Below, in pieces: positions 1 through 64,000 of a DNA stretch of 64,000 nucleotides. Below the pieces are notes generated by a model. It did no database searches and was not told where the DNA came from. It was given only the letters and a program-made list of their open reading frames with translations. The translations under genes were made by a program, and so were the position numbers. The stretch spans positions 1,488,001-1,552,000 of the forward strand of contig NZ_CP082292.1 in NCBI RefSeq assembly GCF_019880205.1. Direction: 5' to 3'. Numbering within the stretch: the stretch's first letter is position 1; each line of letters opens with the position of its first letter. Source of the DNA: Pantoea alfalfae (GTDB lineage Bacteria > Pseudomonadota > Gammaproteobacteria > Enterobacterales > Enterobacteriaceae).

Positions 1-899
1 TAGACCTGCAGGTTCACATCCACCGCGTTCAGCAGCGGCGTGGCAAGCCCGTTTCGTTTCGCCCGCAGCAGCAGGTCACCGATGATCTGATCGGCTTCAA
101 TATCATAACCTTGAGTGAGATCGCGGTACATTGAGGAGGTCATCGGGGTCGCGGGATTGTTTAACAGCTCAAAAATGCGGGCCGTCACCGCCGGGCGCGG
201 CTGATAGCCTTCGGCAGTAATGACAGACAGAATCTCCGTAAAGATCCCCTGTAGCAGCGCTTCGCCGCCGCGCGAGGTGAGGATCTGCCGGGTATCGCCG
301 CGTGCCAGGCAGCAGACCGCGCCGAGCGTGCTGAGCAGCAGCCACTTCTCCCACAGCTCATCCATGATGTTATCGCTGAACAGGGTATCAACCTGACAGT
401 CGCGCAGCGCGGCATCAACCCGTTGCAGCCGTTCATCATTATTGCCGTCCAGCGCGCCGTAAAAGATCTGATGCAGCGGTGTCATCTGGATGATTTCGCC
501 CTGTTCGCCCAGCGTAGCGTTGATCTTGCACAGGCCGCCAATCACCTTATCTTCGCCGAAGCGCTGTTGCAGCGTCGCGATGTGCCGCATTCCGTTAAGA
601 ATCGGCATAATCAGCGTGTCCGGGCCGACCGCAGGTGCAATGTCCTCCATCACCTGTTCAAGGGCAAAGCTCTTCACCGTCACAATAATCAGATCATAGT
701 GGCCCGTCAGGGTGCTGACCTGCGTCAGCTGCGGCTGTAACGTTTCGGTACCCTGCGGCGTCTGCAGCACCAGCCCGTTGTTTTGCAGCTGCTGATAACG
801 GCGTTCACGCACCAGAAAAGTCACGTCCTGACCTGCCTGAGCCAGTCGTGCACCAAAGTATCCACCGGTCGCGCCGGCGCCTGCCATCAGAATCCGCAT
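1..899 (-). CDS. 2-dehydropantoate 2-reductase-like protein (3' end cut by window)
   Basis: Ketopantoate reductase (PanE/ApbA) family, which reduces 2-dehydropantoate to pantoate with NADPH. The start is the ATG at 899; the reading frame stays open to base 1, so the C-terminus is missing. The N-terminus is a Rossmann fold with a GAGATGGYFGARL dinucleotide loop. It is followed by the family's KSF stretch in 'VTVKSFALEQ', an 'ILNGM' turn, and 'LWEKWLLLS', which carries the lysine region used in catalysis. Many enteric genomes hold panE paralogues of unknown substrate, so panE itself is not assigned. No operon partner is visible: the next leftward gene ends at 1080, about 180 bases away. Confidence 0.85.
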   Translation of the reverse strand, partial: MRILMAGAGATGGYFGARLAQAGQDVTFLVRERRYQQLQNNGLVLQTPQGTETLQPQLTQVSTLTGHYDLIIVTVKSFALEQVMEDIAPAVGPDTLIMPILNGMRHIATLQQRFGEDKVIGGLCKINATLGEQGEIIQMTPLHQIFYGALDGNNDERLQRVDAALRDCQVDTLFSDNIMDELWEKWLLLSTLGAVCCLARGDTRQILTSRGGEALLQGIFTEILSVITAEGYQPRPAVTARIFELLNNPATPMTSSMYRDLTQGYDIEADQIIGDLLLRAKRNGLATPLLNAVDVNLQV

Positions 900-1079
900 T
901 CCACTCTCCCTTTGCTGAAAACCTTTACCTTAGAACGCCGCGAGCGTGCTTACCAGCGTTAGCCTCCGGCGTAGCGTTTCGGGGTGCGTGAAAAAACAGG
1001 CAGGGAAAGCATGAGCAGTGAGGCGAGAATGCAGAAAAATCAGATTTTCCCGGTCAGCAGGGCGAATTAGCGTGCGGCG

Positions 1080-1853
1080 TTAAAGCCGGGTGACGCCCAG
1101 CTCGGCAGCCTGCTGTTCCCACGCCAGCACGTCCTGATAATCGTCTCGCTGCACCGGGCTGAATCCACTGATGAGATTGTCGTCGCAGACGCTGCGAAAG
1201 GCGGGATCGTTTACCAGCTGATGCAGCGCTGTACGCAACGTCTCCAGCCGGGCGGCTGACGTTGAGGCGGCCGTAATCAGCGGCAATCCGGGTGCGGCGG
1301 GTGTCTCACCGATGATATGCAGGCCGCGCAGTTCATCCGGCGCATAGCGCGCCAGCAGCGCCCAACTCACACAGTCGATAGCAGCGATATCTGCCTGCGA
1401 ATCACGCAGCGCTGCCAGCGACTGACGGTGTCCGCCGCTCAGCAGCAGCTGTGAAAAGGTCACGCCCTGACGCGCCGCCACAAACCGCAGCGCGTTATAG
1501 CCGGATTGCGAGTCCGGGCTGTTAGCCACGGCCCGCTGACCGTTGAAATCGGCCAGCGTCGCCTGTTTATCCCGCGCCACCAGCCAGCTGCGATAATCGC
1601 GCCCGCTGCAGCCCGCAGCCTGATAGTGAAAGGTGCCGACCAACTGAACCGCCGGTAACTGGCTGACCAGCGGATAGCCGCAGGTCTGACTCAGCAGCAA
1701 CCGGTCATCCCGCCAGTGGACCAGCAGATCGTCAGGCCAGACCGGCTGTGCCTCTGTGTCATGCTGCGCCAGCAGCGTAACCACAGCCTGCATCAATGCC
1801 CGCGTGGCAGGCGGATGGAGCGCATACATGGGCAAAGCGAGCAGATTATTCAT
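1080..1853 (-). CDS. PhnD-like substrate-binding-type protein, no signal peptide
   Basis: A 257-residue protein related to the phosphate/phosphonate-binding (PhnD) periplasmic-protein superfamily. It has the motif order of that fold: 'CGYPLVSQL' near residue 70, 'GTFHYQAAGCSGRDYRSWLVAR' near 85-105, 'NSPDSQSGYNALR' near 120-133, 'SGGHRQSLAALRDSQADIAAIDCVSWALL' near 150-180. The start is taken at 1853 (MNNLLALP), which overlaps the 3' end of the upstream desaturase gene by 8 bases and suggests translational coupling. No secretion signal is visible, unlike a true periplasmic binding protein, and no ABC permease or ATPase lies nearby. It may therefore be a cytoplasmic or orphan sensor. Function unknown. 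Confidence 0.7.
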   Translation of the reverse strand: MNNLLALPMYALHPPATRALMQAVVTLLAQHDTEAQPVWPDDLLVHWRDDRLLLSQTCGYPLVSQLPAVQLVGTFHYQAAGCSGRDYRSWLVARDKQATLADFNGQRAVANSPDSQSGYNALRFVAARQGVTFSQLLLSGGHRQSLAALRDSQADIAAIDCVSWALLARYAPDELRGLHIIGETPAAPGLPLITAASTSAARLETLRTALHQLVNDPAFRSVCDDNLISGFSPVQRDDYQDVLAWEQQAAELGVTRL

Positions 1854-2811
1854 GGGTTTTCTCCCCTGAGCGGCCCGGATGGGCATTGACCCCGACCGGT
1901 CTGGCCCAGAACTGACGCAGCCAGACCCGGTAGCCCGCCACCCGAAAACCGTGGTTGCGCTGATAGTATTGCTCGCGGTCGCGCAGATAGAGCGGGCGCA
2001 GGCCATACCACGGAACGCCAGGCAGATCGTGATGCACTGAATGGTAGTTCAGATTCAGAAACAGTATGCGCCAGGGCCAGGCCGCTTCATTATTCACCGA
2101 ACGTGCCAGCGGGTCTTCCGCTGCACGATGTTCATAAAAGGATCGTATTTTGGTCAGCGCCAGCGCCGGATAACTTACCGCCAGCAGATACCACAGCGGC
2201 GAAAACCCGAGCTCCGCCATCCAGTAAAACAGCAGAGCCAGCAGCGCGCCATGCAGCAGCCACATGCCCGTCGCAGAGCGATCGCCACGTCGCAACGCCT
2301 GCCACATCCCGCCAACGGTCGACGCGATATCCAGTAGCGGGCCGAGCAGCAACCGTCCCGGAAACGTGTTTCGCAGATGAATCAGCCGCTGCTGCCAGCG
2401 CGGCAACTGCGCCCAGCGTGCAGCGGAGAAATAGTAGGTTTCCGGGTCCTCATCTGGCTCGGTCAGGGTGTGATTGCGATGATGGGCCAGATGAGAGTCG
2501 CGATACAGACCATAGGGATACCAGACCGCCAGCGGCAGGGTGCCGAACAGCTGGTTCATTCTCGGCCAGCGCGTGGGATGGCCATGGATCAGCTCGTGCT
2601 GCAGTGACATATACCAGGTGGTAAAGACGATCAGCAGCAGGGTAGCGGGCAGTCGTCCCAGCGTCTGCCAGTTAAGCATCACCGGGAACCAGCCGCCGTA
2701 AATCACGCCCATCAGCAGCCAGGTCGGCAGTTCGCTGCGCCAGAGCCAGCTGCGCGCGCGTTGTTTCAGCCAGGCGCGCTGCTGTAAAGAGAGATAGCCG
2801 TTGTGCATCAT
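1846..2811 (-). CDS. membrane fatty-acid desaturase family protein
   Basis: Integral-membrane di-iron oxygenase of the fatty-acid desaturase / carotenoid hydroxylase superfamily, 321 residues. All three histidine boxes are present: HELIHGH at residues 72-78, HLAHHRNH around 107-114 and HSVHH at 257-261. Hydrophobic stretches at about 31-70 and 183-225 fit transmembrane helices. The likely substrate is a fatty acyl chain or other lipid; the sequence does not fix it. It is the first gene of a two-gene leftward unit with the PhnD-like gene (8-base overlap). The tandem start Met-Met lies at 2811. Confidence 0.8.
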   Translation of the reverse strand: MMHNGYLSLQQRAWLKQRARSWLWRSELPTWLLMGVIYGGWFPVMLNWQTLGRLPATLLLIVFTTWYMSLQHELIHGHPTRWPRMNQLFGTLPLAVWYPYGLYRDSHLAHHRNHTLTEPDEDPETYYFSAARWAQLPRWQQRLIHLRNTFPGRLLLGPLLDIASTVGGMWQALRRGDRSATGMWLLHGALLALLFYWMAELGFSPLWYLLAVSYPALALTKIRSFYEHRAAEDPLARSVNNEAAWPWRILFLNLNYHSVHHDLPGVPWYGLRPLYLRDREQYYQRNHGFRVAGYRVWLRQFWARPVGVNAHPGRSGEKTHE

Positions 2812-3016
2812 TCACCTGACAGCGGAAGCAAGAGTCTGGAGAGTGAAAGAAAGGACGAACAAAGACAAAGTGGATAATCTGCTTAGCTATGTCGAAATTC
2901 CTGAATATGGCGCTTAAAGATATTCACTATCAGTCGCCGCGTGGAGGGCGTAACCTTTCCTTATCAAAAATCGCCTATAGCCCACAGGCGCTTACCGCCT
3001 GTCAGGAGAAATACAG
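2812..3016. promoter_or_regulatory. divergent intergenic region, desaturase / LLM gene
   Basis: This 205-base gap must hold the promoters of the leftward desaturase unit and the rightward LLM gene. A short inverted repeat with GAATAT and ATATTC arms lies at about 2902-2925. A clear ribosome-binding sequence AGGAG at about 3003-3007 serves the ATG at 3017. No regulator site can be named. Confidence 0.35.
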
Positions 3017-4039
3017 ATGAAAAATATCGGCTTCTTATCCTTTGGTCACTGGACGCCTTCGTCGCAGTCCGCCACCCGCACCGCGCAGGATGTGTTACTG
3101 CAATCGATCGACTTAGCGGTCGCTGCTGAGGAGCTGGGCGCAGATGGCGCTTACTTCCGTGTCCACCATTTTGCCCGTCAGCTCAGCTCGCCGTTTCCGC
3201 TGCTGGCTGCCGTGGCAGCGCGGACCCGCAAAATTGAGATCGGTACCGGTGTTATTGACATGCGTTACGAAAACCCGCTTTACATGGTGGAAGATGCCAG
3301 CGCGGCAGACCTCATCTCCAACGGGCGTCTGCAGCTGGGCCTGAGCCGCGGTTCACCTGAGCAGGTGATCGATGGCTGGCGCTACTTTGGTTTTGAACCG
3401 AAAGCGGGTGAAAGCGATGCGGATATGGGCCGTCGTCACACCGAAGAGTTCCTGGACGTGCTGCGCGGCGAAGGCTTTGCAAAGCCGAATCCACAGCCAA
3501 TGTTCCCGAACCCGCCGGGCCTGCTGCGACCAGAGCCGCTTTCGGAAGGGCTGCGTGATCGCATCTGGTGGGGCTCCGGTTCCAATGCCACCGCAGAATG
3601 GGCAGCAAAAATGGGCATGAACCTGCAAAGTTCAACCCTGAAAGATGATGAAACCGGCGAGCCATTCCACATTCAGCAGGCGAAACAGATCCGCGCCTAC
3701 CGCGAGGCCTGGAAAGCGGCGGGGCATCAGCATGCGCCACGCGTTTCCGTCAGTCGCAGCATCTTTGCGCTGGTGAATGATATGGACCGCGCCTACTTTG
3801 GCCGCAGCGGTAACGCTCAGGATTCCGTTGGTTTCCTGGATGAGAAAACCCGTGCCATCTTTGGCCGCAGCTACGCCGCAGAGCCTGAAGTACTGATTAA
3901 GCAGCTGGCGCAGGATGAGGCGATTGCTGAAGCGGATACGCTGCTGTTGACCGTGCCTAACCAGCTTGGTGTCGCCTACAACGCCCATGTGATTGAGGCA
4001 ATTCTGAAGTATGTTGCCCCGGAACTCGGCTGGCGTTAA
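3017..4039 (+). CDS. LLM-class flavin-dependent monooxygenase
   Basis: A 340-residue bacterial-luciferase-like oxidoreductase, predicted (beta/alpha)8 barrel using reduced FMN and O2. Family signs are 'MKNIGFLSFGHW' at the first strand, 'EELGADGAYFRVHHFA' near 38-53, 'RTRKIEIGTGVIDMRYENPLYMVEDASAADLISNGRLQLGLSRGS' near 70-115, and 'RIWWGSGSNATAEWAAKMGMNL' near 178-199. The start follows a good AGGAG. It stands alone, ending at a strong hairpin terminator, with no flavin reductase beside it. It resembles the LLM protein encoded at 14265-15314 in overall layout. Substrate unknown. Confidence 0.85.
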   Translation: MKNIGFLSFGHWTPSSQSATRTAQDVLLQSIDLAVAAEELGADGAYFRVHHFARQLSSPFPLLAAVAARTRKIEIGTGVIDMRYENPLYMVEDASAADLISNGRLQLGLSRGSPEQVIDGWRYFGFEPKAGESDADMGRRHTEEFLDVLRGEGFAKPNPQPMFPNPPGLLRPEPLSEGLRDRIWWGSGSNATAEWAAKMGMNLQSSTLKDDETGEPFHIQQAKQIRAYREAWKAAGHQHAPRVSVSRSIFALVNDMDRAYFGRSGNAQDSVGFLDEKTRAIFGRSYAAEPEVLIKQLAQDEAIAEADTLLLTVPNQLGVAYNAHVIEAILKYVAPELGWR

Positions 4040-4049
4040 GTCACTACCC

Positions 4050-4080
4050 GAGCGCCCGCGCAAGCGGGCGCTCAGTTGTT
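4050..4080 (+). terminator. intrinsic terminator after the LLM gene
   Basis: A perfect 10-bp stem, GAGCGCCCGC (4050-4059) with GCGGGCGCTC (4064-4073), closes a GCAA loop and is followed by a short T-rich tail. It lies 11 bases past the stop codon at 4039. Confidence 0.85.
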
Positions 4081-4386
4081 TCTCCATAAACCTGTATTAC
4101 CTGTCATTCACCTCTGCGATCGTTAACGTTTTTTAATCATTTTCTCTTTTCGTCTTTCTGCCGCTCTTGTCTGGCGTGTGTTCCGTCCATTCCATCAACT
4201 ACACCGGTTTAGCCAGCGACCGCGGCTAAATCTGGTCAGGCCGTTGTTCTGCCAGCATTGAATAAGACGGTTGTGCAACCGGTTGTGTCGGAATAGTCTG
4301 ATGCAGGTCGGTGCCGCTTCGTTGATGATTCCGGGTAGTAACATCCGTTGCGACATTGCTGGAAGCTGTTGAAATAAACCTTATTC

Positions 4387-4423
4387 AAAGGGATAAGCTA
4401 TCAATCTTATAGGATGAGACAGG
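4387..4423 (+). promoter_or_regulatory. OxyR-like binding site upstream of katG
   Basis: The spacing pattern of the OxyR consensus (ATAG-N7-CTAT-N7-ATAG-N7-CTAT) is seen as AAAG (4387-4390), CTAT (4398-4401), ATAG (4409-4412) and CAGG (4420-4423). The two inner elements match fully and the first matches 3 of 4. 'CTATCAAT' also matches the longer consensus. A TATAGA hexamer at about 4445-4450 is a possible -10. The rest of the gap from 4081 to 4386 shows nothing recognisable. Confidence 0.65.
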
Positions 4424-4449
4424 TGTGAGTTCCTGAAGATCCTCTATAG

Positions 4450-6702
<2,253 letters not shown>

Positions 6703-6727
6703 TTGCTGTTGACGTTGTAAAAACCAG

Positions 6728-6757
6728 AAACCCGCTGATGTCAGCGGGTTTTTTTTG
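6728..6757 (+). terminator. katG terminator
   Basis: A stem AAACCCGCTGA (6728-6738) with TCAGCGGGTTT (6741-6751) continues into a run of T, about 25 bases after the katG stop. Confidence 0.9.
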
Positions 6758-6939
6758 CGTGTCTGAAAGCCTCAGGGGAGTAAAGGCATGTTCAGAAAAT
6801 CTGTTCCTGTCGGGTATTAAAGCTCAATTACCTCTTCAGCGATGACGCTTAAAACATAAATGTTATTGCTTAATTGGCATTTCGGATGCGCTCTGTCACC
6901 AGATAAAGTCATTTTATTATTCTGACTGACGGACTGGCT

Positions 6940-8151
6940 ATGATGATCAGATTCTCTTTTTTATGGCCCCTTTTTACGCTCGATTTCATCTTACATTTCA
7001 GCAGAGCACTCACTTTCACGTTCTTTCCCATCTACCTTTCACAGACACTGCAGTTTAATCCGCTGATGACAGGCTATGCGCTGGGAGGCAGTCTGGTGAT
7101 AGCGACGGTGGCGGGTGTCTGGTGTGGCGTGTTAATTGATCGCTTCACCCCTCTGCGGTCCCTTTTTCTGGCGATTCTCCTCTCGGTTGTTGTCTATGAC
7201 TTATTAACACACGTCCAACACTTCATTCAGGTTTTTATTTTATTGATCATGATTGAGGTCGCTTTTACCACCATGCACCTCGCAGTAAAATCGCTTCTGT
7301 CAGGCTTGTTGCCTGCTGACCAACGAGGTGCTGCCTTTTCGGTTACCTATACCCTGATTAATATCGCTTTTTGCAGTGCGCCGATTCTCGGTATTCTCGC
7401 CAGTCACTATGCCGTACATGCGCCGATGTGGTTGTCCGCAGGATTAAGTTTTATTTCACTCTGCATACTCAGCCTGTACTACCGACGTTACGATGCTCAT
7501 CTGCAGGTAAACTCTCCCGTTAACGGGCCGAAAACCAGCCTGAAGCAGACGTTCAGCGTATTAATCAGCGATTATCGGTTGCAGCTTTTTACCCTTGGGG
7601 GGTTGTTCAGCGCGCTGGTCTATGGCCGTTTTGCGACGTATTTATCGCAGTATCTGGGATATGTGGTCAGCGAGTCAGAAGCACTGAGGTTGATTACGTT
7701 GATTGTCAGTATCAACGCAGCAACGGTCATTCTGTTGCAGTACGTTATTGGCAAAAGGATCACCCAGAAAAATAGGGTGCTCAGTGTGATGGCCGGAACC
7801 GGATTACTGGTGATGGGATTATATTTCTACCATGTCTCTGAACTGACCCTGTTCTGGATTATCGCCACCATACTCTTCTCGTTAGGCGAGGTCATTCTTG
7901 TTCCGTCGGAGTTTCTTTTTATCGATTCTATTGCCCGTGATGATATGAAAGGGGCCTACTTCGGTGTGCAGAATATTGCGATGTCAGGCGGCGGAGCCAA
8001 CGCTATTCTTTTCGGCTACCTGCTCAACAGCCATCTTATCCCGCCATCCGCCATCTTCTATTTACTGATTCTGTTTGCCCTGCTGGGATGTGCTTTATAC
8101 CTTATTGGCATTCGCCAGAAAAACAGGGTGGTGCCAGCCAGAGAGTCCTGA
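6940..8151 (+). CDS. MFS transporter
   Basis: A 403-residue major facilitator superfamily protein with about 12 hydrophobic segments and a cytoplasmic loop near residues 185-205. The family loop between helices 2 and 3 reads 'GVLIDRFTPLRSL' (residues 67-79), matching the G-x-x-x-D-R pattern. It resembles small drug or metabolite efflux carriers, but no substrate can be read. The Met-Met start at 6940 has only a weak purine-rich stretch before it. It is a single-gene unit between the katG terminator and the hairpin at 8197. Confidence 0.85.
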   Translation: MMIRFSFLWPLFTLDFILHFSRALTFTFFPIYLSQTLQFNPLMTGYALGGSLVIATVAGVWCGVLIDRFTPLRSLFLAILLSVVVYDLLTHVQHFIQVFILLIMIEVAFTTMHLAVKSLLSGLLPADQRGAAFSVTYTLINIAFCSAPILGILASHYAVHAPMWLSAGLSFISLCILSLYYRRYDAHLQVNSPVNGPKTSLKQTFSVLISDYRLQLFTLGGLFSALVYGRFATYLSQYLGYVVSESEALRLITLIVSINAATVILLQYVIGKRITQKNRVLSVMAGTGLLVMGLYFYHVSELTLFWIIATILFSLGEVILVPSEFLFIDSIARDDMKGAYFGVQNIAMSGGGANAILFGYLLNSHLIPPSAIFYLLILFALLGCALYLIGIRQKNRVVPARES

Positions 8152-8196
8152 GCGCTGCCCGGACGGGATAAGAGAAGTGAAATAATACCCAACAAA

Positions 8197-8226
8197 AAAC
8201 CCGCTCAGGTTTCCCTGAGCGGGTTT
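8197..8226. terminator. bidirectional terminator, paralogue of the tRNA-Asn terminators
   Basis: A 13-bp stem AAACCCGCTCAGG (8197-8209) pairs with CCTGAGCGGGTTT (8214-8226). A-runs on the left and T on the right allow termination in both directions, serving the MFS gene and the leftward ABC operon. The stem core CCGCTCAGG-TTTC-CCTGAGCGG is identical to that of the terminator after tRNA-Asn at 44242-44275 and closely matches the one at 18759-18790. Confidence 0.85.
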
Positions 8227-8232
8227 ACGAAT

Positions 8233-8258
8233 CTGGCTCATCTGACCGGGCACGTCTT
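8233..8258 (-). pseudogene. remnant of a tRNA-Asn 3' end
   Basis: Directly after the terminator, in the place where the two intact tRNA-Asn genes lie at their own copies of this terminator, the sequence reads TGGCTCATCTGACCGGGCA. The intact copies read TGGCTCCTCTGACTGGACT. This corresponds to the CCA end, acceptor stem and T-stem of a minus-strand tRNA-Asn. The rest of the tRNA is gone. It could be a decayed tRNA gene or the far attachment scar of an insertion; the similarity is short (about 16 of 19 bases), but its position beside the same terminator makes chance unlikely. Confidence 0.6.
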
Positions 8259-8283
8259 TGCCAGTAACTGACTACTCATCACG

Positions 8284-9354
8284 CTAAACCTGAATGATAT
8301 CTCTGTCAGGACCGCCCTGATGACCACTAATAGTTGCGGGTTTCACAAATCTGGTTGCTCTGTCTGGTGAAACTCCCACTCTGTTTTGCTGGACCAAATG
8401 ACACGCTACATGGTGCCCTGGCGACGCTTCACGTAATTCCGGTACTGCCTCGCGGCACTGCGTTTCCGCCAGCGGGCAGCGTGACGAGAAGCGGCAGCCG
8501 GATGGCGGGTGTGACGGATCCGGAATCTCCCCCTTAATCACCGCGATGGGTTCATGTTGTGGGTCGAGCGTCGGTACGGCGGCCAGTAGCGCCTGCGTGT
8601 AAGGATGCAGCGGCTGACTGAACAGGGTGTCGCGGCTGGCGGTCTCCACCAGTTGCCCGAGATACATTACCGCCACGTCATCGCAAAGATGTTCCACCAC
8701 GCCGAGGTCATGCGAAATAAACAGGAAGGTGACGCCGAGGTCATCGCGCAGATCGGAAAACAGGTTGATGATCTGTGCCTGAATGGAGACATCCAGCGCT
8801 GAAATGGGCTCATCGGCGATAATAAAGTCCGGATTGAGAATCAGTGCCCGGGCAATGCCAATGCGCTGGCGTTGTCCCCCCGAGAATTCATGCGGGAAAC
8901 GCGGATAATGCTGCGGAGCCAGCCCGCAAATCTTCATTACCGCGATTACCCTGTCGTACAACTCCGCTCGGGTGCAGAGTTTGTGTGCCAGTAACGCCTC
9001 ACCAATCGCATCGCCGATACGCATACGCGGATTGAGAGAGCTGTAGGGATCCTGAAACACCAGCTGGATTTTGGGACGCAGCGCCTGCATTTCCCGCGCC
9101 GTCAGCGTCGACAGGTCCTGTCCCCGATACTTAATCGTGCCAGCGGTTTTATCATATAAGCCCAGCAGTGTGCGGCCTACGGTGGTTTTGCCGCTACCGG
9201 ATTCGCCCACCAGACCGAAGATGGTGCCCGGACGGATGCGAAAGCTGACACCGTCAACGGCACGAAGCTGCCCGGTTTCCTGACCAAACAGGCCGTCGCG
9301 TATCGGGAAGTGCTTCTTCAGCGCGTCCACTTCAATGATGTATTCAGAACTCAT
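8284..9354 (-). CDS. peptide-type ABC transporter ATP-binding protein (DppF/OppF-like)
   Basis: A 356-residue ATPase subunit of an oligopeptide/dipeptide-type importer. It has Walker A '[12 protein letters not shown]' near residues 51-62, a Q-loop '[18 protein letters not shown]' near 98-115, signature '[15 protein letters not shown]', Walker B '[14 protein letters not shown]' and the switch histidine in '[12 protein letters not shown]'. The C-terminal family domain carries '[22 protein letters not shown]', with the cysteine cluster typical of OppD/OppF proteins. It is the last gene of a five-gene leftward operon; its ATG overlaps the stop of the preceding ATPase gene by 4 bases. Confidence 0.93.
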
Positions 9355-10331
9355 GCGAAAGATTCCACTTTTTCACTGTGAAAACAGGCGGCCTGCCGCG
9401 TTGTACCCACCAGCGGCGGTATGCCTGTCCGGCAAATTTCGCTGGCGCGTTCGCAGCGGTCAAAAAAAGCGCAGAATGCGGGCAGCGCGGCAAGGTCCGG
9501 CACCTGGCCGGGGATGGAGTAGAGCCGACGTCGCCGCTCGCCGGGAACCGGTCGGGAGGCGATCAAGCCCTGGGTATAGGGATGCAGCGGATTACGCAGT
9601 ACCTCTGCGGTGGGGCCGTATTCAACAACCCGCCCGGCATACATCACGACTACCTGCTCCGCCATCCGGGCAATGACGCCCAAATCGTGGGTGATCAGCA
9701 TCAGCGCCATCTGGCTGGCACGGGCCTGATCGCGCAGCAGACGCAGAATCTGGGCCTGAACGGTGACGTCCAGCGCCGTGGTTGGCTCGTCGGCAATCAG
9801 CAGTTTCGGCTGGCAGCTGAGTGCCATCGCAATCATGATGCGTTGTAGCATGCCGCCGGAAAGCTGGTGCGGGTAGCTGGTCATCAGACTCTCCGCGCGC
9901 GCCAGTCCGACGCGGCTAATCAGCGCGATCGCCTGCTGCCAGGCGGCTTTAGGTGATTCCCCCCGATGGCGAATCAATGGCTCACACAGCTGCTCGCCAA
10001 TGGTCAGCACCGGATTCAGGGCGCTCATCGGTTCCTGAAAAATCATCGCCAGCTGGTTGCCTCGCAGGTCGGCCATCCTGGCGGGATTGAGTGTAAGCAG
10101 ATCCTGCCCCTGGAAGCGGATGGCTCCGCCGTCAATACGCGCGGCCTGAGGCGGCAACAGTCCCATCAACGACATGGCGGTAACGCTTTTGCCACAGCCG
10201 GATTCGCCGACAATACCCAGGGTCTGTCCGGCATGAATAGTAAAGGAGACCTCCTGCACGGCCTGCACACGCCCCTGTTCGACGGCAAAGGAGACGGATA
10301 ACTGTTCGAAGGTGATCAGTGGCTGGCTCAT
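9351..10331 (-). CDS. peptide-type ABC transporter ATP-binding protein (DppD/OppD-like)
   Basis: The second ATPase subunit, 326 residues. It has Walker A '[12 protein letters not shown]', Q-loop '[20 protein letters not shown]', signature '[15 protein letters not shown]', Walker B '[14 protein letters not shown]' and '[13 protein letters not shown]'. The C-terminal '[28 protein letters not shown]' is the Opp/Dpp cysteine-containing extension. The GGM in the signature replaces the common GGQ but is usual for the D-type subunit. It overlaps both neighbours by 4 bases, so the operon is tightly coupled. Confidence 0.93.
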
Positions 10332-11278
10332 TTCTGGCTCCGTTTCATGCGGGGATCGAGCGCATCACGCAAGCCGTCGCCCAGTACGTTAATGGCAACC
10401 ACGGTGATAAAGATGGCGATGCCTGGTGGCATCCACAGCCACGGGCGACGTTGAAAGTCGATCAGGCTATTGGCGGCATCCATCATATTGCCCCAGGAGG
10501 GGGTCGGCGGGACGACGCCAAGACCGAGATAGCTCAGCGCCGACTCGCTCAGAATGGCGTTCGCCACAGCCATCGTCGCCATGACCACCAGAATCGGGAT
10601 GGTATTGGGCAGCAGATGACCAAACAGGCGGCGACGTGATGACAGGCCCAGTACCTGCGTTGCCAGCATAAAATCACGCTCGCGCAGCGAAAGGATTTGC
10701 CCGCGCACCAGCCGCGCCAGTTTAGGCCACTCCAGCAGGCTCAGCATGATGACCACCATATAGATGCGCGCATCCGCTGAGAAATCGAGTTCCGACAGCA
10801 TGGCGCCGGCGACAATCAGCAGCGGCAGGCTGGGAATGGTCATGACCAGATCGGCCAGACGCATAATCAGCTTGTCGGTCAGGCCACCCGCGTAGCCCGA
10901 CACGGCACCGAGCAGATAACCCAGCGCCACCGACAGCAACATCGTCAGCAGGCCAATGGTCAGCGAAATGCGCCCGGCAAGGAGCAAACGGGTGTAGACG
11001 TCCCGCCCCAGAAAATCGGTTCCCAGCCAGTGCTGTGCCCCTGGCGGTTTATTGATCATCAGGGCATCCGTGGCGTCATCCTGCCACGGCGACCAGATCG
11101 GCCCCAGCACGCACCAGATCGCCATGACAATCAGTAAAACCAGGCACACCATCGCCAGCGGATTGCGCCGTAATGCCTGCCACGCCTGACGCCACGGTGA
11201 GGGCGTGGCCTGGGCAAGCGCCGGGATCACCGCTTTGCGCAGGCGGCGTTGCGTAGAAAAAAGTGAACTGATCATCAT
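10328..11278 (-). CDS. peptide-type ABC transporter permease (DppC/OppC-like)
   Basis: A 316-residue inner-membrane permease with the N-terminal OppC domain ('WRQAWQALRRNPLAMVCLVLLIVMAIWCVLGPI') and six hydrophobic segments. The EAA loop reads 'LVRGQILSLRERDFMLATQVLGLSSRRRLFGHLLPN' around residues 185-220, and 'GTDFLGRDVYTRLLLAGRISL' is typical of the family. It forms the channel with the B-type permease encoded just upstream (4-base overlap). Confidence 0.93.
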   Translation of the reverse strand: MMISSLFSTQRRLRKAVIPALAQATPSPWRQAWQALRRNPLAMVCLVLLIVMAIWCVLGPIWSPWQDDATDALMINKPPGAQHWLGTDFLGRDVYTRLLLAGRISLTIGLLTMLLSVALGYLLGAVSGYAGGLTDKLIMRLADLVMTIPSLPLLIVAGAMLSELDFSADARIYMVVIMLSLLEWPKLARLVRGQILSLRERDFMLATQVLGLSSRRRLFGHLLPNTIPILVVMATMAVANAILSESALSYLGLGVVPPTPSWGNMMDAANSLIDFQRRPWLWMPPGIAIFITVVAINVLGDGLRDALDPRMKRSQK

Positions 11279-12234
11279 GAACTCACCCGAATACGCGGGT
11301 CAGCCCACGCGTAAAGCACGTCGGCCAGCAGATTGCCGAGGATAGTTAATACCGCCAGGAACAGCGTGAAACCCATCAGCACCGGATAGTCACGGGCAGC
11401 GAGCGAATCGATGTGGATATGTCCTGCACCCGGCCAGTTGAAGACTTTTTCGGTGATGAGAGCACCCGAGAACAGGCCCGGCAGCTCAAAGCCGAGCAGG
11501 GTAATGATCGGCAGCAGCGCATTGCGCAATGCATGTTTCATGATCACCGTGCGTTCGCGTAAACCTTTTGCCCGGGCAGTGCGGATGAAATCCATTTTGA
11601 TGACGTCGAGCATGCTGGCGCGAAAATAGCGCGTCAGGCTGCCCGCCTGCAACATTACCAGTGCCAGCACTGGCAGCATCAGGTGGGCCGCCACCTGGAC
11701 AATATAGGCCCAGCCGCTGTCATCACTGCCGGTGTTGGTCATGCCGCCGACCGGCAACCAGTGCAGATCTACCGCAAACCATTTGATTAACAGCAGGCAG
11801 AGAAAAAAGGTTGGAAAAGACATTGCGGCAAACACCAGCACGCTGACCAGATGATCGAACCACGAGTTGGGTTTGATTGCCGACGCGATACCGGCGGCCA
11901 GGCCAATTCCCCAGTAAAATACCAGTGCGACACTGGCGAGCAGGAAGGAATTCCAGACGTATTGATTGAGCAACTGAGTGACAGGAATCTGGTATTGCAG
12001 TGAGAAACCCAAATCACCCCGCACCAGCTGGCCGAGCCAGTGCAGATAGCGGGTGAGCAGCGGCTGATCAAGGCCGTAAATCGCCTTCAGCTCAGCCGCG
12101 CGCGCGGCGGTCAGCGTCACGTTGCCATCAATAAAGTCACCGGGTGTCTTTGCAAACAACATAAAGATGATAAAAGAGGCAAACAGCAGCATGGGCAGGG
12201 TGTTCAGCAGCCGCCTCAGGATAAAATTTCTCAT
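11275..12234 (-). CDS. peptide-type ABC transporter permease (DppB/OppB-like)
   Basis: A 319-residue inner-membrane permease. It has the N-terminal signature 'MRNFILRRLLNTLPMLLFASFIIFML', 'YGLDQPLLTRYLHWLGQLVRGDLGFS' near 52-78 and the EAA loop 'DFIRTARAKGLRERTVIMKHALRNALLPIITLLG' near 208-240. It pairs with the C-type permease. The gene starts 53 bases after the stop of the binding-protein gene. Confidence 0.93.
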   Translation of the reverse strand: MRNFILRRLLNTLPMLLFASFIIFMLFAKTPGDFIDGNVTLTAARAAELKAIYGLDQPLLTRYLHWLGQLVRGDLGFSLQYQIPVTQLLNQYVWNSFLLASVALVFYWGIGLAAGIASAIKPNSWFDHLVSVLVFAAMSFPTFFLCLLLIKWFAVDLHWLPVGGMTNTGSDDSGWAYIVQVAAHLMLPVLALVMLQAGSLTRYFRASMLDVIKMDFIRTARAKGLRERTVIMKHALRNALLPIITLLGFELPGLFSGALITEKVFNWPGAGHIHIDSLAARDYPVLMGFTLFLAVLTILGNLLADVLYAWADPRIRVSS

Positions 12235-12287
12235 GGTCTTCTCATATCAGCCGTCAGGAAGTCCCGACGGCTGAACAGTGGGCAAGG

Positions 12288-13976
12288 TTACTTAACGATT
12301 TTGACGTCCGGCAGACTGCCGGTCAGGCCGTTATAGATATCCGGTTTAAAGCCGGTCACGCGGGCGCTGCTGGCGGAGAGGATCTGGCGATAGCCGAGCA
12401 GGATCACCGGTGGGTCATCTGCCAGCACTTTGTACAGCTGGTGATAAATCGGTTTGCGCTGTGCCACATCCAGCACGGCATTGCCTTCATTAATCAGCTT
12501 ATCCACCTGAGGATTGTTATAGCCGGACTCCTTAGCCTCGGTGCTGTAGTAATCCCATACCCCGTCATGCGGATCGTTTAACGTGCTGGTACTAAAGGAC
12601 GCCAGGTCGTAATTGCCCGCTTTGCGCTGCGCCATCAGCGCATTGAAGTCCACCACCTGAGGTTTCAGCAGCACACCAATTTGCTGCCAGTCCTCTTTGG
12701 CGATCGGGATAAGCGCGTCGTTCAGCACTTTTTTGCTCGCCAGTAAGGTCAGTTCAAGACGTTTGCCGTCCTTTACGCGAATACCATCGGCTCCGGGTTT
12801 CCAGCCCGCCTCATCAAGCAATTTTTTCGCCTGTGCCGGATCGTATTTGTAGGGATTCACGCCATCCGGGTTATATGCCCAGGAGATAGGCGCGATAGGT
12901 TCGACAGCAACCTTGCCATACCCCTGGTACACCACATCGATTAGCTTCTGACGATCCAGCCCGTAAATCAGCGCCTGACGCACTTTCGCATCCTGCAACG
13001 CCGGGCGGCGAACGTTGAACTCGACTTTGCTGTAATCACTGGACCCGTAGAGGTTGATATTGGCAAAGCCGAGCAGTTTCAGCTGTTCAATATCATCCGG
13101 TCGTGAAGTGAAGGCGTCGTAATCCGTTTCACCGGTCTGGAACAACTGGAAATTGGTTGAGGGGTTAGTGACGCGATAAATAAAACGAGGCGTTGGCGGT
13201 GTGCCACGATAAAAGTGGCTATTGGCATGAAAACGAATTTCCTGCCCGGGGATGTATTTGTCATAGACATAGGGGCCATTGCCCAGCGGTTTGCCATGCA
13301 GGGTGCGCAGATAGTCAAGATTGCCACGCTGATAGCCTTTGCCGTAATAAGCTTCCGACAGCACCGGCCCGCCAATTTTTGCCAGTGTGGTTGCGCCAGG
13401 TTGTGTGGTGGTGATCTGGAGCGTGAGGGGATCGATCACTTTCAGGCCACTGACGCTGTCGGCTTTACCTGTTTTATATTCCGCGCCCCCGGCAATATTC
13501 GCGAGCGTGATGTCGGTGTCGCCATCATATTTCGGGTCGTACAGGACGGTAAGGGTAAAGGCGACGTCTTTGGCGGTGAGTGGGGAGCCGTCGCTGAACG
13601 TCAGATTGGGGCGCAGCTTAATGGTATAGACTTTGTTATCCGGGCTTACCGTCCAGCTTTCCGCCAGACCCGGCACCAGATTGCCGTGGCTGTCCCAGTC
13701 AATCAGGCGTGAAAAAATGACGTTGGTGACATTTTCATCCCAGCCGTTGACAAAAAAGTAAGGGTTAAAAATTCCCTGAGGTTCAGAAATGCCCGCCACC
13801 ACCGTATCTTTGCGCAATTTCGCCGCTGCCGGAATCTGGCTGGAATCGGTGGCCGGGGTGATACCTTCTTTAAGGGCATCGTCGGCAAACGTCATAGAGC
13901 TGAAGGCTGCCAGGCTGCTGAAGAGTGCTATTTTAAGTCTGAACTGCATGCTTTGTTTGTTTATTAAACTGACCAA
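12288..13976 (-). CDS. peptide-type ABC transporter substrate-binding protein
   Basis: A 562-residue solute-binding protein of the SBP_bac_5 (DppA/OppA/NikA) family with an N-terminal signal peptide (basic 'NKQSMQFRLK', hydrophobic 'IALFSSLAAFSSMTFA'). Family motifs include 'LVPGLAESWTVSPDNKVYTIKLRPNLTFSDGSPLTAKDVAFTL' near 97-140. I favour the TTG start at 13976 because a strong GAGGG lies 7 bases before it. The internal ATG nine codons on (about 13949) has no ribosome-binding sequence. First gene of the operon, which runs leftward. Given the LLM and SsuA-like genes upstream, the ligand may be a sulfur-containing compound rather than a plain peptide; this is inference. Confidence 0.9.
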   Translation of the reverse strand: MVSLINKQSMQFRLKIALFSSLAAFSSMTFADDALKEGITPATDSSQIPAAAKLRKDTVVAGISEPQGIFNPYFFVNGWDENVTNVIFSRLIDWDSHGNLVPGLAESWTVSPDNKVYTIKLRPNLTFSDGSPLTAKDVAFTLTVLYDPKYDGDTDITLANIAGGAEYKTGKADSVSGLKVIDPLTLQITTTQPGATTLAKIGGPVLSEAYYGKGYQRGNLDYLRTLHGKPLGNGPYVYDKYIPGQEIRFHANSHFYRGTPPTPRFIYRVTNPSTNFQLFQTGETDYDAFTSRPDDIEQLKLLGFANINLYGSSDYSKVEFNVRRPALQDAKVRQALIYGLDRQKLIDVVYQGYGKVAVEPIAPISWAYNPDGVNPYKYDPAQAKKLLDEAGWKPGADGIRVKDGKRLELTLLASKKVLNDALIPIAKEDWQQIGVLLKPQVVDFNALMAQRKAGNYDLASFSTSTLNDPHDGVWDYYSTEAKESGYNNPQVDKLINEGNAVLDVAQRKPIYHQLYKVLADDPPVILLGYRQILSASSARVTGFKPDIYNGLTGSLPDVKIVK

Positions 13977-14264
13977 AAGAGATCCCTCAAAAATATAATG
14001 ACAATGTTCATTTACAAAAACTGAAAATTAATCGTCCCCTGATCCGGTGTCTAACAATCAAACGCTATAACAAATAACGAAATGTCCTTATGTTATTTAT
14101 GGATAAGCTTGGGAATAATTGTCTTTATTATAAGAATGCGACTCAGATCAACGTTACGGCACATTAAAAAGATCGGTTACGAATCCGGACGTCTGCGCTA
14201 TTTTTAACGCGTTAAGACGGAATGCCGCGGTAAGGACATTTGCCGCTGACTGTCATTGTGGATT
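13977..14264 (-). promoter_or_regulatory. intergenic region upstream of the ABC operon
   Basis: This 288-base AT-rich gap between the LLM gene and the ABC operon should hold the operon's own promoter. No hexamer pair or regulator site stands out strongly enough to name. Confidence 0.3.
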
Positions 14265-15314
14265 TCATTCGGGCCCAACGTGTGAGACATGCGGCAGTGC
14301 TGTCCAGCCCAACTCCGGCGCAATCAGCGTCGCAAAATCGCTGATAATCTGGCTGTACTCCGCATAATGCAATTCATAAGGCAGTTCAATTCTCAGCTCA
14401 TTCACCAGACGTAAGACGGGATCGTGAAACAGCCGTTCGAGAATCTGCTCCGCACTGCCCACGATATCCTGAGAGAACAGGGTGCGTCGGGAGCCCTGGG
14501 GTGCCAGAGTGCGCGAGTGGCGGCTGGCGGCAAACTGCTGATAATGTCTGCGGGTGGTGGCATCCGCACTGTCGGTGGGAATGATGATGCGTCCCAGGGC
14601 GATGCGCGCCGCACGCCGACCGACAGCCGCGAGATTTTCACGATACAGCTGGATTTGTGTCCGCTGTGCCTGGTAAAAATCATCCGTTTCTTCACCGGAG
14701 GTGAGATTGCCCGCGAGCAGATTAAACCCGTGGCTGCCTGCCCAGCGCGCCGAGCGAAGTGATCCTCCGCCGTACCACAATCTGTCGACCAGACCGGCTG
14801 CAAAGGGCTGAACACGCGGGCGTTGCGTATTGCCGGGTGAGATAATGACCGTATTGTCATCACCGAAGAAGCGGCCACTCAGGTTATCGCGCAGAGTCAG
14901 GACGCGCTGGTAAGAAAAATCCTGCTGCTGCCAGGCATCACCCCAGACAGAATGACCGATTAACTCAAGATGATTAGGCGCGCCTGCGCTCAGGCCGACA
15001 TTCAACCGTCCTCTGGCGAGAATATCCACTGTCGCCAGGTCTTCAGCCAGACGAAATGGACTCTCATAACCCATCTGAATTACGGCGCTGCCCAGTTCTA
15101 TCTGGCGGGTACGTTGCGTGGCGGCCGCGAGAAAGGTGCTGGCTGACGATACGCCATGTTCCAGATGTCGCTGGCGTACCCAGGCACCATTAAAACCCAG
15201 CTGTTCACCGCGTTCGAACAGCTGTAACGTCTGTTCAAGCCCCTGAAGCGGAGCGTCATCAGGATAATTCCCCGGTGTCAGAAACGAGATATGCGAGATA
15301 GCCGGTTGCGTCAT
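14265..15314 (-). CDS. LLM-class flavin-dependent monooxygenase
   Basis: A 349-residue luciferase-like monooxygenase, reduced-FMN dependent by family. It has 'ISHISFLTPGNYPDD' at strand 1, 'GEQLGFNGAWVRQRHLEHGVSSASTFLAAATQRTRQIELGSAVI' near 36-79, 'LAEDLATVDILARGRLNVGLSAGAP' near 89-113 and 'DRLWYGGGSLRSARWAGSHGFNLLAGNL' near 180-207. It follows the SsuA-like gene by 22 bases, so it belongs to the same leftward unit as the two binding-protein-like genes and the broken ssuD-like gene. Likely cleaves or oxidises an organosulfur compound; substrate unknown. Confidence 0.85.
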   Translation of the reverse strand: MTQPAISHISFLTPGNYPDDAPLQGLEQTLQLFERGEQLGFNGAWVRQRHLEHGVSSASTFLAAATQRTRQIELGSAVIQMGYESPFRLAEDLATVDILARGRLNVGLSAGAPNHLELIGHSVWGDAWQQQDFSYQRVLTLRDNLSGRFFGDDNTVIISPGNTQRPRVQPFAAGLVDRLWYGGGSLRSARWAGSHGFNLLAGNLTSGEETDDFYQAQRTQIQLYRENLAAVGRRAARIALGRIIIPTDSADATTRRHYQQFAASRHSRTLAPQGSRRTLFSQDIVGSAEQILERLFHDPVLRLVNELRIELPYELHYAEYSQIISDFATLIAPELGWTALPHVSHVGPE

Positions 15315-15336
15315 TCTGTTTTACTCATACCGGGGC

Positions 15337-16287
15337 TTAAGGCGTCAGCGTGACGACATGCTGGCGAGTGTCCGGATGGCTGGCGATCAGACCCTGTTGC
15401 TGATACCAGTCGGCTATATGCCCGATATGGGTTATTGCGGCGTCATCGACCGGCGTAACAGGAACGGTGTTGACCTTGCCCAGCAGTGCCGCCAGTGTGC
15501 TTCCCTGCTGCCCCATCTGTGAAGCCCAGATCTTACCTGCCTCAAGCGGATGGACTTTGGCCCAGTGGTTCTCTTGCTGCAATACGTCATAAACCCAGTT
15601 AAGCACTTCAGGGTGCGCCTTATAAAACGCCTCGCTGACGAAATAACCTGCTGCATTTTCCGAACCAATCTGCTGACCCGTACTCAGCTGGCGGGCGTCA
15701 TAACTCTGCCTGGCCAGAGAGAGGAAGGGATCCCAGGTCGCCCAGGCATCGACATGTCCCCCTACAAATGCCGTACCGGTGTCGGAAGGGCTGAGATAAA
15801 CTTTGGCCACCTCCTGCTCCGGAATTCCGGCACGATCCAGCGCGCGTGAGAGCAGATACTCGCCGGTCCCGCCTTTGTTCACCGCCACCTTTTTGCCGCG
15901 CAGATCCTGCAATGAATGGATATCGCTGCTATTGCGCACCACAATCCCTTCACCTTCAGCGGGCATGGCCTGATAAGCGAAGAAACGCAACGGCAAACCC
16001 GCAGCGATGGCGGTAACAAACGCTGTGGAGCTGCCGGTGGTCATGTCAATTGAACCGGCATTTAACGCTTCATAAGCCGGGGCGGCAGCCGCAAAAGGGC
16101 CCGACCAGACGACGTTCACCTGATGCGCGGCCAGCGCTTTTTCCAGCGTTCCTTTCTCTTTAGCCAGTGCTAAGTCCGTGGGGCCACGCAGAAAACCAAT
16201 GCGCAGCGTGAGCGGTTCAGTCGCCATGGCCATCCCGGCACACAGTATCAGTGCAGCAACAGCGGTACGGGGTATCCAGCGGGTCAT
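15337..16287 (-). CDS. aliphatic sulfonate-type ABC substrate-binding protein (SsuA-like)
   Basis: A 316-residue periplasmic binding protein of the NMT1/SsuA-like family with a clear signal peptide (MTRWIPRTAVAALILCAGMAMA). Typical motifs are 'LRIGFLRGPTDLALAKEKGTLEKAL' near 28-52, 'SIDMTTGSSTAFVTAIAAG' near 79-97, 'DLRGKKVAVNKGGTGEYLLSRALDRAG' near 130-156 and 'GHVDAWATWDPFLSLA' near 177-192. Its start overlaps the stop of the upstream SsuA-like gene by 4 bases. No SsuB or SsuC gene lies in this cluster, so it must use membrane subunits encoded elsewhere or the Opp-type transporter next door. Confidence 0.88.
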   Translation of the reverse strand: MTRWIPRTAVAALILCAGMAMATEPLTLRIGFLRGPTDLALAKEKGTLEKALAAHQVNVVWSGPFAAAAPAYEALNAGSIDMTTGSSTAFVTAIAAGLPLRFFAYQAMPAEGEGIVVRNSSDIHSLQDLRGKKVAVNKGGTGEYLLSRALDRAGIPEQEVAKVYLSPSDTGTAFVGGHVDAWATWDPFLSLARQSYDARQLSTGQQIGSENAAGYFVSEAFYKAHPEVLNWVYDVLQQENHWAKVHPLEAGKIWASQMGQQGSTLAALLGKVNTVPVTPVDDAAITHIGHIADWYQQQGLIASHPDTRQHVVTLTP

Positions 16288-17138
16288 ATCTGTCTCCTGG
16301 CGTTCAGGGATAAAGCCATCGGGATGAACCCCACGGCAAAAAGATCGTCAGCCTGCTGCTGCTGTTCGGCTAACAGAGCGTCATTGGCAGGGGTGATCCC
16401 CCAGGGACGCCCGCGTATTGTTTCCAGCCACTCATCGGGCAGGGTGGTTGGGTTGAGCTTGTCGGCAAGGATCTGCGCGGCGGCTACCGGATGCTGCTCA
16501 ATCCAGGCATCATTTACGCGCAACTGTTTCACGATCCAGGCTGCGACTTCGGGGTAACGTTGCTGCCACGCGGCACGCGTCCAGAACAGTGAACGGTTAA
16601 TGATTTCATCGCCGACGGTGGAGCGCGCAACGACATCCTTTATCTGTAACGCGCGAGTCAGCCAGGGATCGATTGCCAGCCAGCCATCAATGTCGCCATT
16701 GCGTAACGCAGTCATGGCATCCTGCCCCTGCAGGTCCAGCAGGGTGACATCGGTGCGGCGCAGGTTTTGTTTTTGCAGCAGACGCGCCAGAAAATGATCG
16801 GTGAAAGAACCGGGCATGCCCGTCAGTCGTTTACCACGCAGCGAGGAGATAGTGTTGCTTTGCAATGTCAGCAACGCGCAGTTGTTATTACGTGGCGGCG
16901 AGCTGGCGAGATAAGCGACGTCCAGCCCGGTGGCCTGCGCACTTATCGGCGGGGTTGACCCGGTGCCAACCACATCGACCTGTTCATCAGCCAGCCACTC
17001 GCCGCTGCGTGCGCCCAGGGTATAGTCGAACCATTCCAGCTGCCAGCCCCGGTCTCTGGCGGCAGGTTCGATGACTCCGCGATGGCGCAGAATAAACAGC
17101 GAGAGATTACTGGGATGGCTTCCCAGACGGATTTTCAT
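16284..17138 (-). CDS. SsuA-like binding protein lacking a signal peptide
   Basis: A 284-residue protein of the same family as the next gene: 'MKIRLGSHPSNLSLFILRHRGVIEPAARDRGWQLEW' at the N-terminus, 'VDVVGTGSTPPISAQATGLDVAYLASSPP' near 60-88, 'SLRGKRLTGMPGSFTDHFLARLLQKQNL' near 106-133, 'GDIDGWLAIDPWLTRAL' near 155-171. The start at 17138 forms an ATGA overlap with the stop of the ssuD-like gene. From this start the mature-type sequence begins at once with no secretion signal. It may act in the cytoplasm, or the coupled start may be a later re-annotation of a truncated gene. Two binding-like proteins side by side is unusual. Confidence 0.8.
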   Translation of the reverse strand: MKIRLGSHPSNLSLFILRHRGVIEPAARDRGWQLEWFDYTLGARSGEWLADEQVDVVGTGSTPPISAQATGLDVAYLASSPPRNNNCALLTLQSNTISSLRGKRLTGMPGSFTDHFLARLLQKQNLRRTDVTLLDLQGQDAMTALRNGDIDGWLAIDPWLTRALQIKDVVARSTVGDEIINRSLFWTRAAWQQRYPEVAAWIVKQLRVNDAWIEQHPVAAAQILADKLNPTTLPDEWLETIRGRPWGITPANDALLAEQQQQADDLFAVGFIPMALSLNARRQI

Positions 17139-18268
17139 TGTGCTGGATCTCCACTTCCGACCGGACGATCCCATAGATTTCCCCAGGTAAAGGTATTCTT
17201 TGCCGCGTCATCCGGCGGGGTGAGTGACAGTCGTGGCATCACCAGTTCGCTAAAGCGATAGGCTTCCTCCAGCAAGGGGAAACCGGACAGGATAAACACC
17301 TCAACCCCCGCCTGCTGATAGGCTCGCAGGGTCCGTTCGACCGTTTCCGGACTGCCGACGATAGCGGTGCCAGGTCCGGGACGCACCAGGCCTATGCCTG
17401 CCCACAGTCCAGGGTAGATCTCCAGCTCGCGCGGATCGGCGGGTTTCTGGTCATTGTGCAGTGCACTCATACGGGACTGACCTACGGAGTCTGAACCGCG
17501 GGCCAGGTGCTGCCGGGCGGCAATGGCGCTGTCGTCCATCGAGGCATAAAGCGCGTCTACCGCCTGTCACGCAAGTTCATCGGTTTCGCGCACGATCACA
17601 TAAAGACGAATGCCGTAGCGTAACTGGCGATGGTATTTATCGGCTCTGGCTTTCACCCGGGCGATTTTCTCTGCGGCCTGCGGCGGTGTTTCCCCCCAGG
17701 AGAGATAGGTGTCGATGTGCTTTGCCGCGACTTCCTGTGCCGCTTCAGAGGAGCCACCAAACCACAGCGGTGGCGGGGGATATCCGCCGTTGCTCAATGC
17801 CAGCCTGGCGTTCTCAATATCCAGGTGTTCCCCTTTGAAGCTGACATTTTCTTCATTAAGCAGGGGACGTAATACCTGCAAAAATTCGTCACTGAGATCA
17901 TATCGGGCATCGTGATCCAGATGCATGCCGTAAGCGCCCAGCGTATTTTTATCACCGCTGACCACGTTGAGCAGCACCCGGCCTTTCGAAAACTGGTTAA
18001 ACGTCACGGCCATTTTGGCAAGCAGGGTGGGTGAGATCAGACCCGGCTGGATTGCAATCAGGAACTTCATGCGTTCGGTATAGGGAATAAGTGCCGCCCC
18101 CAGAATCCAGGGATCATGTGCACCGGTCGCCAGCAGCGCGCCGGTAAAACCCAGATGATCTACCGCTCGAGCGACCTGCTGGAAATAGGCGTAGTTGACC
18201 TGCCGGCTGCCGGAGGCGGTCCAGGGTTGATGACCGTCTGGCGCGGTCAGATACCAGTAAATTTCCAC
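17135..18268 (-). pseudogene. alkanesulfonate monooxygenase (SsuD-like), interrupted by an in-frame TGA
   Basis: Reads as a full-length SsuD-type FMNH2-dependent alkanesulfonate monooxygenase, from 'VEIYWYL' to 'LWDRPVGSGDPAQ', except for one stop at 17567-17569. The frame is unchanged on both sides. Around it the codons are GCG-TGA-CAG-GCG, in the context 'RETDELA-stop-QAVDALYASMDD'. E. coli SsuD has a tryptophan here ('EAWQAAERL'), so a single TGG-to-TGA change explains it. Downstream motifs remain intact (SVGQSRMSALHN, LWAGIGLVRPGPGTAIVGSPETV, FILSGFPLLEEAYRF), pointing to a recent event. The N-terminal start is uncertain: GTG at 18268 aligns with SsuD, and an in-frame TTG lies at 18301. 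Confidence 0.8.
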
Positions 18269-18301
18269 GGTGGTTCTCAAAGTAATACAAACAGGAACCA
18301 A

Positions 18302-18758
18302 AGGAATAACAAAGGGTTATTGCGAGGGGAAATACTAATTATGGCAAAGTTTATCTATATCCAGGCTTAAGGTTATTTATCAAGCCGGGTCAGGAAGGTT
18401 GTTAAAATAAACGCGACCCTGCTGGGCCGTTATTTATCCGTTACTAACAGTGATTCGCTTTCACGTCATATTTTGACGCTTTAAGGCGTCAAATAACGCA
18501 TCAACAGGTGGATATCATTGGCAGGAGATAGTGATGGCGCTTTTTTTGTCAGGCTATGTGGTCCGGGGTTGGTATGAGTTACCCGCTTGCCCATTTCAGG
18601 CTGGCATCATCACAATCAGAGTTTATTAAACAGAAACAGGCTTCGCCTGATAAGGGAATGATGACGCGTCGCGGATTGTTTTCCCTGCGCGTTATTCTCT
18701 GTGGCGTTGTCTGTCATTGAATATTTGTTGTGGAACATTTGAACGAACATCAGAAAAG
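18302..18758. other. intergenic region with an inverted repeat
   Basis: No gene is apparent in these 457 bases. An 8-bp inverted repeat, TTTGACGC (18472-18479) and GCGTCAAA (18486-18493), with a TTTAAG loop, could be an operator or a weak terminator. The promoter for the leftward ssuD-like operon should lie near 18302-18420, but none can be named. A Cbl or CysB site is plausible but its consensus is too loose to claim. Confidence 0.4.
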
Positions 18759-18790
18759 CAAAAAGCCCGCTCAGTTTCCTGAGCAGGCTT
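18759..18790 (-). terminator. terminator of tRNA-Asn (copy 1)
   Basis: A stem between AAGCCCGCTCAG (18763-18774) and CTGAGCAGGCTT (18779-18790) with one C-A mismatch. In the direction of the tRNA it is followed by a T-run. It starts 9 bases past the tRNA 3' end. Confidence 0.8.
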
Positions 18791-18798
18791 CTCGAATT

Positions 18799-18874
18799 TG
18801 GCTCCTCTGACTGGACTCGAACCAGTGACATACGGATTAACAGTCCGCCGTTCTACCGACTGAACTACAGAGGA
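18799..18874 (-). tRNA. tRNA-Asn (GTT)
   Basis: A 76-base tRNA on the minus strand with CCA encoded. On the given strand it reads from TGGCTCCTCTGACTGGACTC to CTGAACTACAGAGGA. The acceptor stem TCCTCTG pairs with CAGAGGA, the anticodon is GTT in the loop CTGTTAATC, and the T-arm is GGTTCGAGTCC. It matches enteric tRNA-Asn and is identical to the copy at 44283-44358. Confidence 0.97.
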
Positions 18875-18892
18875 ATCGTTTGAACGGGGCGC

Positions 18893-18921
18893 ATAGTAAC
18901 GGCCACGCCGGATCATGTCAA
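18893..18921 (-). promoter_or_regulatory. sigma-70 promoter of tRNA-Asn (copy 1)
   Basis: On the minus strand, a consensus -35 TTGACA (complement of 18916-18921) lies 17 bases from TACTAT (complement of 18893-18898). A GC-rich discriminator (GCGCCCCG) follows before the tRNA, as is usual for stringently controlled stable-RNA promoters. Confidence 0.85.
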
Positions 18922-19207
18922 AGCTCTTTTTCATAAATTCGTGCGACTGCTGAAATAGTCGCCACAATGGCGATTTACGCTATAGAAGAAGGGTCTGCAC
19001 TACGGCTTCACGCGGCAAAAAGCGGCACGTAAATCTGAGGTGTTTATGAGGTGTTCTGACGCGGTAAAGCGCTTGTCAGAAGGCATTGTACGTGATTTAA
19101 CCGGATAGTTTTTTATGGCCGTCACAAAGTTCCGATTCTGACTTTGTCAGCAACAAATATGAAACGTAGATTCCATTTCAACCCTGAACTGAATATCCGG
19201 AGTTGAA

Positions 19208-20329
19208 ATGAACAAAGTCAGAATCGGCATGATTGGCAGCGGCTATATCGGGCGCTGCCACGCCATTGCCTATGCCCAGGCCCCCACTGTATTCGCGCTG
19301 AAAGGCGAAATCGTGCGGGAGATGCTGGCCGAAGTGAATCCTGAGCTGGCGGCGCGTCAGGCGGCGACCTTTGGTTTTGCGCGCTCCACCGGCGACTGGC
19401 GCGCGTTGGTCAGCGATCCGGCGATTGATGTGGTAGATATCTGCGCGCCTAACTTCCTGCACAAAGAGATGGCGCTGGAGGCGATACGCCACGGCAAGCA
19501 CGTCTATTCAGAAAAGCCGCTGTCGCTGAGCGTGGCGGATGCGCAGGAGATGGTGGCGGCCGCCGAAGCGGCAGGGGTGAAAACCCTCGTCGGCTTCAAC
19601 TATATGAAAAACCCGACCAGCCAGCTGGCAAAAGAGATCATTGCCAGAGGCGAGATTGGTGACGTGGTGCATTTCTACGGCACCCATAACGAAGATTATC
19701 TCGCCAGACCGGAAACGCCGCTCGACTGGCACTGCCAGAAAGCGCTGGCAGGGCTCGGCGCGCTGGGCGATCTGGCGGCGCACATCGTGAATATGGCGCA
19801 CTACCTGGTCGGGGATATTACCGAGGTCAGCGGCGACATGATGACGGTCATCACCTCACGGCCCGACCCGAAAGAACCTGCGCGACTGTTACCGGTAGAA
19901 AACGAAGATCAGGCCAGCGCGCTGCTGCGCTTCCGCAATGGCGCACACGGCGTGATTGAAACCTCACGCATTGCCTGTGGCGCAAAAATGGGCCTGACCT
20001 ATATTGTCACCGGCACCAAAGGCACGCTCCGTTACACCCAGGAGCGCATGGCGGAACTGGAGCTTTATCTGCATGACGAACCTGCCGGGCGACAGGGATT
20101 TAAAACCATCCTGACCGGACCGGCCCATCCTGACTACGCGAACTTCTGCGTTTCAGCCGGACACGGCATCGGGTTTAACGATCAGAAAACGGTGGAGATC
20201 CGCGACCTGATCAACGGTATCGCGGCGGGCGATCGCATGTGGCCCGATTTTGCCGAGGGATTACAGGTGCAGAGAGTGCTGGAAGCGATTGCCCTCTCCG
20301 CAGAGCAGCGCCGCTGGGTCGAGGTGTAA
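19208..20329 (+). CDS. Gfo/Idh/MocA-family oxidoreductase
   Basis: A 373-residue NAD(P)-dependent dehydrogenase of the glucose-fructose oxidoreductase / inositol dehydrogenase family. The Rossmann motif 'RIGMIGSGYIGRCHAIAY' is at residues 5-22, the family 'EKPLS' follows near 100 (catalytic Lys in EKP), and 'ALGDLAAHIVNMAHYLVG' near 190-207 carries the D-x-x-x-H pair. Probably oxidises a sugar or cyclitol. The start at 19208 follows CGGAG. It is a single gene; a region of about 290 bases separates it from the divergent tRNA. No sugar kinase or isomerase sits beside it to reveal the substrate. Confidence 0.88.
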   Translation: MNKVRIGMIGSGYIGRCHAIAYAQAPTVFALKGEIVREMLAEVNPELAARQAATFGFARSTGDWRALVSDPAIDVVDICAPNFLHKEMALEAIRHGKHVYSEKPLSLSVADAQEMVAAAEAAGVKTLVGFNYMKNPTSQLAKEIIARGEIGDVVHFYGTHNEDYLARPETPLDWHCQKALAGLGALGDLAAHIVNMAHYLVGDITEVSGDMMTVITSRPDPKEPARLLPVENEDQASALLRFRNGAHGVIETSRIACGAKMGLTYIVTGTKGTLRYTQERMAELELYLHDEPAGRQGFKTILTGPAHPDYANFCVSAGHGIGFNDQKTVEIRDLINGIAAGDRMWPDFAEGLQVQRVLEAIALSAEQRRWVEV

Positions 20330-20395
20330 GGCAGAATCTGAGAAAGAGAAGATATAGCGAGTGGCAGACTACGGAGTTGAGTGAACAGGCGCGAA

Positions 20396-20414
20396 GGGCG
20401 GGAGTGTCCCGCCC
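20396..20414. terminator. GC-rich hairpin between convergent genes
   Basis: An 8-bp perfect stem GGGCGGGA (20396-20403) with TCCCGCCC (20407-20414) and a GTG loop, between the convergent dehydrogenase and glycosyltransferase genes. It lacks a T-run on either side, so it may be a weak terminator or an mRNA 3'-end stabiliser. Confidence 0.45.
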
Positions 20415-20422
20415 GTATCCAA

Positions 20423-21265
20423 TCAGATCAGGCCGCTTTTTTCCCACCACAGTTTATCCAGCGCATAGAAGCGGTCGCGCTGGCTCTCGGGCTGGCTCAG
20501 GTCGCGCTTCCAGGGCTTCGCAAGAATGTAGTGCAGGTTCTTCACCTCATCCCCCTGCCACAGACCGCTGTGCTGGAATGGCAGCGTTTTTAACGCATTG
20601 TAGATATACGAGAGCGGTTTCCAGCGATCGACAAAGACTTCATTCAGCAGATCCTGCTCGGAGAAGGGATAAGCGCTGAGATCGTCAATCGCCGCAATCC
20701 GTTTTTCCAGTACATCGAACATCGCACTGTCGGGCTTAAGCACCAGAAAACCGCCGTTCAGGTAGTAGTCAACGCTGTCCGGAGCCTGCTCACCGCGTGC
20801 CTGCCAGGTGTAGTGGCACTGCTCGGGCTGCCATTCTGGCGGATAAGAGGCAATCTGGTTCGGATTACAGCGGCAGGCGTGACAGGCGGCCAGCGGGTTA
20901 TCGCCCAGATCCAGGGTAAACAGCTCATCCATGTTCTGCAGTACCAGCATATCGGCATCCAGGAACACCACACGCTCATAATCGGTGAGCTGCCAGGCGC
21001 GCAGCTTGGTCCAGACTTCGCCGAACTGCGCCGAGGCGTAATGCTGATCGAGATCGTCGCGCGGATAGAGTGGTTCAACCGGTTTAATCACACAGCCCTC
21101 ATCCTGCAGACTCTGACAGTCAGCGTCTGAAATGGCTGGCGTGGTCATCACCACCAGTGGCCACTGGCTCTGGCTCTCCTGCAGCGAACGGTGCAGCGCT
21201 TTGACGCCCACCAGATAGTCGGGTTGTGTTAACAGCGTTACCCAGGCAAACATAGCTTTCCTCAA
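20423..21265 (-). CDS. glycosyltransferase family 8 protein
   Basis: A 280-residue GT8 (glycogenin/galactinol synthase-like) transferase. Signs are 'FAWVTLLTQPDYLVGVKALHRSL' at the N-terminus, 'TKLRAWQLTDYERVVFLDADMLVLQNMDELF' near 86-116 with the metal-binding DAD, 'VDYYLNGGFLVLKPD' near 165-179 and 'HYILAKPWKRD' near the C-terminus. It uses a nucleotide-sugar donor; the acceptor is unknown. Met 5 (about 21253) is an alternative start. It abuts the lactone-oxidase-like gene with no spacer, so the two are probably co-translated. A GT8 paired with an aldonolactone-oxidase-type flavoprotein is an unusual combination. Confidence 0.88.
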   Translation of the reverse strand: MRKAMFAWVTLLTQPDYLVGVKALHRSLQESQSQWPLVVMTTPAISDADCQSLQDEGCVIKPVEPLYPRDDLDQHYASAQFGEVWTKLRAWQLTDYERVVFLDADMLVLQNMDELFTLDLGDNPLAACHACRCNPNQIASYPPEWQPEQCHYTWQARGEQAPDSVDYYLNGGFLVLKPDSAMFDVLEKRIAAIDDLSAYPFSEQDLLNEVFVDRWKPLSYIYNALKTLPFQHSGLWQGDEVKNLHYILAKPWKRDLSQPESQRDRFYALDKLWWEKSGLI

Positions 21266-22648
21266 TCAGTCAAAAAGTGGCGTGATGTAGTCGTTCCCCA
21301 GTCGGCCCTGCGGGTCGAGCTGGCTGCGCAGGGTGCGGAAGGCGTCCCACTGCGGATAGATCTCACGCCAGTTGTAGCGTTCTTCGTCGTAATACTTGCC
21401 CCAGTGCGGGCGTCCGCCCTCTTCGGCGAGCAGTTTTTCCACTTCGGTCAGGAAGTGCAGCCCTTCCTGGGACAGCGAGCCATCGTCGGCGTAATAGACC
21501 ACAAAGCCGAAAAAGCAGGTCGGCTGGCCAGCAGCCGGGCTGAGCCAGGCTGAGGACGCGCCGGTGCAGCGCAGGATAATCGGGTAGTGCATATGCGGAC
21601 GGTTCTCCGCATACCACGCCTTAATCCGGCGGATGATGGCCGGGGTTTTTGCCAGCGGCACGCCGATTTCCACATTGATCTGGGGGACCGCGATGCCGCG
21701 GCAGAACAGCTGATAAATGTCACCGGTAACATCGGTGAAGTCGCGAAAACGGGTGACGGTACGGAATTGTTTTCCGCCTTTGCCCTGAATCTGCGTGTCG
21801 CGGTGCATATGCGCCAGCGTCTGGTCGATGGTGTCGTTGAGGCTGTCATCAACGTCACCCTCATGCTCGACCACCTGGCGACCCTGCGCTTCATAGCGCT
21901 GACGCTCTTCATCGCTCGCCTCATGGGCGTTCCAGACGTGCATCAGGTTGTCGTCAACAAACCACCAGGCCTTGCTCAGCGGATAGTCGTTGTTCCACTG
22001 CAGCAGATCCTCTTCCAGCGTATCGGCAGAGACAGCATTTTTGTGGCAGGTAAAGATCTTAAACGGCTGGGTGCGCAGGGTAACGGCAGTGACAATGCCC
22101 AGCGCCCCCAGCGAGACCTGCGCCGCCGGAAAGTCAGCGTCGCCGCGGACAAATTCCCGCACGCTGCCATCGGCCAGCACCATCCGTATGGCCAGCGCTT
22201 CATCGGCAATGGAACTCTGCTGCAAACCCTGACCGTGCGTACCGGTCGCCATCGCGCCTGCCAGCGTCTGAATCGCAATCACACCCGGCGATGACGCCAG
22301 CATCCGGTTCATGTCGGTCAGGCTGCGATAAACCTGCTCAAGCGGGGTGGCACCACCAAAGGTCACGCTCTGCTCATCACTGGCGAGCTGACCGCTCAGT
22401 GCGCTGAGATCGAGCAGTACATCGTTATCGGCGACATGCAGCATCCGGCCGGGCGACAGCTTGCTGCCGATCACCCGGATTTTGCCGTGTGATTCGCTGA
22501 TCAGTTTCTGTAGTTCTGCTTCGCTGGCGGGACGCTGAACCTGATGATGAGTGCCAATTTGCGCATTCTGCGCCCAGTTCCACAGCGCATCATCATTGGG
22601 TTCAACATGGGTCTGGCGAAGCGGATAGAGGCGTGCGTCTCTGCTCAC
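21266..22648 (-). CDS. FAD-dependent sugar-lactone/alditol oxidase-like protein
   Basis: A 460-residue flavoprotein of the vanillyl-alcohol-oxidase superfamily, close to D-arabinono-1,4-lactone oxidase and alditol oxidase. The FAD domain carries 'GKIRVIGSKLSPG' near 54-66 and 'SSPGVIAIQTLAGAMATGTHGQGLQQSSIAD' near 118-148. The C-terminal 'RPHWGKYYD' has the HWGK motif of the aldonolactone-oxidase family. Probably oxidises a sugar, lactone or polyol with O2 as acceptor. It is followed directly by the GT8 gene; the TetR gene lies 83 bases upstream on the same strand. Confidence 0.85.
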   Translation of the reverse strand: MSRDARLYPLRQTHVEPNDDALWNWAQNAQIGTHHQVQRPASEAELQKLISESHGKIRVIGSKLSPGRMLHVADNDVLLDLSALSGQLASDEQSVTFGGATPLEQVYRSLTDMNRMLASSPGVIAIQTLAGAMATGTHGQGLQQSSIADEALAIRMVLADGSVREFVRGDADFPAAQVSLGALGIVTAVTLRTQPFKIFTCHKNAVSADTLEEDLLQWNNDYPLSKAWWFVDDNLMHVWNAHEASDEERQRYEAQGRQVVEHEGDVDDSLNDTIDQTLAHMHRDTQIQGKGGKQFRTVTRFRDFTDVTGDIYQLFCRGIAVPQINVEIGVPLAKTPAIIRRIKAWYAENRPHMHYPIILRCTGASSAWLSPAAGQPTCFFGFVVYYADDGSLSQEGLHFLTEVEKLLAEEGGRPHWGKYYDEERYNWREIYPQWDAFRTLRSQLDPQGRLGNDYITPLFD

Positions 22649-22731
22649 AACAGCATTCCTTATAATCGCATTTTAATGACAAGTTTAACTAAGCGTAGAC
22701 TATTGCTAAGCGGAGCCGGGGCGGCGGACAT

Positions 22732-23364
22732 TTATTTGCGGACATAGCGTAACGTTGCAGTGACAGCGAGCTGACGATTGCGGCGGATACTCTCGGCTTC
22801 GCTGTTGTCAGGACTGAACAGGGCGTTGAAGGTGTAGCGGTTTGAGACGTGATGCACGCAGATACTGCTGATCAGGCGATGGACATCGATGGTCTGCACA
22901 TCACCAGTAAATACCCCCTGTTGCTGACCGCGCGCCAGGATGTCATCCAGCAGATCCAGTGCGCTGCGGTTCAGCGCTTTAATCTGCGGCGACTGGGTGA
23001 TGTAGCGACCGCGCAGCAGGTTTTCACTGCAGACCAGCCGGATAAAATCGGGATGCTCGACGTGATAGTCAAAACTGGCTTCCACCAGTCGGGTCATGGC
23101 CAGTTCCGGCGCCATCGCCGCCAGATTCAGGCCGGTTTCATGCTGACGTATCTGCTGATAAACCTGCTCAAGTACGGCGATATAAAGCTGTTCTTTACTG
23201 CCAAAGTGATAGACCACCATCCGTTTCGTGGTTTGCGCATGCTCAGCAATCTGCTCCAGCCTGGCACCCTGCATACCAAATTCAGCGAAGGTTTTCAGTG
23301 CGCCTGCAATAATGCGTTTCTTCAGCCCTTCAGGGTCATTTTTACGTTTTGTGAGTTCTGACAT
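22732..23364 (-). CDS. TetR-family transcriptional regulator
   Basis: A 210-residue repressor. The N-terminal helix-turn-helix reads 'RIIAGALKTFAEFGMQGARLEQIAEHAQTTKRMVVYHFGSKEQLYIAVLEQVY' (about residues 17-69), with a RutR/AcrR-like C-terminal domain ('HPDFIRLVCSENLLRG'). The ATG at 23364 is preferred; an in-frame TTG lies three codons upstream. Its position before the oxidase and GT8 genes on the same strand suggests it may control them. The ligand cannot be deduced. Confidence 0.87.
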   Translation of the reverse strand: MSELTKRKNDPEGLKKRIIAGALKTFAEFGMQGARLEQIAEHAQTTKRMVVYHFGSKEQLYIAVLEQVYQQIRQHETGLNLAAMAPELAMTRLVEASFDYHVEHPDFIRLVCSENLLRGRYITQSPQIKALNRSALDLLDDILARGQQQGVFTGDVQTIDVHRLISSICVHHVSNRYTFNALFSPDNSEAESIRRNRQLAVTATLRYVRK

Positions 23365-23515
23365 GGTGCTCAATAAGGTGATTCTGACCGGGGAATGTTA
23401 GCACAGTGTTGAGAGGCTGCGCGCAACCACGGGCGCGGCAAATGCGGCAACCTGGCACACTCCGGACGATTGCAGGTATAATCCCGGGCATTATTTCACA
23501 GGTTCAGAGACGACA

Positions 23516-24055
23516 ATGACAAAACTCACCTTGCAAGAGCAGATGCTGAAAGCGGGATTAGTATCCAGCAAGAAGATGGACAAGGTTCAGCGGACCGCCA
23601 AGAAATCCCGGGTTCAGGCGCGCGAAGCCAGAGCAGCAGTGGAAGATAACAAAAAAGCGCAGCTTGAGCGGGATAAGCAGCTGAACGAGCAGCAGAAGCT
23701 GGCTGTGCTGTCGAAAGAGTATAAAGCGCAGGTCAAGCAGCTGATCGAAATGAACAAAATTGCCGTGGAGAGGGGCAATATCAGCTTCAACTTCACCGAC
23801 AATAATCTGATCAAAAAGATTATGGTGGATAAGCCGACGCAGGCTCAGCTGATCAATGGCCGTCTCGCCATTGCCCGCCTGGCGGCTGACGCGAATGGTG
23901 AAAGCCAGTACGCCATCATCCCGGCCAGCGTGGCGGATAAAATTGCCCAGCGTGATGCCAGCGCCATCGTCTTAAACAGCGCATTAAGCGAAGAAGCTCA
24001 GGACGAAGATGATCCTTATGCTGATTTCAAAGTGCCAGATGATCTGATGTGGTAA
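23516..24055 (+). CDS. yaiL: DUF2058 family nucleoprotein YaiL
   Basis: A 179-residue, highly charged protein of the DUF2058/YaiL family ('MTKLTLQEQMLKAGLVSSKKMDKVQRTAKKSRVQAREARAAVE'). The N-terminal half is a basic coiled coil (residues about 20-65). The C-terminal half has 'SFNFTDNNLIKKIMVDKPTQAQLINGRLAIARL' and an acidic tail ending 'DDPYADFKVPDDLMW'. It is described as a nucleic-acid-associated protein; the exact role is unknown. Convergent with the pseudouridine synthase gene 16 bases away. Confidence 0.88.
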   Translation: MTKLTLQEQMLKAGLVSSKKMDKVQRTAKKSRVQAREARAAVEDNKKAQLERDKQLNEQQKLAVLSKEYKAQVKQLIEMNKIAVERGNISFNFTDNNLIKKIMVDKPTQAQLINGRLAIARLAADANGESQYAIIPASVADKIAQRDASAIVLNSALSEEAQDEDDPYADFKVPDDLMW

Positions 24056-24071
24056 TGGCGCGTTGATGCAG

Positions 24072-24770
24072 TCAGAAGGGGCTGGCGGCAGAGAGCTGCA
24101 CTGTCTCGCCGCTGACAGGATGCAAAAACGTTAATCCACTGGCGTGCAACATCAGCCTCTCTGCCTGCTCAGCACCCGGCAGTAACAACCCGCCGTAAAG
24201 ATCACAGCCCAGAATCGGATGCCCCAGATGCTGACAGTGAATGCGCAGCTGGTGGGTGCGTCCGGTTTCTGGTGTCAGCTCAACCCGCGTAACCGGCAAC
24301 GCCTTTCCCTCTTTACCCTGATAATCAATGCGTTCGATGACCCGATAGCGTGAGCGCGCCGGCTTGCCCTGAATAGCGCATATCACCATGCGGGGAAACA
24401 GCGCCGGATCTTTGGCTATTGCGGCATCAATCACACCTTCATCATCGGCAAGGTGTCCGCACAGCAGTGCCTGATAGGTTTTGCTCACCGTGCGCTGGCT
24501 GAACTGCTGACAGAGGGCGGCATTAATCGCTTTGGTTCGTGCCACCACCATCAGCCCGGAGGTGCCAAAATCGAGCCGATGAACCAGCGTGCAGCCGGGA
24601 AAACGCGTTACCAGCCGATGATGCACGGAGTCGAGATTTTGCAGATTTTTGCCTGACAGGCTCAGCAGCCCGCTGGGTTTGTTGATCACCAGCAGATGAT
24701 CGTCCTGAAACAGGAGAGTAATCTCATCAAAGCAGGGTGGGGCGATAAACGTATCGATAATGGCAGACAT
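24072..24770 (-). CDS. RluA-family pseudouridine synthase
   Basis: A 232-residue RNA pseudouridine synthase of the RluA type. It has 'LLFQDDHLLVINKPSGLLSLSGKN' near 17-40, the catalytic aspartate in 'LVHRLDFGTSGLMVVART' near 62-79, and 'VELTPETGRTHQLRIHCQHLGHPILGCDLYG' near 170-200. Layout and length are like E. coli RluA (219 aa), but identity is modest, so the target RNA is not assigned. I chose the Met at 24770 because homologues begin near there; an in-frame upstream Met would add 17 residues. Confidence 0.85.
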   Translation of the reverse strand: MSAIIDTFIAPPCFDEITLLFQDDHLLVINKPSGLLSLSGKNLQNLDSVHHRLVTRFPGCTLVHRLDFGTSGLMVVARTKAINAALCQQFSQRTVSKTYQALLCGHLADDEGVIDAAIAKDPALFPRMVICAIQGKPARSRYRVIERIDYQGKEGKALPVTRVELTPETGRTHQLRIHCQHLGHPILGCDLYGGLLLPGAEQAERLMLHASGLTFLHPVSGETVQLSAASPF

Positions 24771-24842
24771 CGGGCAACCGGCAGCAGAATGGCAGGGGAT
24801 CATAACCGATTGCCGGTTCACTGACGACGCCGGACTTCACCC

Positions 24843-24977
24843 TTATTCTTCCGTAACCGTTTCGCCACTTTGTGTGGGAAGCGAATGGCTGGCCTGATGC
24901 GTGCCGAATCCACCATGGGCAGCAAAAACTGAGCAAACCGTTGCGGCTAACAACGTGAGAAGAACAGAGAGTTTCAT
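24843..24977 (-). CDS. small secreted protein, 44 residues
   Basis: MKLSVLLTLLAATVCSVFA forms a textbook signal peptide with a likely cut after FA. The remaining part is about 25 residues, Gly/His/Ser-rich and ending in acidic 'ETVTEE'. GGATG about 8 bases before the ATG could act as ribosome-binding site. It lies between the pseudouridine synthase gene and the divergent 25177 gene. I do not recognise the family; the clear signal peptide supports it being real. Confidence 0.55.
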   Translation of the reverse strand: MKLSVLLTLLAATVCSVFAAHGGFGTHQASHSLPTQSGETVTEE

Positions 24978-25176
24978 AGGTGCATCCGTCGCTGATAAGG
25001 CCAGCCAGTCTGGCAGGATGGACGGCAGAGACAAACAGAACAATCCGGAAAAAAACATTAAGTGTATTCTATCAGAAGGTTGCGAGATTCTTAGTGATTT
25101 ATTCGGGCAGGTCCTGCTTTTACGACTACAGTCTCTGGTGAGGTTGTCATCAATTCGTACTAATGGAGGATTTTCT

Positions 25177-25443
25177 GTGTTAATTCAAATCGACGAGAAA
25201 GGCCACGTCATTATTGGCGAAGCGGCACTAAGCCTTGCCCTGGGTGAGAAAGAAATCAGTATCGCATCACTCTTTACTCAGTTGGGTTTTATGGCGAAAT
25301 CTGAAAGCAACCCCGATCGGCTGACGCAAATCTCCGAAGCCAGGCGCTGGCTGAGTAGTTTTAAGTCACCGTCGGTTGCCCAACAGCAGGTGCCGTACCT
25401 GCAGACCCTTGCAGCCCTGAACGAAGAACTGAAGCAGCATTAA
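25177..25443 (+). CDS. small protein resembling AriR/YmgB-type biofilm/acid-resistance connectors
   Basis: An 88-residue protein beginning at a GTG at 25177 with GGAGG spaced 7 bases before it (25165-25169). The frame is open further upstream, but that extension reads antisense to the small secreted gene and is unlikely. The sequence 'GHVIIGEAALSLALGEKEISIASLFTQLGFMAKSESNPDRLTQISEARRWLSSF' has the alpha-helical layout of the AriR/YmgB family of Rcs-phosphorelay connector proteins; the match is by eye and weak. Hydrophilic, no signal peptide. Confidence 0.6.
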   Translation: MLIQIDEKGHVIIGEAALSLALGEKEISIASLFTQLGFMAKSESNPDRLTQISEARRWLSSFKSPSVAQQQVPYLQTLAALNEELKQH

Positions 25444-25672
25444 CTGAACTGACGCCAGTGGACGTAGTCCGGCTCCGGCCGGAAAACGACGAAGCGGACG
25501 ACCTCATCGGTTGCGCGAAGCGTATACCGGCCGGAGAAACTGTCATGGACGATACTTCTCCTGCCACCGCGATTTGATACCCATCTTTAAGAAGGCTTTC
25601 CTGAAGCCACAACCCTGCCGGCCCTGAAACAATAACTGACCCGGACGAATACGCTCCCGCGCCGGCTTTTTT
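25440..25672 (-). pseudogene. possible frameshifted gene remnant
   Basis: On the minus strand one frame reads 'AYSSGSVIVSGPAGLWLQESLLKDGYQIAVAGEVSSM'. After about base 25542 a neighbouring frame continues protein-like as 'DSFSGRYTLRATDEVVRFVVFRPEPDYVHWRQFS' and stops at 25440. Neither frame has a convincing start, and a TAA closes the first frame upstream. Joined by one frameshift they make a plausible small beta-rich protein end. I do not recognise the family, and chance cannot be excluded. Confidence 0.35.
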
Positions 25673-25714
25673 CTGTGATTACTGTGATGCCTTGTCTGTG
25701 GCCAATTCATACTT

Positions 25715-25743
25715 CAGCCAGCCTCATTAAATCAGGCTGGCTG
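25715..25743 (-). terminator. hairpin downstream of the chemoreceptor gene
   Basis: A perfect 10-bp stem CAGCCAGCCT (25715-25724) with AGGCTGGCTG (25734-25743), loop of 9, lies 38 bases past the chemoreceptor stop. No clear T-run follows in that direction, so it is a terminator candidate only. Confidence 0.55.
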
Positions 25744-25780
25744 TATTAGCATGACGCTTAAGTCAAAGCGGCGCTGTGTA

Positions 25781-27712
25781 TCAGAAGCTTTCCCAGCTGG
25801 ATTCGGCTGATGCTTTAACCGGCATCGCGGGCACTAAACGCGGCGCCAGGGCATGTGCAGTCCGGCTGGGGGCACTTTGCCCGTCTGATAAGCGGAATAC
25901 CGCCACCGTTTTTTCCAGCTCGTCTGCCTGCGCTTCCAGGGAACTGGCTGCGGCAGAAGACTCTTCAACCAGCGCGGCGTTCTGCTGCGTGGTGGTATCC
26001 ATTTCGGACATTGCTGTCGCAATCTGGGAAATACCGCGATTCTGCTCGTCGGATGCGGCAGCAATCTCGCCCATGATGTCTTTGACCTGGCTGACCGAGC
26101 GGACGATATCATCCATCGTGCTTCCGGCGCGTTCCACAAACTCCGAACCATCATGAACCCGGTCAAGTGACTCGCGAATCAGCGTTTCAATCTCTTTGGC
26201 AGCCAGCGAACTGCGCTGGGCCAGATTTCTGACTTCACCGGCCACCACCGCAAACCCACGACCCTGTTCACCGGCGCGAGCCGCTTCAACCGCGGCATTT
26301 AATGCCAGTATATTGGTCTGGAAGGAGATGCTGTTGATGACGTGAATGATTTCACCAATTTTGCCTGAACTCTGGCTGATGTTGTTCATGGTGACGATAA
26401 CATCACGGATAATCTCGCCACCGCGTCCGGCATTCACCGACGCATCTGTCGCCAGCTGGCTCGCATGGTGAGCATTTTCCGCATTCTGTTTCACCGTGGA
26501 TGAGAGCTCTTCCATACTGGCCGCCGTCTGAACCACTGCCGCAGACTGTTGTTCGGTGCGGGATGACAGATCGGTATTACCTGCTGCAATCTCTGCCGAG
26601 GCACGCGCTACGCTGCTGACGCCATCGCGCACATTGGTAATGATGTTCTGCAGGCTGAGGTTCATCGCATCGACGGCCTGCATCAGTTGGCCCAGCTCAT
26701 CACCCCGGGTGGTGTTCAGTGAGGTCGTTAAATCACCGCTGGCAATACGCTGCGCTGCATTCAGGGTCTCTTTCAATGGCAGCGTAATGTTGCGTGTAAT
26801 CCGCCAGGCAATCAGCAGGCTCAGGACGACACAAATCAGCGCAGCAAAGGCGATGCGCCACTCTGCCTGTTTGATAAATTCAGCAGACAGCCGGGACTGG
26901 AAGGCAAAAGTATCAGAAACTGCCGCATTGAGCCGCTCTGCAGCTGTGGTCAGGTCCGCAGATTCGCTTTTTTCTTTCTCTGAAGCATCAACATAACGCG
27001 TCAATGCCTGACGTTGCTGCGTAAGGATAGTGATGACATTTTGCGTGACGGCATTGATCGCTGGCTGATTAAAACTGTCCAGTCGTTCACTCAGCGTATT
27101 GATGGCGGTGTACTCCTCAATAACCGCATCTCTGCTGGCCGCTGTTGGCTTATCAAGAAACGCTTTTTCGATATTTGCGGCATCAAACAGCGCAGCGGCC
27201 AGTTTCATGACCGGCAGCGCGGCGTCGGGTGCCATAGCCATATCAAGTAATTCAGACTGATGAGCAAGACTGATTAGCATGTCCGGTTTAATGGCAGCAA
27301 AGGCGACAGATGTTACCTCCGCAGATGCCACGAACTTCTGGCGCTGATTTTGATAATCATTAAGTAACTGGCCCATCAGCGTAATTTTTTGCTGACCTTC
27401 ATCATCCCACTTAAATCCACTCAGTCGTTGATAAAGGGTATCCAGCTCCTTCAGTGCCTGAACGTTCTTCGCGGCAAATTCAGGATTTTTGGTGTACTGG
27501 TAAAGCGTGCGATTAAGACGTGCTTTGCTTAACGTATTCACCATTTCCACGGTTGTCGTGCGGCGTGCAGAGTTGTCTTTAATACTGCGGAAACAGTCAA
27601 AAGCGATAAAGGTTATGGCGAGAGACGCCGCGATGACGACGATAAAACCGACGCCAAGTTTTTTCCCGATTTTAATACTGGAAATGCGTTGAGCAAGGCC
27701 CATGAGGTTCAC
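25781..27712 (-). CDS. methyl-accepting chemotaxis protein
   Basis: A 643-residue transmembrane chemoreceptor. TM1 is at about 20-42 ('[20 protein letters not shown]'), followed by a periplasmic four-helix-type sensor of about 240 residues. TM2 is at about 285-303 ('[19 protein letters not shown]') and the HAMP domain follows ('[47 protein letters not shown]'). The signalling domain contains the highly conserved tip '[33 protein letters not shown]'. The C-terminus ends in SWESF, a variant of the NWETF pentapeptide that tethers CheR and CheB. A sigma-28 promoter lies upstream. The sensed ligand is unknown. Confidence 0.95.
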
Positions 27713-27769
27713 CTTTATTGAGGTTCAAAAGCAGACGAAAGAAATTCAAATAATTCAATCCTGATCTTT

Positions 27770-27796
27770 TTATCGTCAGCTTCTGATAATCCTTTA
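27770..27796 (-). promoter_or_regulatory. sigma-28 (FliA) promoter of the chemoreceptor gene
   Basis: On the minus strand, TAAA (complement of 27793-27796), a 15-base spacer, then GACGATAA (complement of 27770-27777). The enteric sigma-28 consensus is TAAA-N15-GCCGATAA, so 11 of 12 consensus bases match at the exact spacing, 58 bases before the start codon. Confidence 0.82.
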
Positions 27797-27966
27797 AAGG
27801 TATTTATCATTTATTCAGTAATCTTATTAATTAGAGCTCCATTGTTTTACGATGTAATTATTTTCATGCTAACTGATGGGTTTTTGTTTAAGTTAATGAT
27901 TAATATAATTAATTTAGGTTGATAGTTTTCATTCAAGGGTGTTTGCACTAACTCAATCATTATTTA

Positions 27967-27980
27967 TTGATCTTGATCAA
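27967..27980. promoter_or_regulatory. FNR-type palindrome
   Basis: TTGATCTTGATCAA is a perfect match to the FNR consensus TTGAT-N4-ATCAA. It lies between the chemoreceptor gene and the ABC operon at 28383, about 400 bases before that operon. The target promoter is not clear; the AT-rich DNA after it holds several weak -10-like hexamers. A CRP site is less likely, since its TGTGA arms are absent. Confidence 0.55.
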
Positions 27981-28382
27981 TTAAATGACTGTTAAAAATT
28001 CGCCTGAAAAGATTTCAGCGATTTTAAAAATAAACTTATCAATAAAATGACGCTTTCAGAGGTTCTGCGGCCGCTAACAAACTACTACGGAAACTATTAC
28101 TCTTTCACCAGCGCCTGCAGACCTGCCCCCTGTTCTTGCCCTGCAACATCTCATTTCCTGATCAAAAAGCGGAGAAACCTCTTCATTGCCATATTCCGGT
28201 TAAATAATCCCGGTTTTAGCATTTGTGATCGCCGTCGGTCTTCACTGAGAATGACAACAGAACGTGACGAGGATGATAAAAGCACTGAAGCCCGCAGCTT
28301 CGCTGGCTTCCGGTGCGGACAACAGATCGCGATAACTTTTCCCTCTGGGGGGAACATTTTAATTATCAGGAGAAAGGTTCCA
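27981..28382 (+). other. long leader region of the yxe-like operon
   Basis: This 402-base stretch precedes the binding-protein gene. The first part is AT-rich; the second, from about 28060, is more GC-rich, with a small GAAGC/GCTTC hairpin near 28287-28301. An open frame runs in phase with the gene from 28047, but its translation has no protein character, so I treat it as untranslated leader. No riboswitch class is recognised. Confidence 0.35.
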
Positions 28383-29279
28383 GTGAAATATATAAAAGGA
28401 ATGACCCTTTTTGCCCTCGCGCTCAGTGCGCACGCCAGTTTTGCAGCCGAACCGTCAGTGCCTGCTGAAAGCAGCTTACATGTCAAAGCCGATCCGGCGC
28501 TGAAAAGCCTGATACCCGCGGATATCCTTAAGCGTGGCTATATTGTGGCGGGTACTAACCCGAATACGCCGCCCACCACCTTCTATAAAGAAGACAACAA
28601 AACGCTGGCGGGTCGTGAAATCGACATCATGAATGCGGTCGGTGAGCGTCTGGGCATCACCGTTCAGTGGCGCGACACCGGCGGCTTCGACAATATTATT
28701 CCTGGCCTGAAGACCGCACGTTACGACGTGGCGCTGTCAAACATCAATGCCACGCCGACCCGCCTGAAACAGATCGACTTTGTCGGTTACTACAATGCCA
28801 GCCTGCTGGGCATTATTTCCCGCAAAGACGCTGATATCGCTCCCTTTAAATCCCTCAGCGATGTGTGTGGCAAAGAGGTGGGCGCTGGCTCCGGTACGAC
28901 TCAGGTGACGCGGCTGGAAGAGGCCAGCAAAGCCTGTGAAGCCGCCGGTAAGCAACCGATCAAGGTAGCGATATTCCCGGATCGTCCGGCGGGCGTGCAG
29001 GCTGTAGTCAGCGGTCGCGTTCCCTTGTTCCTCGGCCCTTACGAGGGGCTCCTGTGGCAGACCAAAGTGATCAAACCGCTGACCATGAGCGGTGAAATCA
29101 CCGTGAATGATGCACCGGTCTCGGTCGCGTTCCCGAAAGACTCGCCGCTGGAGCCAGCCGTGCAGGCAGCACTGAATTCGTTAATCAAAGATGGCAGCTA
29201 CCGGAAAATCCTCGATAACTGGGGAATCGGTTTTGGTGCCGTGACCGAAGCCCGACGCAATGAAGAGATCTTTAAATGA
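28383..29279 (+). CDS. amino-acid-type ABC transporter substrate-binding protein (YxeM-like)
   Basis: A 298-residue periplasmic binding protein of the polar-amino-acid family (SBP_bac_3). The GTG start at 28383 is preceded by AGGAG and AAAGG and gives a clean signal peptide (VKYIKGMTLFALALSAHASFA). Domain motifs are 'GYIVAGTNPNTPPTTFYKEDNKTLAGREIDIMNAVGERLGI', 'TARYDVALSNINATPTRLKQIDFVGYY' and 'DGSYRKILDNWGIG'. The stop overlaps the permease start by 4 bases. In the yxe comparison it takes the YxeM role of capturing a modified cysteine; substrate is inference from context. Confidence 0.9.
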   Translation: MKYIKGMTLFALALSAHASFAAEPSVPAESSLHVKADPALKSLIPADILKRGYIVAGTNPNTPPTTFYKEDNKTLAGREIDIMNAVGERLGITVQWRDTGGFDNIIPGLKTARYDVALSNINATPTRLKQIDFVGYYNASLLGIISRKDADIAPFKSLSDVCGKEVGAGSGTTQVTRLEEASKACEAAGKQPIKVAIFPDRPAGVQAVVSGRVPLFLGPYEGLLWQTKVIKPLTMSGEITVNDAPVSVAFPKDSPLEPAVQAALNSLIKDGSYRKILDNWGIGFGAVTEARRNEEIFK

Positions 29280-30199
29280 GAGAAACACCGGACCACACCG
29301 ACGACCTGAAAATCGTCGGTAAACGCTACTACGGACGCTGGCTGAGTGCGCTGGTGGTGCTGTTATGCGTGGTGGCGATGGCGCATTCGATGATTAACAA
29401 TCCGCGCTTTGAATGGCAGGTGATTGCAGAGAACTTCACTGCGCCCTCTATTCTGCAGGGTGTGTTAATGACGCTGCAACTCACGGCCATCTCGGTGGTG
29501 CTGGGATTCGCTTTTGGCACGGTGCTGGCGCTGATGCGCCTCTCTTCTAACCCGGTGCTGGTGGCGGTGAGCTGGGCTTACACCTGGTTTTTCCGTGGTG
29601 TGCCGATGCTGGTGCAGCTGTTTCTCTGGTACAACATCGCCGCGCTCTATCCCCGCATCGCGCTGTCGATCCCGGGATTAGGCGAACTCTGGAGCGCGCA
29701 GTCTAATGCGCTGGTGAGTCCATTTAGTGCGGCGGTGATCGCGCTGGTGATGCATCAGTCTGCCTATGCTGCAGAAATTGTACGCGCTGGTATCCAGAGC
29801 GTGGGCAATGGACAGATTGAAGCGGCCCGCGCCCTGGGATATCGCCCGGCGCAGATTTTCCGTCACACCGTTTTACCGCAGGCGATGCGCGCCATTATGC
29901 CGCCAGCGGGCAATGAGATTATCGGCCAGCTGAAAACCACCGCAGTGGTGTCGGTGATCTCTCTGCAGGATGTGCTGTTTTCGGCGCAGATTATCTATCA
30001 GCGCACCTATGAAGTGATCCCGCTGCTGCTGGTCGCAACCTTATGGTATCTGCTGATGACCTCCGTGCTCTCTGTCGGCCAGTACTATGTCGAGCGCTAC
30101 TTTGGTCGCGGTGTGACGCGGCGAGAAAAGCGCAGCCTGCTGTCATCGTTACCGCGCTTTTCGCTGCCGAAAACGCAAAGGAGCGTGAGCAATGGCTGA
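29276..30199 (+). CDS. amino-acid ABC transporter permease (YxeN-like)
   Basis: A 307-residue inner-membrane permease of the HisM/GlnP family. It has an N-terminal cytoplasmic extension of about 20 residues, then about five transmembrane helices. The family motifs are 'ILQGVLMTLQLTAISVVLGFAFGTVLALMRLS' near 60-90 and the EAA loop 'EIVRAGIQSVGNGQIEAARALGYRPAQIFRHTVLPQAMRAIMPP' near 163-206. It overlaps the binding-protein gene by 4 bases and the ATPase gene by 8. Confidence 0.92.
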   Translation: MRETPDHTDDLKIVGKRYYGRWLSALVVLLCVVAMAHSMINNPRFEWQVIAENFTAPSILQGVLMTLQLTAISVVLGFAFGTVLALMRLSSNPVLVAVSWAYTWFFRGVPMLVQLFLWYNIAALYPRIALSIPGLGELWSAQSNALVSPFSAAVIALVMHQSAYAAEIVRAGIQSVGNGQIEAARALGYRPAQIFRHTVLPQAMRAIMPPAGNEIIGQLKTTAVVSVISLQDVLFSAQIIYQRTYEVIPLLLVATLWYLLMTSVLSVGQYYVERYFGRGVTRREKRSLLSSLPRFSLPKTQRSVSNG

Positions 30200-30953
30200 A
30201 GCAATCGCGCTACGCAAAGTCACCAAGCGCTTCTCCGGCGTCACCATTCTCGACGAGGTTAATCTCGATATTCCTGCCGGATCGGTGACCGTAATTCTGG
30301 GGCCATCGGGTTCCGGTAAATCCACGCTGCTGCGCTGTATTAATCATCTTGAAAAACTGGATGGCGGCACGATCCGCATCGGCGGCCAGATGGTGGGATA
30401 CCGGCAAAAAGGCCAGGCGCTGCACGAACTCAGCAGCAGTGCCATTGCCCGCCAGCGGGCGGAAATTGGCATGGTGTTTCAGCAGTTCAACCTGTTTCCG
30501 CACCGCACCGTGCTGCAGAACATTACGGATGCACCGATGCGGGTAAAAAAGCAGAGCCGTCATCAGGCCACGACCAAAGCGCTGGCGCTGCTGAAGCAGG
30601 TGGGGCTGTCTGGCCGCGAAGATGAGTGGCCGCAGAACCTCTCTGGTGGTCAGCAGCAGCGTGTGGCCATTGCCCGCGCGCTGGCGATGGATCCCGGCGT
30701 CATGCTGTTTGATGAACCGACCTCGGCACTTGACCCGGAGCTGGTAGGGGAAGTGCTGCAGGTGATTAAGCAACTGGCGCACTCCGGTATCACCATGGTG
30801 GTGGTCACGCATGAGATTGGCTTTGCCCGCGAAGTTGCCGACAACATCGTATTTATGGAGAGCGGCAGAATTGTCGCAGCGGGTCCGACGCAGCAGGTCC
30901 TCGACGATCCGGACAACGGACGTGTCAGAAACTTTATTGCAACGGTGCTTTGA
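30192..30953 (+). CDS. amino-acid ABC transporter ATP-binding protein (YxeO-like)
   Basis: A 253-residue ATPase with Walker A 'LGPSGSGKSTLLRC' near residues 37-50, Q-loop 'MVFQQFNLFPHRT', signature 'LSGGQQQRVAIARALA', Walker B 'VMLFDEPTSALDPE' and 'VVTHEIGFAREVADNIVFM'. It completes a three-part polar amino-acid importer. The gene is followed after 33 bases by the molybdoenzyme gene on the same strand. Confidence 0.94.
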   Translation: MAEAIALRKVTKRFSGVTILDEVNLDIPAGSVTVILGPSGSGKSTLLRCINHLEKLDGGTIRIGGQMVGYRQKGQALHELSSSAIARQRAEIGMVFQQFNLFPHRTVLQNITDAPMRVKKQSRHQATTKALALLKQVGLSGREDEWPQNLSGGQQQRVAIARALAMDPGVMLFDEPTSALDPELVGEVLQVIKQLAHSGITMVVVTHEIGFAREVADNIVFMESGRIVAAGPTQQVLDDPDNGRVRNFIATVL

Positions 30954-30986
30954 GCACCGTTTCTTTTTTGGTAATCAGGAATCAGC

Positions 30987-33272
30987 ATGACCCAGAAACC
31001 GGTAATGCACAGCGCCCACTGGGGCGCTTTTCACGTCCAGCACAGGGACGATCAACTGCTGATTGAGCCGTTCCACCGCGATCCCGATCCCAGCCCGCTA
31101 TTGCAAAACTTCCGTCATGCACTCAATCATCCGGCGCGTGTCGCGCAGCCGATGATACGGCGTGGCTGGCTGGAAAACGGGCCAGGCCCGGATCAGCGTC
31201 GTGGTGCTGATGAGTATGTCGCGGTCAGCTGGGAAGAGGCCAGTCAGCGGGTGGCGCAGGAACTCAAGCGGGTTGGTGAAGCATACGGCCCGGAAGGCAT
31301 CTTTGGCGGATCGTACGGCTGGTCAAGCGCAGGCCGTTTTCATCATGCGCAAAGCCAGGTGCACCGATTTCTGAACACCACGCTGGGCGGTTATGTCCGT
31401 TCGGTCAACAGCTACAGTTCCGGCGCGGCATCTGTCCTGCTGCCACACATTGTCGGTGACATGAACGAGATCGCCCGACGCGGCGTGAGCTGGGAGGAGA
31501 TCGCCGCGCACAGCGAGGTGGTGCTGGCGTTTGGCGGCCTGGCGCTGAAAAATGCGCAGGTGGCCAGCGGCGGCCTGAGCGAACACACCGAGCGCGGTTT
31601 TATGCAGCGAGCGGCACAGCGCGGTACCCGGTTTATCTCAGTGAGCCCGCTGAAAAGCGATCTGCCTGAAGAGGCGCAGGGCGAGTGGCTGGCGCTGCGG
31701 CCCGGCACGGATGCGGCGTTTATGCTGGGTCTGCTGGCGGTGCTGATTGCGGAAGCGTTAACCGACGAGGCGTTTCTGGCGCGCTACTGTGTCGGCTGGC
31801 CGCAGATGGTCGCTTACATTCGCGGTGAAGAGGATGGCGTAGTCCGTGACGCGCACTGGGCGGCCGCGATCTGCGGCGTCAGCAGTGACATCATCAGCCA
31901 GTTTGCACGGCAGTTGCACGGTAAGCGCGTACTGGTGACCGTGGCTCATGCTTTGCAGCGTGCCGAGCATGGCGAACAGCCAGTGTGGCTCGGCCTGGTG
32001 CTGGCGGCGGCGCTCGGACAGCCAGGGCTGCCCGGCGGTGGATATACGTATGCACTGGGCGCGCTGGGCCATTATGGCAAGCATCATAATCTGGTCAGCT
32101 TTCCGGCCCTGCCGCAGGGTAAAAATGGCATTGACCGCTTTATTCCGGTGGCGCGTATCGCCGACATGCTGCTCAATCCCGGCACAAAGTTTGACTATAA
32201 TGGCCGCCAGCTGACCTATCCCCATATTCGTCTGGCTTACTGGGCGGGAGGCAATCCGTTTCACCATCATCAGGATCTGGCGCGGCTGCGTCAGGCTTTC
32301 TGCCAGCTGGATACGCTGATCGTGCATGAAAGCGCCTGGACCGCCACGGCGCGTCATGCGGATATTGTCCTGCCTGCCACCATGACGCTGGAACGTGAGG
32401 ATATCGGCGGTTCGCCGACCGATCGCCATTTAATCGCCATGCAGCCGGTGGCTGCGCCTTACGCCGAAGCCCGGGATGATTATACGATTTTTCGTGACCT
32501 GGCCCGGCGGCTGGGCAGGGAAGTGGCATTCAGCGAAGGTCGTGATGCGCGTGGCTGGTTGCAGCATCTTTACGGCCAGCTGCAGGAAAAACTGGCCGCT
32601 CATCAGGTGCAGACACCCGATTTCAGTCAGTTCTGGCAGGAGGGCGTGCTGGAGCTGCCGCAGTTAAAGGATGGTGGGCGGATGATCAATGCGTTTCGCG
32701 CCGACCCCGACGCCGCGCCACTGCCGACGCCAGGCGGAAAAATTGAGATTTTCTCCGCTACTATCGCCAGCTTTGGCTATGAAAATTGTCCCGGCCATCC
32801 GGTATGGCGTGAACCGCAGCAAAAACCCAGCGCTGACTATCCGTTCTGGCTGATTGCCAATCAGCCCGCGACGCGTCTGCACAGCCAGCTCGATTTTGGT
32901 GATTACAGCCAGCGCAGCAAGCGGGACGGACGCGAAGTCTGTAGCCTGAACCGGGACGATGCGGCAGCACAGGCGATCGCGGATGGCGACATCATCGAAC
33001 TCTTTAACGCGCGCGGCCATGTGCTCGCCAGCGCGCGTCTCACGGATACCATCATGCCTGGCGTAGTTCAGCTGCCAACCGGTGCCTGGTACGATCCGGT
33101 CGAGCCCACTGCCGCCCGTCCGTTATGCCGCCACGGTAATCCCAATGTGCTGACCATGGATATCGGCACGTCGTCGCTGACGCAGGGCTGCAGCGGCCAG
33201 ATTACGGTAGTGCAGGTGCGGAAATTTGCCGGTGAGGTTACGCCGGTTCAGGCTTTCGTTCCCCCGCGCTAA
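30987..33272 (+). CDS. BisC-like molybdopterin S-oxide/N-oxide reductase
   Basis: A 761-residue molybdopterin guanine dinucleotide enzyme of the DMSO reductase family, closest in layout to cytoplasmic biotin-sulfoxide reductase BisC and to TorA. 'GGSYGWSSAGRFHHAQSQVHRFL' (about residues 107-129) holds the serine expected to bind molybdenum, and no N-terminal iron-sulfur cysteine motif is present. Later motifs are 'SVNSYSSGAASVLLPHIVG', 'YWAGGNPFHHHQDLARLRQAF' and 'ESAWTATARHADIVLPATMTLEREDIGG'. No Tat signal is visible, so it should be cytoplasmic. It lies in the importer operon, which suggests it reduces an S-oxide of the imported sulfur compound. This gene has no counterpart in the Bacillus yxe operon. 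Confidence 0.88.
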   Translation: MTQKPVMHSAHWGAFHVQHRDDQLLIEPFHRDPDPSPLLQNFRHALNHPARVAQPMIRRGWLENGPGPDQRRGADEYVAVSWEEASQRVAQELKRVGEAYGPEGIFGGSYGWSSAGRFHHAQSQVHRFLNTTLGGYVRSVNSYSSGAASVLLPHIVGDMNEIARRGVSWEEIAAHSEVVLAFGGLALKNAQVASGGLSEHTERGFMQRAAQRGTRFISVSPLKSDLPEEAQGEWLALRPGTDAAFMLGLLAVLIAEALTDEAFLARYCVGWPQMVAYIRGEEDGVVRDAHWAAAICGVSSDIISQFARQLHGKRVLVTVAHALQRAEHGEQPVWLGLVLAAALGQPGLPGGGYTYALGALGHYGKHHNLVSFPALPQGKNGIDRFIPVARIADMLLNPGTKFDYNGRQLTYPHIRLAYWAGGNPFHHHQDLARLRQAFCQLDTLIVHESAWTATARHADIVLPATMTLEREDIGGSPTDRHLIAMQPVAAPYAEARDDYTIFRDLARRLGREVAFSEGRDARGWLQHLYGQLQEKLAAHQVQTPDFSQFWQEGVLELPQLKDGGRMINAFRADPDAAPLPTPGGKIEIFSATIASFGYENCPGHPVWREPQQKPSADYPFWLIANQPATRLHSQLDFGDYSQRSKRDGREVCSLNRDDAAAQAIADGDIIELFNARGHVLASARLTDTIMPGVVQLPTGAWYDPVEPTAARPLCRHGNPNVLTMDIGTSSLTQGCSGQITVVQVRKFAGEVTPVQAFVPPR

Positions 33273-33276
33273 GCCA

Positions 33277-34581
33277 CTATCGGGTCAGCGCCCCGGTCAG
33301 CCTCTGCAACTCTGCCGTGGAATGCAGCGCAGTGGCAGCAAGCAGTTCTGGCGACGCGTCACCCAGCGCCTGACGAAGCTTACTGCTGACATTCACGCCC
33401 TCCGCCAGCGATTGCTGGCGCGTACGGCGCTGATGCAGCGTTGTGCCATCCGCGAGCGTCAGCGTGACGACGTGAAAGCGCAGCGCGGGATTGATCGCAT
33501 CGGGCGGCGCACTCTCATCCGGTGTCCGTCGCACACGGGCGGCCAGCGGCATAACCTGATGATTGAGATCGCCTTCCGCAAAATCCTGCAGGCGCAAATC
33601 GCCATAAATCAGCATGGCGGCAATCACATATTCCAGGCTGAAGCGCGCTTCAATACCGTTAACCGGCACCCGTATCGAGGCGGCGATGTCACCGCCTGGC
33701 GGGAAGCCGACGGTGATATCAACAATCTGGCTCAGCAGCGCATCCAGCGGTTTACCCGCAGCCAGCCACTGCTGGCGCAGGCTGCGGGCCGCTTCTGCCG
33801 CACTGTGAGTGCCGGCGCAGGTCGGGAAGGGTTTGAATTCCAGTCCCGGCGTGCTGATCCGCCACGGGCTGCCCCAGTTTTCCAGCACTTTCTCCGGCTG
33901 AGCCTGGTCCGCGCTGCTGGCGGCAACAAAGGCTTCAATGACCCCTTGCTGGCGGCCATCGATTCCGGCCAGGGTCAGCTGAGCCGCTGTCACGGCCCGT
34001 TCGGCGGCAAAGCCTGCGTGCAGCGGTTTTACCGCCGAACCAAACTGAGCGCGTAAACCGCTGGCCTGGGTCGCCGCAATACCCAGCAGGGTGGCCGTGG
34101 CATCACTCTTCATCCCCAGCAGACGCGCCAGCGCCCCTGCCGCCGCAAGGGTCCCCAGCGTCGCCGTGTTGTGATAGCCCAGAGCGTAATGTTGCTGGCT
34201 GACCGCCAGCCCCAGACGACCGGCCATCTCTACCCCCGTGACGTAAGCATCCAGAAACGGCACCAGGCTTCTGGGCTGAACCCGTTGCCAGGCGAAAAGT
34301 GCAGGCAGGATCACGACGCTGGGATGACCGCGAAAATCGGCATGAAAGTCGTCGTAGTCCAGCGCATGTCCCGCATAGCCCAGCAGCAGCGCCTGTGAAC
34401 GCACGCTGCCGTCGCTGTAAAGGGTGCGCAGAGCCGGTAAACCGCTATCCGGTACGGTGCCCTGCAGCACCGGCCAGCTCACCGCCAGAAAATCCCGGAT
34501 GCCTTCGCGCGCATGCTCACGTGCCGGAGCATCCGGCTGGCTGTACAGGATCGCATCAGCCAGCGCGGCAGTCAGGCTCAT
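33277..34581 (-). CDS. MmgE/PrpD family protein (YxeQ-like)
   Basis: A 434-residue member of the MmgE/PrpD family, which includes 2-methylcitrate dehydratase. Family features are 'DYDDFHADFRGHPSVVILPALFAW' near 73-96, 'GYHNTATLGTLAAAGALARLLGM' near 133-155, 'FGSAVKPLHAGFAAERAVTAAQLTLAGIDG' near 180-209 and 'KPFPTCAGTHSAAEAARSL' near 247-265. It is the third gene of a leftward unit: the upstream stop and this ATG share one base (TAATG). YxeQ occupies the same place in the Bacillus operon; its reaction there was not established as far as I know. Confidence 0.87.
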   Translation of the reverse strand: MSLTAALADAILYSQPDAPAREHAREGIRDFLAVSWPVLQGTVPDSGLPALRTLYSDGSVRSQALLLGYAGHALDYDDFHADFRGHPSVVILPALFAWQRVQPRSLVPFLDAYVTGVEMAGRLGLAVSQQHYALGYHNTATLGTLAAAGALARLLGMKSDATATLLGIAATQASGLRAQFGSAVKPLHAGFAAERAVTAAQLTLAGIDGRQQGVIEAFVAASSADQAQPEKVLENWGSPWRISTPGLEFKPFPTCAGTHSAAEAARSLRQQWLAAGKPLDALLSQIVDITVGFPPGGDIAASIRVPVNGIEARFSLEYVIAAMLIYGDLRLQDFAEGDLNHQVMPLAARVRRTPDESAPPDAINPALRFHVVTLTLADGTTLHQRRTRQQSLAEGVNVSSKLRQALGDASPELLAATALHSTAELQRLTGALTR

Positions 34582-35732
34582 TATGGCTGCTCCGGAGAAA
34601 GAAGTGCCGCCCGTGCCAGGCCGGCCAGATAGTGCGCCGTTGGCAGCAGCACCTCATCATTGATGCGAAAAGCAGGGTGGTGCAGCGCATAGGGTTCACC
34701 GGTGCCCACCATCATAAAGGCACCGGGCAACTGTTGCTGATAGAAGGCAAAATCTTCACCAATCGGACTCGCCTCGACCACGCGTGCTTCCAGTCCGCTG
34801 TTCTCAGCCTGCTGCAAAGCAAAGTCCGCCCAGTGCGCATTATTTACTACCGAGGGTGGCCCGGCGTGCCAGGTAAAGCTCACCTGCGCATCAAAGGCTG
34901 ACGCGATGCCCGCCACAATTGCCCGGAAGCGCTGCTCAAGACGCTGGCGGGTGGATGATGAAAACGAGCGCACCGTGCCCTCCAGCCAGGCGCTGTCCGG
35001 AATGACGTTCCAGGTGCTGCCGCTGTGGATCTGGGTGACAGAGACCACCGCGTTATCGGCGGACGGGGCATTGCGGCTGATCAGCGTCTGCGCCGCCGAG
35101 ACAATCTGTGCCGCGATGACAATCGGATCGTTGCCCTGATCGGGTCTGGCGGCATGGCTGCCGATACCGGTAATCGCAATTTCAAAACGGTCGACGGCGG
35201 CAGTGAGCGGCCCGGCTCTGGAACCGATGACGCCAGCAGGCAGTGAAGGATCGTTGTGAATACCGAAAATCGCCAGCGCGTCAGTTAATGCGCCGCTGGC
35301 CATCACCTCGGGCGCGCCCTGGCCGGTCTCCTCTGCCGCCTGAAACAGAATCCGCACCCGGCCCGGCAGGTTCGCTTCCTGCTGCTTTAACAGGATCGCC
35401 GCGCCCATTGCCGCGGCGCTGTGAAAATCATGACCGCAGGCGTGCATCACGCCCGGACGCTGCGAGCGATAGCTGACGCCAGACTGCTCTTCAATCGGCA
35501 GCGCGTCGATATCGGCCCGCAGTACAATCAGCGGCCCCGCTGACGCCCCAATCTCCGCCACCAGGCCGGTTTTCAGCGGCAGATCGAGAATACGGATCTG
35601 ATGCTGTTCCAGCTGCTCGCGCAGTCGGTGCGTAGTCTCAAACTCCTGATTCGACAGCTCCGGGAACTGATGCAGTTCGTGACGGAAGGCGATCAGCGGT
35701 TCGCCTAATGTCGAGGGGATAGTGATGCTCAT
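34581..35732 (-). CDS. M20-family amidohydrolase / deacylase (YxeP-like)
   Basis: A 383-residue metal-dependent aminoacylase of the M20D (hippurate hydrolase/IAA-amino-acid hydrolase) type. Metal-site motifs are 'MHACGHDFHSAAAMGAAILL' near 98-117 and 'FQAAEETGQGAPEVM' near 130-144; a lid domain follows, and 'IGEDFAFYQQQLPGAFMMVGTG' lies near 333-354. In the yxe pathway YxeP removes the acetyl group from N-acetylcysteine, and the same role fits here. Coupled to the acetyltransferase gene by a 4-base overlap. Confidence 0.9.
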   Translation of the reverse strand: MSITIPSTLGEPLIAFRHELHQFPELSNQEFETTHRLREQLEQHQIRILDLPLKTGLVAEIGASAGPLIVLRADIDALPIEEQSGVSYRSQRPGVMHACGHDFHSAAAMGAAILLKQQEANLPGRVRILFQAAEETGQGAPEVMASGALTDALAIFGIHNDPSLPAGVIGSRAGPLTAAVDRFEIAITGIGSHAARPDQGNDPIVIAAQIVSAAQTLISRNAPSADNAVVSVTQIHSGSTWNVIPDSAWLEGTVRSFSSSTRQRLEQRFRAIVAGIASAFDAQVSFTWHAGPPSVVNNAHWADFALQQAENSGLEARVVEASPIGEDFAFYQQQLPGAFMMVGTGEPYALHHPAFRINDEVLLPTAHYLAGLARAALLSPEQP

Positions 35733-36274
35733 TGTGGGTTTCCTTGTGCTGCTGTCTGGCGGCTCAGCCAGGCATCGTGTGCCACCGGGTCCAGTACTTT
35801 CTTCATATAGAGGGTGATATGACCCTTGCCGAGGTCGCGGGTATGCATTGGCTGGAAGCCGCGCTTCAGGTACATCGCCTGCAGCCAGGGGTGACGGGTG
35901 GCCGTTCCCAGCGAGACCGCAGGAGCACGCAGCTGACCGATCAGAATCGCCTGTTCGACCCTTTCCAGCACCTGACGACCAAACTGCTGGCCGGGATAGT
36001 CAGGGTGCGCGCCGAACCAGCCAATATGCGGCAGACCAAACGGGCCGGGCAGCGGCCCCCAGGGATAGCGGACGGTCACTGACGAGACCATCTTCTCGTC
36101 AGCATAGAGCGCATACACCCCGTGGCTCTGCAGATGGCGCAGAGCCATAGCGCGGTCTGCGGTAGCGGCATCAAACTTAATGCCCAGCGCTTTCACCGGC
36201 GCATAGGCCGCATGCATCAGCGCCAGATAAACATCTGTTTCATCTTCTCTGACCTGACGAAAATCGAGTTGCAT
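35729..36274 (-). CDS. GNAT N-acetyltransferase (YxeL-like)
   Basis: A 181-residue acetyl-CoA-dependent transferase: 'MQLDFRQVREDETDVYLALMHAAY' at the N-terminus, 'HIGWFGAHPDYPGQQFGRQVLERVEQ' near 83-108 (the acetyl-CoA pyrophosphate loop, reading Q-Q-F-G-R), and 'GTATRHPWLQAMYLKRGFQPM' near 123-143. First gene of the leftward GNAT-M20-MmgE/PrpD unit. By comparison with YxeL it would acetylate the amino group of the imported S-substituted cysteine. This substrate is inferred from the cluster. Confidence 0.85.
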   Translation of the reverse strand: MQLDFRQVREDETDVYLALMHAAYAPVKALGIKFDAATADRAMALRHLQSHGVYALYADEKMVSSVTVRYPWGPLPGPFGLPHIGWFGAHPDYPGQQFGRQVLERVEQAILIGQLRAPAVSLGTATRHPWLQAMYLKRGFQPMHTRDLGKGHITLYMKKVLDPVAHDAWLSRQTAAQGNPQ

Positions 36275-36529
36275 ATTCTTTCCCGGAACACTGCCTGATA
36301 AGCAGTTAATTAATTCAGCCAGAGGGGCAGGTTAACAGTAAAAAGCCGGGTCGCTATATGTGAAAAATAACTATCCTCATGCAGATTTGTGAATAAAGAA
36401 TGGCCGGTTTTCAATTGCTTAAATTGCTGGTTGTCGTAGTATTTAAAAAAGAAATAACGCTGCTCTTTCGTTAATAAATAAATGTAATTAAAGCCTTTTT
36501 GGCCTAATTCTTATAATCAGGATGCCGCT
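36275..36529. promoter_or_regulatory. divergent promoter region of the two yxe-like arms
   Basis: This 255-base AT-rich gap separates the leftward acetyltransferase operon from the rightward dehydrogenase-monooxygenase pair, so it should hold both promoters and any shared operator. No regulator gene lies in the cluster. I cannot name a binding site; TAATTAATT- and AAATAAATG-rich stretches lie on either side. Confidence 0.4.
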
Positions 36530-37600
36530 GTGTTAGCGATTACTTCTCCGCGAGCCTATGCACATGAGGCGGGCCTGCGTGCACGCGTCGGTGAGTTTAT
36601 TAAACCCTACGCCAGCCATATCCGGATATTGACCTCGCCGCACGCGTGGCAGGCGGTTAATCCGGAATTAAGCCAGAGTCTTGAGGCATCGGGCATTCAC
36701 TGGCAGCTGGATTATTTAGCGGGTGAATGTACTGAAGAGGCGATTGCCCGCGTAGAACAGCAAACCGAACAGCAGGGCGCAGAGTTACTGCTGGCGATTG
36801 GCGGTGGACGGGTGCTGGATGCCGCCAAAGCCGCCGCCAGCCAGTTACCGGCACTTACGCTGGTTAACTTTGCTACTCAGGCAGCGACCTGTGCCGCCTG
36901 GTCACCGATTGCCATCATCTATAACGAAGCGGGCGGGCATCTGCGCAGCCAGCCTCTGGGCAAAATGCCGGAACTGTTGCTGGTAGACAGTGAGGTCATT
37001 GCCCGGAGCGACGTGCGCTTTCTGAAAGCGGGCATTGTGGATGCGCTGGCAAAATATTACGAATTCCACCCTTACCAGCGGCATAACCCCAACGATCTGG
37101 CGCTGGATTTAAAGGTGATGACCGCGCGGCAGGCGGCAGATGTGTTTCAGCAATATGGTGAGGCCGCGATAGCCGCCTGCCAGCAGCAGCGGGTCACAAC
37201 CGAACTGGTCAAAGTCATTGATGCCAGTATCGTGCTGGCTGGGCTGGCGAACAGCGTGCGCGACGTGCTGCCGACGCCGGGGCTGGCGCATGCCATCCAT
37301 AATCGTCTGACCCACCAGCCGGAACTCCATCACTGGCTGCACGGCGAAAAAGTGGGCTTCAGTCTGCTGGTGCAGTCGCTGATTGAGCATGGCGGGGAGC
37401 CGGATGCAGAACTGCTGGCGCTGCTGCGCTATTACGGCATGCCACTAAAGCTTCCCGCGTTGCCGGGCAATCGTGACACCGCGCTGCGTCACATCGCACA
37501 GCAGATTACATTTCCCAAAGCCTGCGCAGAACGCCTGCCGTTTACCGTCTCTGCCAGCACGCTGGAACAGGCCCTGCTGGCGACCGACACCCTTCTTTAA
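36530..37600 (+). CDS. iron-containing alcohol dehydrogenase-type oxidoreductase (YbdH/HcxA-like)
   Basis: A 356-residue dehydroquinate synthase/glycerol dehydrogenase-fold enzyme: 'LLLAIGGGRVLDAAKAAA' near 87-104 is the NAD-binding GGG loop, 'NFATQAATCAAWSPIAIIYNEAG' near 112-134, and 'HAIHNRLTHQPELHHWLHGEKVGFSLLVQ' near 254-282 carries the metal histidines. It resembles E. coli YbdH (HcxA), reported to reduce 2-oxo acids. GTG start at 36530 with AGGA 7-8 bases before. Beside the YxeK-like gene, it could reduce the oxaloacetate set free there; this is speculation. Confidence 0.85.
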   Translation: MLAITSPRAYAHEAGLRARVGEFIKPYASHIRILTSPHAWQAVNPELSQSLEASGIHWQLDYLAGECTEEAIARVEQQTEQQGAELLLAIGGGRVLDAAKAAASQLPALTLVNFATQAATCAAWSPIAIIYNEAGGHLRSQPLGKMPELLLVDSEVIARSDVRFLKAGIVDALAKYYEFHPYQRHNPNDLALDLKVMTARQAADVFQQYGEAAIAACQQQRVTTELVKVIDASIVLAGLANSVRDVLPTPGLAHAIHNRLTHQPELHHWLHGEKVGFSLLVQSLIEHGGEPDAELLALLRYYGMPLKLPALPGNRDTALRHIAQQITFPKACAERLPFTVSASTLEQALLATDTLL

Positions 37601-37645
37601 GCGCGCTGCGGCTCGCTTTTTCATCTTTCAGACCAGGAATCGTTT

Positions 37646-38947
37646 ATGAACTCTGCAACTTCACCACGTCGCCTGCGGCTCGGCCTGTTTGTTCAACCTG
37701 TGGGTCAGCACGTCAGTGGCTGGCGTCTGACCGAACAACTGGGCGATCCCACCGATATTGACTGGCTGATCGCCCTGGCAAAAAAAGCCGAAGCGGGTAA
37801 GTTCGACCTCTTTTTTGTGGGTGATGCCCTGGCAACCAGCATGTATCGTCTGCCGTCCACCATGGCCCGTCTTGAACCTCTGACGATGCTGGCGGCGCTG
37901 GCAGTCAATACCCGGCGCATTGGCCTTGCCGCGACCGCCTCCACCACCTTCAGCGATCCCTTTACGCTGGCGCGCAGCTTCTCATCGCTGGATCACATCA
38001 GCCGTGGCCGTGCCGCGTGGAACGTCGTGACCTCGTTTTCCACAGACGTTGCGCGTAACTTCAGCCGCAGCGATATGCCCGATCATGCTTCACGCTACGC
38101 CCGTGCGCGTGAGTTCCTCGAGGTGGCCTGTAAACTGTGGGCGGGCTGGGAAGAGGGTGCCGTGCAGCCGGATAAAGCAACCGGAAACTATTTTGTTGAT
38201 GAGAAGATCCAGCCGATTAATCATCAGGGCGAACATTTTCAGGTGCAGGGTCCACTGAATATCACCCGTTCGCCGCAGGGCCGTCCGGTGATTATCGAAG
38301 CGGGTTCATCGGCGGATGGTCAGAAGCTGGCGGCGGAGACGGCGGAAGTGATCTTTACCGCCTCTGCCAGTCTGGAGGAAGCGCAATCCTTCTATCGCGC
38401 GCAGAAGGCGCAGGTGGTGGCTGCCGGACGTAACCCGGATCAGGTGGTGATCATGCCTGGCGTCATGCCGATTATCGGCCGCACGCGCGAAGACGCTAAG
38501 GCGCTGTGGAAAGAGCTGAATACGCTGGTGGATATTGAGAATGGGCTGCGTCAGCTCTCACTGCGGTTCAGCATGGATCTCAGTCAGTATCCGCTGGATG
38601 GCCCGGTGCCGGAGGTGCCGCTGGGCGAAGGGAACCAGAGCCGCGTTAAGCTGATGACCGATATGGCAAAACGCGAAAACCTGACGCTGCGCGAACTGGC
38701 CGCCGTCGCCGCCGGTTCACGCGGGCACCGCGTGATTGTCGGTACGGCTGAAGATATCGCCGATGATTTCCAGCTGTGGCTGGAGCAGGGCGGTGCGGAT
38801 GGCTTCAACATCATGCCCGCCATCATGCCGGAACAGCTCGATCTGTTTGTGGAACTGGTGATTCCGGAACTGCGCCGTCGCGGGCTGTTTCGTGAGGAGT
38901 ATGAGTTTGCCACGCTGCGTGAAAATCTGGGGCTGGACGTGATCTAA
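37646..38947 (+). CDS. NtaA/SnaA/DszA-type flavin monooxygenase (YxeK-like)
   Basis: A 433-residue LLM-class monooxygenase of the nitrilotriacetate/dibenzothiophene-sulfone monooxygenase branch. Family signs are 'LGLFVQPVGQHVSGWR', 'AEAGKFDLFFVGDALATS', 'TRRIGLAATASTTFSDPFTLARSFSSLDHISRGRAAWNVVTSFSTDVARNFS', 'YARAREFLEVACKLWAGWE' and 'GPLNITRSPQGRPVIIEAGSSADGQKLAAETAEVIFTA'. In Bacillus, YxeK oxidatively breaks the C-S bond of N-acetylated S-(2-succino)cysteine. The gene lies 45 bases after the dehydrogenase gene. No flavin reductase is encoded nearby, so reduced FMN must come from elsewhere. Confidence 0.9.
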   Translation: MNSATSPRRLRLGLFVQPVGQHVSGWRLTEQLGDPTDIDWLIALAKKAEAGKFDLFFVGDALATSMYRLPSTMARLEPLTMLAALAVNTRRIGLAATASTTFSDPFTLARSFSSLDHISRGRAAWNVVTSFSTDVARNFSRSDMPDHASRYARAREFLEVACKLWAGWEEGAVQPDKATGNYFVDEKIQPINHQGEHFQVQGPLNITRSPQGRPVIIEAGSSADGQKLAAETAEVIFTASASLEEAQSFYRAQKAQVVAAGRNPDQVVIMPGVMPIIGRTREDAKALWKELNTLVDIENGLRQLSLRFSMDLSQYPLDGPVPEVPLGEGNQSRVKLMTDMAKRENLTLRELAAVAAGSRGHRVIVGTAEDIADDFQLWLEQGGADGFNIMPAIMPEQLDLFVELVIPELRRRGLFREEYEFATLRENLGLDVI

Positions 38948-38988
38948 GAGCCTGGTTCACTCTCATCGCGTGGAATGTTGTCGCCTGT

Positions 38989-39022
38989 ACCGCACGGAGT
39001 CTGCCAGAAGATGACGTGCGGT
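38989..39022 (+). terminator. possible terminator after the YxeK-like gene
   Basis: An 8-bp stem ACCGCACG (38989-38996) with CGTGCGGT (39015-39022) is followed by TAGTTTAA. The 18-base loop is long, so this is a modest candidate. Confidence 0.4.
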
Positions 39023-39136
39023 TAGTTTAACCAGCACGAAATCTTTATCGTGCCTCACGCTTTACTAAAACCATTTTGCAAATCACTGCCTGCCCGATAT
39101 AACAGACATTCACTCTACTGACCGCGAGCTCACTGA

Positions 39137-39418
39137 ATGTCAGACTACAGATTCTATTCCAGAGGCAAACACACCGTTGCATTGAAAAGATCAGACGTAA
39201 ACCGGGCTTCAGATCTGACAGAGCAGGGGTATAAAAAAGAGTTTGAGGAAGTGCGTGCATCAGATGAAACAGAGGCGCTGGCACGCTTCGCGGATATCCG
39301 CAGGAACCAGCGTATCGACCAGCACAACTTTCTGGCGGGCGCAGCGACCATGCCGCTGATTGGTGTGTTAACCGCGGTGGTTGCTTTTGTTTTCTGGCGT
39401 AATAAATCGATAAAATAA
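39137..39418 (+). CDS. small single-span membrane protein
   Basis: A 93-residue hypothetical protein. The first 65 residues are charged and partly helical ('SDLTEQGYKKEFEEVRASDETEALARFADIRRNQ'). Residues about 67-87 form one hydrophobic span ('LAGAATMPLIGVLTAVVAFVFW') with a positive tail RNKSIK. Such a protein would sit in the inner membrane with its bulk in the cytoplasm. I do not recognise the family. It stands alone before a strong bidirectional terminator. Confidence 0.65.
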   Translation: MSDYRFYSRGKHTVALKRSDVNRASDLTEQGYKKEFEEVRASDETEALARFADIRRNQRIDQHNFLAGAATMPLIGVLTAVVAFVFWRNKSIK

Positions 39419-39520
39419 GCCAGCTACAATTCAGACATATTCACGTATGACTCTTTTCATTAACCCTTTTAAAAGGATAGTCAGCTGCACAGGAGTCACC
39501 GCCCTCGTTGCTGAAAAACA

Positions 39521-39552
39521 AAAAAGCCCGCGATATTCATCGCGGGCTTTTT
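39521..39552. terminator. bidirectional terminator
   Basis: A 14-bp stem AAAAAGCCCGCGAT (39521-39534) with ATCGCGGGCTTTTT (39539-39552) and an ATTC loop, serving both the small membrane-protein gene and the convergent fhuE-like gene. Confidence 0.9.
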
Positions 39553-39571
39553 GATATCTCTGGCAGGCCAT

Positions 39572-41734
39572 TCAGAACTGATACGAAACGCTGACGTTCA
39601 CATTACGTGGCTCAGCGTATACGTAACTGTTCATATAGCTGTAATACTCGCGGTCGAAGAGGTTATCGACGTTGGCCTGCACCGCGACCTGCTTATTCAC
39701 CTGATAGCGGGCAAACAACGACGCCAGGGGATAACTGCCCTGATAAACCCGTACGCTGTCGCCGCTGGCATTAGTGACATCTTTAAATACCCGGTTCTGC
39801 CAGTTGATGCCGCCGCCGACAGTCAGGTCGGGGATTGCGGCCAGTTGATAACGGGTAAAAAGCTTAAATGAGGTTTGTGGCTGATAGCTGTTAAAGCGGC
39901 CACTCTGGTCACGTGCCACATAGCGGGTTGCGCCAAAGGTAAGTTGCAGATTATCAGTCAGCGCACCATTCAGTTCGAACTCAGCACCTTTACTCACAGC
40001 ACCTTTGGCTGCAACATAGGCCTGCTCACTGCCGCTCAGGTAGACACCATCAAGCGCCTGACCGACGTTATCCTGCTCAATGCGGAAAATCGCCACGCTG
40101 GCCGTCAGCAGTCCGTCGTTCCAGGCCGATTTCAGACCGGTTTCGTAGTTTTTTCCGGTGACAGGCGAGAGATAACTGCCATGAGTATCACGATAGGTCT
40201 GCGGCAGGAAAATGGCGGTGTAACTGCCATAGGCGGACCAGGTGTCATCGATGTCATAGACCAGCCCGGCGTAAGGCGTGGTGTTGTTTTTGGTCATCTC
40301 TCCGCTGCTGCCGCTCGTGCTCCACTGGGTATAGCGTGCGCCAACGATCAGTGACAGCGGATCGGCCAGCGAAAGACGTGCAGCACTGTACACCGATTTC
40401 TGACGAACCGTGTCATCATCGTTGAGATACCAGCCCTGCCACTCAGGCTCCGCGACGTTACCGCTCCAGTGATTATTGAAAATACCCATATCAGCAGTGG
40501 CGATCTCACGAGCCTCTGCATCGCTGAAACCATCCTGACTGTAAGCGGCATTATGCTGCCGACTGTAGTTCGCACCCGCCATTAACAGGTGCTGACGGCC
40601 CAGTAAGTCAAACGGGCCGCTGGCGAAACCATCAATGGAATCCATTTTACGCTTGCCGCGATCCATGCTGCCGTAGCCGGTGGTGCCTTCACCGCTCTCT
40701 TGGTCGGGATTGCCCATCACATAGAGAAGCTTATCGCTGAAGGTGTTTTCGGCGTGCGTGCCGTTGACATGAATATTCCAGCCGTTGTCAAAGTTATGCT
40801 CGATGTCCGCAAAGACTTTGCGCGAGTTAGTGTTGTAACGTGTCCAGTTGGCTGACGAATTCAGGCTGCGATCGTAATGTGTGGTGGCGTTGTTGCTGTA
40901 AAACATCGGCAGGCCACCCCAGGTCGGATTGCCGGTATTGTTATCTTCATAGTCGTAACCCAGTGACAGCGTGGTCTTCTCAGAGAGATCGGCATCCATC
41001 ACACCGTAGATAAACTTTTGGGTTTTCTGATAGCGGTCCAGCCAGCTCTGCTGATCGGTATAGCCGGTTACCACGCGGCCACGCAGGCTGCCGTCGCCGT
41101 TCAGCGGAGAGGAGAGATCCGCCACATACCGCTGTTTATTCCAGCTGCCATAGCTGGCGCTCAGCGTACCGGTGGCGGTTTTGCTGTCGGCATGTTTACG
41201 CACCATGTTGATAGAGGCTGACGGGCTGCCCGCGCCGGTCATCAGCCCGGTTGCCCCACGCACGATCTCAATGCGGTCATAGATGGCAGTGTCAGACGCC
41301 GCATCGCCGTAATTCCAGTTATCGTTGACCGACGTCGGAATGCCATCGAAGGTGAAGTTACTGACCTTAAAGCCGCGTGAATAGTACTCGGAGCGTTCAC
41401 TGTCGATCAGATTGGTGGAGATACCGGTGGCATTGGTCAGCACATCGCTAACGGATTGCAGATCCTGATCCTGCATCCGCTGCTGCGTCACCACGCTAAG
41501 GGATTGCGGCACATCGCGTGGTGTCAGCATTAGTTTAGTGCCCGCGCGGGTGGTCTGGACTGCGTAATTCTGCTTATCACTTTCACTGTTATCGGCGGGG
41601 GCCGCGCTGACTACCATATCCTGCGATGTTTCCGCAGCCGCCAGAGCGGGGTTGAGAAGGGCATGCACCGTCAGTGCCAGTAATGAAACGCTGAAAACGT
41701 TTTTGAAATCTGATTCCCTGCCACTACGAGCCAT
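39572..41734 (-). CDS. fhuE: TonB-dependent siderophore receptor, FhuE-like
   Basis: A 720-residue outer-membrane receptor closely following E. coli FhuE (coprogen, rhodotorulic acid, ferrioxamine uptake) along its whole length: 'RAGTKLMLTPRDVPQSLSVVTQQRMQDQDLQSVSDVLTNATGIS' in the plug, 'YYSRGFKVSNFTFDGIP', 'IEIVRGATGLMTGAGSPSASINMVRKHA', 'YGSWNKQRYVADLSSPL', 'AIFRIEQDNVGQALDG', and a C-terminal 'NVNVSVSYQF' ending in Phe as beta-barrels do. The signal peptide is residues about 1-34. A Fur box lies about 105 bases upstream of the start. Substrate by homology is a hydroxamate siderophore. Confidence 0.9.
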   Translation of the reverse strand: MARSGRESDFKNVFSVSLLALTVHALLNPALAAAETSQDMVVSAAPADNSESDKQNYAVQTTRAGTKLMLTPRDVPQSLSVVTQQRMQDQDLQSVSDVLTNATGISTNLIDSERSEYYSRGFKVSNFTFDGIPTSVNDNWNYGDAASDTAIYDRIEIVRGATGLMTGAGSPSASINMVRKHADSKTATGTLSASYGSWNKQRYVADLSSPLNGDGSLRGRVVTGYTDQQSWLDRYQKTQKFIYGVMDADLSEKTTLSLGYDYEDNNTGNPTWGGLPMFYSNNATTHYDRSLNSSANWTRYNTNSRKVFADIEHNFDNGWNIHVNGTHAENTFSDKLLYVMGNPDQESGEGTTGYGSMDRGKRKMDSIDGFASGPFDLLGRQHLLMAGANYSRQHNAAYSQDGFSDAEAREIATADMGIFNNHWSGNVAEPEWQGWYLNDDDTVRQKSVYSAARLSLADPLSLIVGARYTQWSTSGSSGEMTKNNTTPYAGLVYDIDDTWSAYGSYTAIFLPQTYRDTHGSYLSPVTGKNYETGLKSAWNDGLLTASVAIFRIEQDNVGQALDGVYLSGSEQAYVAAKGAVSKGAEFELNGALTDNLQLTFGATRYVARDQSGRFNSYQPQTSFKLFTRYQLAAIPDLTVGGGINWQNRVFKDVTNASGDSVRVYQGSYPLASLFARYQVNKQVAVQANVDNLFDREYYSYMNSYVYAEPRNVNVSVSYQF

Positions 41735-41837
41735 AAATTTTCCATTAAATGTTGGTATTGCGTTAAGTCATTACGCTTTGATCGTTATATTTCTCAGCCC
41801 ATCACAGAAAGAGAGAAGCTGAATTAGTTGTGAGAAT

Positions 41838-41856
41838 GCCAATGATAATCATTTGC
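41838..41856 (-). promoter_or_regulatory. Fur box upstream of the fhuE-like gene
   Basis: AATGATAATCATT (41841-41853) matches the 13-base centre of the Fur consensus GATAATGATAATCATTATC exactly. It lies between the divergent receptor and lipoprotein genes, closer to the receptor. Confidence 0.85.
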
Positions 41857-42085
41857 TTTATAAATTCCCTTTGAGATTCAATTGAAGATGTAACATTATA
41901 TTAATTTCAAATAAATCAGATAAATAAGCGCGATAAAAGCCTCATACTTGCTGGCGTTTACATTATTCTGGTGCTGAAAAAGGGCGAATTGACCCTAATA
42001 AAAAACGGAAGTTGAAGGTTTATGTCGTGAGAACGCACTGGAGCGCTACAGGAATCTGAGCCGTAGTTTGCTTAGCGACTGTTAA

Positions 42086-42100
42086 TGAGTATGATTCGCA
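42086..42100 (+). promoter_or_regulatory. Fur-like site upstream of the YncE-like gene
   Basis: TGAGTATGATTCGCA matches the 7-1-7 Fur model TGATAAT-N-ATTATCA at 10 of 14 positions and sits about 60 bases before the start codon, overlapping where a promoter is expected. Confidence 0.6.
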
Positions 42101-42159
42101 TTCTTTATTCTGGCCGATCAGAATGGCCCGGCACCCTTTATTCCCTGATGGAGTTCTGC

Positions 42160-43248
42160 ATGAAATCGTTAAGCCCGCGCAAAGCCGCTGTTGCCATGGC
42201 TGCCGCCGCTGCCATTAGCCTGACAGCGTGTCAGGCACCTGCTAAAAAAGTTGATGCGCCTGCTGCAGAAGCCTCTAAACCAGTCGACAGCGCGGTAACT
42301 CAGCGCGCCCTGGGGGATGGTCTGTATGAAATGGCTTATTCTCCTGCAGCAAAAGCGTTATTTGTTGCCAGTGCGCAGGCGTTTAAGGATGTGAACGGCG
42401 GCATGATCTACCGTCTTGATCCCGCCACACTAACTACTCAGGGTGAAACACATACCGACATGAAAAATTTCGGCACCGCTATCGATGAAGCGGGTGAGGT
42501 CTTCTACACCACCAACTCGCTGGATGGCGCAATCTCCAGAGTGGATGCGAAGAGTGGCAAAGTGCTGCAGCGTCTGGTCTTCCCGGGCAAAATCAGTAAA
42601 GAGGGCTATCCGGCAGGTGCACGTGAAGTGTTATGGCATGGCAACGAACTCTATGTGGGCCGCGTGGCTGAACCAGGCTATATCTCGGTAGTCGACACCA
42701 AAACCTTTACGCTTAAAACCGAAATTAAGAATGCCGGTAAATGGGTGACGGGTATCATCTACTCACCGCTGACTGATCGCATCTATGCTGCTAATGGCTC
42801 GGGTGAAATTCTGGTGATTAATCCGCGCAGCCATAAAATCGAGAAGCGCTGGACGCCAGGCGATGGCAAAGCATATCTGTTCCTGAACATGGCAGAAGAT
42901 CCTGAAACCGGTCGCCTGTTCGTGACCGACGATTCCAAAGGCAAAGCCACGCTGATCTTTGATGAGCGCACCGGCAAGGTAATCAAACGCATTGAAGGTG
43001 ATGCGATGGGCATTAAGTTCAACGCTAAGCGCAATGAGCTTTACATCAGCCAGCGCGAATCGAAGAGAGTACTGCAACTGGATGCCACCACCTATGCGGT
43101 GAAAAACAGCTGGTCGTTCGAAAAAAATCCCAACAGCCTGCTGATAGGTCCGGATAACAATACCCTGTTTGTCACCCTTAAAGCGGAATTTAACAAAGAT
43201 TCCTCCACTAAAGGCACTGACGAGATTGCTCGTATCGTGTTGCCATAA
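42160..43248 (+). CDS. YncE-like beta-propeller lipoprotein
   Basis: A 362-residue protein resembling E. coli YncE, a Fur-regulated seven-bladed propeller. The start at 42160 is preceded by ATGGAG. The N-terminus 'MKSLSPRKAAVAMAAAAAISLTACQAP' is a lipoprotein signal with lipobox LTAC, so the mature protein should be lipid-anchored at Cys 24. Residue 2 of the mature form is Gln, which favours sorting to the outer membrane. Repeated blade motifs include 'AAKALFVASAQ', 'DGAISRVDAKSGKVLQRLVFPGK', 'DRIYAANGSGEILVINPRSHKIEKRW' and 'KRNELYISQRESKRVLQLDATTY'. E. coli YncE has a cleavable signal instead, to my knowledge. Role unknown; linked to iron by its promoter and neighbour. Confidence 0.82.
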   Translation: MKSLSPRKAAVAMAAAAAISLTACQAPAKKVDAPAAEASKPVDSAVTQRALGDGLYEMAYSPAAKALFVASAQAFKDVNGGMIYRLDPATLTTQGETHTDMKNFGTAIDEAGEVFYTTNSLDGAISRVDAKSGKVLQRLVFPGKISKEGYPAGAREVLWHGNELYVGRVAEPGYISVVDTKTFTLKTEIKNAGKWVTGIIYSPLTDRIYAANGSGEILVINPRSHKIEKRWTPGDGKAYLFLNMAEDPETGRLFVTDDSKGKATLIFDERTGKVIKRIEGDAMGIKFNAKRNELYISQRESKRVLQLDATTYAVKNSWSFEKNPNSLLIGPDNNTLFVTLKAEFNKDSSTKGTDEIARIVLP

Positions 43249-43294
43249 GCACGCGCCAGGCGTTACCTCTTAGCGTTTAGCCGCTAACCTTCTT

Positions 43295-43326
43295 AAAGCC
43301 CACTCAGTGAAGCCTGAGTGGGCTTT
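43295..43326 (+). terminator. terminator of the YncE-like gene
   Basis: A 13-bp perfect stem AAAGCCCACTCAG (43295-43307) with CTGAGTGGGCTTT (43314-43326). Confidence 0.85.
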
Positions 43327-43494
43327 CGTCTGACCGCCATGAGATCACCACAACCCGCAGCAAATCAGATACAGCTCGCGAATGTGTGCAGATCTTGTGC
43401 GGTTTTCACTGACATAACTGAATACTTCTCTCGCATTTCATTTAAGACCCATGATTTTGACATGCCGCGACATCACACTCGGTTATCGCTTTAC

Positions 43495-43518
43495 ACCTAT
43501 ATAGCATCTGACCTATAT
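43495..43518 (+). promoter_or_regulatory. promoter/operator of the toxin-antitoxin operon
   Basis: ACCTATAT occurs twice, at 43495-43502 and 43511-43518, with starts 16 bases apart, just before the toxin gene. TTTACA (43490-43495) with TATATT (43514-43519) at 18-base spacing is a possible promoter that the repeats would cover. This fits autoregulation by the HTH antitoxin. Confidence 0.5.
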
Positions 43519-43533
43519 TGATAAGGAGATCTC

Positions 43534-43887
43534 GTGTGGATGATTAAAACGACAGAGCGGTTTGATCGCTGGTTTACGTTGCTTAATGACAGCGATCGCG
43601 CCTGCGTGCTGGCTGCATTGATGGTGCTGCGGGAAAAGGGGCCGGGATTAAGCCGACCCTATGCGGATACGATTAAAGGTTCCGCTTATATCAACATGAA
43701 AGAGTTACGTATCCAGAGCCGCGGCGACCCAATAAGGGCTTTCTATGCTTTTGACCCGAACCGCACGGCAATTGTGCTGTGTGCCGGTAATAAGGCGGGC
43801 AATGAAAAGCGATTTTATCGGGAGATGCTTCCGGTTGCCGATCGGGAATTCACACACTGGCTAAAAAGCTTTAACCATAAGGAGTAA
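43534..43887 (+). CDS. RelE/HigB-type toxin
   Basis: A 117-residue toxin of the RelE/HigB (phage-derived Gp49-like) family, expected to be a ribosome-dependent mRNA endonuclease. It has 'FDRWFTLLNDSDRACVLAALMVLREKGPGLSRPYADTIKGS' near 10-50, then 'MKELRIQSRGDPIRAFYAFDPNRTAIVLCAGNKAGNEKRFYREMLPVADREF', with the beta-sheet arginines and lysines typical of the fold. The GTG start at 43534 has AAGGAG 5 bases before it. Toxin-first order with an HTH antitoxin next is the HigBA arrangement. Confidence 0.85.
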   Translation: MWMIKTTERFDRWFTLLNDSDRACVLAALMVLREKGPGLSRPYADTIKGSAYINMKELRIQSRGDPIRAFYAFDPNRTAIVLCAGNKAGNEKRFYREMLPVADREFTHWLKSFNHKE

Positions 43888-43891
43888 CGTG

Positions 43892-44194
43892 ATGGGCAGA
43901 ACGCTGGAACAGCTTATTGCGGATGAAAAACCGGAAGTCGTTGCCGACGCACAGGCTATGGCGACCGAAATCCTGCTCAACATTCACCTTGCCGAGCTGC
44001 GTGAGAAAGTGCAGAAAACGCAAGTGGAAATGGCGCAGGCGCTGGGCATCACACAGCCGACCGTGGCGGGCATGGAAAAGCCGGGGCGTGACCTGAAGCT
44101 TTCCACGCTCAAACGCTACGTCGATGCGGCAGGGGGGAAACTGCGGCTGGTGGTGGAACTGCCGGATGGTTCCCACTACGGGTTCGTGGTGTAA
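43892..44194 (+). CDS. HigA-type XRE antitoxin
   Basis: A 100-residue antitoxin with a helix-turn-helix of the XRE family: 'LAELREKVQKTQVEMAQALGITQPTVAGMEKPGRDLKLSTLKRYVDAAGGKLRLVVELPDG'. It should bind the toxin and repress the operon. The ATG at 43892 lies 7 bases after AAGGAG; the toxin stop is 4 bases upstream. It ends before a bidirectional terminator shared with the opposing tRNA-Asn. Confidence 0.87.
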   Translation: MGRTLEQLIADEKPEVVADAQAMATEILLNIHLAELREKVQKTQVEMAQALGITQPTVAGMEKPGRDLKLSTLKRYVDAAGGKLRLVVELPDGSHYGFVV

Positions 44195-44241
44195 GCCTCT
44201 GGCGTGAAAACCACGTCGCCGTGATTAAAAACATCAATGCA

Positions 44242-44275
44242 AAAAGCCCGCTCAGGTTTCCCTGAGCGGGCTTTT
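44242..44275. terminator. bidirectional terminator, tRNA-Asn (copy 2) / antitoxin
   Basis: A 14-bp stem AAAGCCCGCTCAGG (44243-44256) with CCTGAGCGGGCTTT (44261-44274), loop TTTC, with A- and T-runs on the two sides. Confidence 0.9.
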
Positions 44276-44282
44276 CTAATTC

Positions 44283-44358
44283 TGGCTCCTCTGACTGGAC
44301 TCGAACCAGTGACATACGGATTAACAGTCCGCCGTTCTACCGACTGAACTACAGAGGA
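44283..44358 (-). tRNA. tRNA-Asn (GTT), second copy
   Basis: 76 bases, identical to the gene at 18799-18874, with CCA encoded and anticodon GTT. Flanks differ between the two copies except for the terminator and a short upstream stretch. Confidence 0.97.
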
Positions 44359-44376
44359 ATCGCTTGAACGGGGCGA

Positions 44377-44405
44377 ATATTAACGGCGCTGATCCCGCTT
44401 GTCAA
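44377..44405 (-). promoter_or_regulatory. sigma-70 promoter of tRNA-Asn (copy 2)
   Basis: On the minus strand, TTGACA (complement of 44400-44405), a 17-base spacer, then TAATAT (complement of 44377-44382), followed by a GC-rich discriminator like that of copy 1. Confidence 0.85.
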
Positions 44406-44863
44406 AGCCCTGTTTACTGAATTGCGTTCAGATGCTCGTAAAAGCAGCGGATTGGCGGTTTTTACGTAAATCTGCTGGCTTTTCAAACTGCCAACAGGAT
44501 CTCACTTTGCGGGCATTTCTCGGCAGATGTTAGAGGCATGTCAAAGTTTTGTTGTTTGCCGATGTTAAAACAACCGTTTCAGTGCTTTTATGATAAAAAT
44601 TTCAAAACGAAACTATATGGAACAAATAAACTGCTTATCATCACGGTCGTGATTATCATCCGGAAATGAAACGGCATTTTTACACTAACTGTTTGCAGAT
44701 CAAGTGATTGTGAAAAGGAGTGGTCGATCACAAAAATAGCCATAACCTGAAGTCTTACCTCAAATTTCCCGAAACAGACGCCAGACAGGCTGGGTGAATG
44801 TAAAAGATATTTTTCATTCGCGGCTTCAGCCCCTGAGCAAGTTAACAAATAAGAAGGGTCCCT
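44406..44863 (+). promoter_or_regulatory. upstream region of the sugar ABC operon
   Basis: 458 bases with no convincing gene. A small inverted repeat TTTC-AAAAC-GAAA at 44600-44612 could be an operator for a sugar-responsive repressor. AAGAAGGG about 7 bases before the ATG at 44864 is the ribosome-binding site. Nothing else is recognised. Confidence 0.35.
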
Positions 44864-45787
44864 ATGAACATTAAAAAAACGATTGTCGCCTCACTGTTAG
44901 CCTGCATGTTACCTGCCGCGGTTATGGCAAAAGATGTCTCGGTGGGCGTCTCAATGGCGCTGTTTGATGACAACTTCCTGACGATTCTGCGTACGTCAAT
45001 GCAGAAGGAGATGCAGAAGGATGGCGTTAAAGGCCAGGTTGAGGATGCAAAAGGTGACGTTTCACAGCAGCTTCAGCAGGTTCAGAACTTTATCGGTCAG
45101 GGTGTGGATGCCCTGATCGTCAACCCGGTCGACACCAATGCGGTGAAACCGATTATGGATCAGGCGAGCAAAGCGGGTATCCCGTTGATCTTTGTCAACC
45201 GCCGTCCACAGGCGGAACTGACCGGCAAAATGGCCTATGTGGGTTCCGATTCAGAACTGGCCGGGCGCTTACAGATGGAAGCGCTGGCTAAAGCGATGAA
45301 CGGCAAAGGCAATGTCGCCATCCTGATGGGTGATTTGGCGAACGAAGCGACCCGCGACCGTACCAAAGGTGTGGAAGAAGTTGCCGCTAAATTCCCTGGT
45401 ATCAAAATCGTTCAGAAACAGACCGCCAAATTTACCCGAAACGACGCGGTGGATGTGGTCAGTAACTGGATGACGGCGGGTGATGAAATCAATGCCATCG
45501 CGTCGAACAACGATGAAATGGCGATCGGTGCGCTGCAGGCGCTGGGTAAAAACCCGGACAAAATCCTGATCGCTGGCGTCGATGGCACTCCCGATGCGCT
45601 GCAGATGCTGAAGCAGGGCAAAATGGTCGCCACGGTATTCCAGGATGCGCAGGGCCAGGGGGAAGGCGCGGTACAGACAGCAATCAAGCTGGTGAAAGGC
45701 GAAAAAGTCCAGAAAGTCATCAACATCCCTTACCAGCTGATTACCAAAGAAAACATGGAACAGTTTACCAAGCGTAACCTGAAATAA
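44864..45787 (+). CDS. sugar ABC transporter substrate-binding protein (RbsB/MglB-type)
   Basis: A 307-residue periplasmic binding protein of the ribose/galactose class with signal peptide MNIKKTIVASLLACMLPAAVMA. Family motifs: 'VSVGVSMALFDDNFLTILRTSMQKEM', 'QQVQNFIGQGVDALIVNPVDTNAVKPIMDQASKAGIPLIFVNRRP', 'GNVAILMGDLANEATRDRTKGVEE', 'AIASNNDEMAIGALQALG' and 'IAGVDGTPDALQMLKQGKMVATVFQDAQGQG'. It binds a sugar or polyol; which one cannot be read. First gene of a three-gene operon. Confidence 0.93.
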   Translation: MNIKKTIVASLLACMLPAAVMAKDVSVGVSMALFDDNFLTILRTSMQKEMQKDGVKGQVEDAKGDVSQQLQQVQNFIGQGVDALIVNPVDTNAVKPIMDQASKAGIPLIFVNRRPQAELTGKMAYVGSDSELAGRLQMEALAKAMNGKGNVAILMGDLANEATRDRTKGVEEVAAKFPGIKIVQKQTAKFTRNDAVDVVSNWMTAGDEINAIASNNDEMAIGALQALGKNPDKILIAGVDGTPDALQMLKQGKMVATVFQDAQGQGEGAVQTAIKLVKGEKVQKVINIPYQLITKENMEQFTKRNLK

Positions 45788-45819
45788 TCGTTCCCGACCC
45801 AGCTGTACGGAGGTGATGT

Positions 45820-47304
45820 ATGAACGCGTTTGCGCTTGAAGCCGAAGGCATCAGCAAGTTCTTCCCCGGTGTCAAAGCCCTCGACAACGTATCGTTGCGG
45901 GTGCGTCCGGGAACGGTACATGCCTTGATGGGCGAAAATGGCGCGGGCAAATCCACTTTAATGAAGTGCCTTATCGGGATGTATCGTCCCGATAAGGGCA
46001 CCATCAAAATTAAAGGGGAGCCGGTGCAGTTTCAGGACACCATGGACGCGTTGCGTTCCGGCATTTCAATGATCCACCAGGAACTCAATCTGGTGCCTTA
46101 CATGACCGTCGCCGAGAATATCTGGCTTGGCCGCGAACCGATGAAGTTTGGCTTTGTCGATCATGCCAGACTTAATCAGAAGACGCAGGAACTGCTCAAC
46201 CGCCTCAACATCCGCCTGAAAGCCGATCGGATGGTTGGCGAGCTGAGCATTGCGTCGCAGCAGATGGTCGAGATTGCCAAAGCGGTCTCCTGGGATTCAG
46301 ACATCGTCATTATGGATGAACCGACCTCCGCGCTCACGGAAACCGAAGTCGCGCATCTGTTTACCATCATTCGCGATCTGCGGGAGCAGGGCAAAGCAAT
46401 CATCTACATCAGCCACAAGATGGATGAGATCTTTAACATCACCGATGAGGTCAGTATCTTCCGCGACGGCAGCTGGATCGCCAGCGATCAGACGGCTAAA
46501 TACACCCGTCAGTCGCTGATCACACAGATGGTAGGGCGCGAGCTGACGCAGTTGTTCCCGAAATTCAACAGCGCCATTGGCGAAGAGGTGCTGACGGTGC
46601 GTAACCTCACCTGCAAAGATCGTTTCACCGACGTCAGTTTCAGCGTGCGCCGGGGTGAAATCCTCGGCGTCGCCGGGCTGGTGGGGGCCGGTCGCAGTGA
46701 AGTGATGGAAAGCCTGTTCGGCATGGAGAGTTTCGACAGCGGTGAGATCCTGATTGATGGCGTGCCGGTGACGATCGACTCGCCCTCAACCGCGATTGAA
46801 AAGGGCATGGCGTTCCTGACCGAGGACCGTAAAAAGTCCGGGCTGTTTCTGGTGCTGTCGGTGATGGAGAACATGAGCATCGTCAACATGCCGGAGTACA
46901 GCGGCAAAAGCGGTTTTGTCAGCCATGTGAAGATGGCGCAGGACTGCATGGACCAGATCCGTCGGCTCAATATCAAAACGCCGACCATGGATCAAATCAT
47001 CAATAACCTCAGCGGCGGTAATCAGCAGAAGGTTCTTATTGCCCGCTGGTTGCTGGCGCAACCGAAGATTCTGATTCTGGACGAACCGACGCGCGGCATT
47101 GACGTCGGTGCAAAAGCGGAGATTTACCGCTTAATCAGTGAACTCGCCAACCGTGGCGTGGCTATCATCATGGTCTCCTCTGAACTGCCGGAAATCCTTG
47201 GCATGAGCGACCGGGTGATGGTGATGCACGGCGGGCGTATAACCGGCATCCTCGATAAAGAAGAAGCCGATCAGGAAACCATTCTGTCGTTGGCATCCGA
47301 GTGA
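45820..47304 (+). CDS. sugar ABC transporter ATPase (RbsA/MglA-type, two nucleotide-binding domains)
   Basis: A 494-residue fused double ATPase of the CUT2 class. Domain 1 has Walker A '[15 protein letters not shown]' near 36-50 and '[20 protein letters not shown]'. Domain 2 has a degenerate Walker A '[18 protein letters not shown]', signature '[41 protein letters not shown]' and '[24 protein letters not shown]'. AGGAGG before the ATG is a strong ribosome-binding site. It lies 32 bases after the binding-protein gene. Confidence 0.95.
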
Positions 47305-47318
47305 GGCGCGAGACCACT

Positions 47319-48353
47319 ATGAGCAATATGAAAGCTACTGCTACCCCGGCAGCCCCGCAGCAACCCTCTTTTTTTGCCAGCCTGCGCCATAAACTGCCGA
47401 AAGATACCGGCATTTTTGTGGTGATGGTGGGGATTGCGTTGATTTTTGAAATGTTCGGCTGGTACGTGCGTGACCAGTCTTTCCTGCTCAACACCAACCG
47501 TCTGATCCTGATTGTCCTGCAGGTGGCGATTATCGGGATTATCGCCGTTGGCGTGACCCAGGTCATCATCACCACCGGTATCGATCTCTCGTCCGGTTCC
47601 GTCATCGCCCTGGCGGCGGTGGTAGCGGCCAGTCTGGCGCAGACCTCTGACAGCCTGTCGCCGATGTATCCGTCGCTGGTCAATATGCCTGCGGTGATCC
47701 CTATCGCGGCCGGTATCGGTGTGGGTCTGCTGGCGGGTGCGGTCAATGGTGTACTGATTACCCGCACCGGCATTCCGCCCTTCATTGCCACGCTGGGCAT
47801 GATGGTGTCGGCACGTGGTCTGGCGCAGTATTACACCCAGGGTAATCCGATCAGCTTCCTGTCTGACGGCTTTACCTCAATCGGTCAGGGTGCCATGCCG
47901 GTCGTGATTTTCCTGGTGGTGGCACTGCTGTTCCATATCGCCCTGAAACATACCCGTTACGGTAAATATGTTTACGCCATCGGCGGCAACATGACCTCGG
48001 CGAAAGTCTCCGGTATCAACGTTAATAAGTATCTGATCATCGTCTACACCATTGCCGGTGCGCTCTCTGGCCTGGCGGGTGTGGTACTGGCGGCGCGTGT
48101 CAGCAGCGGCCAGTCGAGCATGGGAATGTCCTACGAGCTGGATGCGATTGCCGCAGCTGTTATCGGCGGCAGCAGCCTGATGGGTGGTGTAGGTCGTATC
48201 ACCGGCACATTAATCGGCGCGGTTATCCTCGGTCTGATCAAAAGCGGCTTCACCTTCGTGGGTGTTGACGCCTACATTCAGGACATTATTAAAGGGATAA
48301 TCATCGTGGCCGCGGTTTCTATCGACATGCACCGTAACCGCAAAAAACGTTAA
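47319..48353 (+). CDS. sugar ABC transporter permease (RbsC/MglC-type)
   Basis: A 344-residue inner-membrane permease with 8-10 hydrophobic segments. Conserved stretches: 'IIAVGVTQVIITTGIDLSSGSVIALAAVVAAS', 'GIPPFIATLGMMVSARGLAQYYTQGNPI', 'ALKHTRYGKYVYAIGGNMTSAKVSGINVNKYLIIVYTIAGALSGLAGVVLAAR' and 'ELDAIAAAVIGGSSLMGGVGRITGTLIGAVILGLIKSGFTFVGV'. ATG at 47319 chosen; an in-frame start upstream would overlap the ATPase stop. Last gene of the operon, ended by a long-stem terminator. Confidence 0.93.
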   Translation: MSNMKATATPAAPQQPSFFASLRHKLPKDTGIFVVMVGIALIFEMFGWYVRDQSFLLNTNRLILIVLQVAIIGIIAVGVTQVIITTGIDLSSGSVIALAAVVAASLAQTSDSLSPMYPSLVNMPAVIPIAAGIGVGLLAGAVNGVLITRTGIPPFIATLGMMVSARGLAQYYTQGNPISFLSDGFTSIGQGAMPVVIFLVVALLFHIALKHTRYGKYVYAIGGNMTSAKVSGINVNKYLIIVYTIAGALSGLAGVVLAARVSSGQSSMGMSYELDAIAAAVIGGSSLMGGVGRITGTLIGAVILGLIKSGFTFVGVDAYIQDIIKGIIIVAAVSIDMHRNRKKR

Positions 48354-48361
48354 TCAACAGG

Positions 48362-48405
48362 CGTTGCCTTCTTCCGTAACGGGAGAGGGCAACGGTTGCT
48401 TTTAG
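48362..48405 (+). terminator. terminator of the sugar ABC operon
   Basis: A 15-bp stem from CGTTGCC (48362-48368) to GGCAACG (48388-48394) with two G-U pairs and a TAA loop at the tip, followed by a short T-containing tail (TTGCTTTTAG). Confidence 0.75.
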
Positions 48406-48521
48406 CCTCAGTGATTCGCCAGAGATAAGACTTCCTGCTGATACCGGTTACATTCTTATGGTGTTCGTTAATGCTTTCCTGTAAGCCCGGCAAGCTTTAA
48501 TCAGGTGCAATGCGTTTCCAC

Positions 48522-48538
48522 TGCACTTAAACTGTACA
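48522..48538 (+). promoter_or_regulatory. NtrC-like site 1 upstream of nac
   Basis: TGCACTTAAACTGTACA matches the NtrC core TGCAC-N7-GTGCA at 9 of 10 defined bases with the right spacing. Confidence 0.65.
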
Positions 48539-48577
48539 GCCCGCCATCACTTTTCTGCACGTCTGACTCGCAGCGTC

Positions 48578-48594
48578 TGCACTGCCACAGTGCG
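48578..48594 (+). promoter_or_regulatory. NtrC-like site 2 upstream of nac
   Basis: TGCACTGCCACAGTGCG matches TGCAC-N7-GTGCA at 9 of 10 defined bases. It lies about 165 bases before the predicted transcription start, a normal enhancer distance. Confidence 0.68.
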
Positions 48595-48722
48595 CCCACC
48601 CCTCTCCTTCATTGCAATTACACATTCCTGATCCTTATTAACCCTTAAGAGGTAATCAGAAACGCTTATTTTCCGGGCCGTTAGGAAAAATCTGGCCGAC
48701 GGGTGAGGTGTACAATTTAAAC

Positions 48723-48739
48723 CTGGCCTGCATCTTGCA
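48723..48739 (+). promoter_or_regulatory. sigma-54 promoter of nac
   Basis: CTGGCCTGCATCTTGCA matches the sigma-54 consensus YTGGC-N2-G-N4-TTGCA fully, with the -24 GG (48725-48726) and -12 GC (48737-48738) exactly 10 bases apart. Transcription would begin near 48750, about 57 bases before the start codon. Confidence 0.88.
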
Positions 48740-48806
48740 AAATCTCTGTTATCAGGGCGATAGGATCAGACCTATTTCGCTATTCGGGGTAAGTGACGGA
48801 GGCAAG

Positions 48807-49724
48807 ATGAATTTAAGACGACTGAAGTACTTTGTGAAAATCGTCGATATCGGCAGTCTGACGCAGGCAGCCGAAGTGCTGCACATCGCACAGCCTGCAC
48901 TCAGTCAGCAGGTGGCAACGCTGGAGAATGAGCTGGATCAGCAACTGCTGATCCGCACCAAGCGCGGCGTCACGCCAACGGAAGCCGGAAAGATTCTCTA
49001 TGGCCATGCGCGTACTATTCTGCGCCAGTGCGAGCAGGCCCAGACGGCGGTGATCAATGCTGGTCAGGTGCTGAGCGGCCAGGTGTCGATTGGACTGGCA
49101 CCGGGCACGGCAGCCTCTTCACTGACCATGCCGCTGCTGCAGACCGTCCGCGATCAGTTTCCTGAAATCCTGGTCTACCTGCACGAAAACAGCGGCAGCG
49201 TACTGAATGAGAAGGTGATGAACGGTCAACTGGATATGGCAGTGCTGTACGATCGCGCACCGACTGCCGGAATCAACAGCGTGCCGCTGATGAAAGAAGA
49301 TCTCTTCCTGGTCGGTGCATCCGATTACCCAGGTGCCAGCGTCGATCTGGCCGATGTGTCGCAGATGAGCCTGTTTTTACCACGCGACTACAGCGCAGTG
49401 CGCAAACGGGTTGATGAGGCATTTTCACTGCGTCGCCTGAGTGCGCGCATCATTGGTGAGATCGAATCGATTTCAACCCTGACCGCAGCGATTTCCAGCG
49501 GCATGGGCGTCACCGTATTACCTGAATCCGCTGCCCGGGCGCTGGTGGGTTCGACGGATGCCTGGATGTCACGCATCAACAGCCCGTCACTGAGTCTGCC
49601 TTTGTCGCTGAACATCTCCGCCCGGTTGCCGCTATCGCCTTCTGCACAGGCCGTGAAAAATATCCTGCTGTCACTGCTGAATAAGCCGCTGAATGAGGAG
49701 CGGGAGTTGATGTTAGTGGGGTAG
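48807..49724 (+). CDS. nac: nitrogen assimilation control regulator Nac (LysR family)
   Basis: A 305-residue LysR-type regulator nearly identical to E. coli Nac over its DNA-binding domain: 'MNLRRLKYFVKIVDIGSLTQAAEVLHIAQPALSQQVATLE', followed by 'QLLIRTKRGVTPTEAGKILYGHARTILRQCEQAQTAV', 'GQVSIGLAPGTAASSLTMPLL' and 'EAFSLRRLSARIIGEIESISTLTAAISSGMGVTVLPESAAR'. Under nitrogen limitation Nac couples the NtrC/sigma-54 response to sigma-70 promoters. The upstream sigma-54 promoter and two NtrC-like sites confirm the assignment. GGAGGC lies before the ATG. In E. coli cbl is next to nac; here it is about 10 kb away. Confidence 0.95.
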   Translation: MNLRRLKYFVKIVDIGSLTQAAEVLHIAQPALSQQVATLENELDQQLLIRTKRGVTPTEAGKILYGHARTILRQCEQAQTAVINAGQVLSGQVSIGLAPGTAASSLTMPLLQTVRDQFPEILVYLHENSGSVLNEKVMNGQLDMAVLYDRAPTAGINSVPLMKEDLFLVGASDYPGASVDLADVSQMSLFLPRDYSAVRKRVDEAFSLRRLSARIIGEIESISTLTAAISSGMGVTVLPESAARALVGSTDAWMSRINSPSLSLPLSLNISARLPLSPSAQAVKNILLSLLNKPLNEERELMLVG

Positions 49725-49761
49725 GGGCGCTTGCAGCGGGCTGAGGTTAAGCTTTGCAGCG

Positions 49762-50011
49762 CGTTCACCTGAGAAGGTGACGCCCGCCAGGCGTATGGGA
49801 GTTTCAGGTTGCCCGAGCAGGCGGACGCGTCAAGGGGCGGACGCCCGCCCCTTAACAATCCCGGCGTCCGGCAGCCTGCGCGCCCCGCTTCGCGGGGTAC
49901 CTTCGTCACGCCCTGCGGCCAGCGGACCGTCCTTTCGCCGACGTCCTGTCGGCTCATCTTCGCCTCCGGTTGTTCCTCAGCGCTCCGGATGCCTCTCCAA
50001 AACCCCCGCCT
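49762..50011 (-). ncRNA. GC-rich structured element, copy A
   Basis: About 250 bases abutting the end of nac, on the minus strand, with the same ordered set of conserved blocks as the element at 59068-59329. Blocks on the minus strand are CGCTGAG, GACAGGACGTCGGCGAA, GCGAAGCGG, GCCGGG, AAGGGG...CCCCTTG, CGCCTGC...CTGAAACTCCC and CTTCTCAGGTGAACG. Strong hairpins are present: CCCCGC/GCGGGG at 49883-49897 and AAGGGGCGG/CCGCCCCTT at 49832-49853. No convincing protein frame covers it. Whether it is transcribed is unknown; it could be a structured RNA, a mobile-element end, or a decayed repeat. Confidence 0.55.
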
Positions 50012-50732
50012 GTAAAATTTTTGTTTTTCCTGAATGAGGAGTTGTCTGCTCGCATGAGAGCCAAAGACCATCATTGAAACTAACCGCAGTTAAGTACTTA
50101 ACGTTGAGAGAAGAGATAACAGCTACCGTGTTGAGTTCCGAGCCTGTAGCTGAAAGTTATGATTAACACCCCCTAAGCGTCAGCAGCAAGCTGCTGCCGC
50201 CAAGGCCCCTGAAATCACGCCCTTTACGTCGCAGGCGCCGTAAAGCCTGCTCACCGGGGTTAAAAGGGGTTACATAAACTTCTTCATTGCTGAAAGCGGG
50301 GCTTGACTAATCAGGGAAGGGGATGGACTGGCAGTCTTTATGGGTCATCAACCGGCTACGCCGGGCGTACGGCGCCGTTTACCATCGGAGTTATATACCA
50401 CGTCATCTGGCGCCTACATGACGCCAGGGCGTCATTCAGAAGGCCGGCTGCGCACTGCTCGCCCGCCGTAATTGCTTTAAACCGGAATTACGATGAAACA
50501 TAACGTCCGCTGTGTGCCAAAAGCGGACGTCTTTTCGTGTGGCTTAAGGGGATCTGAATGGGGATCTCAGAGTATTTATTGATTCAATTGCGCAATATGC
50601 GTCTAGATATTTAGCATGAATTTTTTGTAAAACTATGGCTTTCAACATCAGCCATCTACCGTTCTGCTGTAGACAATATGAATTCCAAAAAATGCCAGCC
50701 TGTTTGCCGCTTAGGTTAAAGGCTGGCATGAG
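50012..50732. other. non-coding island margin with hairpins
   Basis: 721 bases without a convincing gene. Stems include CAGCAG/CTGCTG near 50181-50196, CTTTACG (50222-50228) with CGTAAAG (50239-50245), and ACGTCCGC (50503-50510) with GCGGACGT (50523-50530) followed by CTTTTCG, which could act as a terminator. The composition changes to AT-rich from about 50550, where the next gene's 3' flank begins. Confidence 0.4.
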
Positions 50733-52076
50733 TTATTCTCCGGCGGGAAGATTCCGACGTGGCGAGACCCGGAACGCCTGCCCGACATTCCATACGCTTT
50801 CCTTTTTCCCAACAGCCAGAGCAAATAATATTCCGCCAACTATGGAGAATAGCCCCAATACGCCCCACGCCAGCGTCATGTCCATTCCACCACCCAGATG
50901 TTTGAGATAACCTGCGACAAGCGGCCCGCCAAATTGTCCGATAAAATTACTACACGCGCCGACAAAGGCTACGGCAGGCACTGCTTTCTTCGTAGGCAGG
51001 ATCTCCGTTAGCCTCACATAAACCAGCGGAACAAGCATTTTCATAGTCAGACCGACAAACATAAACAGGACAATTTGCAACCAGTAATATGACAGTGGTA
51101 CAAAAGCAGCCGCCGATAGCGCAATGCCGCACAGCACTGTTGGGATGGCCGCGTGCAGACGTCGCTCCTGGTTGTACTTATCTGAGCGTCTGGTTATGTA
51201 CCAAATACCTATCATGGTCATAAGGAAAGGCATGCCGCTAATAAGACCGATCATAAATTCACTTAACGTGCCATACCCTTTGAGCGCAGTCGGCAGCCAC
51301 AACGTGAATCCGTAAGCGAGCATGCTGTGCAATGAGTAGCCGATAAGCATCAGCCAGAGCGCAGGGATTCTCAGAATGGTCCACCACGGGTCAGATTTCT
51401 CTTTCACATAGTTCGACTGTTCGGCAGCCAATTCTTTCTGGATGTGATTGCGGTCATCGGCACTGAGCCAGCTTGCAGCCTGAATGCTTTTTGGAACCAG
51501 ATAAAACCAGATGATGCAAAACAGCCACGCCGGAGCGCCTTCAATGACCATCATCAAGCGCCAGTCGTGATGGGCCAGAATCCAGCCGGAAATCGGGCCT
51601 GCCAGAAATGCGCCAGCTCCAAGGCTCAGGTTCCAGATACCAAAAGCACGGCCGCGTTCTGGTTTCATGAACCACTGCGCTAAAAACATAGCCGTAGCCG
51701 CCTGAATGGGCCCTTCTGCCAGGCCCAGAAAGAAGCGAATAGCAATGAGTTCGCTGAAGTTACGCGTCAGGCCGGTCAACATGGCACAGGCGCCAAACAG
51801 AAACAGGCTGATGCCGATGATCCTTCTTGAACCAAAGCGGAGCGCCAGCCATCCCGCAGTAAACTGCGTAGCCACATAGCCCCATGCAAATGCGCCACCA
51901 AGCCAGCCAGCTTCAACCGGGCTTAGCCCCATTTCAGCAGTAATATGCGGCAGCGCCATACCGATATTGACGCGGTCAAAGAAAGATATGGTATACATTA
52001 TAAAGACGGCGGGTAATATTATCGTCCAGCGCTTTTTCCCGATAATATTATTACCGCTGAGAGCATTTTCACTCAT
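50733..52076 (-). CDS. MFS transporter of the anion:cation symporter type, probable tartrate carrier
   Basis: A 447-residue major facilitator with about 12 transmembrane segments: 'ILPAVFIMYTISFFDRVNIGMALPHITAEMGLSPVEAGWLGGAFAWGYVATQFTAGWLALRFGSRRIIGISLFLFGACAMLTG' near 19-100, and 'IRFFLGLAEGPIQAATAMFLAQWFMKPERGRAFGIWNLSLGAGAFLAGPISGWIL' near 110-165. This is the ACS family of organic-anion symporters (galactonate, glucarate, tartrate). Last gene of a leftward set with the FAH-family and D-tartrate-dehydratase genes, so D-tartrate is the likely substrate. AT-richer than most of the window. Confidence 0.87.
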   Translation of the reverse strand: MSENALSGNNIIGKKRWTIILPAVFIMYTISFFDRVNIGMALPHITAEMGLSPVEAGWLGGAFAWGYVATQFTAGWLALRFGSRRIIGISLFLFGACAMLTGLTRNFSELIAIRFFLGLAEGPIQAATAMFLAQWFMKPERGRAFGIWNLSLGAGAFLAGPISGWILAHHDWRLMMVIEGAPAWLFCIIWFYLVPKSIQAASWLSADDRNHIQKELAAEQSNYVKEKSDPWWTILRIPALWLMLIGYSLHSMLAYGFTLWLPTALKGYGTLSEFMIGLISGMPFLMTMIGIWYITRRSDKYNQERRLHAAIPTVLCGIALSAAAFVPLSYYWLQIVLFMFVGLTMKMLVPLVYVRLTEILPTKKAVPAVAFVGACSNFIGQFGGPLVAGYLKHLGGGMDMTLAWGVLGLFSIVGGILFALAVGKKESVWNVGQAFRVSPRRNLPAGE

Positions 52077-52162
52077 GATAACTTCCTCATTTGGTGCATA
52101 TGTAGGGGAGGAATTGCTGATTTAAGCTCCTTTTAAATGTCAGCTAGCTTAAATTTTAATTT

Positions 52163-53008
52163 TTATTTTGATGCTGATACGACATGGTTAGTCAGTCGAC
52201 CTATAGACTCTATTTCCACCTCGATAATATCGCCTTCATTAAGAAAACGCTGTGGATTACGAGATCGACCAACGCCTCCTGGTGATCCCGTCAGAATGAC
52301 ATCCCCAGGTGAAAGTTGAGTGAATGTACTCATATAGCTGATGATTTTATTTATCTTATGAACCATATTTTCAGTGTTGTCCTGCTGAACGATCTCGCCA
52401 TTTAGCCAGGTTTTAAGCTTTAGCTTTTGTGGATCGTTCACATCATCACTGGTGACCAGCCAGGGGCCAAATCCGCCGGTCTTACTCCAGTTTTTACCTG
52501 CGGTGAACCAGGTATGTTGCCAGTCGCGAACAGAACCATCCATGTAGCAGGAATAGCCGGCAATATAGTCCGCTGCTTCTGCTTCAGAAATATTCAGACC
52601 TGACTTCCCGATGATAATGACCAGTTCACCTTCGTAATCAAGTTGGTCGCTCTGGGCTGGCTTAACGATTTCTCCAAGATGGGCAGTCTGTGAATCTGAA
52701 AAACGAATGAATATTGTCGGTGCGTCCGATGTAATACTGAATTCCGTGCGCTTATCCTGATAATTCATTCCTACGCAAAGTATTTTTCCTGGATTTTCAA
52801 TTGGCGGTAAGAAAGTGATTTCAGATAGCTGATAATCAATTTCAGCATTGATATACTTATCTGCTTCTGACACTCCCTTCTCCCGGATAAAACCTTTCAG
52901 ATCAGGAGTGTCAATATCTGTCCTACTTCTCAGGTCTATAATTCCTTCAGCATTAAGTATGCCGTAACTTTTATATCCATCTGGAGTCAGATAACTTAAA
53001 AGTTTCAT
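52163..53008 (-). CDS. fumarylacetoacetate hydrolase (FAH) family enzyme
   Basis: A 281-residue FAH-fold protein: 'PIENPGKILCVGMNYQDKR' near 74-92, the metal-binding 'DYEGELVIIIGKSGLNI' near 124-140, 'YSCYMDGSVRDWQHTWFTAGKNWSKTGGFGPWLVTSDDV' near 151-189 and 'LSPGDVILTGSPGGVGRSRNP' near 237-257. Family members hydrolyse acylpyruvates, or decarboxylate or tautomerise oxaloacetate. D-tartrate dehydratase next door yields oxaloacetate, so oxaloacetate decarboxylation or tautomerisation is a reasonable guess. Codon use is noticeably AT-rich. Confidence 0.85.
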   Translation of the reverse strand: MKLLSYLTPDGYKSYGILNAEGIIDLRSRTDIDTPDLKGFIREKGVSEADKYINAEIDYQLSEITFLPPIENPGKILCVGMNYQDKRTEFSITSDAPTIFIRFSDSQTAHLGEIVKPAQSDQLDYEGELVIIIGKSGLNISEAEAADYIAGYSCYMDGSVRDWQHTWFTAGKNWSKTGGFGPWLVTSDDVNDPQKLKLKTWLNGEIVQQDNTENMVHKINKIISYMSTFTQLSPGDVILTGSPGGVGRSRNPQRFLNEGDIIEVEIESIGRLTNHVVSASK

Positions 53009-53086
53009 AGGTGATTTCCGCTATGCCACCGGCACAATACCGGGGGCATAATAAGCAACTAAGGAAGCCGATAAATCCGGCTGAAG

Positions 53087-54250
53087 TTATTCAGCCAGAG
53101 CACGCATTTCTTTAATGAGATCAGATTTGCCTTCAAAACCTATGCCCGGCAGCTCAGGCATGATGATATGGCCATCTTCCACTCTTACTGAGTCGGGGAA
53201 GCCGCCATATGGCTGAAACAGGTCCGGATAACTTTCGTTGCCGCCCAGACCTAGACCTGCAGCAATATTCAATGACATCTGGTGCCCGCCGTGAGGCACA
53301 CAGCGTGAAGGTGACCAGCCGAACTGTTCCAGCACGTCCAGCGTGCGAAGATACTCAACAAGTCCATAAGAGAGCGCGCAATCAAACTGCAGGTAGTCAC
53401 GGTCCGGACGCATGCCGCCATAACGCAGAAGATTTCGCGCATCCTGATGTGAAAAAAGGTTTTCACCTGTTGCCATTGAGCCGGGATAAAACTCTGACAG
53501 CGCGGCTTGAAGAGAGTAATCAAGGGGATCGCCAACCTCTTCGTACCAGAAGAGTGGGTACTCGCGCAGCATTTTTGCGTATGCAATGCCCGTTTCAAGA
53601 TCGAAGCGGCCATTAGCATCAACTGCGAGGCGGGCCTCGCTACCAATTTCGTCAAGAACGGCCTCAATACGGCGGCGATCTTCTTCAAGAGATGCCCCAC
53701 CAATCTTCATTTTTACGACGTTATAACCACGGTTCAGATAACCGCGCATTTCCTGACGCAGAGCGCTCAGGTCTTTTCCCGGATAATAATAACCGCCAGC
53801 CGCGTAGACGAATACTCGAGGATTTGCTTCAACGCCTTTCATTTCTGCAAGCAGGCGAAACAGCGGTTTATTTGCGATTTTTGCCGTGGCATCCCAGATG
53901 GCCATATCCAGTGTTCCCACGGCAACTGAGCGTTCACCGTGACCACCTGGTTTTTCATTGCTCATCATCACATCCCAGATTTTGTGCGGATCCAGGTTGT
54001 CACCTCTGGTATTCAGCAGACTTTCGGGTTCGGCCTGCAGAATACGATCGCGAAAGCGTTCACGTATAAGGCCGCCCTGACCATAACGACCGTTAGAGTT
54101 AAATCCGTATCCCACAACGCGTCTCCCATCAACTTCAACGTCGGTCACAACGGCTACCAGGCTAGCCGTCATTTTACTGAAATCGATGTAAGCGTTACGG
54201 ATGGGGGAAGCAATCGGTTTGGTTATTTCTACAACGTCAAGGATACGCAT
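53087..54250 (-). CDS. D-tartrate dehydratase (enolase superfamily)
   Basis: A 387-residue enolase-superfamily acid-sugar dehydratase. It matches the characterised Bradyrhizobium D-tartrate dehydratase nearly throughout as I recall it: 'ITKPIASPIRNAYIDFSKMTASLVAVVTDV', 'GYGFNSNGRYGQGGLIRERF', 'NEKPGGHGERSVAVGTLDMAIWDATAKIANKPLFRLL', 'NVVKMKIGGASLEEDRRRIEAVL' (KxK base), 'AVDANGRFDLETGIAYAKML', 'FWYEEVGDPLDY', 'MATGENLFSHQDARNLLRYGG' and 'SRCVPHGGHQMSLNIAAGLGLGGNESYPDLFQPYGG'. It converts D-tartrate to oxaloacetate. First gene of the leftward catabolic set, divergent from a LysR gene. Confidence 0.9.
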   Translation of the reverse strand: MRILDVVEITKPIASPIRNAYIDFSKMTASLVAVVTDVEVDGRRVVGYGFNSNGRYGQGGLIRERFRDRILQAEPESLLNTRGDNLDPHKIWDVMMSNEKPGGHGERSVAVGTLDMAIWDATAKIANKPLFRLLAEMKGVEANPRVFVYAAGGYYYPGKDLSALRQEMRGYLNRGYNVVKMKIGGASLEEDRRRIEAVLDEIGSEARLAVDANGRFDLETGIAYAKMLREYPLFWYEEVGDPLDYSLQAALSEFYPGSMATGENLFSHQDARNLLRYGGMRPDRDYLQFDCALSYGLVEYLRTLDVLEQFGWSPSRCVPHGGHQMSLNIAAGLGLGGNESYPDLFQPYGGFPDSVRVEDGHIIMPELPGIGFEGKSDLIKEMRALAE

Positions 54251-54429
54251 GTTCTCTCCGGATGTTTTCAGTCAGACTCAATTTGATATTTGCCTGCGAA
54301 GTATTTGTCTAATGCCATATATTTATAGACATAATGCATTTTCGTAGTGCCTTAGGACCTTTAGTCCTCTCTGAAACCCATCCTAAGCATTTAACACATG
54401 CTGTTCTAATGCCAAAGAGGAAGGCTGTA

Positions 54430-55356
54430 ATGCAAAATCGGCATCACTTAGAGTTAACATGGCTTGAAGACTGTGTTGCGCTTGCACAGTCTCTTAATTT
54501 TTCACGTGCAGCAGCTTCTCGATATGTGACGCAGCCTGCATTCAGCAGAAGAATTATTTCGCTTGAAGAGTGGTTGGGAACGCCATTGTTTGAAAGAAAC
54601 CGACGCGGGGTAAGTTTGACGAGGGCGGGGGAAATATTCGTTACGCAAATACCGGATCTTATTCGCGCGCTATATACCCTGAGAAGTGAAGCCATCGAAG
54701 CTGCAGGAGAAACCAGACCAGACGTTGTTTTTTCCGCAACGCACTCTCTCTCGTTCTCATTTTTTCCTGCGCTTATGCGCAACAACGAGAAAATTGCGCG
54801 CTTCGGCTCATTTCGTCTTCTTTCTGATACGCTCAGCGCGTGTGAGCGTATGATTGAAAAAGGTGACGCGCAATTTTTGCTCTGCTATTTCCACCCTCAC
54901 ATGCACATTAACCTGGATCAGTCCAAATACCTCAGCGTCAGGCTTGGTCAGGAAACATTACTGCCTTATTCCCGGTGTGACACCGCGACCCGTCTACCTA
55001 TCTGGCAGGCTAAAGCGGGAAGAAAATTCCCGTTTCTTTCGTTTTCCGCTGAGTCCGGACTTGGCAGAATCCTTTCAAATACTTCGCAAGTTAATCGTGC
55101 CAGACGTGGGATGGATATCGCCTTCACAGCCGATCTTGCTGCCACGCTTCTGGCTATGGTCAAAGCAGGAGACGGCATTGCATGGCTGCCAGAGACGCTA
55201 GCTTCAGCGGATGTTGAAACTGGCGAAATTGCCGTTGCTGCCGGTAAAGACAGTGGGCTATGGGTGCCTATTGATATTCGGCTTTTCCGCCCAGCGGCAA
55301 GAATGTCTCGCGCAGTGGAAGAACTATGGGGAATTTTTGTGGACGGTCAAATCTAG
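54430..55356 (+). CDS. LysR-family regulator of the tartrate cluster
   Basis: A 308-residue LysR regulator: 'LELTWLEDCVALAQSLNFSRAAASRYVTQPAFSRRIISLEEWLGTPLFERNRRGVSLTRAGEIF' is the winged helix-turn-helix. The effector domain has 'FLSFSAESGLGRILSN' and 'IAFTADLAATLLAMVKAGDGIAWLPETLA'. The ATG at 54430 has GGAAGG 5 bases before it; in-frame upstream starts exist at 54334 and 54409. Divergent arrangement with the dehydratase gene is typical of LysR control of a catabolic operon. Confidence 0.88.
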   Translation: MQNRHHLELTWLEDCVALAQSLNFSRAAASRYVTQPAFSRRIISLEEWLGTPLFERNRRGVSLTRAGEIFVTQIPDLIRALYTLRSEAIEAAGETRPDVVFSATHSLSFSFFPALMRNNEKIARFGSFRLLSDTLSACERMIEKGDAQFLLCYFHPHMHINLDQSKYLSVRLGQETLLPYSRCDTATRLPIWQAKAGRKFPFLSFSAESGLGRILSNTSQVNRARRGMDIAFTADLAATLLAMVKAGDGIAWLPETLASADVETGEIAVAAGKDSGLWVPIDIRLFRPAARMSRAVEELWGIFVDGQI

Positions 55357-55602
55357 CCAGGGAGGGGCATCCCTCAATATGCAGTGCAATGAATATCATT
55401 TTTTCTACTTCAGCTACAAATGTCCGCTTCACGCTAAGTACCAGAAACTGACCTTTAACAGCCTAGAAAGGATTTAGTCTGATTTGTTGCCTATGTCATA
55501 ACGCACGAATTACTTATTAATCTCTCTTTAGCTGACGAAAATTTTGATATAAGCTTTTATCTAGTTCGCTAGATAATCAACAGCTATATAATAGGTTGGC
55601 AT

Positions 55603-56037
55603 ATGAAAATGCAGTCACGACAGGAAATTGGAACACAGCTTTCTTTTGCGCTGTATGGTGCAGCAAGCCGAATGAACCGGTTACACAAGCCGTTCTTGGA
55701 CCCGCTGGGACTTACCTTCCCACAGTATCTGGTCATGCTAGAGTTGTTTAATGGCACCCCGCGCACCGTGGGGGATATCGGGAATAAGCTTGGCATGGAT
55801 ACCGGCACCATTACGCCCGTTCTCAAACGCCTTGAGGCTTCCGGACGCATAATCCGCACACGTGACCGCGCAGACGAAAGACGAGTTCTCATTACCCTTA
55901 CGGATGAGGGGCTCGCTTTGCAAAGTGAGCTGTGGCTCGTAACCGAAAGAATCAAATCAGCCTGTCAGCTATCGGATGGAAAGCTTGAGGAGTTACGGGA
56001 TACCCTGAATGGCTTTGCCCATCCCGCTGATAACTGA
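55603..56037 (+). CDS. MarR/OhrR-like regulator lacking the sensing cysteine
   Basis: A 144-residue MarR-family regulator with the OhrR signature layout: 'LSFALYGAASRMNRLHKPFLDPLGLTFPQYLVMLELFNGTPRTVGDIGNKLGMDTGTITPVLKRLEASGRIIRTRDRADERRVLITLTDEG'. In OhrR peroxide sensors this begins 'LCFALY', with a reactive cysteine. Here the position is serine (residue 14), so thiol sensing of organic peroxides by that residue is not possible. One other cysteine lies near the C-terminus ('SACQLSDG'). Followed after 30 bases by two NADP-reductase-like genes, its likely targets. Confidence 0.87.
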   Translation: MKMQSRQEIGTQLSFALYGAASRMNRLHKPFLDPLGLTFPQYLVMLELFNGTPRTVGDIGNKLGMDTGTITPVLKRLEASGRIIRTRDRADERRVLITLTDEGLALQSELWLVTERIKSACQLSDGKLEELRDTLNGFAHPADN

Positions 56038-56067
56038 TCATCCTCCACTTATACAAAAGGTACTGCT

Positions 56068-56802
56068 ATGAAAATAGGAATTATTGGCGCCGGAAATATT
56101 GGTGCAACGCTGGCAAACAAGCTCTCTGTGCAGGGCCATGAAGTCAAACTGGCGAACTCAAGAGGACCGGAAAGCATTGCAGAGCTGGCGCGAAAAGTGG
56201 GGGCACTGGCGGTTGATCGCCAGGAGGCCGTACGAGAAGTAGACGTCATCATCCTCTCTATACCCTTTGATAAGCACACCGTACTTGCTGAGTTAATGCG
56301 CGACGTCCCTGAAAGCGTGATCGTCGTTGATACGTCTAATTATTATCCTTTCCGTGACGGGGACATTATTGAGATCCGTGAAGGTAAGCCTGAAAGCGTT
56401 TACGCCAGTGAAGCAGTTCAGCGCCATCTCATCAAAGCCTGGAATGCTGTTCTTGCCGAGACGCTTAAAGAGAAAGGGCAGGATGCAGGTTCTCCATCCC
56501 GTATTGCTATTCCTGTTGCGGGGGACGACTCCGCAGCAAAGTCTGTTGTGATGGAGCTGGTCAGTCAGAGTGGTTTCGATGCATTTGACGCCGGTATGCT
56601 TAGCGAATCATGGCGGCAACAGCCCGGTACCCCAGCCTACTGCACTGAGCTTAACGCCGCAGAGCTTAGAGCGGCCCTTCAGGCGGCGGATAAAACCCGC
56701 GCACCACTGAACAGAGATGCGTTGATTAGGGAATTCATGTCCGCAGGCGATCATCTAACACATGATGTGATCGTCAAACGTAACCGTGCAGTAACGGCCT
56801 GA
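56068..56802 (+). CDS. F420-dependent-NADP-reductase-like oxidoreductase, tandem copy 1
   Basis: A 244-residue Rossmann protein of the NADPH:F420 reductase / ProC-like family: 'MKIGIIGAGNIGATLANKLSVQGHEVKLANSRGPESI' (residues 1-37, G-x-G-x-x-G plus NSRGPE loop), 'VDVIILSIPFDKHTVL', 'VIVVDTSNYYPFRDG', 'HLIKAWNAVLAETL', 'SRIAIPVAGDD' and 'ESWRQQPGTPAYC'. Enterics lack F420, so the natural partner is probably another substrate. It is closely related to the next gene, with the same motifs in the same order, indicating a tandem duplication. Confidence 0.85.
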   Translation: MKIGIIGAGNIGATLANKLSVQGHEVKLANSRGPESIAELARKVGALAVDRQEAVREVDVIILSIPFDKHTVLAELMRDVPESVIVVDTSNYYPFRDGDIIEIREGKPESVYASEAVQRHLIKAWNAVLAETLKEKGQDAGSPSRIAIPVAGDDSAAKSVVMELVSQSGFDAFDAGMLSESWRQQPGTPAYCTELNAAELRAALQAADKTRAPLNRDALIREFMSAGDHLTHDVIVKRNRAVTA

Positions 56803-56819
56803 GTTAAAGAGGAGTGCTT

Positions 56820-57584
56820 ATGACACATAGAGACAAGTACAAGATTGCAGTCCTGGGAACCGGTCATATCGGTAAAACACTTGCCCGCAGTCTTGCAGCT
56901 GCGGGTCATTTCGTAAAAGTCGCAAATTCACGCGGACCAGAAACGATAGACCCCGATGTGCTTGAAACGGGCGCTGAAGCATCTGATACAGCTAGTGCCG
57001 TGCAGGATGCGCAGGTAGTTATCCTGTCCATACCTATGGCGAAGCTTGCTGATATTGCGCCTCTGATACGCAATCTGCCTCAGGATGTTATCGTTGCTGA
57101 TACCTCCAACTACTATCCACATCGTGATGGCATCATTGACACTTTCTCAGATGGTGAGGTTGAAAGTCAGTGGGTGGCACATCTCTTGAACCGTCCCCTG
57201 ATCAAGGCATGGAATGCCATAGGTTCAGATTCTCTCGCCAGGAAAGGTTCAACAGCGGGATCGCCAGTGCGTATTGCAATTCCGGTGGCAGGGAATATCG
57301 AAGAGCACAAGATAGTAATCATGGATTTTGTCAATGATACGGGATTCGATGCCTTTGATGCGGGTAACCTTGATGAGTCCTGGCGGCAACAGCCCGGTGC
57401 TCCGTGCTACTGCACGGACCTCACATATGGACAAATGAAATCCGCGCTGGCTTCAGCGGAAAAGGTACGATTACCTGTGCGCCGAGATATTGCAGTTCAG
57501 GCAATACAGGAGCGTATGGGTGATAAACGCACAAACCCTAATGCCGATTATATTGTTCGTTTATACAGGGCGCTTTTCATGTAA
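56820..57584 (+). CDS. F420-dependent-NADP-reductase-like oxidoreductase, tandem copy 2
   Basis: A 254-residue paralogue of the preceding gene: 'YKIAVLGTGHIGKTLARSLAAAGHFVKVANSRGPETI', 'VVILSIPMAKLADIA', 'VIVADTSNYYPHRDG', 'LIKAWNAIGSDSL', 'VRIAIPVAGNIEEHKIV' and 'ESWRQQPGAPCYC'. The ATG at 56820 follows AGAGGAG at 5 bases. The two proteins diverge mainly in their C-terminal 35 residues. The pair plus the MarR gene form an apparent three-gene operon. Confidence 0.85.
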   Translation: MTHRDKYKIAVLGTGHIGKTLARSLAAAGHFVKVANSRGPETIDPDVLETGAEASDTASAVQDAQVVILSIPMAKLADIAPLIRNLPQDVIVADTSNYYPHRDGIIDTFSDGEVESQWVAHLLNRPLIKAWNAIGSDSLARKGSTAGSPVRIAIPVAGNIEEHKIVIMDFVNDTGFDAFDAGNLDESWRQQPGAPCYCTDLTYGQMKSALASAEKVRLPVRRDIAVQAIQERMGDKRTNPNADYIVRLYRALFM

Positions 57585-57668
57585 TTAGAAAGTCGTGTTA
57601 CTCCCTCCTCAAAAGACTGCTCTGTTTTATCGATATTTTCGCTCAAACCATTTTCATTTGCTGATGTA

Positions 57669-57699
57669 TGAGCGAAAAGCAACTTCCGCTTTTCGCTCA
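57669..57699. terminator. perfect 12-bp inverted repeat after the reductase operon
   Basis: TGAGCGAAAAGC (57669-57680) and GCTTTTCGCTCA (57688-57699) with a 7-base loop, about 85 bases past the operon stop. There is no T-run after it, so it may be a repeat or an RNA-stabilising hairpin. Confidence 0.5.
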
Positions 57700-57796
57700 C
57701 AGCGGACATGTAACTCGCTTGCCTATAGTTCATATCTGCATTTTTGAGGCATGAGCTGGGTACTACGGCTCAGAACTGCCGCAATTAGAAATTTAC

Positions 57797-57845
57797 TGTT
57801 CACTTTAGTGCCATTGGGTATAAGGCACAGGCTGTTTTGTGAACA
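57797..57845. repeat. nested inverted repeat at the 3' side of the IS110 transposase
   Basis: TGTTCAC (57797-57803) pairs with GTGAACA (57839-57845), and inside it GTGCC (57808-57812) pairs with GGCAC (57824-57828). It lies 26-74 bases past the transposase stop, so it probably belongs to the right end of the element. The element's outer boundary on this side cannot be fixed by eye. Confidence 0.5.
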
Positions 57846-57870
57846 ATGTTTCAGTAACAAATTTAAATTG

Positions 57871-58851
57871 TTAAGTAGCCGGCGTATTTTCAAAAGCTTT
57901 GCCGGAATGAAGCACGCCGTGGCACCAGTGGATCAGCTTTCGCATAACAGCCCCGATTGCCACCATTTTAGGTTTGCCACGCAGGCACAATTCTTCATAA
58001 AAGTTGCGCATTCGCGTATTACATCGTCTGGCACAGAGGGCGGACATGTACAGCTTCGCACGCAGCTGCGGCGATCCAATTTTAGACATCTTAGATTTAC
58101 CGCGAACGGAAGTGCCCGATCGTTTTTCCACGGGTACCACGCCCAAAAATGCGGCTGCCTGACTGGCAGACTCAAAATCATGACTACGCAGTACAACCAG
58201 CATGTTCATGCCCAATTGTGGGCCGACTGCAGGTATAGACGTCAGAAGATCATAATCAAGTTGCAGCGCTGCATGTGCTTTTATGTGAGCCTTTATTAAC
58301 TGCTCCGTGACTTTTACTTCCTCCCGGAGAATTTTCACCATGCGCAGGCAGGAGCTGATAACGTCAGAAGGCGTCTGCGTGCTCTGGTATTTTTCCAGCC
58401 GGTTTTCCTCACGTACGGCGTCGCTCAGCAATGCGTCACGCCTGCGGATAAGCGCACTGAGATGCCTGATTTCAGCAGAAGGCGGGAGCCAGCGGTGTGG
58501 CTTTTTCAATAGCGCGTAGCAGGCCAGCATGTAGGCATCTACCTTATCCGTTTTAGTCAGAATACCCATACCTCTTGCAAAATCGCGGCTGCGGTGGGGA
58601 TTTGCGAGAGAAACGTATGCGCCAGCTTCATGCAGCGAAAGAGCCAAACGTTCGTGATAAACGCCGGTTGCTTCCATAATAAGGTGAACGTCCTCCAGGC
58701 CACAGTGCTGCATTCTAAGCCAGCGGATGATATTAGCTGCTGCACTGCTGTCATTTTTTATCTTTTTGGTCCGTATACGACCCTTTATGCCATCATAGAG
58801 GATGCAAAGGTCGAGCGAGTCTTTACTTACGTCTATACCTACAGGAAACAT
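57871..58851 (-). mobile_element. IS110-family transposase (recombinase)
   Basis: A 326-residue IS110-type DEDD recombinase. The RuvC-like part has 'FPVGIDVSKDSLDLCI' (Asp), 'VHLIMEATGVYHERLALSL' (Glu) and 'ANPHRSRDFARGMGILTKTDKVDAYMLACYAL' (Asp pair). The C-terminal Tnp domain has 'LLTSIPAVGPQLGMNMLVVL' and 'GSPQLRAKLYMSALCARRC', with the serine of the second catalytic motif. Full length and intact. GGAG is spaced 7 bases before the ATG at 58851; an upstream in-frame ATG is at 58857. Related IS110 elements use a bridge RNA from the non-coding end to choose target and donor. Confidence 0.9.
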
Positions 58852-58857
58852 TTTCAT

Positions 58858-59067
58858 TCTCCTCTCACATTGACCGTCACGCCTGTTCGCCTTGTACATT
58901 CGGAGTCATGCTCCCGGTAACCGTTCAACAAAATGTGCTGGCGTGAAAGGTGAAACGGAGGGCCGCAAGCTGTCAGGCAGGATCAGTAATTCAGACTGTC
59001 CTCAGGGAGGGGCCCGGCTCACTCCGCTTCGTGTGATGGTAGCTAATCACCACATAATGTCAGATAC
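58858..59067 (-). ncRNA. candidate bridge-RNA region of the IS110 element
   Basis: 210 bases between the transposase start and structured element B carry no gene. In IS110-group elements the left non-coding end, upstream of the recombinase, encodes the bridge RNA, and this is the matching place. The region is rich in short stems, for example near 58985-59030. I cannot fold it reliably or place the element boundary, so the call rests on position and family knowledge. Confidence 0.4.
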
Positions 59068-59329
59068 AAGCGAGGGGGTGGGGAGGCCGTCAGAACCGCT
59101 GAGCGGATAAGGGATTTCAGGACGAGTGACAGGGATGTCGCGAAGAGGCGGGTTCGCGCCAGGGATGGCGCGTCCTGCTGGTCCGTCAGAAATCCGGAAG
59201 AAGCGAAGGGACCGCGAAGCGGCGGTGAAGCAGGCCGGAGCCGGGGGGCAAGGGGGCGCGGCGACTGGCGGCCCCTTGTCGGTCGCCTGCAGAGGCGGGT
59301 CTGAAACTGCCCAACTTCTCAGGCGAACG
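59068..59329 (+). ncRNA. GC-rich structured element, copy B
   Basis: About 260 bases homologous to copy A but in the opposite orientation. Ordered blocks are CGCTGAG, GACAGGGATGTCGCGAA, GCGAAGCGG, GAGCCGGGG, AAGGGG (59250-59255) pairing with CCCCTT (59272-59277), CGCCTGC...CTGAAACTGCCC and CTTCTCAGGCGAACG. The pairing blocks are kept while the bases between them differ in sequence and length, as expected of a structure-conserved element. A small Arg/Gly-rich frame runs through it but has no start signal or protein character. Confidence 0.55.
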
Positions 59330-59347
59330 AAACCCCTCTCATAGCCC

Positions 59348-59448
59348 GTTCGCGCAGCGAACAAACCGCAGCATCAGCTCTGCTGCCAGCCCGTTCGCGC
59401 AGCGAACACTCCAGCTTCAGCTCTGCAGCAGCCATTCGCGCAGCGAAC
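59348..59448. repeat. three-copy palindromic repeat GTTCGC-GCA-GCGAAC
   Basis: The 15-base palindrome occurs at 59348-59362, 59393-59407 and, with one change (ATTCGC), at 59434-59448. Intervening DNA is 30 and 26 bases and is itself similar, each holding CAGCTCTGC and GCAGC words. It directly follows element B. It looks like a small REP/BIME-type or RNA-stem array. Confidence 0.7.
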
Positions 59449-59615
59449 ACCTGTTAAGCCCGGGCTGCCAGGCCAATCATCTCAGCATGTTCGCACAACC
59501 TCAGCCCCACCCCGTTATTCCCTAAATTCATAAAGCCAAATTTTTTAGTATTTCCTGTTATCAATAATAGTTCTTAACATCGGGGAATCAGATTATGTAA
59601 AGGGAGGTAAATACC
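59449..59615 (+). promoter_or_regulatory. cbl upstream region
   Basis: An AT-rich stretch from about 59515 should hold the cbl promoter. GGGAGG at 59602-59607 is spaced 8 bases from the GTG start. In E. coli cbl is activated by CysB and Nac; no site of either can be named with confidence. Confidence 0.4.
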
Positions 59616-60575
59616 GTGAATTTCCAGCAGCTTAAAATCATCCGCGAGGCGGCCCGCTGTGAGTTTAACTTAACGGAAGTCGCTAATACGCTGTTTACCT
59701 CTCAGTCAGGTGTCAGTCGGCACATTCGTGACCTGGAAGATGAACTGGGTGTTGAGATCTTTATCCGTCGCGGTAAGCGCCTGCTGGGAATGACCGAACC
59801 GGGTAAAGCGCTGCTGACCATTGCCGAACGCATCCTCGATGAAGCGGGGAAGGTACGACGTCTGGCCGATGTTTTTACCAATGAAACCAGCGGCATTCTG
59901 ACCATCGCCACTACCCACACTCAGGCGCGCTACAGCCTGCCGAAAATCATCAAAGCGTTTCGTCAGCTCTACCCCAACGTCCGGCTGGAACTCAATCAGG
60001 GATCGCCACAGGAAATTGTCACCATGCTGCTGGCGGGTGAAGCGGATATCGGCATCGCCAGTGAAATGCTGGTTAATAACAGCAGTCTGGCGGCATTCCC
60101 CTGGTTCAGCTGGCATCACGCATTGCTGGTGCCGAAAGATCATGAACTGGTGCAGAATCAACCGGTTTCACTGAGCACCCTCAGCCGTTATCCTCTCATT
60201 ACTTACCGCCAGGGTATCACCGGCCGTTCGCGGGTTGACCGTGCCTTCCAGTCGGCGGGCTTAAAACCGGATATCGTGCTCAGCGCCCAGGACTCCGACG
60301 TGGTGAAAACCTACGTTAAACTTGGTCTGGGCGTCGGGATACTGGCTGATCAGGCGTGTGAAACCGAAGAGAGTGAAGAGCTGGTACGCATCGACGCCAC
60401 ACATCTGTTTGATGCCAGCACCGTCTGGCTCGGCCTCAAGCGGGGTCAGCTGCAGCGTAATTACGTCTGGCAGTTCCTGGAGCTCTGCAACGCTAACCTG
60501 TCGCTGGAGGAGATCAAACGGCAGGCGCTCTCCTACAGTAATGACGACGAACCGGTTATCGACTTCCAGATTTAA
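59616..60575 (+). CDS. cbl: LysR-family regulator Cbl (CysB-like, sulfonate/sulfur-starvation regulator)
   Basis: A 319-residue LysR regulator closely matching E. coli Cbl: 'NFQQLKIIREAARCEFNLTEVANTLFTSQSGVSRHIRDLEDELGVEIFIRRGKRLLGMTEPGKALL', 'TSGILTIATTHTQARYSLPKIIKAFRQLYPNVRLELNQGSPQEI', 'GIASEMLVNNSSLAAFPWFSWHHALLVPKDHEL', 'PLITYRQGITGRSRVDRAF' and 'STVWLGLKRGQLQRNYVWQFLELCNA'. Cbl activates sulfonate-use genes (ssu, tau) and senses adenosine phosphosulfate. It is the probable regulator of the sulfur-scavenging genes in this window. GTG start with a strong ribosome-binding site. Confidence 0.93.
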   Translation: MNFQQLKIIREAARCEFNLTEVANTLFTSQSGVSRHIRDLEDELGVEIFIRRGKRLLGMTEPGKALLTIAERILDEAGKVRRLADVFTNETSGILTIATTHTQARYSLPKIIKAFRQLYPNVRLELNQGSPQEIVTMLLAGEADIGIASEMLVNNSSLAAFPWFSWHHALLVPKDHELVQNQPVSLSTLSRYPLITYRQGITGRSRVDRAFQSAGLKPDIVLSAQDSDVVKTYVKLGLGVGILADQACETEESEELVRIDATHLFDASTVWLGLKRGQLQRNYVWQFLELCNANLSLEEIKRQALSYSNDDEPVIDFQI

Positions 60576-60580
60576 AGCGC

Positions 60581-60604
60581 GTGCGCATCCCGCCGGATGC
60601 GCGC
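60581..60604 (+). terminator. hairpin after cbl
   Basis: GTGCGCATCC (60581-60590) pairs with GGATGCGCGC (60595-60604) around CGCC, with one G-U pair. Only a weak T-stretch follows. It sits 6 bases past the cbl stop. Confidence 0.6.
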
Positions 60605-60735
60605 CCATTTCCGCACAGCATAAAATTTCAAATCACCGCGAAAAACTCGCTTAGCGACCTTTCTGACCCCGCACAACAACATCCTGCGCTGACACGGCGC
60701 GATAAAGTGGAATCAGCTGACCACAAGGGGATGTT

Positions 60736-62193
60736 ATGTCGCGATTACAACTTAAAGACAGCGATCTGCTGCGCCAGCAGGCGCTGTTTGCCGGACGCTG
60801 GCAGGATGCGCATCAGGGTGCCACGCTGCCGGTTACCGATCCCGCCACGGGCGAAACGCTGGCGACTATTCCGGCGCTGGGCCGTGCGGAAACAGAGCAG
60901 GCGATAGCCTATGCGGAAACGGTACGCATCAGCTGGGGCAAAACCCCTAACGCCAGCCGTGCCGCACTGCTGGAAAAATGGCATCAGCTGATTATTGAAC
61001 ATGCTGACGACCTGGCAATCATCATGACTGCCGAGCAGGGAAAACCGCTGGCGGAAGCCAGAGGTGAAGTGCTCTACGGGGCCAGTTTTGTGAAATGGTT
61101 CGCGGAAGAGGCGCGCCGTATCTATGGCGACACTATTCCCGCGCCCAGCGACGACCGGCGCATTCTGGTGCTGAAACAGCCGGTAGGCGTTGCCGCCGCC
61201 ATCACACCCTGGAACTTCCCGATTGCGATGATCACCCGCAAGGTGGCTCCCGCACTGGCCGCCGGATGCCCGATTGTTGTCAAACCCTCTGAGTTAACGC
61301 CGCTCTCGGCACTGGCGCTGGCGGTACTGGCAGAGCGTGCCGGTTTTCCGTCAGGCGTATTGCAGGTGCTGACCGGCCTGCCCACGGAGATTGGCGCGGC
61401 ACTGACCAGTAGCCGTACGGTGCGTAAAATCTCCTTTACCGGCTCGACCCGCATCGGGCAGTTATTAATGCAGCAGAGCGCTGACAGCATCAAACGTCTG
61501 AGCCTGGAACTGGGCGGCAACGCCCCGCTGATCGTGTTCGATGATGCCGACATTGAGATTGCGGTCGCGGGCGTCATGCTCAGCAAGTTCCGCAATGCCG
61601 GGCAGACCTGCGTCTGCGCCAACCGCATTCTGGTGCAGCGCAACATCTATCCACGCTTTACCGCAAGACTGCTGGAGGCGGTCGCCACCCTGAAAGTGGG
61701 CGATGGCTTTGCACCCGACAGTACCATTGGCCCGCTGATCAACAGCCGCGCGGTGGAGAAAGTGAACGGTCACATTGATGATGCGCTGAGTCAGGGAGCT
61801 ACGCTGTTGACCGGCGGCATCAGCCAGGGCAACGGCACTTTTGTTCAGCCCACGGTGCTCGGCGAGGTCACGTCCAGCATGCGCATCGCCCATGAAGAGA
61901 CGTTCGGCCCGGTCGCGCCGCTGTTTATTTTTGATGATGAAGAGCAGGCGATCGCGATGGCGAACGACACGCCATACGGCCTGGGCGCCTACTTCTTTAC
62001 CGAAAATATCCGGCGCGCCTGGCGGGTGGCGGAAGCGCTGGAGTTTGGCATGGTCGGCTTCAATACCGGCGCGATTTCTCTTGAGGTTGCGCCATTTGGT
62101 GGCGTGAAACTTTCCGGTATTGGCCGGGAAGGATCCCGCTACGGAATGGATGAATATCTGGAACAGAAAACGTTTCACATTGGCAGTCTGTAA
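60736..62193 (+). CDS. gabD: succinate-semialdehyde dehydrogenase (GabD-type)
   Basis: A 485-residue NAD(P)-dependent aldehyde dehydrogenase with the GabD pattern. It has 'ITPWNFPIAMITRKVAPALAAGCPIVVKPSELTPLSALALA' at 156-197, 'ISFTGSTRIGQLLM' at 232-245, general base Glu258 in 'SLELGGNAPL', and nucleophile Cys292 in 'NAGQTCVCANRI', where the second cysteine is typical of GabD. Also 'EETFGPVAPLFIF' and 'GGVKLSGIGREGSRYGMDEYLEQK'. Oxidises succinate semialdehyde to succinate. ATG at 60736 follows AAGGGG. No gabT or gabP lies beside it. Confidence 0.88.
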   Translation: MSRLQLKDSDLLRQQALFAGRWQDAHQGATLPVTDPATGETLATIPALGRAETEQAIAYAETVRISWGKTPNASRAALLEKWHQLIIEHADDLAIIMTAEQGKPLAEARGEVLYGASFVKWFAEEARRIYGDTIPAPSDDRRILVLKQPVGVAAAITPWNFPIAMITRKVAPALAAGCPIVVKPSELTPLSALALAVLAERAGFPSGVLQVLTGLPTEIGAALTSSRTVRKISFTGSTRIGQLLMQQSADSIKRLSLELGGNAPLIVFDDADIEIAVAGVMLSKFRNAGQTCVCANRILVQRNIYPRFTARLLEAVATLKVGDGFAPDSTIGPLINSRAVEKVNGHIDDALSQGATLLTGGISQGNGTFVQPTVLGEVTSSMRIAHEETFGPVAPLFIFDDEEQAIAMANDTPYGLGAYFFTENIRRAWRVAEALEFGMVGFNTGAISLEVAPFGGVKLSGIGREGSRYGMDEYLEQKTFHIGSL

Positions 62194-62207
62194 TTAAATA
62201 TGACCCC

Positions 62208-62242
62208 AACGCCAGCCGGAAAATCCGGCTGGCGTTTTTTTT
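62208..62242 (+). terminator. gabD terminator
   Basis: A 13-bp stem AACGCCAGCCGGA (62208-62220) with TCCGGCTGGCGTT (62224-62236), loop AAA, followed by T residues. Confidence 0.92.
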
Positions 62243-62383
62243 CGCTTGGCGCACAGAATAAATTCTGCGGCGTCAAATAATCCTCTTTAAAAAGTAAAGA
62301 ATTTATCAGGGATGTGAGGCGGGTCGGTAAATTGGCGGGGCATGATCGCAAATGTGGGCAGCCTGACCCGGAATATCCGCTTT

Positions 62384-62409
62384 GGTGCAATTTCCGTGCA
62401 GGTTGCACC
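62384..62409 (+). promoter_or_regulatory. inverted repeat, candidate activator site for the sigma-54 promoter
   Basis: GGTGCAA (62384-62390) and TTGCACC (62403-62409) form a perfect 7-bp inverted repeat with a 12-base gap, about 170 bases before the predicted sigma-54 start. The half-sites resemble NtrC's but face the opposite way, so another enhancer-binding activator is more likely. The rest of 62243-62640 shows no gene. Confidence 0.5.
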
Positions 62410-62538
62410 AGCAGGGCGCATAAATTTTGTGAAGTAAATCATCTGTTTAATTGTTCGGCAAATCCACAAAAATTATCCCGGTAATACGGCAGAAAATTTT
62501 TTTGCGCTGTTTTAAACGCATTTTTATTTTTTGCCCGG

Positions 62539-62555
62539 CTGGCATACTTTCTGCA
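62539..62555 (+). promoter_or_regulatory. sigma-54 promoter of the aldehyde dehydrogenase gene
   Basis: CTGGCATACTTTCTGCA fits the sigma-54 consensus (YTGGCAYR-N4-YTGCA), with -24 GG at 62541-62542 and -12 GC at 62553-62554 exactly 10 bases apart. Transcription would start near 62566, 75 bases before the ATG. Confidence 0.75.
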
Positions 62556-62640
62556 TTAGCTTATTAACAGCGCAGAAAATGCCAGTTAAAAGCGCTAATA
62601 AGCCAGCAACTGATGGGTGTTACAAATAAGGAATTGTTCC

Positions 62641-64000
62641 ATGTTAAGTTTCGACCCTGAAAAAGTTTCTCTTCCGGCTGGCCATTATATTGGCGGCCAG
62701 CATTGCCAGAGCCAGGGCGCAGCCTTCGAGGTTAAACGTCCCTCTGATGGCAGCGTCTATGCCACGCTGCAGGACGCCATGCCGCAGGATGTTGATCGTG
62801 CCGTCACCGTCGCGCATCAGGCGCTAAAAACCAGCGGCTGGTCAGGCTGTCCGCCGCGTGAACGTGGTCGCGTCTTACGCCGTTGGGCCGATTTGATCGA
62901 GCAGGATACGCTACTGGCTCAACTGGAAGCGCTGGGCTCAACGCGACCCATCAGCGACGTGGTGCTGCACGAAATTCCATTTACCGCCGAGGCGATTCGC
63001 TTCTATGCCGAATGCGCCGACAAATACAGTGGCGATCTCTTTCCCACCTGCGACAGCAGCCTCGGCATGCTGATTGCGGAACCCTATGGCGTCATCGCCG
63101 CGATTACCCCGTGGAATTTCCCGCTGTCAATGGCGTCGTGGAAATGCGGACCCGCGCTGGCAGCAGGCAATGCGGTCGTGCTGAAACCCTCTGAACTGAC
63201 CCCGTTTTCAACGGTGCGCATGGCCGAACTGGCGATTCAGGCGGGCCTGCCAGCGGGCGTGCTGAACATTGTGCAGGGCAGTGGCGCGGTGACCGGCAGC
63301 GCGCTGGTGAAACATCCGCTGGTGCGCAAAGTCTCGTTTACCGGCTCGACCCTGACCGGCGCGCGCATCATGAGTGATGCCGCGCAGCACGGCATGAAAC
63401 CGGTGACGCTGGAGCTGGGCGGCAAAAGCCCGCAGCTGGTGTTTGATGATGCCGGTGACCTTGAGGTGCTGGCTCAGCGCATTCTGCGCGGCTTCACCGC
63501 CAACGGTGGTCAGGCCTGTGTAGCGGGCACCCGTCTTATTGTGCAGCGCAACATTGCCGATCCGCTGGTTGAGCGACTGGCCCAGCTTTGCCGGGAAGTG
63601 AAACCGGGCGTCACCTGGCAGGAAGGCAGCCGCTACGCGCCGCTGATCGATGAACGCCAGGGCAATAAAGTCTGCTCGGTCATTGAAGCCGCAAAAGCGC
63701 AGGGCGCAGAGGTGCTGGTGGGTGGAGAGCGCTTTGCCGACACCCAAGGCGGCTGGTTCTGGCAGCCGACGCTGCTGAGCCATGTGGCGCAGGATAACCC
63801 GGCGGTACAGCAGGAAATTTTTGGTCCGGTGCTGACGGTACAGACGTTTGATGATGAAGAGCAGGGCCTGGCGATGGCTGCGCACGAGACCTATGGCCTC
63901 TGCGCCGGTGTTCACACCCTAAGCCTGCCGCGCGCGCTGCGGGCGATGCGCGCCATCGACGCGGGCACTGTCTGGATCAATCGCTATGGTCGCTCCGGCG
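62641..64000 (+). CDS. aldehyde dehydrogenase (3' end cut by window)
   Basis: 453 residues of an NAD(P)-dependent aldehyde dehydrogenase are visible, open to the window end. 'AAITPWNFPLSMASWKCGPALAAGNAVVLKPSELTPFSTVRMAELA' is at 153-198, 'VSFTGSTLTGARIM' at 231-244, Glu258 in 'TLELGGKSPQL', nucleophile Cys293 in 'NGGQACVAGTRLIVQ', and 'QEIFGPVLTVQTFDDEEQ' near 400-417. The N-terminal catalytic region resembles enzymes for gamma-aminobutyraldehyde- or betaine-type aldehydes, but the substrate is not fixed. AAGGA lies before the ATG at 62641. The sigma-54 promoter suggests control by nitrogen or by a substrate-responsive activator. Confidence 0.88.
   Translation, partial: MLSFDPEKVSLPAGHYIGGQHCQSQGAAFEVKRPSDGSVYATLQDAMPQDVDRAVTVAHQALKTSGWSGCPPRERGRVLRRWADLIEQDTLLAQLEALGSTRPISDVVLHEIPFTAEAIRFYAECADKYSGDLFPTCDSSLGMLIAEPYGVIAAITPWNFPLSMASWKCGPALAAGNAVVLKPSELTPFSTVRMAELAIQAGLPAGVLNIVQGSGAVTGSALVKHPLVRKVSFTGSTLTGARIMSDAAQHGMKPVTLELGGKSPQLVFDDAGDLEVLAQRILRGFTANGGQACVAGTRLIVQRNIADPLVERLAQLCREVKPGVTWQEGSRYAPLIDERQGNKVCSVIEAAKAQGAEVLVGGERFADTQGGWFWQPTLLSHVAQDNPAVQQEIFGPVLTVQTFDDEEQGLAMAAHETYGLCAGVHTLSLPRALRAMRAIDAGTVWINRYGRSG

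Follow-up and report, generated by a model that had tools for sequence, protein, structure and literature searches.

A Pantoea gene cluster with the protein families of the Bacillus S-(2-succino)cysteine operon and two additional enzymes

In Bacillus, the yxe gene set allows cysteine to be regained from cysteine that has been damaged by fumarate. The genes yxeKLMNOPQ of the B. subtilis yxe (scm) operon serve the breakdown of S-(2-succino)cysteine (2SC), and the acetylation, C-S cleavage, and deacetylation of this route have been demonstrated in that organism (PMC9706529, PMC12757645). Positions 28383 to 38947 of the Pantoea alfalfae DNA analyzed here (64,000 nucleotides, referred to as the window) hold nine genes, which raises the question of whether they encode the same pathway and what a BisC-like S-oxide reductase and an iron-containing-type dehydrogenase would add to it. 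An earlier note had proposed a yxe-type 2SC salvage cluster, and the family-by-family match of seven genes supports this proposal. The cluster is a widened form of the known Bacillus 2SC gene set, a variant of a known pathway and not a separate type of system, and at the level of sequence and synteny the identity of its parts is established here. On balance, its probable function is to import 2SC, or a closely related S-dicarboxyalkyl-cysteine, and to salvage sulfur from it, with handling of oxidized and wrong-handed substrate. Literature searches (figures and most subscription papers lay outside their scope) returned no description of the extended form with the extra genes and no report of 2SC use in Enterobacterales with such a gene set.

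Layout of the nine genes

An open reading frame (ORF) check of the window found all nine frames open, with internal stops absent. The genes form three tight units, and because the members of a unit overlap or sit within 45 bases of each other, the earlier description, with two units running rightward and one leftward, is correct. Pfam and NCBIfam concur with the family assignments, and together with the ORFs they confirm that all seven families of the B. subtilis yxe operon are present. The features are as follows.

28383..29279, plus strand: solute-binding protein (SBP_bac_3) of an amino-acid ABC importer; PF00497, 98.6 bits; GTG start and visible signal peptide
29276..30199, plus strand: permease of the importer, 307 amino acids; PF00528; TIGR03004, 152.9 bits, under the cut-off
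30192..30953, plus strand: ATPase of the importer; best named match, the cystine importer ATPase TcyN (NF008428), 313.7 bits, below its cut-off of 406
30941..30961, plus strand: hairpin with T-run, spanning the ATPase stop codon just 5' of the BisC-like gene
30987..33272, plus strand: BisC-like molybdopterin S/N-oxide reductase (BisC/TorZ/DorA family); TIGR00509, 897 bits over model positions 2-767 of 772, under the subfamily cut-off of 1017.55
33277..34581, minus strand: MmgE/PrpD-family protein, YxeQ type; best solved match, 7bra
34581..35732, minus strand: M20 deacylase, YxeP (ScmP) type; best solved match, B. subtilis YxeP (1ysj), 376 bits, alignment inspected
35729..36274, minus strand: GNAT acetyltransferase, YxeL type; 42-44% identical to the B. 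velezensis yxe-operon GNAT; weak Pfam GNAT match
36530..37600, plus strand: iron-containing-type dehydrogenase; metal ligands D, H, H and motif ATCAAWSP
37646..38947, plus strand: FMN-dependent NtaA/DmoA-type monooxygenase; TIGR03860, 540.8 bits, above the cut-off

Of the sampled Pantoea genomes, about half retain the set, as do other Enterobacterales genera, and it is therefore not a chance grouping. The hairpin over the ATPase stop codon, which is conserved in most Pantoea copies, is possibly an attenuator or partial terminator. A promoter scan of the locus found nothing in excess of shuffled sequences.

A predicted route from 2SC to cysteine

In the proposed route, the ABC importer would take up the amino acid (step 1), the cytosolic BisC-like enzyme would turn its S-oxide back into the thioether (step 2), and the YxeQ-type MmgE/PrpD protein would epimerize the succino carbon (step 3), so that both diastereomers from the chemical addition of fumarate would be usable. 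The GNAT protein, a predicted 2SC N-acetyltransferase, would perform N-acetylation (step 4). The FMN monooxygenase, a predicted N-acetyl-2SC C-S monooxygenase, would break the C-S bond to yield N-acetylcysteine and oxaloacetate, drawing its reduced FMN from a reductase whose gene lies elsewhere (step 5), and the M20 enzyme, a predicted N-acetylcysteine deacetylase of the YxeP type, would release cysteine (step 6). The dehydrogenase would reduce or oxidize a 2-oxo or 2-hydroxy acid connected with the use of sulfur amino acids, which need not be oxaloacetate (step 7). We infer the substrate and steps 1, 2, 3, and 7.

Support for 2SC comes from the clustering of the seven yxe families and from the M20 protein being closest to YxeP, a match that does not prove specificity, since the B. 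subtilis M20 candidates are mutually 35 to 50% identical (PMC12757645). The monooxygenase is 50% identical to the B. velezensis yxe-operon enzyme (YxeK) and 44% identical to YtnJ; the B. velezensis enzyme is itself 49% identical to YtnJ. A yxe (scm) 2SC breakdown locus would be expected to encode a 2SNAC-cleaving enzyme, either 2SL or a YxeK homologue more than 50% identical to the B. subtilis enzyme, and the window protein sits at that threshold, its 50% being measured against the B. velezensis and not the B. subtilis enzyme. In the tree, it forms a long-branched clade of its own outside the starred YtnJ clade (96/92), which rules out YtnJ/CmoJ membership. This placement supports the 2SC reading, as does the separate YtnJ-like gene of the same genome (57% identical to YtnJ, beside M20 and importer genes on contig C4). 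However, the long branch and the identity of 50% to a Bacillus enzyme that is itself so close to YtnJ also count against it, and a one-to-one tie to YxeK is tentative.

The lyase 2SL is the published alternative 2SC enzyme; it is located in yxe loci and acts on N-acetyl-2SC (PMC9706529). A yxeK deletion of B. subtilis 168 has been complemented with 2SL. A genome search found no 2SL in the window or in the rest of this genome. At the syntenic loci of Klebsiella michiganensis, Winslowiella, and genome G006, a Lyase_1/ADSL_C protein adjoins the GNAT gene, and the presence of a 2SL-type lyase within the clusters of relatives argues for a 2SC-type substrate. The P. agglomerans-type copies without GNAT and M20 point the same way, since homologues of both lie in a second, 2SL-type locus, which leaves pathway loss in these genomes unsupported; the GNAT match crosses a stop codon in two of these three genomes, yet a 167-amino-acid ORF is found there. 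In Burkholderia, Inquilinus, Comamonas, and P. coffeiphila, the monooxygenase, MmgE, and importer occur together, with GNAT and M20 not detected nearby, so that a different dicarboxylate may be the substrate of the core in these organisms.

The earlier note had assigned no role to the MmgE/PrpD protein. Its solved matches are 7bra (222 bits) and then iminodisuccinate epimerase (138 bits), and 7bra, a solved B. subtilis protein, is very probably YxeQ, whose function is listed as unknown (PMC9706529). We rejected a cis-aconitate decarboxylase identity, as decarboxylases score below both of these proteins and B. subtilis "IRG1" (7bra) does not group with them (PMC12290011). The window protein and 7bra both retain the complete catalytic set of iminodisuccinate epimerase, seven residues in all (H85, D88, H99, Y145, H150, K198, and K266). 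The known MmgE/PrpD substrates all have a C4 1,4-dicarboxylate in common (PMC12290011), and this, with the intact catalytic set, supports the 2SC reading. We propose that YxeQ-type proteins epimerize the succino carbon, the kept residues indicating capability and not activity. A general need for an epimerase leaves it unexplained, however, that MmgE is nearly absent beside lyase-only loci in Enterobacterales. The conserved epimerase residues and the company of 2SC enzymes make YxeQ function reducible to one direct assay.

The two extra enzymes and competing explanations

The BisC-like reductase has no signal peptide, as in the cytosolic form, and keeps the molybdenum-site motifs in alignment (SYGW tyrosine, YSxxA serine). 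Its closest solved structure is Rhodobacter DMSO reductase, and it is 37.5% identical to E. coli BisC and 46.6% identical to a paralogue on contig C5 of its own genome. We compared 35 monooxygenase loci with 15 lyase-only loci; phylum- and class-wide samples held too few matches outside the family for statistics. An S-oxide reductase is present at 24 of the monooxygenase loci and at none of the lyase-only loci. Recovery of sulfoxidized substrate, the role suggested earlier, fits the cytosolic form of the enzyme, its position in the importer unit, and this absence.

Sequence identity of the dehydrogenase is 28% with E. coli HcxA (YbdH) and 29% with GldA. The protein scores 157 bits against PRK10586 (cut-off, 429) and 224 bits against PRK09423 (cut-off, 336); with neither cut-off reached and a separate tree branch, membership in the HcxA or GldA family was rejected. 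HcxA, which acts on 2-oxo acids, shares its substrate-side ATCAAW(S/T)P motif, which GldA lacks, the GldA motif TDAPCS being replaced by TCAAWS. The label "YbdH-like" given earlier should be corrected, although the motif is shared. From these features, we predict a 2-oxo/2-hydroxy acid dehydrogenase of a family distinct from both. The gene occurs at 33/35 monooxygenase loci, usually adjacent and codirectional. The earlier note had made its extended cluster depend on reductase and dehydrogenase genes accompanying yxe-like genes in other genomes, and these counts confirm that they do.

In the form given in the earlier note, the dehydrogenase exists to reduce the oxaloacetate released by the monooxygenase, which its place beside that gene and the HcxA motif would suit. 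This role is weakened because the family also heads 2SL operons without a monooxygenase (nine loci in four genera), whose reaction gives fumarate instead of an oxo acid. Members are further found in MetNIQ-type clusters that contain a second BisC paralogue, and next to an HcxB-like dehydrogenase in clusters with an SsuA (sulfonate)-type importer. The gene restricted to oxygenase loci is instead aspartate transaminase (21/35 against 0/15), which tracks the released oxo acid better; it is absent from this window, and a search of the same genome, run with no positive control, found none at E 1e-50. Dedicated oxaloacetate reduction is therefore decidedly unlikely. Alternatively, reductase and dehydrogenase could be passengers from a methionine-sulfoxide-type module, acting on methionine sulfoxide independently of 2SC. 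A module of MetNIQ, BisC paralogue, dehydrogenase, and transaminase does exist on contig C5 and in other genomes, its dehydrogenases nest within those of the monooxygenase loci, and the BisC paralogues (47% identical) have pocket-region letters in common. We consider this unlikely, as both genes are kept at monooxygenase loci across genera and rearrangements, and the reductase keeps its place among the importer genes and is missing from the 15 lyase-only loci.

The substrate itself could differ. Pantoea species are frequently plant associated, and the cluster might salvage another S-substituted cysteine or sulfoxide, such as the S-(2-carboxyalkyl)- or S-alkyl-cysteine sulfoxides of plants. Reduction of the sulfoxide would then fall to the BisC-like enzyme, and the dehydrogenase would reduce the aldehyde or oxo acid that the monooxygenase releases. 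The separate monooxygenase clade and the suitability of the two extra enzymes for sulfoxide entry and a carbonyl product favor this idea, but an MmgE/PrpD protein with intact dicarboxylate chemistry (PMC12290011) and a 2SL-type lyase at syntenic loci indicate a succino group, and the genome has a separate YtnJ-like cluster that suits S-alkylcysteines, which makes the idea rather unlikely. An aminopolycarboxylate such as iminodisuccinate, handled by an MmgE epimerase and a C-N cleaving monooxygenase of the NtaA/EDTA type, would agree with the kinship to iminodisuccinate epimerase and the NtaA/EmoA family but would leave no place for the GNAT, the YxeP-type deacylase, or the S-oxide reductase, and is very improbable.

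Salvage of 2SC or a close relative is thus the reading that we prefer. Under a broader claim, the BisC-like enzyme would be dedicated to the reduction of 2SC sulfoxide, the missing 2SC (or N-acetyl-2SC) epimerase would be the YxeQ-type protein, and the dehydrogenase would represent a new sulfur-amino-acid oxo-acid dehydrogenase family common to 2SC, methionine, and sulfonate clusters. We regard this combination as possible but doubtful; if true, it would amount to oxidation-tolerant, stereo-complete 2SC salvage. The locus comparison yields gene-level predictions of the companions of the oxygenase route (MmgE/PrpD, BisC-like reductase, aspartate transaminase) as opposed to the lyase route.

Comparison with known systems

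The B. subtilis yxe (scm) operon and the Pantoea set have all seven families in common (GNAT, monooxygenase, deacetylase, importer, and MmgE/PrpD), but the latter is split over three units on two strands and includes two extra enzymes. Its importer has diverged; compared with B. velezensis, the solute-binding protein is 26% identical, and the permease is 31% identical and longer. The 2SL-type yxe loci of Dickeya and Enterococcus (PMC9706529) have the same GNAT, M20, and importer roles, syntenic clusters of relatives contain 2SL-like genes, and a dehydrogenase homologue heads many such loci; in the window, however, cleavage would fall to a monooxygenase, and the S-oxide reductase is not found in lyase-only loci. 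The B. subtilis ytn/cmo and yha S-alkylcysteine clusters (PMC10863075, PMC12757645) share the acetylate-cleave-deacetylate logic and homologous families, whereas the window monooxygenase lies outside the YtnJ clade and is accompanied by an MmgE/PrpD protein. CmoJ uses a sulfoxide made by CmoO, while the window cluster instead encodes a predicted sulfoxide reductase.

Among single enzymes, the MmgE/PrpD family also includes iminodisuccinate epimerase (2hp0) as well as methylsuccinate isomerase (PMC12290011); the window protein is nearer to YxeQ, and its substrate is a predicted one. E. coli BisC is a cytosolic S/N-oxide reductase of the same family with shared molybdenum-site motifs, but the window enzyme is part of an amino-acid importer unit, and its nearer paralogue is found with MetNIQ-type importers. 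E. coli HcxA shares the fold family, metal ligands, and motif of the dehydrogenase, which nevertheless occupies its own branch; HcxA adjoins the methionine transaminase YbdL, and several relatives of the window enzyme likewise have transaminase neighbors.

Gene content and layout of the cluster

All nine genes that the earlier note had placed at positions 28383 to 38947 of the window are intact, with open reading frames at those coordinates. Pfam and NCBIfam families assign them to an importer (SBP_bac_3, amino-acid permease and amino-acid ATPase) and to six enzymes, namely, a BisC-family S/N-oxide reductase, MmgE/PrpD, M20, GNAT, an iron-containing-type dehydrogenase, and an NtaA/DmoA-type monooxygenase. 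Since neighboring genes overlap or lie at most 45 bases apart, they form three transcription-unit-like blocks, which bears out the arrangement of two rightward units and one leftward unit.

Block 1, plus strand: SBP, permease, ATPase, BisC-like reductase
Block 2, minus strand: GNAT, M20, MmgE
Block 3, plus strand: dehydrogenase, monooxygenase
30941-30961: hairpin with T-run, a possible attenuator, spanning the stop codon of the ATPase gene, immediately ahead of the BisC-like gene; recurs in most Pantoea copies
39572-43248, downstream of the cluster: TonB-dependent receptor gene (minus strand) and YncE-like beta-propeller protein gene

The TonB-dependent receptor shares 22% identity with the siderophore receptor that in other Pantoea copies adjoins the importer genes, and is not a close relative of it. 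The window belongs to a 3.97-Mb contig in a genome of 4.75 Mb. Plasmid records bearing the same cluster are mostly from Pantoea. A gene for a 1242-aa-type FAD-dependent oxidoreductase is inserted between the BisC-like and MmgE genes at six Pantoea loci (L033, L035, L123, L124, L127, and L128), and in other Pantoea copies a WYL-domain (YafY-like) regulator adjoins the MmgE gene. Split or stop-interrupted monooxygenase, BisC-like, MmgE, GNAT, or ATPase genes were seen in some Pantoea copies (L125, L130, and genomes G001 [L136], G003 [L137], and G034 [L151]), reflecting either decay or assembly errors.

Monooxygenase or lyase as the cleaving enzyme

The window monooxygenase shares 50% identity with the Bacillus velezensis yxe enzyme and 44% with YtnJ; however, YtnJ and the yxe enzyme already share 49% with each other, and percent identities alone therefore cannot place the window enzyme. 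In a maximum-likelihood tree, YtnJ and its Pantoea relatives form one starred clade that leaves the window enzyme outside, which rules out YtnJ membership. The window enzyme falls in a separate, long-branched clade (12 rows, 100/100), which the tree does not order with respect to a beta/alphaproteobacterial group and the YxeK pair from Bacillota. It shares with YxeK, as opposed to YtnJ, letters such as SRGH near 358 to 361 and NIMP near 388 to 391. As these may be ancestral and the tree does not tie the enzyme to YxeK, we refer to the enzyme as YxeK-like, short of a proven orthologue. A separate YtnJ-like gene (57% identity to YtnJ) is located on contig C4 of the same genome, with an M20 gene and genes for an importer next to it. 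Close to the lyase-containing cluster of genome G006, on contig C3 (L138), lie two NtaA-type monooxygenase genes in tandem, whose products are 48% and 45% identical to the window enzyme.

In Klebsiella michiganensis, Winslowiella, and G006, a Lyase_1 plus ADSL_C protein is encoded between the dehydrogenase and GNAT genes, and relatives of this lyase (56 to 57%) are also present in Paenibacillus and Lysinibacillus, at yxe-type loci. The published lyase 2SL replaces yxeK, complements a yxeK mutant, and yields fumarate from N-acetyl-S-(2-succino)cysteine (PMC9706529). Judged by family and context, the lyase of the syntenic clusters is probably of the 2SL type; none was found in the P. alfalfae genome itself.

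Possible roles of the accompanying enzymes

A census of 51 Enterobacterales loci comprised 35 with the window-type monooxygenase, 15 with a 2SL-type lyase and no such monooxygenase (lyase-only), and 1 with neither. Monooxygenase loci contained MmgE in 34 cases, the BisC-like reductase in 24, an aspartate transaminase in 21, and a lyase in 6; lyase-only loci contained MmgE in 2 and neither of the next two genes (Fisher values of 4e-5 to 4e-9 for genes other than the dehydrogenase). The dehydrogenase was present in 33 of 35 and 10 of 15, respectively (Fisher value, 0.02), a share inflated by the choice of many loci for holding the dehydrogenase or monooxygenase. Given this selection, the kinship of the loci, and the cutting of some stretches by region limits, the counts are descriptive only.

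The earlier note suggested that the dehydrogenase could reduce the oxo acid that the monooxygenase releases. This is weakened by its other contexts. Among 372 genomes of the taxonomic family searched, 49 have the window-type dehydrogenase, and apart from monooxygenase loci, this dehydrogenase family occurs in 2SL operons adjoining 2SL-GNAT-SBP-permease-ATPase-M20 (nine loci, four genera), with MetNIQ-type importers accompanied by a BisC paralogue and transaminase, with an SsuA-type importer and HcxB-type dehydrogenase (PRK10098, over its cutoff), and in a few further settings. It forms a single branch apart from HcxA and GldA, within which the dehydrogenases of methionine-type clusters fall among those from monooxygenase loci, suggesting exchange between cluster types. 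Metal ligands are intact, and ATCAAW(S/T)P, a motif absent from GldA, is shared with HcxA. These features support a predicted 2-oxo/2-hydroxy acid enzyme tied to organosulfur use generally. At L197, L200 to L211, and L216, the recurring set of SsuA-type ABC importer, HcxB-type (PRK10098) Ldh_2 dehydrogenase, and iron-type dehydrogenase of a third lineage is possibly a sulfolactate- or hydroxyacid-type cluster. The transaminase, limited to oxygenase loci and not adjoining the window cluster, best matches aspartate transaminase PRK06107 (533 bits, under the cutoff of 617) and could take oxaloacetate to aspartate.

The BisC-like reductase lacks a signal peptide and retains the SYGW tyrosine and the molybdenum-side serine motif. 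It is 37.5% identical to E. coli BisC and 46.6% identical to a paralogue beside MetNIQ-type importers on contig C5 of the same genome. Because the reductase is part of the importer unit in both settings, the simplest common reading would be that a thioether amino acid is imported and its S-oxide then reduced. The hairpin and T-run preceding the gene, recurring in most Pantoea copies, suggest that expression of the reductase may fall below that of the importer. The C5 region (G000:C5:97346-104131 and onward; L158 and L159) is a second organosulfur cluster, and similar modules occur in G010, G020, and other genera. It contains the following:

Two MetNIQ-type importers
BisC paralogue (47%)
2-Oxoglutarate/Fe(II) oxygenase-like protein
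Dehydrogenase paralogue (63%)
PLP transaminase

When fumarate adds chemically to a thiol, the succino carbon arises in two configurations, of which enzymes usually accept one. Because S-(2-succino)cysteine formed in this way would have both, the most economical role for the window MmgE/PrpD protein is that of a predicted epimerase. Residues H85, D88, H99, Y145, H150, K198, and K266 of iminodisuccinate epimerase are kept in it and in 7bra, the solved B. subtilis MmgE/PrpD structure. Characterized family members act, via C2 deprotonation, on substrates with a C4 1,4-dicarboxylate backbone, and the B. subtilis protein, located outside decarboxylase clusters, has no assigned function (PMC12290011). 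The near-absence of MmgE from lyase-only loci is not accounted for by an epimerase role.

Relation to the yxe operon

Genome scanning with 7bra and Pantoea MmgE proteins as leads identified a B. velezensis locus whose genes run monooxygenase, GNAT, SBP, permease, ATPase, M20, and MmgE, the order of yxeKLMNOPQ. Its MmgE protein and 7bra share 69% identity, which makes 7bra very probably YxeQ, a name not used in the structure paper. In P. agglomerans-type genomes the cluster is without GNAT and M20, and homologues of both are found in a second, 2SL-type locus. Monooxygenase, MmgE, and importer genes with no GNAT or M20 detected nearby occur in P. coffeiphila and at Burkholderia, Paraburkholderia, Comamonas, and Inquilinus loci, and this core may hence have other substrates. 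In the literature searched, no description of the extended gene set was found, in agreement with the earlier note; the pathway type is already known. The best solved match of the window M20 protein is YxeP, and identities to the B. velezensis locus are 50% for the monooxygenase, 44% for GNAT, 49% for M20, and 36% for MmgE; for the SBP, permease, and ATPase of the importer they are 26%, 31%, and 49%.

Follow-up and report, generated by a model that had tools for sequence, protein, structure and literature searches.

Why do two GC-rich sequences, diverged and inverted relatives of each other, coincide with the two edges of an island in the 64-kb stretch of DNA analyzed here (the window)? The first-pass annotation had noted both sequences and offered three options, namely a large structured non-coding RNA class, the termini of a mobile element not yet recognised, and recombination sites. 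Comparison confirms their positions, their GC-richness, and their relationship. The likeness is not due to chance, as the right-hand sequence (B), used as a query, matches other sequences of the left-hand type (A) in the genome with E values down to 1e-12.

An inverted-pair element split by an island

A and B each form one half of a single inverted-pair element of ~700 bp, split here by an island of ~8.9 kb. Searches with A and B revealed four further copies in the 4.75-Mb genome (C1:740, 1604, 1607, and 1686 kb), all unsplit, in which A and B flank a spacer of 116–187 bp, with A doubled in the 1607-kb copy; A and B are thus one element that has been pulled apart in the window. The features of the window are listed below. 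Gene calls are longest open reading frames, and gene names beyond Pfam classes come from the first-pass annotation or from recognition of the translations.

49740–50019, minus strand: half A; the RNA strand runs outward, i.e., leftwards; second GGA hairpin missing
49937–49953, minus strand: GGA hairpin of A, GCCGAC-AGGAC-GTCGGC, from direct reading of the sequence
50016–50125, no strand: left part of the element spacer, ending in ...AAGAGATAACAGC at the island start, from comparison with loci L030 and L065
50126–59067, no strand: island of ~8.9 kb within the spacer, not part of the element and missing at the orthologous locus L065; Pfam content: MFS transporter, FAA hydrolase, enolase-like, LysR, MarR, two NADP oxidoreductases, IS110
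57871–58899, minus strand: IS110-family transposase gene, at the right edge of the island
59062–59346, plus strand: half B; the RNA strand runs outward, i.e., rightwards
59118–59194, plus strand: match to TwoAYGGAY (RF01731) in B, 39.1 bits against a gathering score of 43
59126–59141, plus strand: GGA hairpin 1 of B, GTGACAGGGATGTCGC
59155–59172, plus strand: GGA hairpin 2 of B, CGCGCCAGGGATGGCGCG
59345–59455, plus strand: REP-like tail after B, three spaced (C)GTTCGCGCAGCGAAC or near-identical units, from direct reading

In a close relative (L065, flanks ~94% identical), the gap between the same two LysR genes contains A-A-spacer-B and no island. The left half in the window stops at ...GATAACAGC and the right half restarts at ...GAGGGGG, and since these two ends are adjacent in intact copies, the island was inserted into the spacer. 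A and B coincide with the island edges because the island landed inside a pre-existing element, and the apparent island with matching edges is explained by insertion into a repeat, a situation that can mislead annotation. The IS is matched in relatives over about 57898–59070, its end abuts half B, and the IS110-family element is present as a single copy in this genome. Plasmid-borne IS110 relatives end in a G-rich stretch (e.g., GAGGGGGTTGG) that is similar to the beginning of half B, a likeness that may perhaps be the reason for landing there. The window also contains two tRNA-Asn genes of equal Rfam score (18799–18874 and 44283–44358), which are possible integration sites.

Two of the three options from the first-pass annotation do not survive these comparisons. 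Ends of a mobile element are rejected, as both orthologous and paralogous copies enclose a short spacer without cargo and the site in the relative is uninterrupted. Recombination sites are likewise disfavored by the relative, in which the site holds a pair with a short spacer and no cargo, and by the lack of a phage or viral relative. The other copies also carry no cargo. Neither phages nor viral contigs were among the element matches, and a phage or viral origin is rejected. Protein coding was also dismissed, the overlapping open reading frames being frame readings of the repeat. REP-like (C)GTTCGCGCAGCGAAC palindromes, spaced or tandem, adjoin half B in the window (59345–59455) and at L031:8320–8680, and similar tails follow other element copies; the 1607-kb copy carries a ~70-bp tandem array.

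A covarying structure containing the TwoAYGGAY motif

Alignments of 22 A units and 20 B units, each ~260 nt long, support a multi-branch fold in which 86% (A) and 84% (B) of cells are paired. Cells changed on both sides in a compensatory manner number 60 in A and 74 in B, against 20.6 and 35.9 expected, and these values were reached in 0 of 500 shuffles. Sliding the partners lowers pairing from 86/84% to 34–45%, a control that is biased toward the fold because the latter was derived from sequences overlapping those tested. The blocks GACAGG..CGTCGGC, GCGAAGCGG, AAGGGG..CCCCTT, and CTGAAACT, singled out in the first-pass annotation, are conserved columns across the genus alignments. The outward strand is the one that folds better (−129.8 versus −119.7 and −128.8 versus −115.0 kcal/mol for the two halves, outward versus inward). 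With the fold limited to G-C and A-U pairs, the ratio of G-U to A-C is 64:56 in A and 116:71 in B, and this small excess makes the strand test a weak one and points to moderate single-strand selection. Folding was also compared with shuffled sequence, as the first-pass annotation had proposed; B stands out clearly (z = −3.2, outward), whereas A reaches only z = −1.5 (outward).

When an intact copy is compared with Rfam, TwoAYGGAY (RF01731) is found in both halves on the outward strand. This RNA motif has γ-Proteobacteria already on its list (PMC2864571). The whole genome yields nine RF01731 hits, all within these halves and outward only; the three that pass gathering (43 bits) are A-type copies with 47–48 bits, while the B half in the window lies below it, as do the genome's remaining B copies, and the A half in the window gives no hit. 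The Rfam family emerges via the intact copies; the 64-kb window at gathering gives only tRNAs. In this genome and its relatives, 19 matches reach gathering over 18 loci, and matches in the genus usually score near gathering, mostly covering model positions 43–123. The rest of the unit, including the 3′ stem AAGGGGC..GCCCCTT and CTGAAACT, appears, as far as seen, to be a genus-specific extension.

Each unit consists of a TwoAYGGAY-type domain, i.e., a multi-branch stem with two A(N)GGA-loop hairpins, and a conserved 3′ domain. As in TwoAYGGAY, two adjacent GGA-loop hairpins share a covarying stem and many copies pass gathering; the loops AGGAC, AGGGAT, and ATGGAT, which are not strictly AYGGAY, sit on changing stems. 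Unlike the motif as known, the Pantoea element forms outward inverted pairs of diverged A and B types, has a conserved 3′ domain beyond the matched part of the model, lies mainly in convergent gaps, and is homogenised within genomes. We are nearly certain that it is a dispersed TwoAYGGAY-containing element, and the conserved covarying structure and the match to a curated RNA family together support the remaining option, a large structured non-coding RNA class. The motif itself is known, and the paired, homogenised, 3′-end architecture is a variant for which we found no description; no paper describing the element was found in the open-access literature.

Distribution, gene context, and concerted evolution

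The element is present in 28 of 60 relatives searched, with every hit within the genus. A 27-base pattern containing a signature of 20 bases matches Pantoea agglomerans, ananatis, stewartii, allii, anthophila, septica, eucrina, and other species, as well as Mixta mediterraneensis and [Erwinia] mediterraneensis; three further titles are strays (Comamonas, a Verrucomicrobia MAG, and a record titled Enterobacter ludwigii). Four Pantoea plasmids are also among the element matches. In the clusters fetched, the halves nearly always face outward and A and B remain distinct types; where A or B is present in extra copies, these are tandem duplications that keep its outward direction. Convergent genes surround 37 of the 61 clusters with both neighbors, compared with 14 of 169 other gaps at the same loci, and divergent genes surround 3 of the 61. 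The spacer ranges from 61 to >400 bp, is variable in its interior, and is conserved only at its edges; the L032 and L063 spacers are expanded by a tandem AAAGCC hexamer. Within most genomes, the element keeps a coherent orientation with respect to dnaA and dif, and the sense is opposite between groups, being against the fork in G022 (9/9), G006 (7/7, no dif match, terminus assumed), and G027 (4/4), with the fork in G000 (5/5), G016 (4/4), and G005 (5/5), and mixed in G024. A replichore-polarised orientation was therefore set aside.

Seven genomes have up to five sites in common (speF|mltC, two LysR genes, acyltransferase|putA, permease, and amn). In trees built from the halves, 9 and 8 changes are needed for genome labels (minimum 6; 25.4 and 18.1 when shuffled), and 19 and 19 for site labels (23.5 and 16.5 when shuffled). 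Genome-mates are more alike than positional counterparts, which is concerted evolution, by gene conversion or by repeated copying into the same sites. Copies at constant positions that evolve in concert, as rRNA operons do, suggest an RNA product of importance. Where the element is missing from the speF|mltC site, the relatives concerned have different palindromic or terminator-like sequences at its mltC end. A further palindrome family of Pantoea (GGTGGGCATAAATGCCCACC, GGTCGCCATTTATGGCGACC) lies downstream of mltC at L179–L181 and in the L121 spacer, occupying places where the element is absent.

Paired GGA loops and a candidate CsrA-binding role

CsrA sites follow the pattern of a GGA in a hairpin loop, often paired because CsrA is a dimer, and TwoAYGGAY was proposed as a CsrA binder by motif matching (PMC4333381). 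Read outward, 96% of A units and 89% of B units have at least two GGA hairpins, versus 9% and 3% inward, and the motif A(N)GGAY occurs 4.0–4.1 times per unit outward, versus 1.0 in shuffles and 0.8–1.4 inward. Simple counts of GGA do not exceed those of shuffles, and the enrichment is limited to the motif in context. This genome has 45 A(N)GGAY motifs in its 11 half-units and 10 in its CsrB. The CsrB covariance model (RF00018) gives C1:854063 (219.8 bits) and two weak hits, none of them in the elements. On these sequence features, the units probably bind CsrA.

Our best reading, to which we assign a probability of about 0.5, is that the dispersed element yields CsrA-binding RNA in both directions by transcription from neighboring genes; both the binding and the transcription are inferred. 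Two diverged, outward-facing units flank a short variable spacer, and each unit, when transcribed outward, would most likely bind CsrA (RsmA) dimers at its paired GGA hairpins. Run-on from either neighbor would read one half antisense and then produce the other in sense. As the halves face opposite ways and usually lie between convergent genes, the transcripts of both neighbors would carry a CsrA-binding 3′ end, which would titrate CsrA or be acted on by it, while gene conversion or recurrent copying would keep the copies alike within a genome. Run-on is favored over promoters of the element's own because no promoter-like site occurs in the L030 spacer or halves and the spacer interior is unconserved; titration by such run-on 3′ ends is nevertheless tentative, at somewhat less than even odds. 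A sponge distributed over Pantoea chromosomes, in which several inverted pairs in 3′ gaps turn the run-on of their neighbors into CsrA-binding RNA, are kept uniform by gene conversion, and together offer more CsrA sites than CsrB, is more doubtful; if it exists, transcription at particular loci would be sensed through the activity of CsrA.

The convergent-gene bias could also be that of a bidirectional 3′-end element that mainly terminates and protects convergent transcripts, through Rho-dependent termination on the C-rich inward strand and structured 3′ ends, with the GGA loops secondary. Consistent with this, the sequences at mltC in relatives without the element are palindromic or terminator-like, L030, L031, and L032 showed no intrinsic terminator in their convergent gaps, and an inward rut-like C>G stretch exceeds a ratio of 1.5 in 99% of units versus 40% of controls. 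However, the inward skew mirrors the high G content of the opposite strand, and overall 30 of the 37 gaps bearing the element have terminator-like sites, a rate matched by shuffles, which gives no support to a need for the element as a terminator. This explanation also does not account for the conservation of GGA loops in the outward reading, and we consider it unlikely.

The outward geometry of nearly all clusters, with the outward strand as the structured one, would also suit two independent CsrB-like small RNAs driven outward by divergent promoters within the spacer. The element resembles CsrB/CsrC/RsmB, the CsrA-titrating small RNAs, in having many GGA hairpins in one RNA; it differs in lacking a CsrB model match and a recognisable promoter or terminator, and in its several, paired copies. 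A scan restricted to sigma-70-type sites found none in the L030 spacer and halves, which also lack an intrinsic terminator, and the variable spacer, with simple tandem repeats in some copies, lends divergent promoters no support, making this improbable. We regard as similarly improbable a selfish or neutral REP/BIME-like repeat, spread by an unknown transposase, homogenised by recombination, and without a cellular role. The element is indeed dispersed and multi-copy, with tandem A or B duplications, patchy presence in the order, and avoidance of divergent (promoter) gaps, and it shares with REP/BIME the extragenic palindromic inverted pairs near gene 3′ ends and the REP-like tail palindromes. 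Yet its unit is a multi-branch covarying structure of ~260 nt rather than a palindrome of 20–40 bp, five sites are kept in several species, intact copies have no linked mobile gene that we could find, and compensatory evolution with conserved loops argues for a constrained product.

Several observations also weigh against the CsrA-binding reading. The A half in the window, which has lost one ~29-bp hairpin (CGCGCCATCCCTGGCGCG, inward reading), keeps a single GGA hairpin and reaches only the z of −1.5 given above, whereas B has both hairpins, and the genome already has a canonical CsrB. The unremarkable raw GGA counts, the small G-U excess, and the Rfam scores close to gathering over part of the model count against it as well. 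If the reading is right, the element would be a second, dispersed source of CsrA sites beside CsrB, and TwoAYGGAY, long listed and function-less, would gain a natural multi-copy system in the tractable P. agglomerans and P. ananatis. In the wider order, the RF01731 motif is found patchily, in 90 of 395 genomes, and in multiple copies, and in other families it is less tied to convergent gaps (16 of 47), a further point against the CsrA-binding reading. There, the gaps between TwoAYGGAY pairs 1–3 kb apart contain open reading frames.
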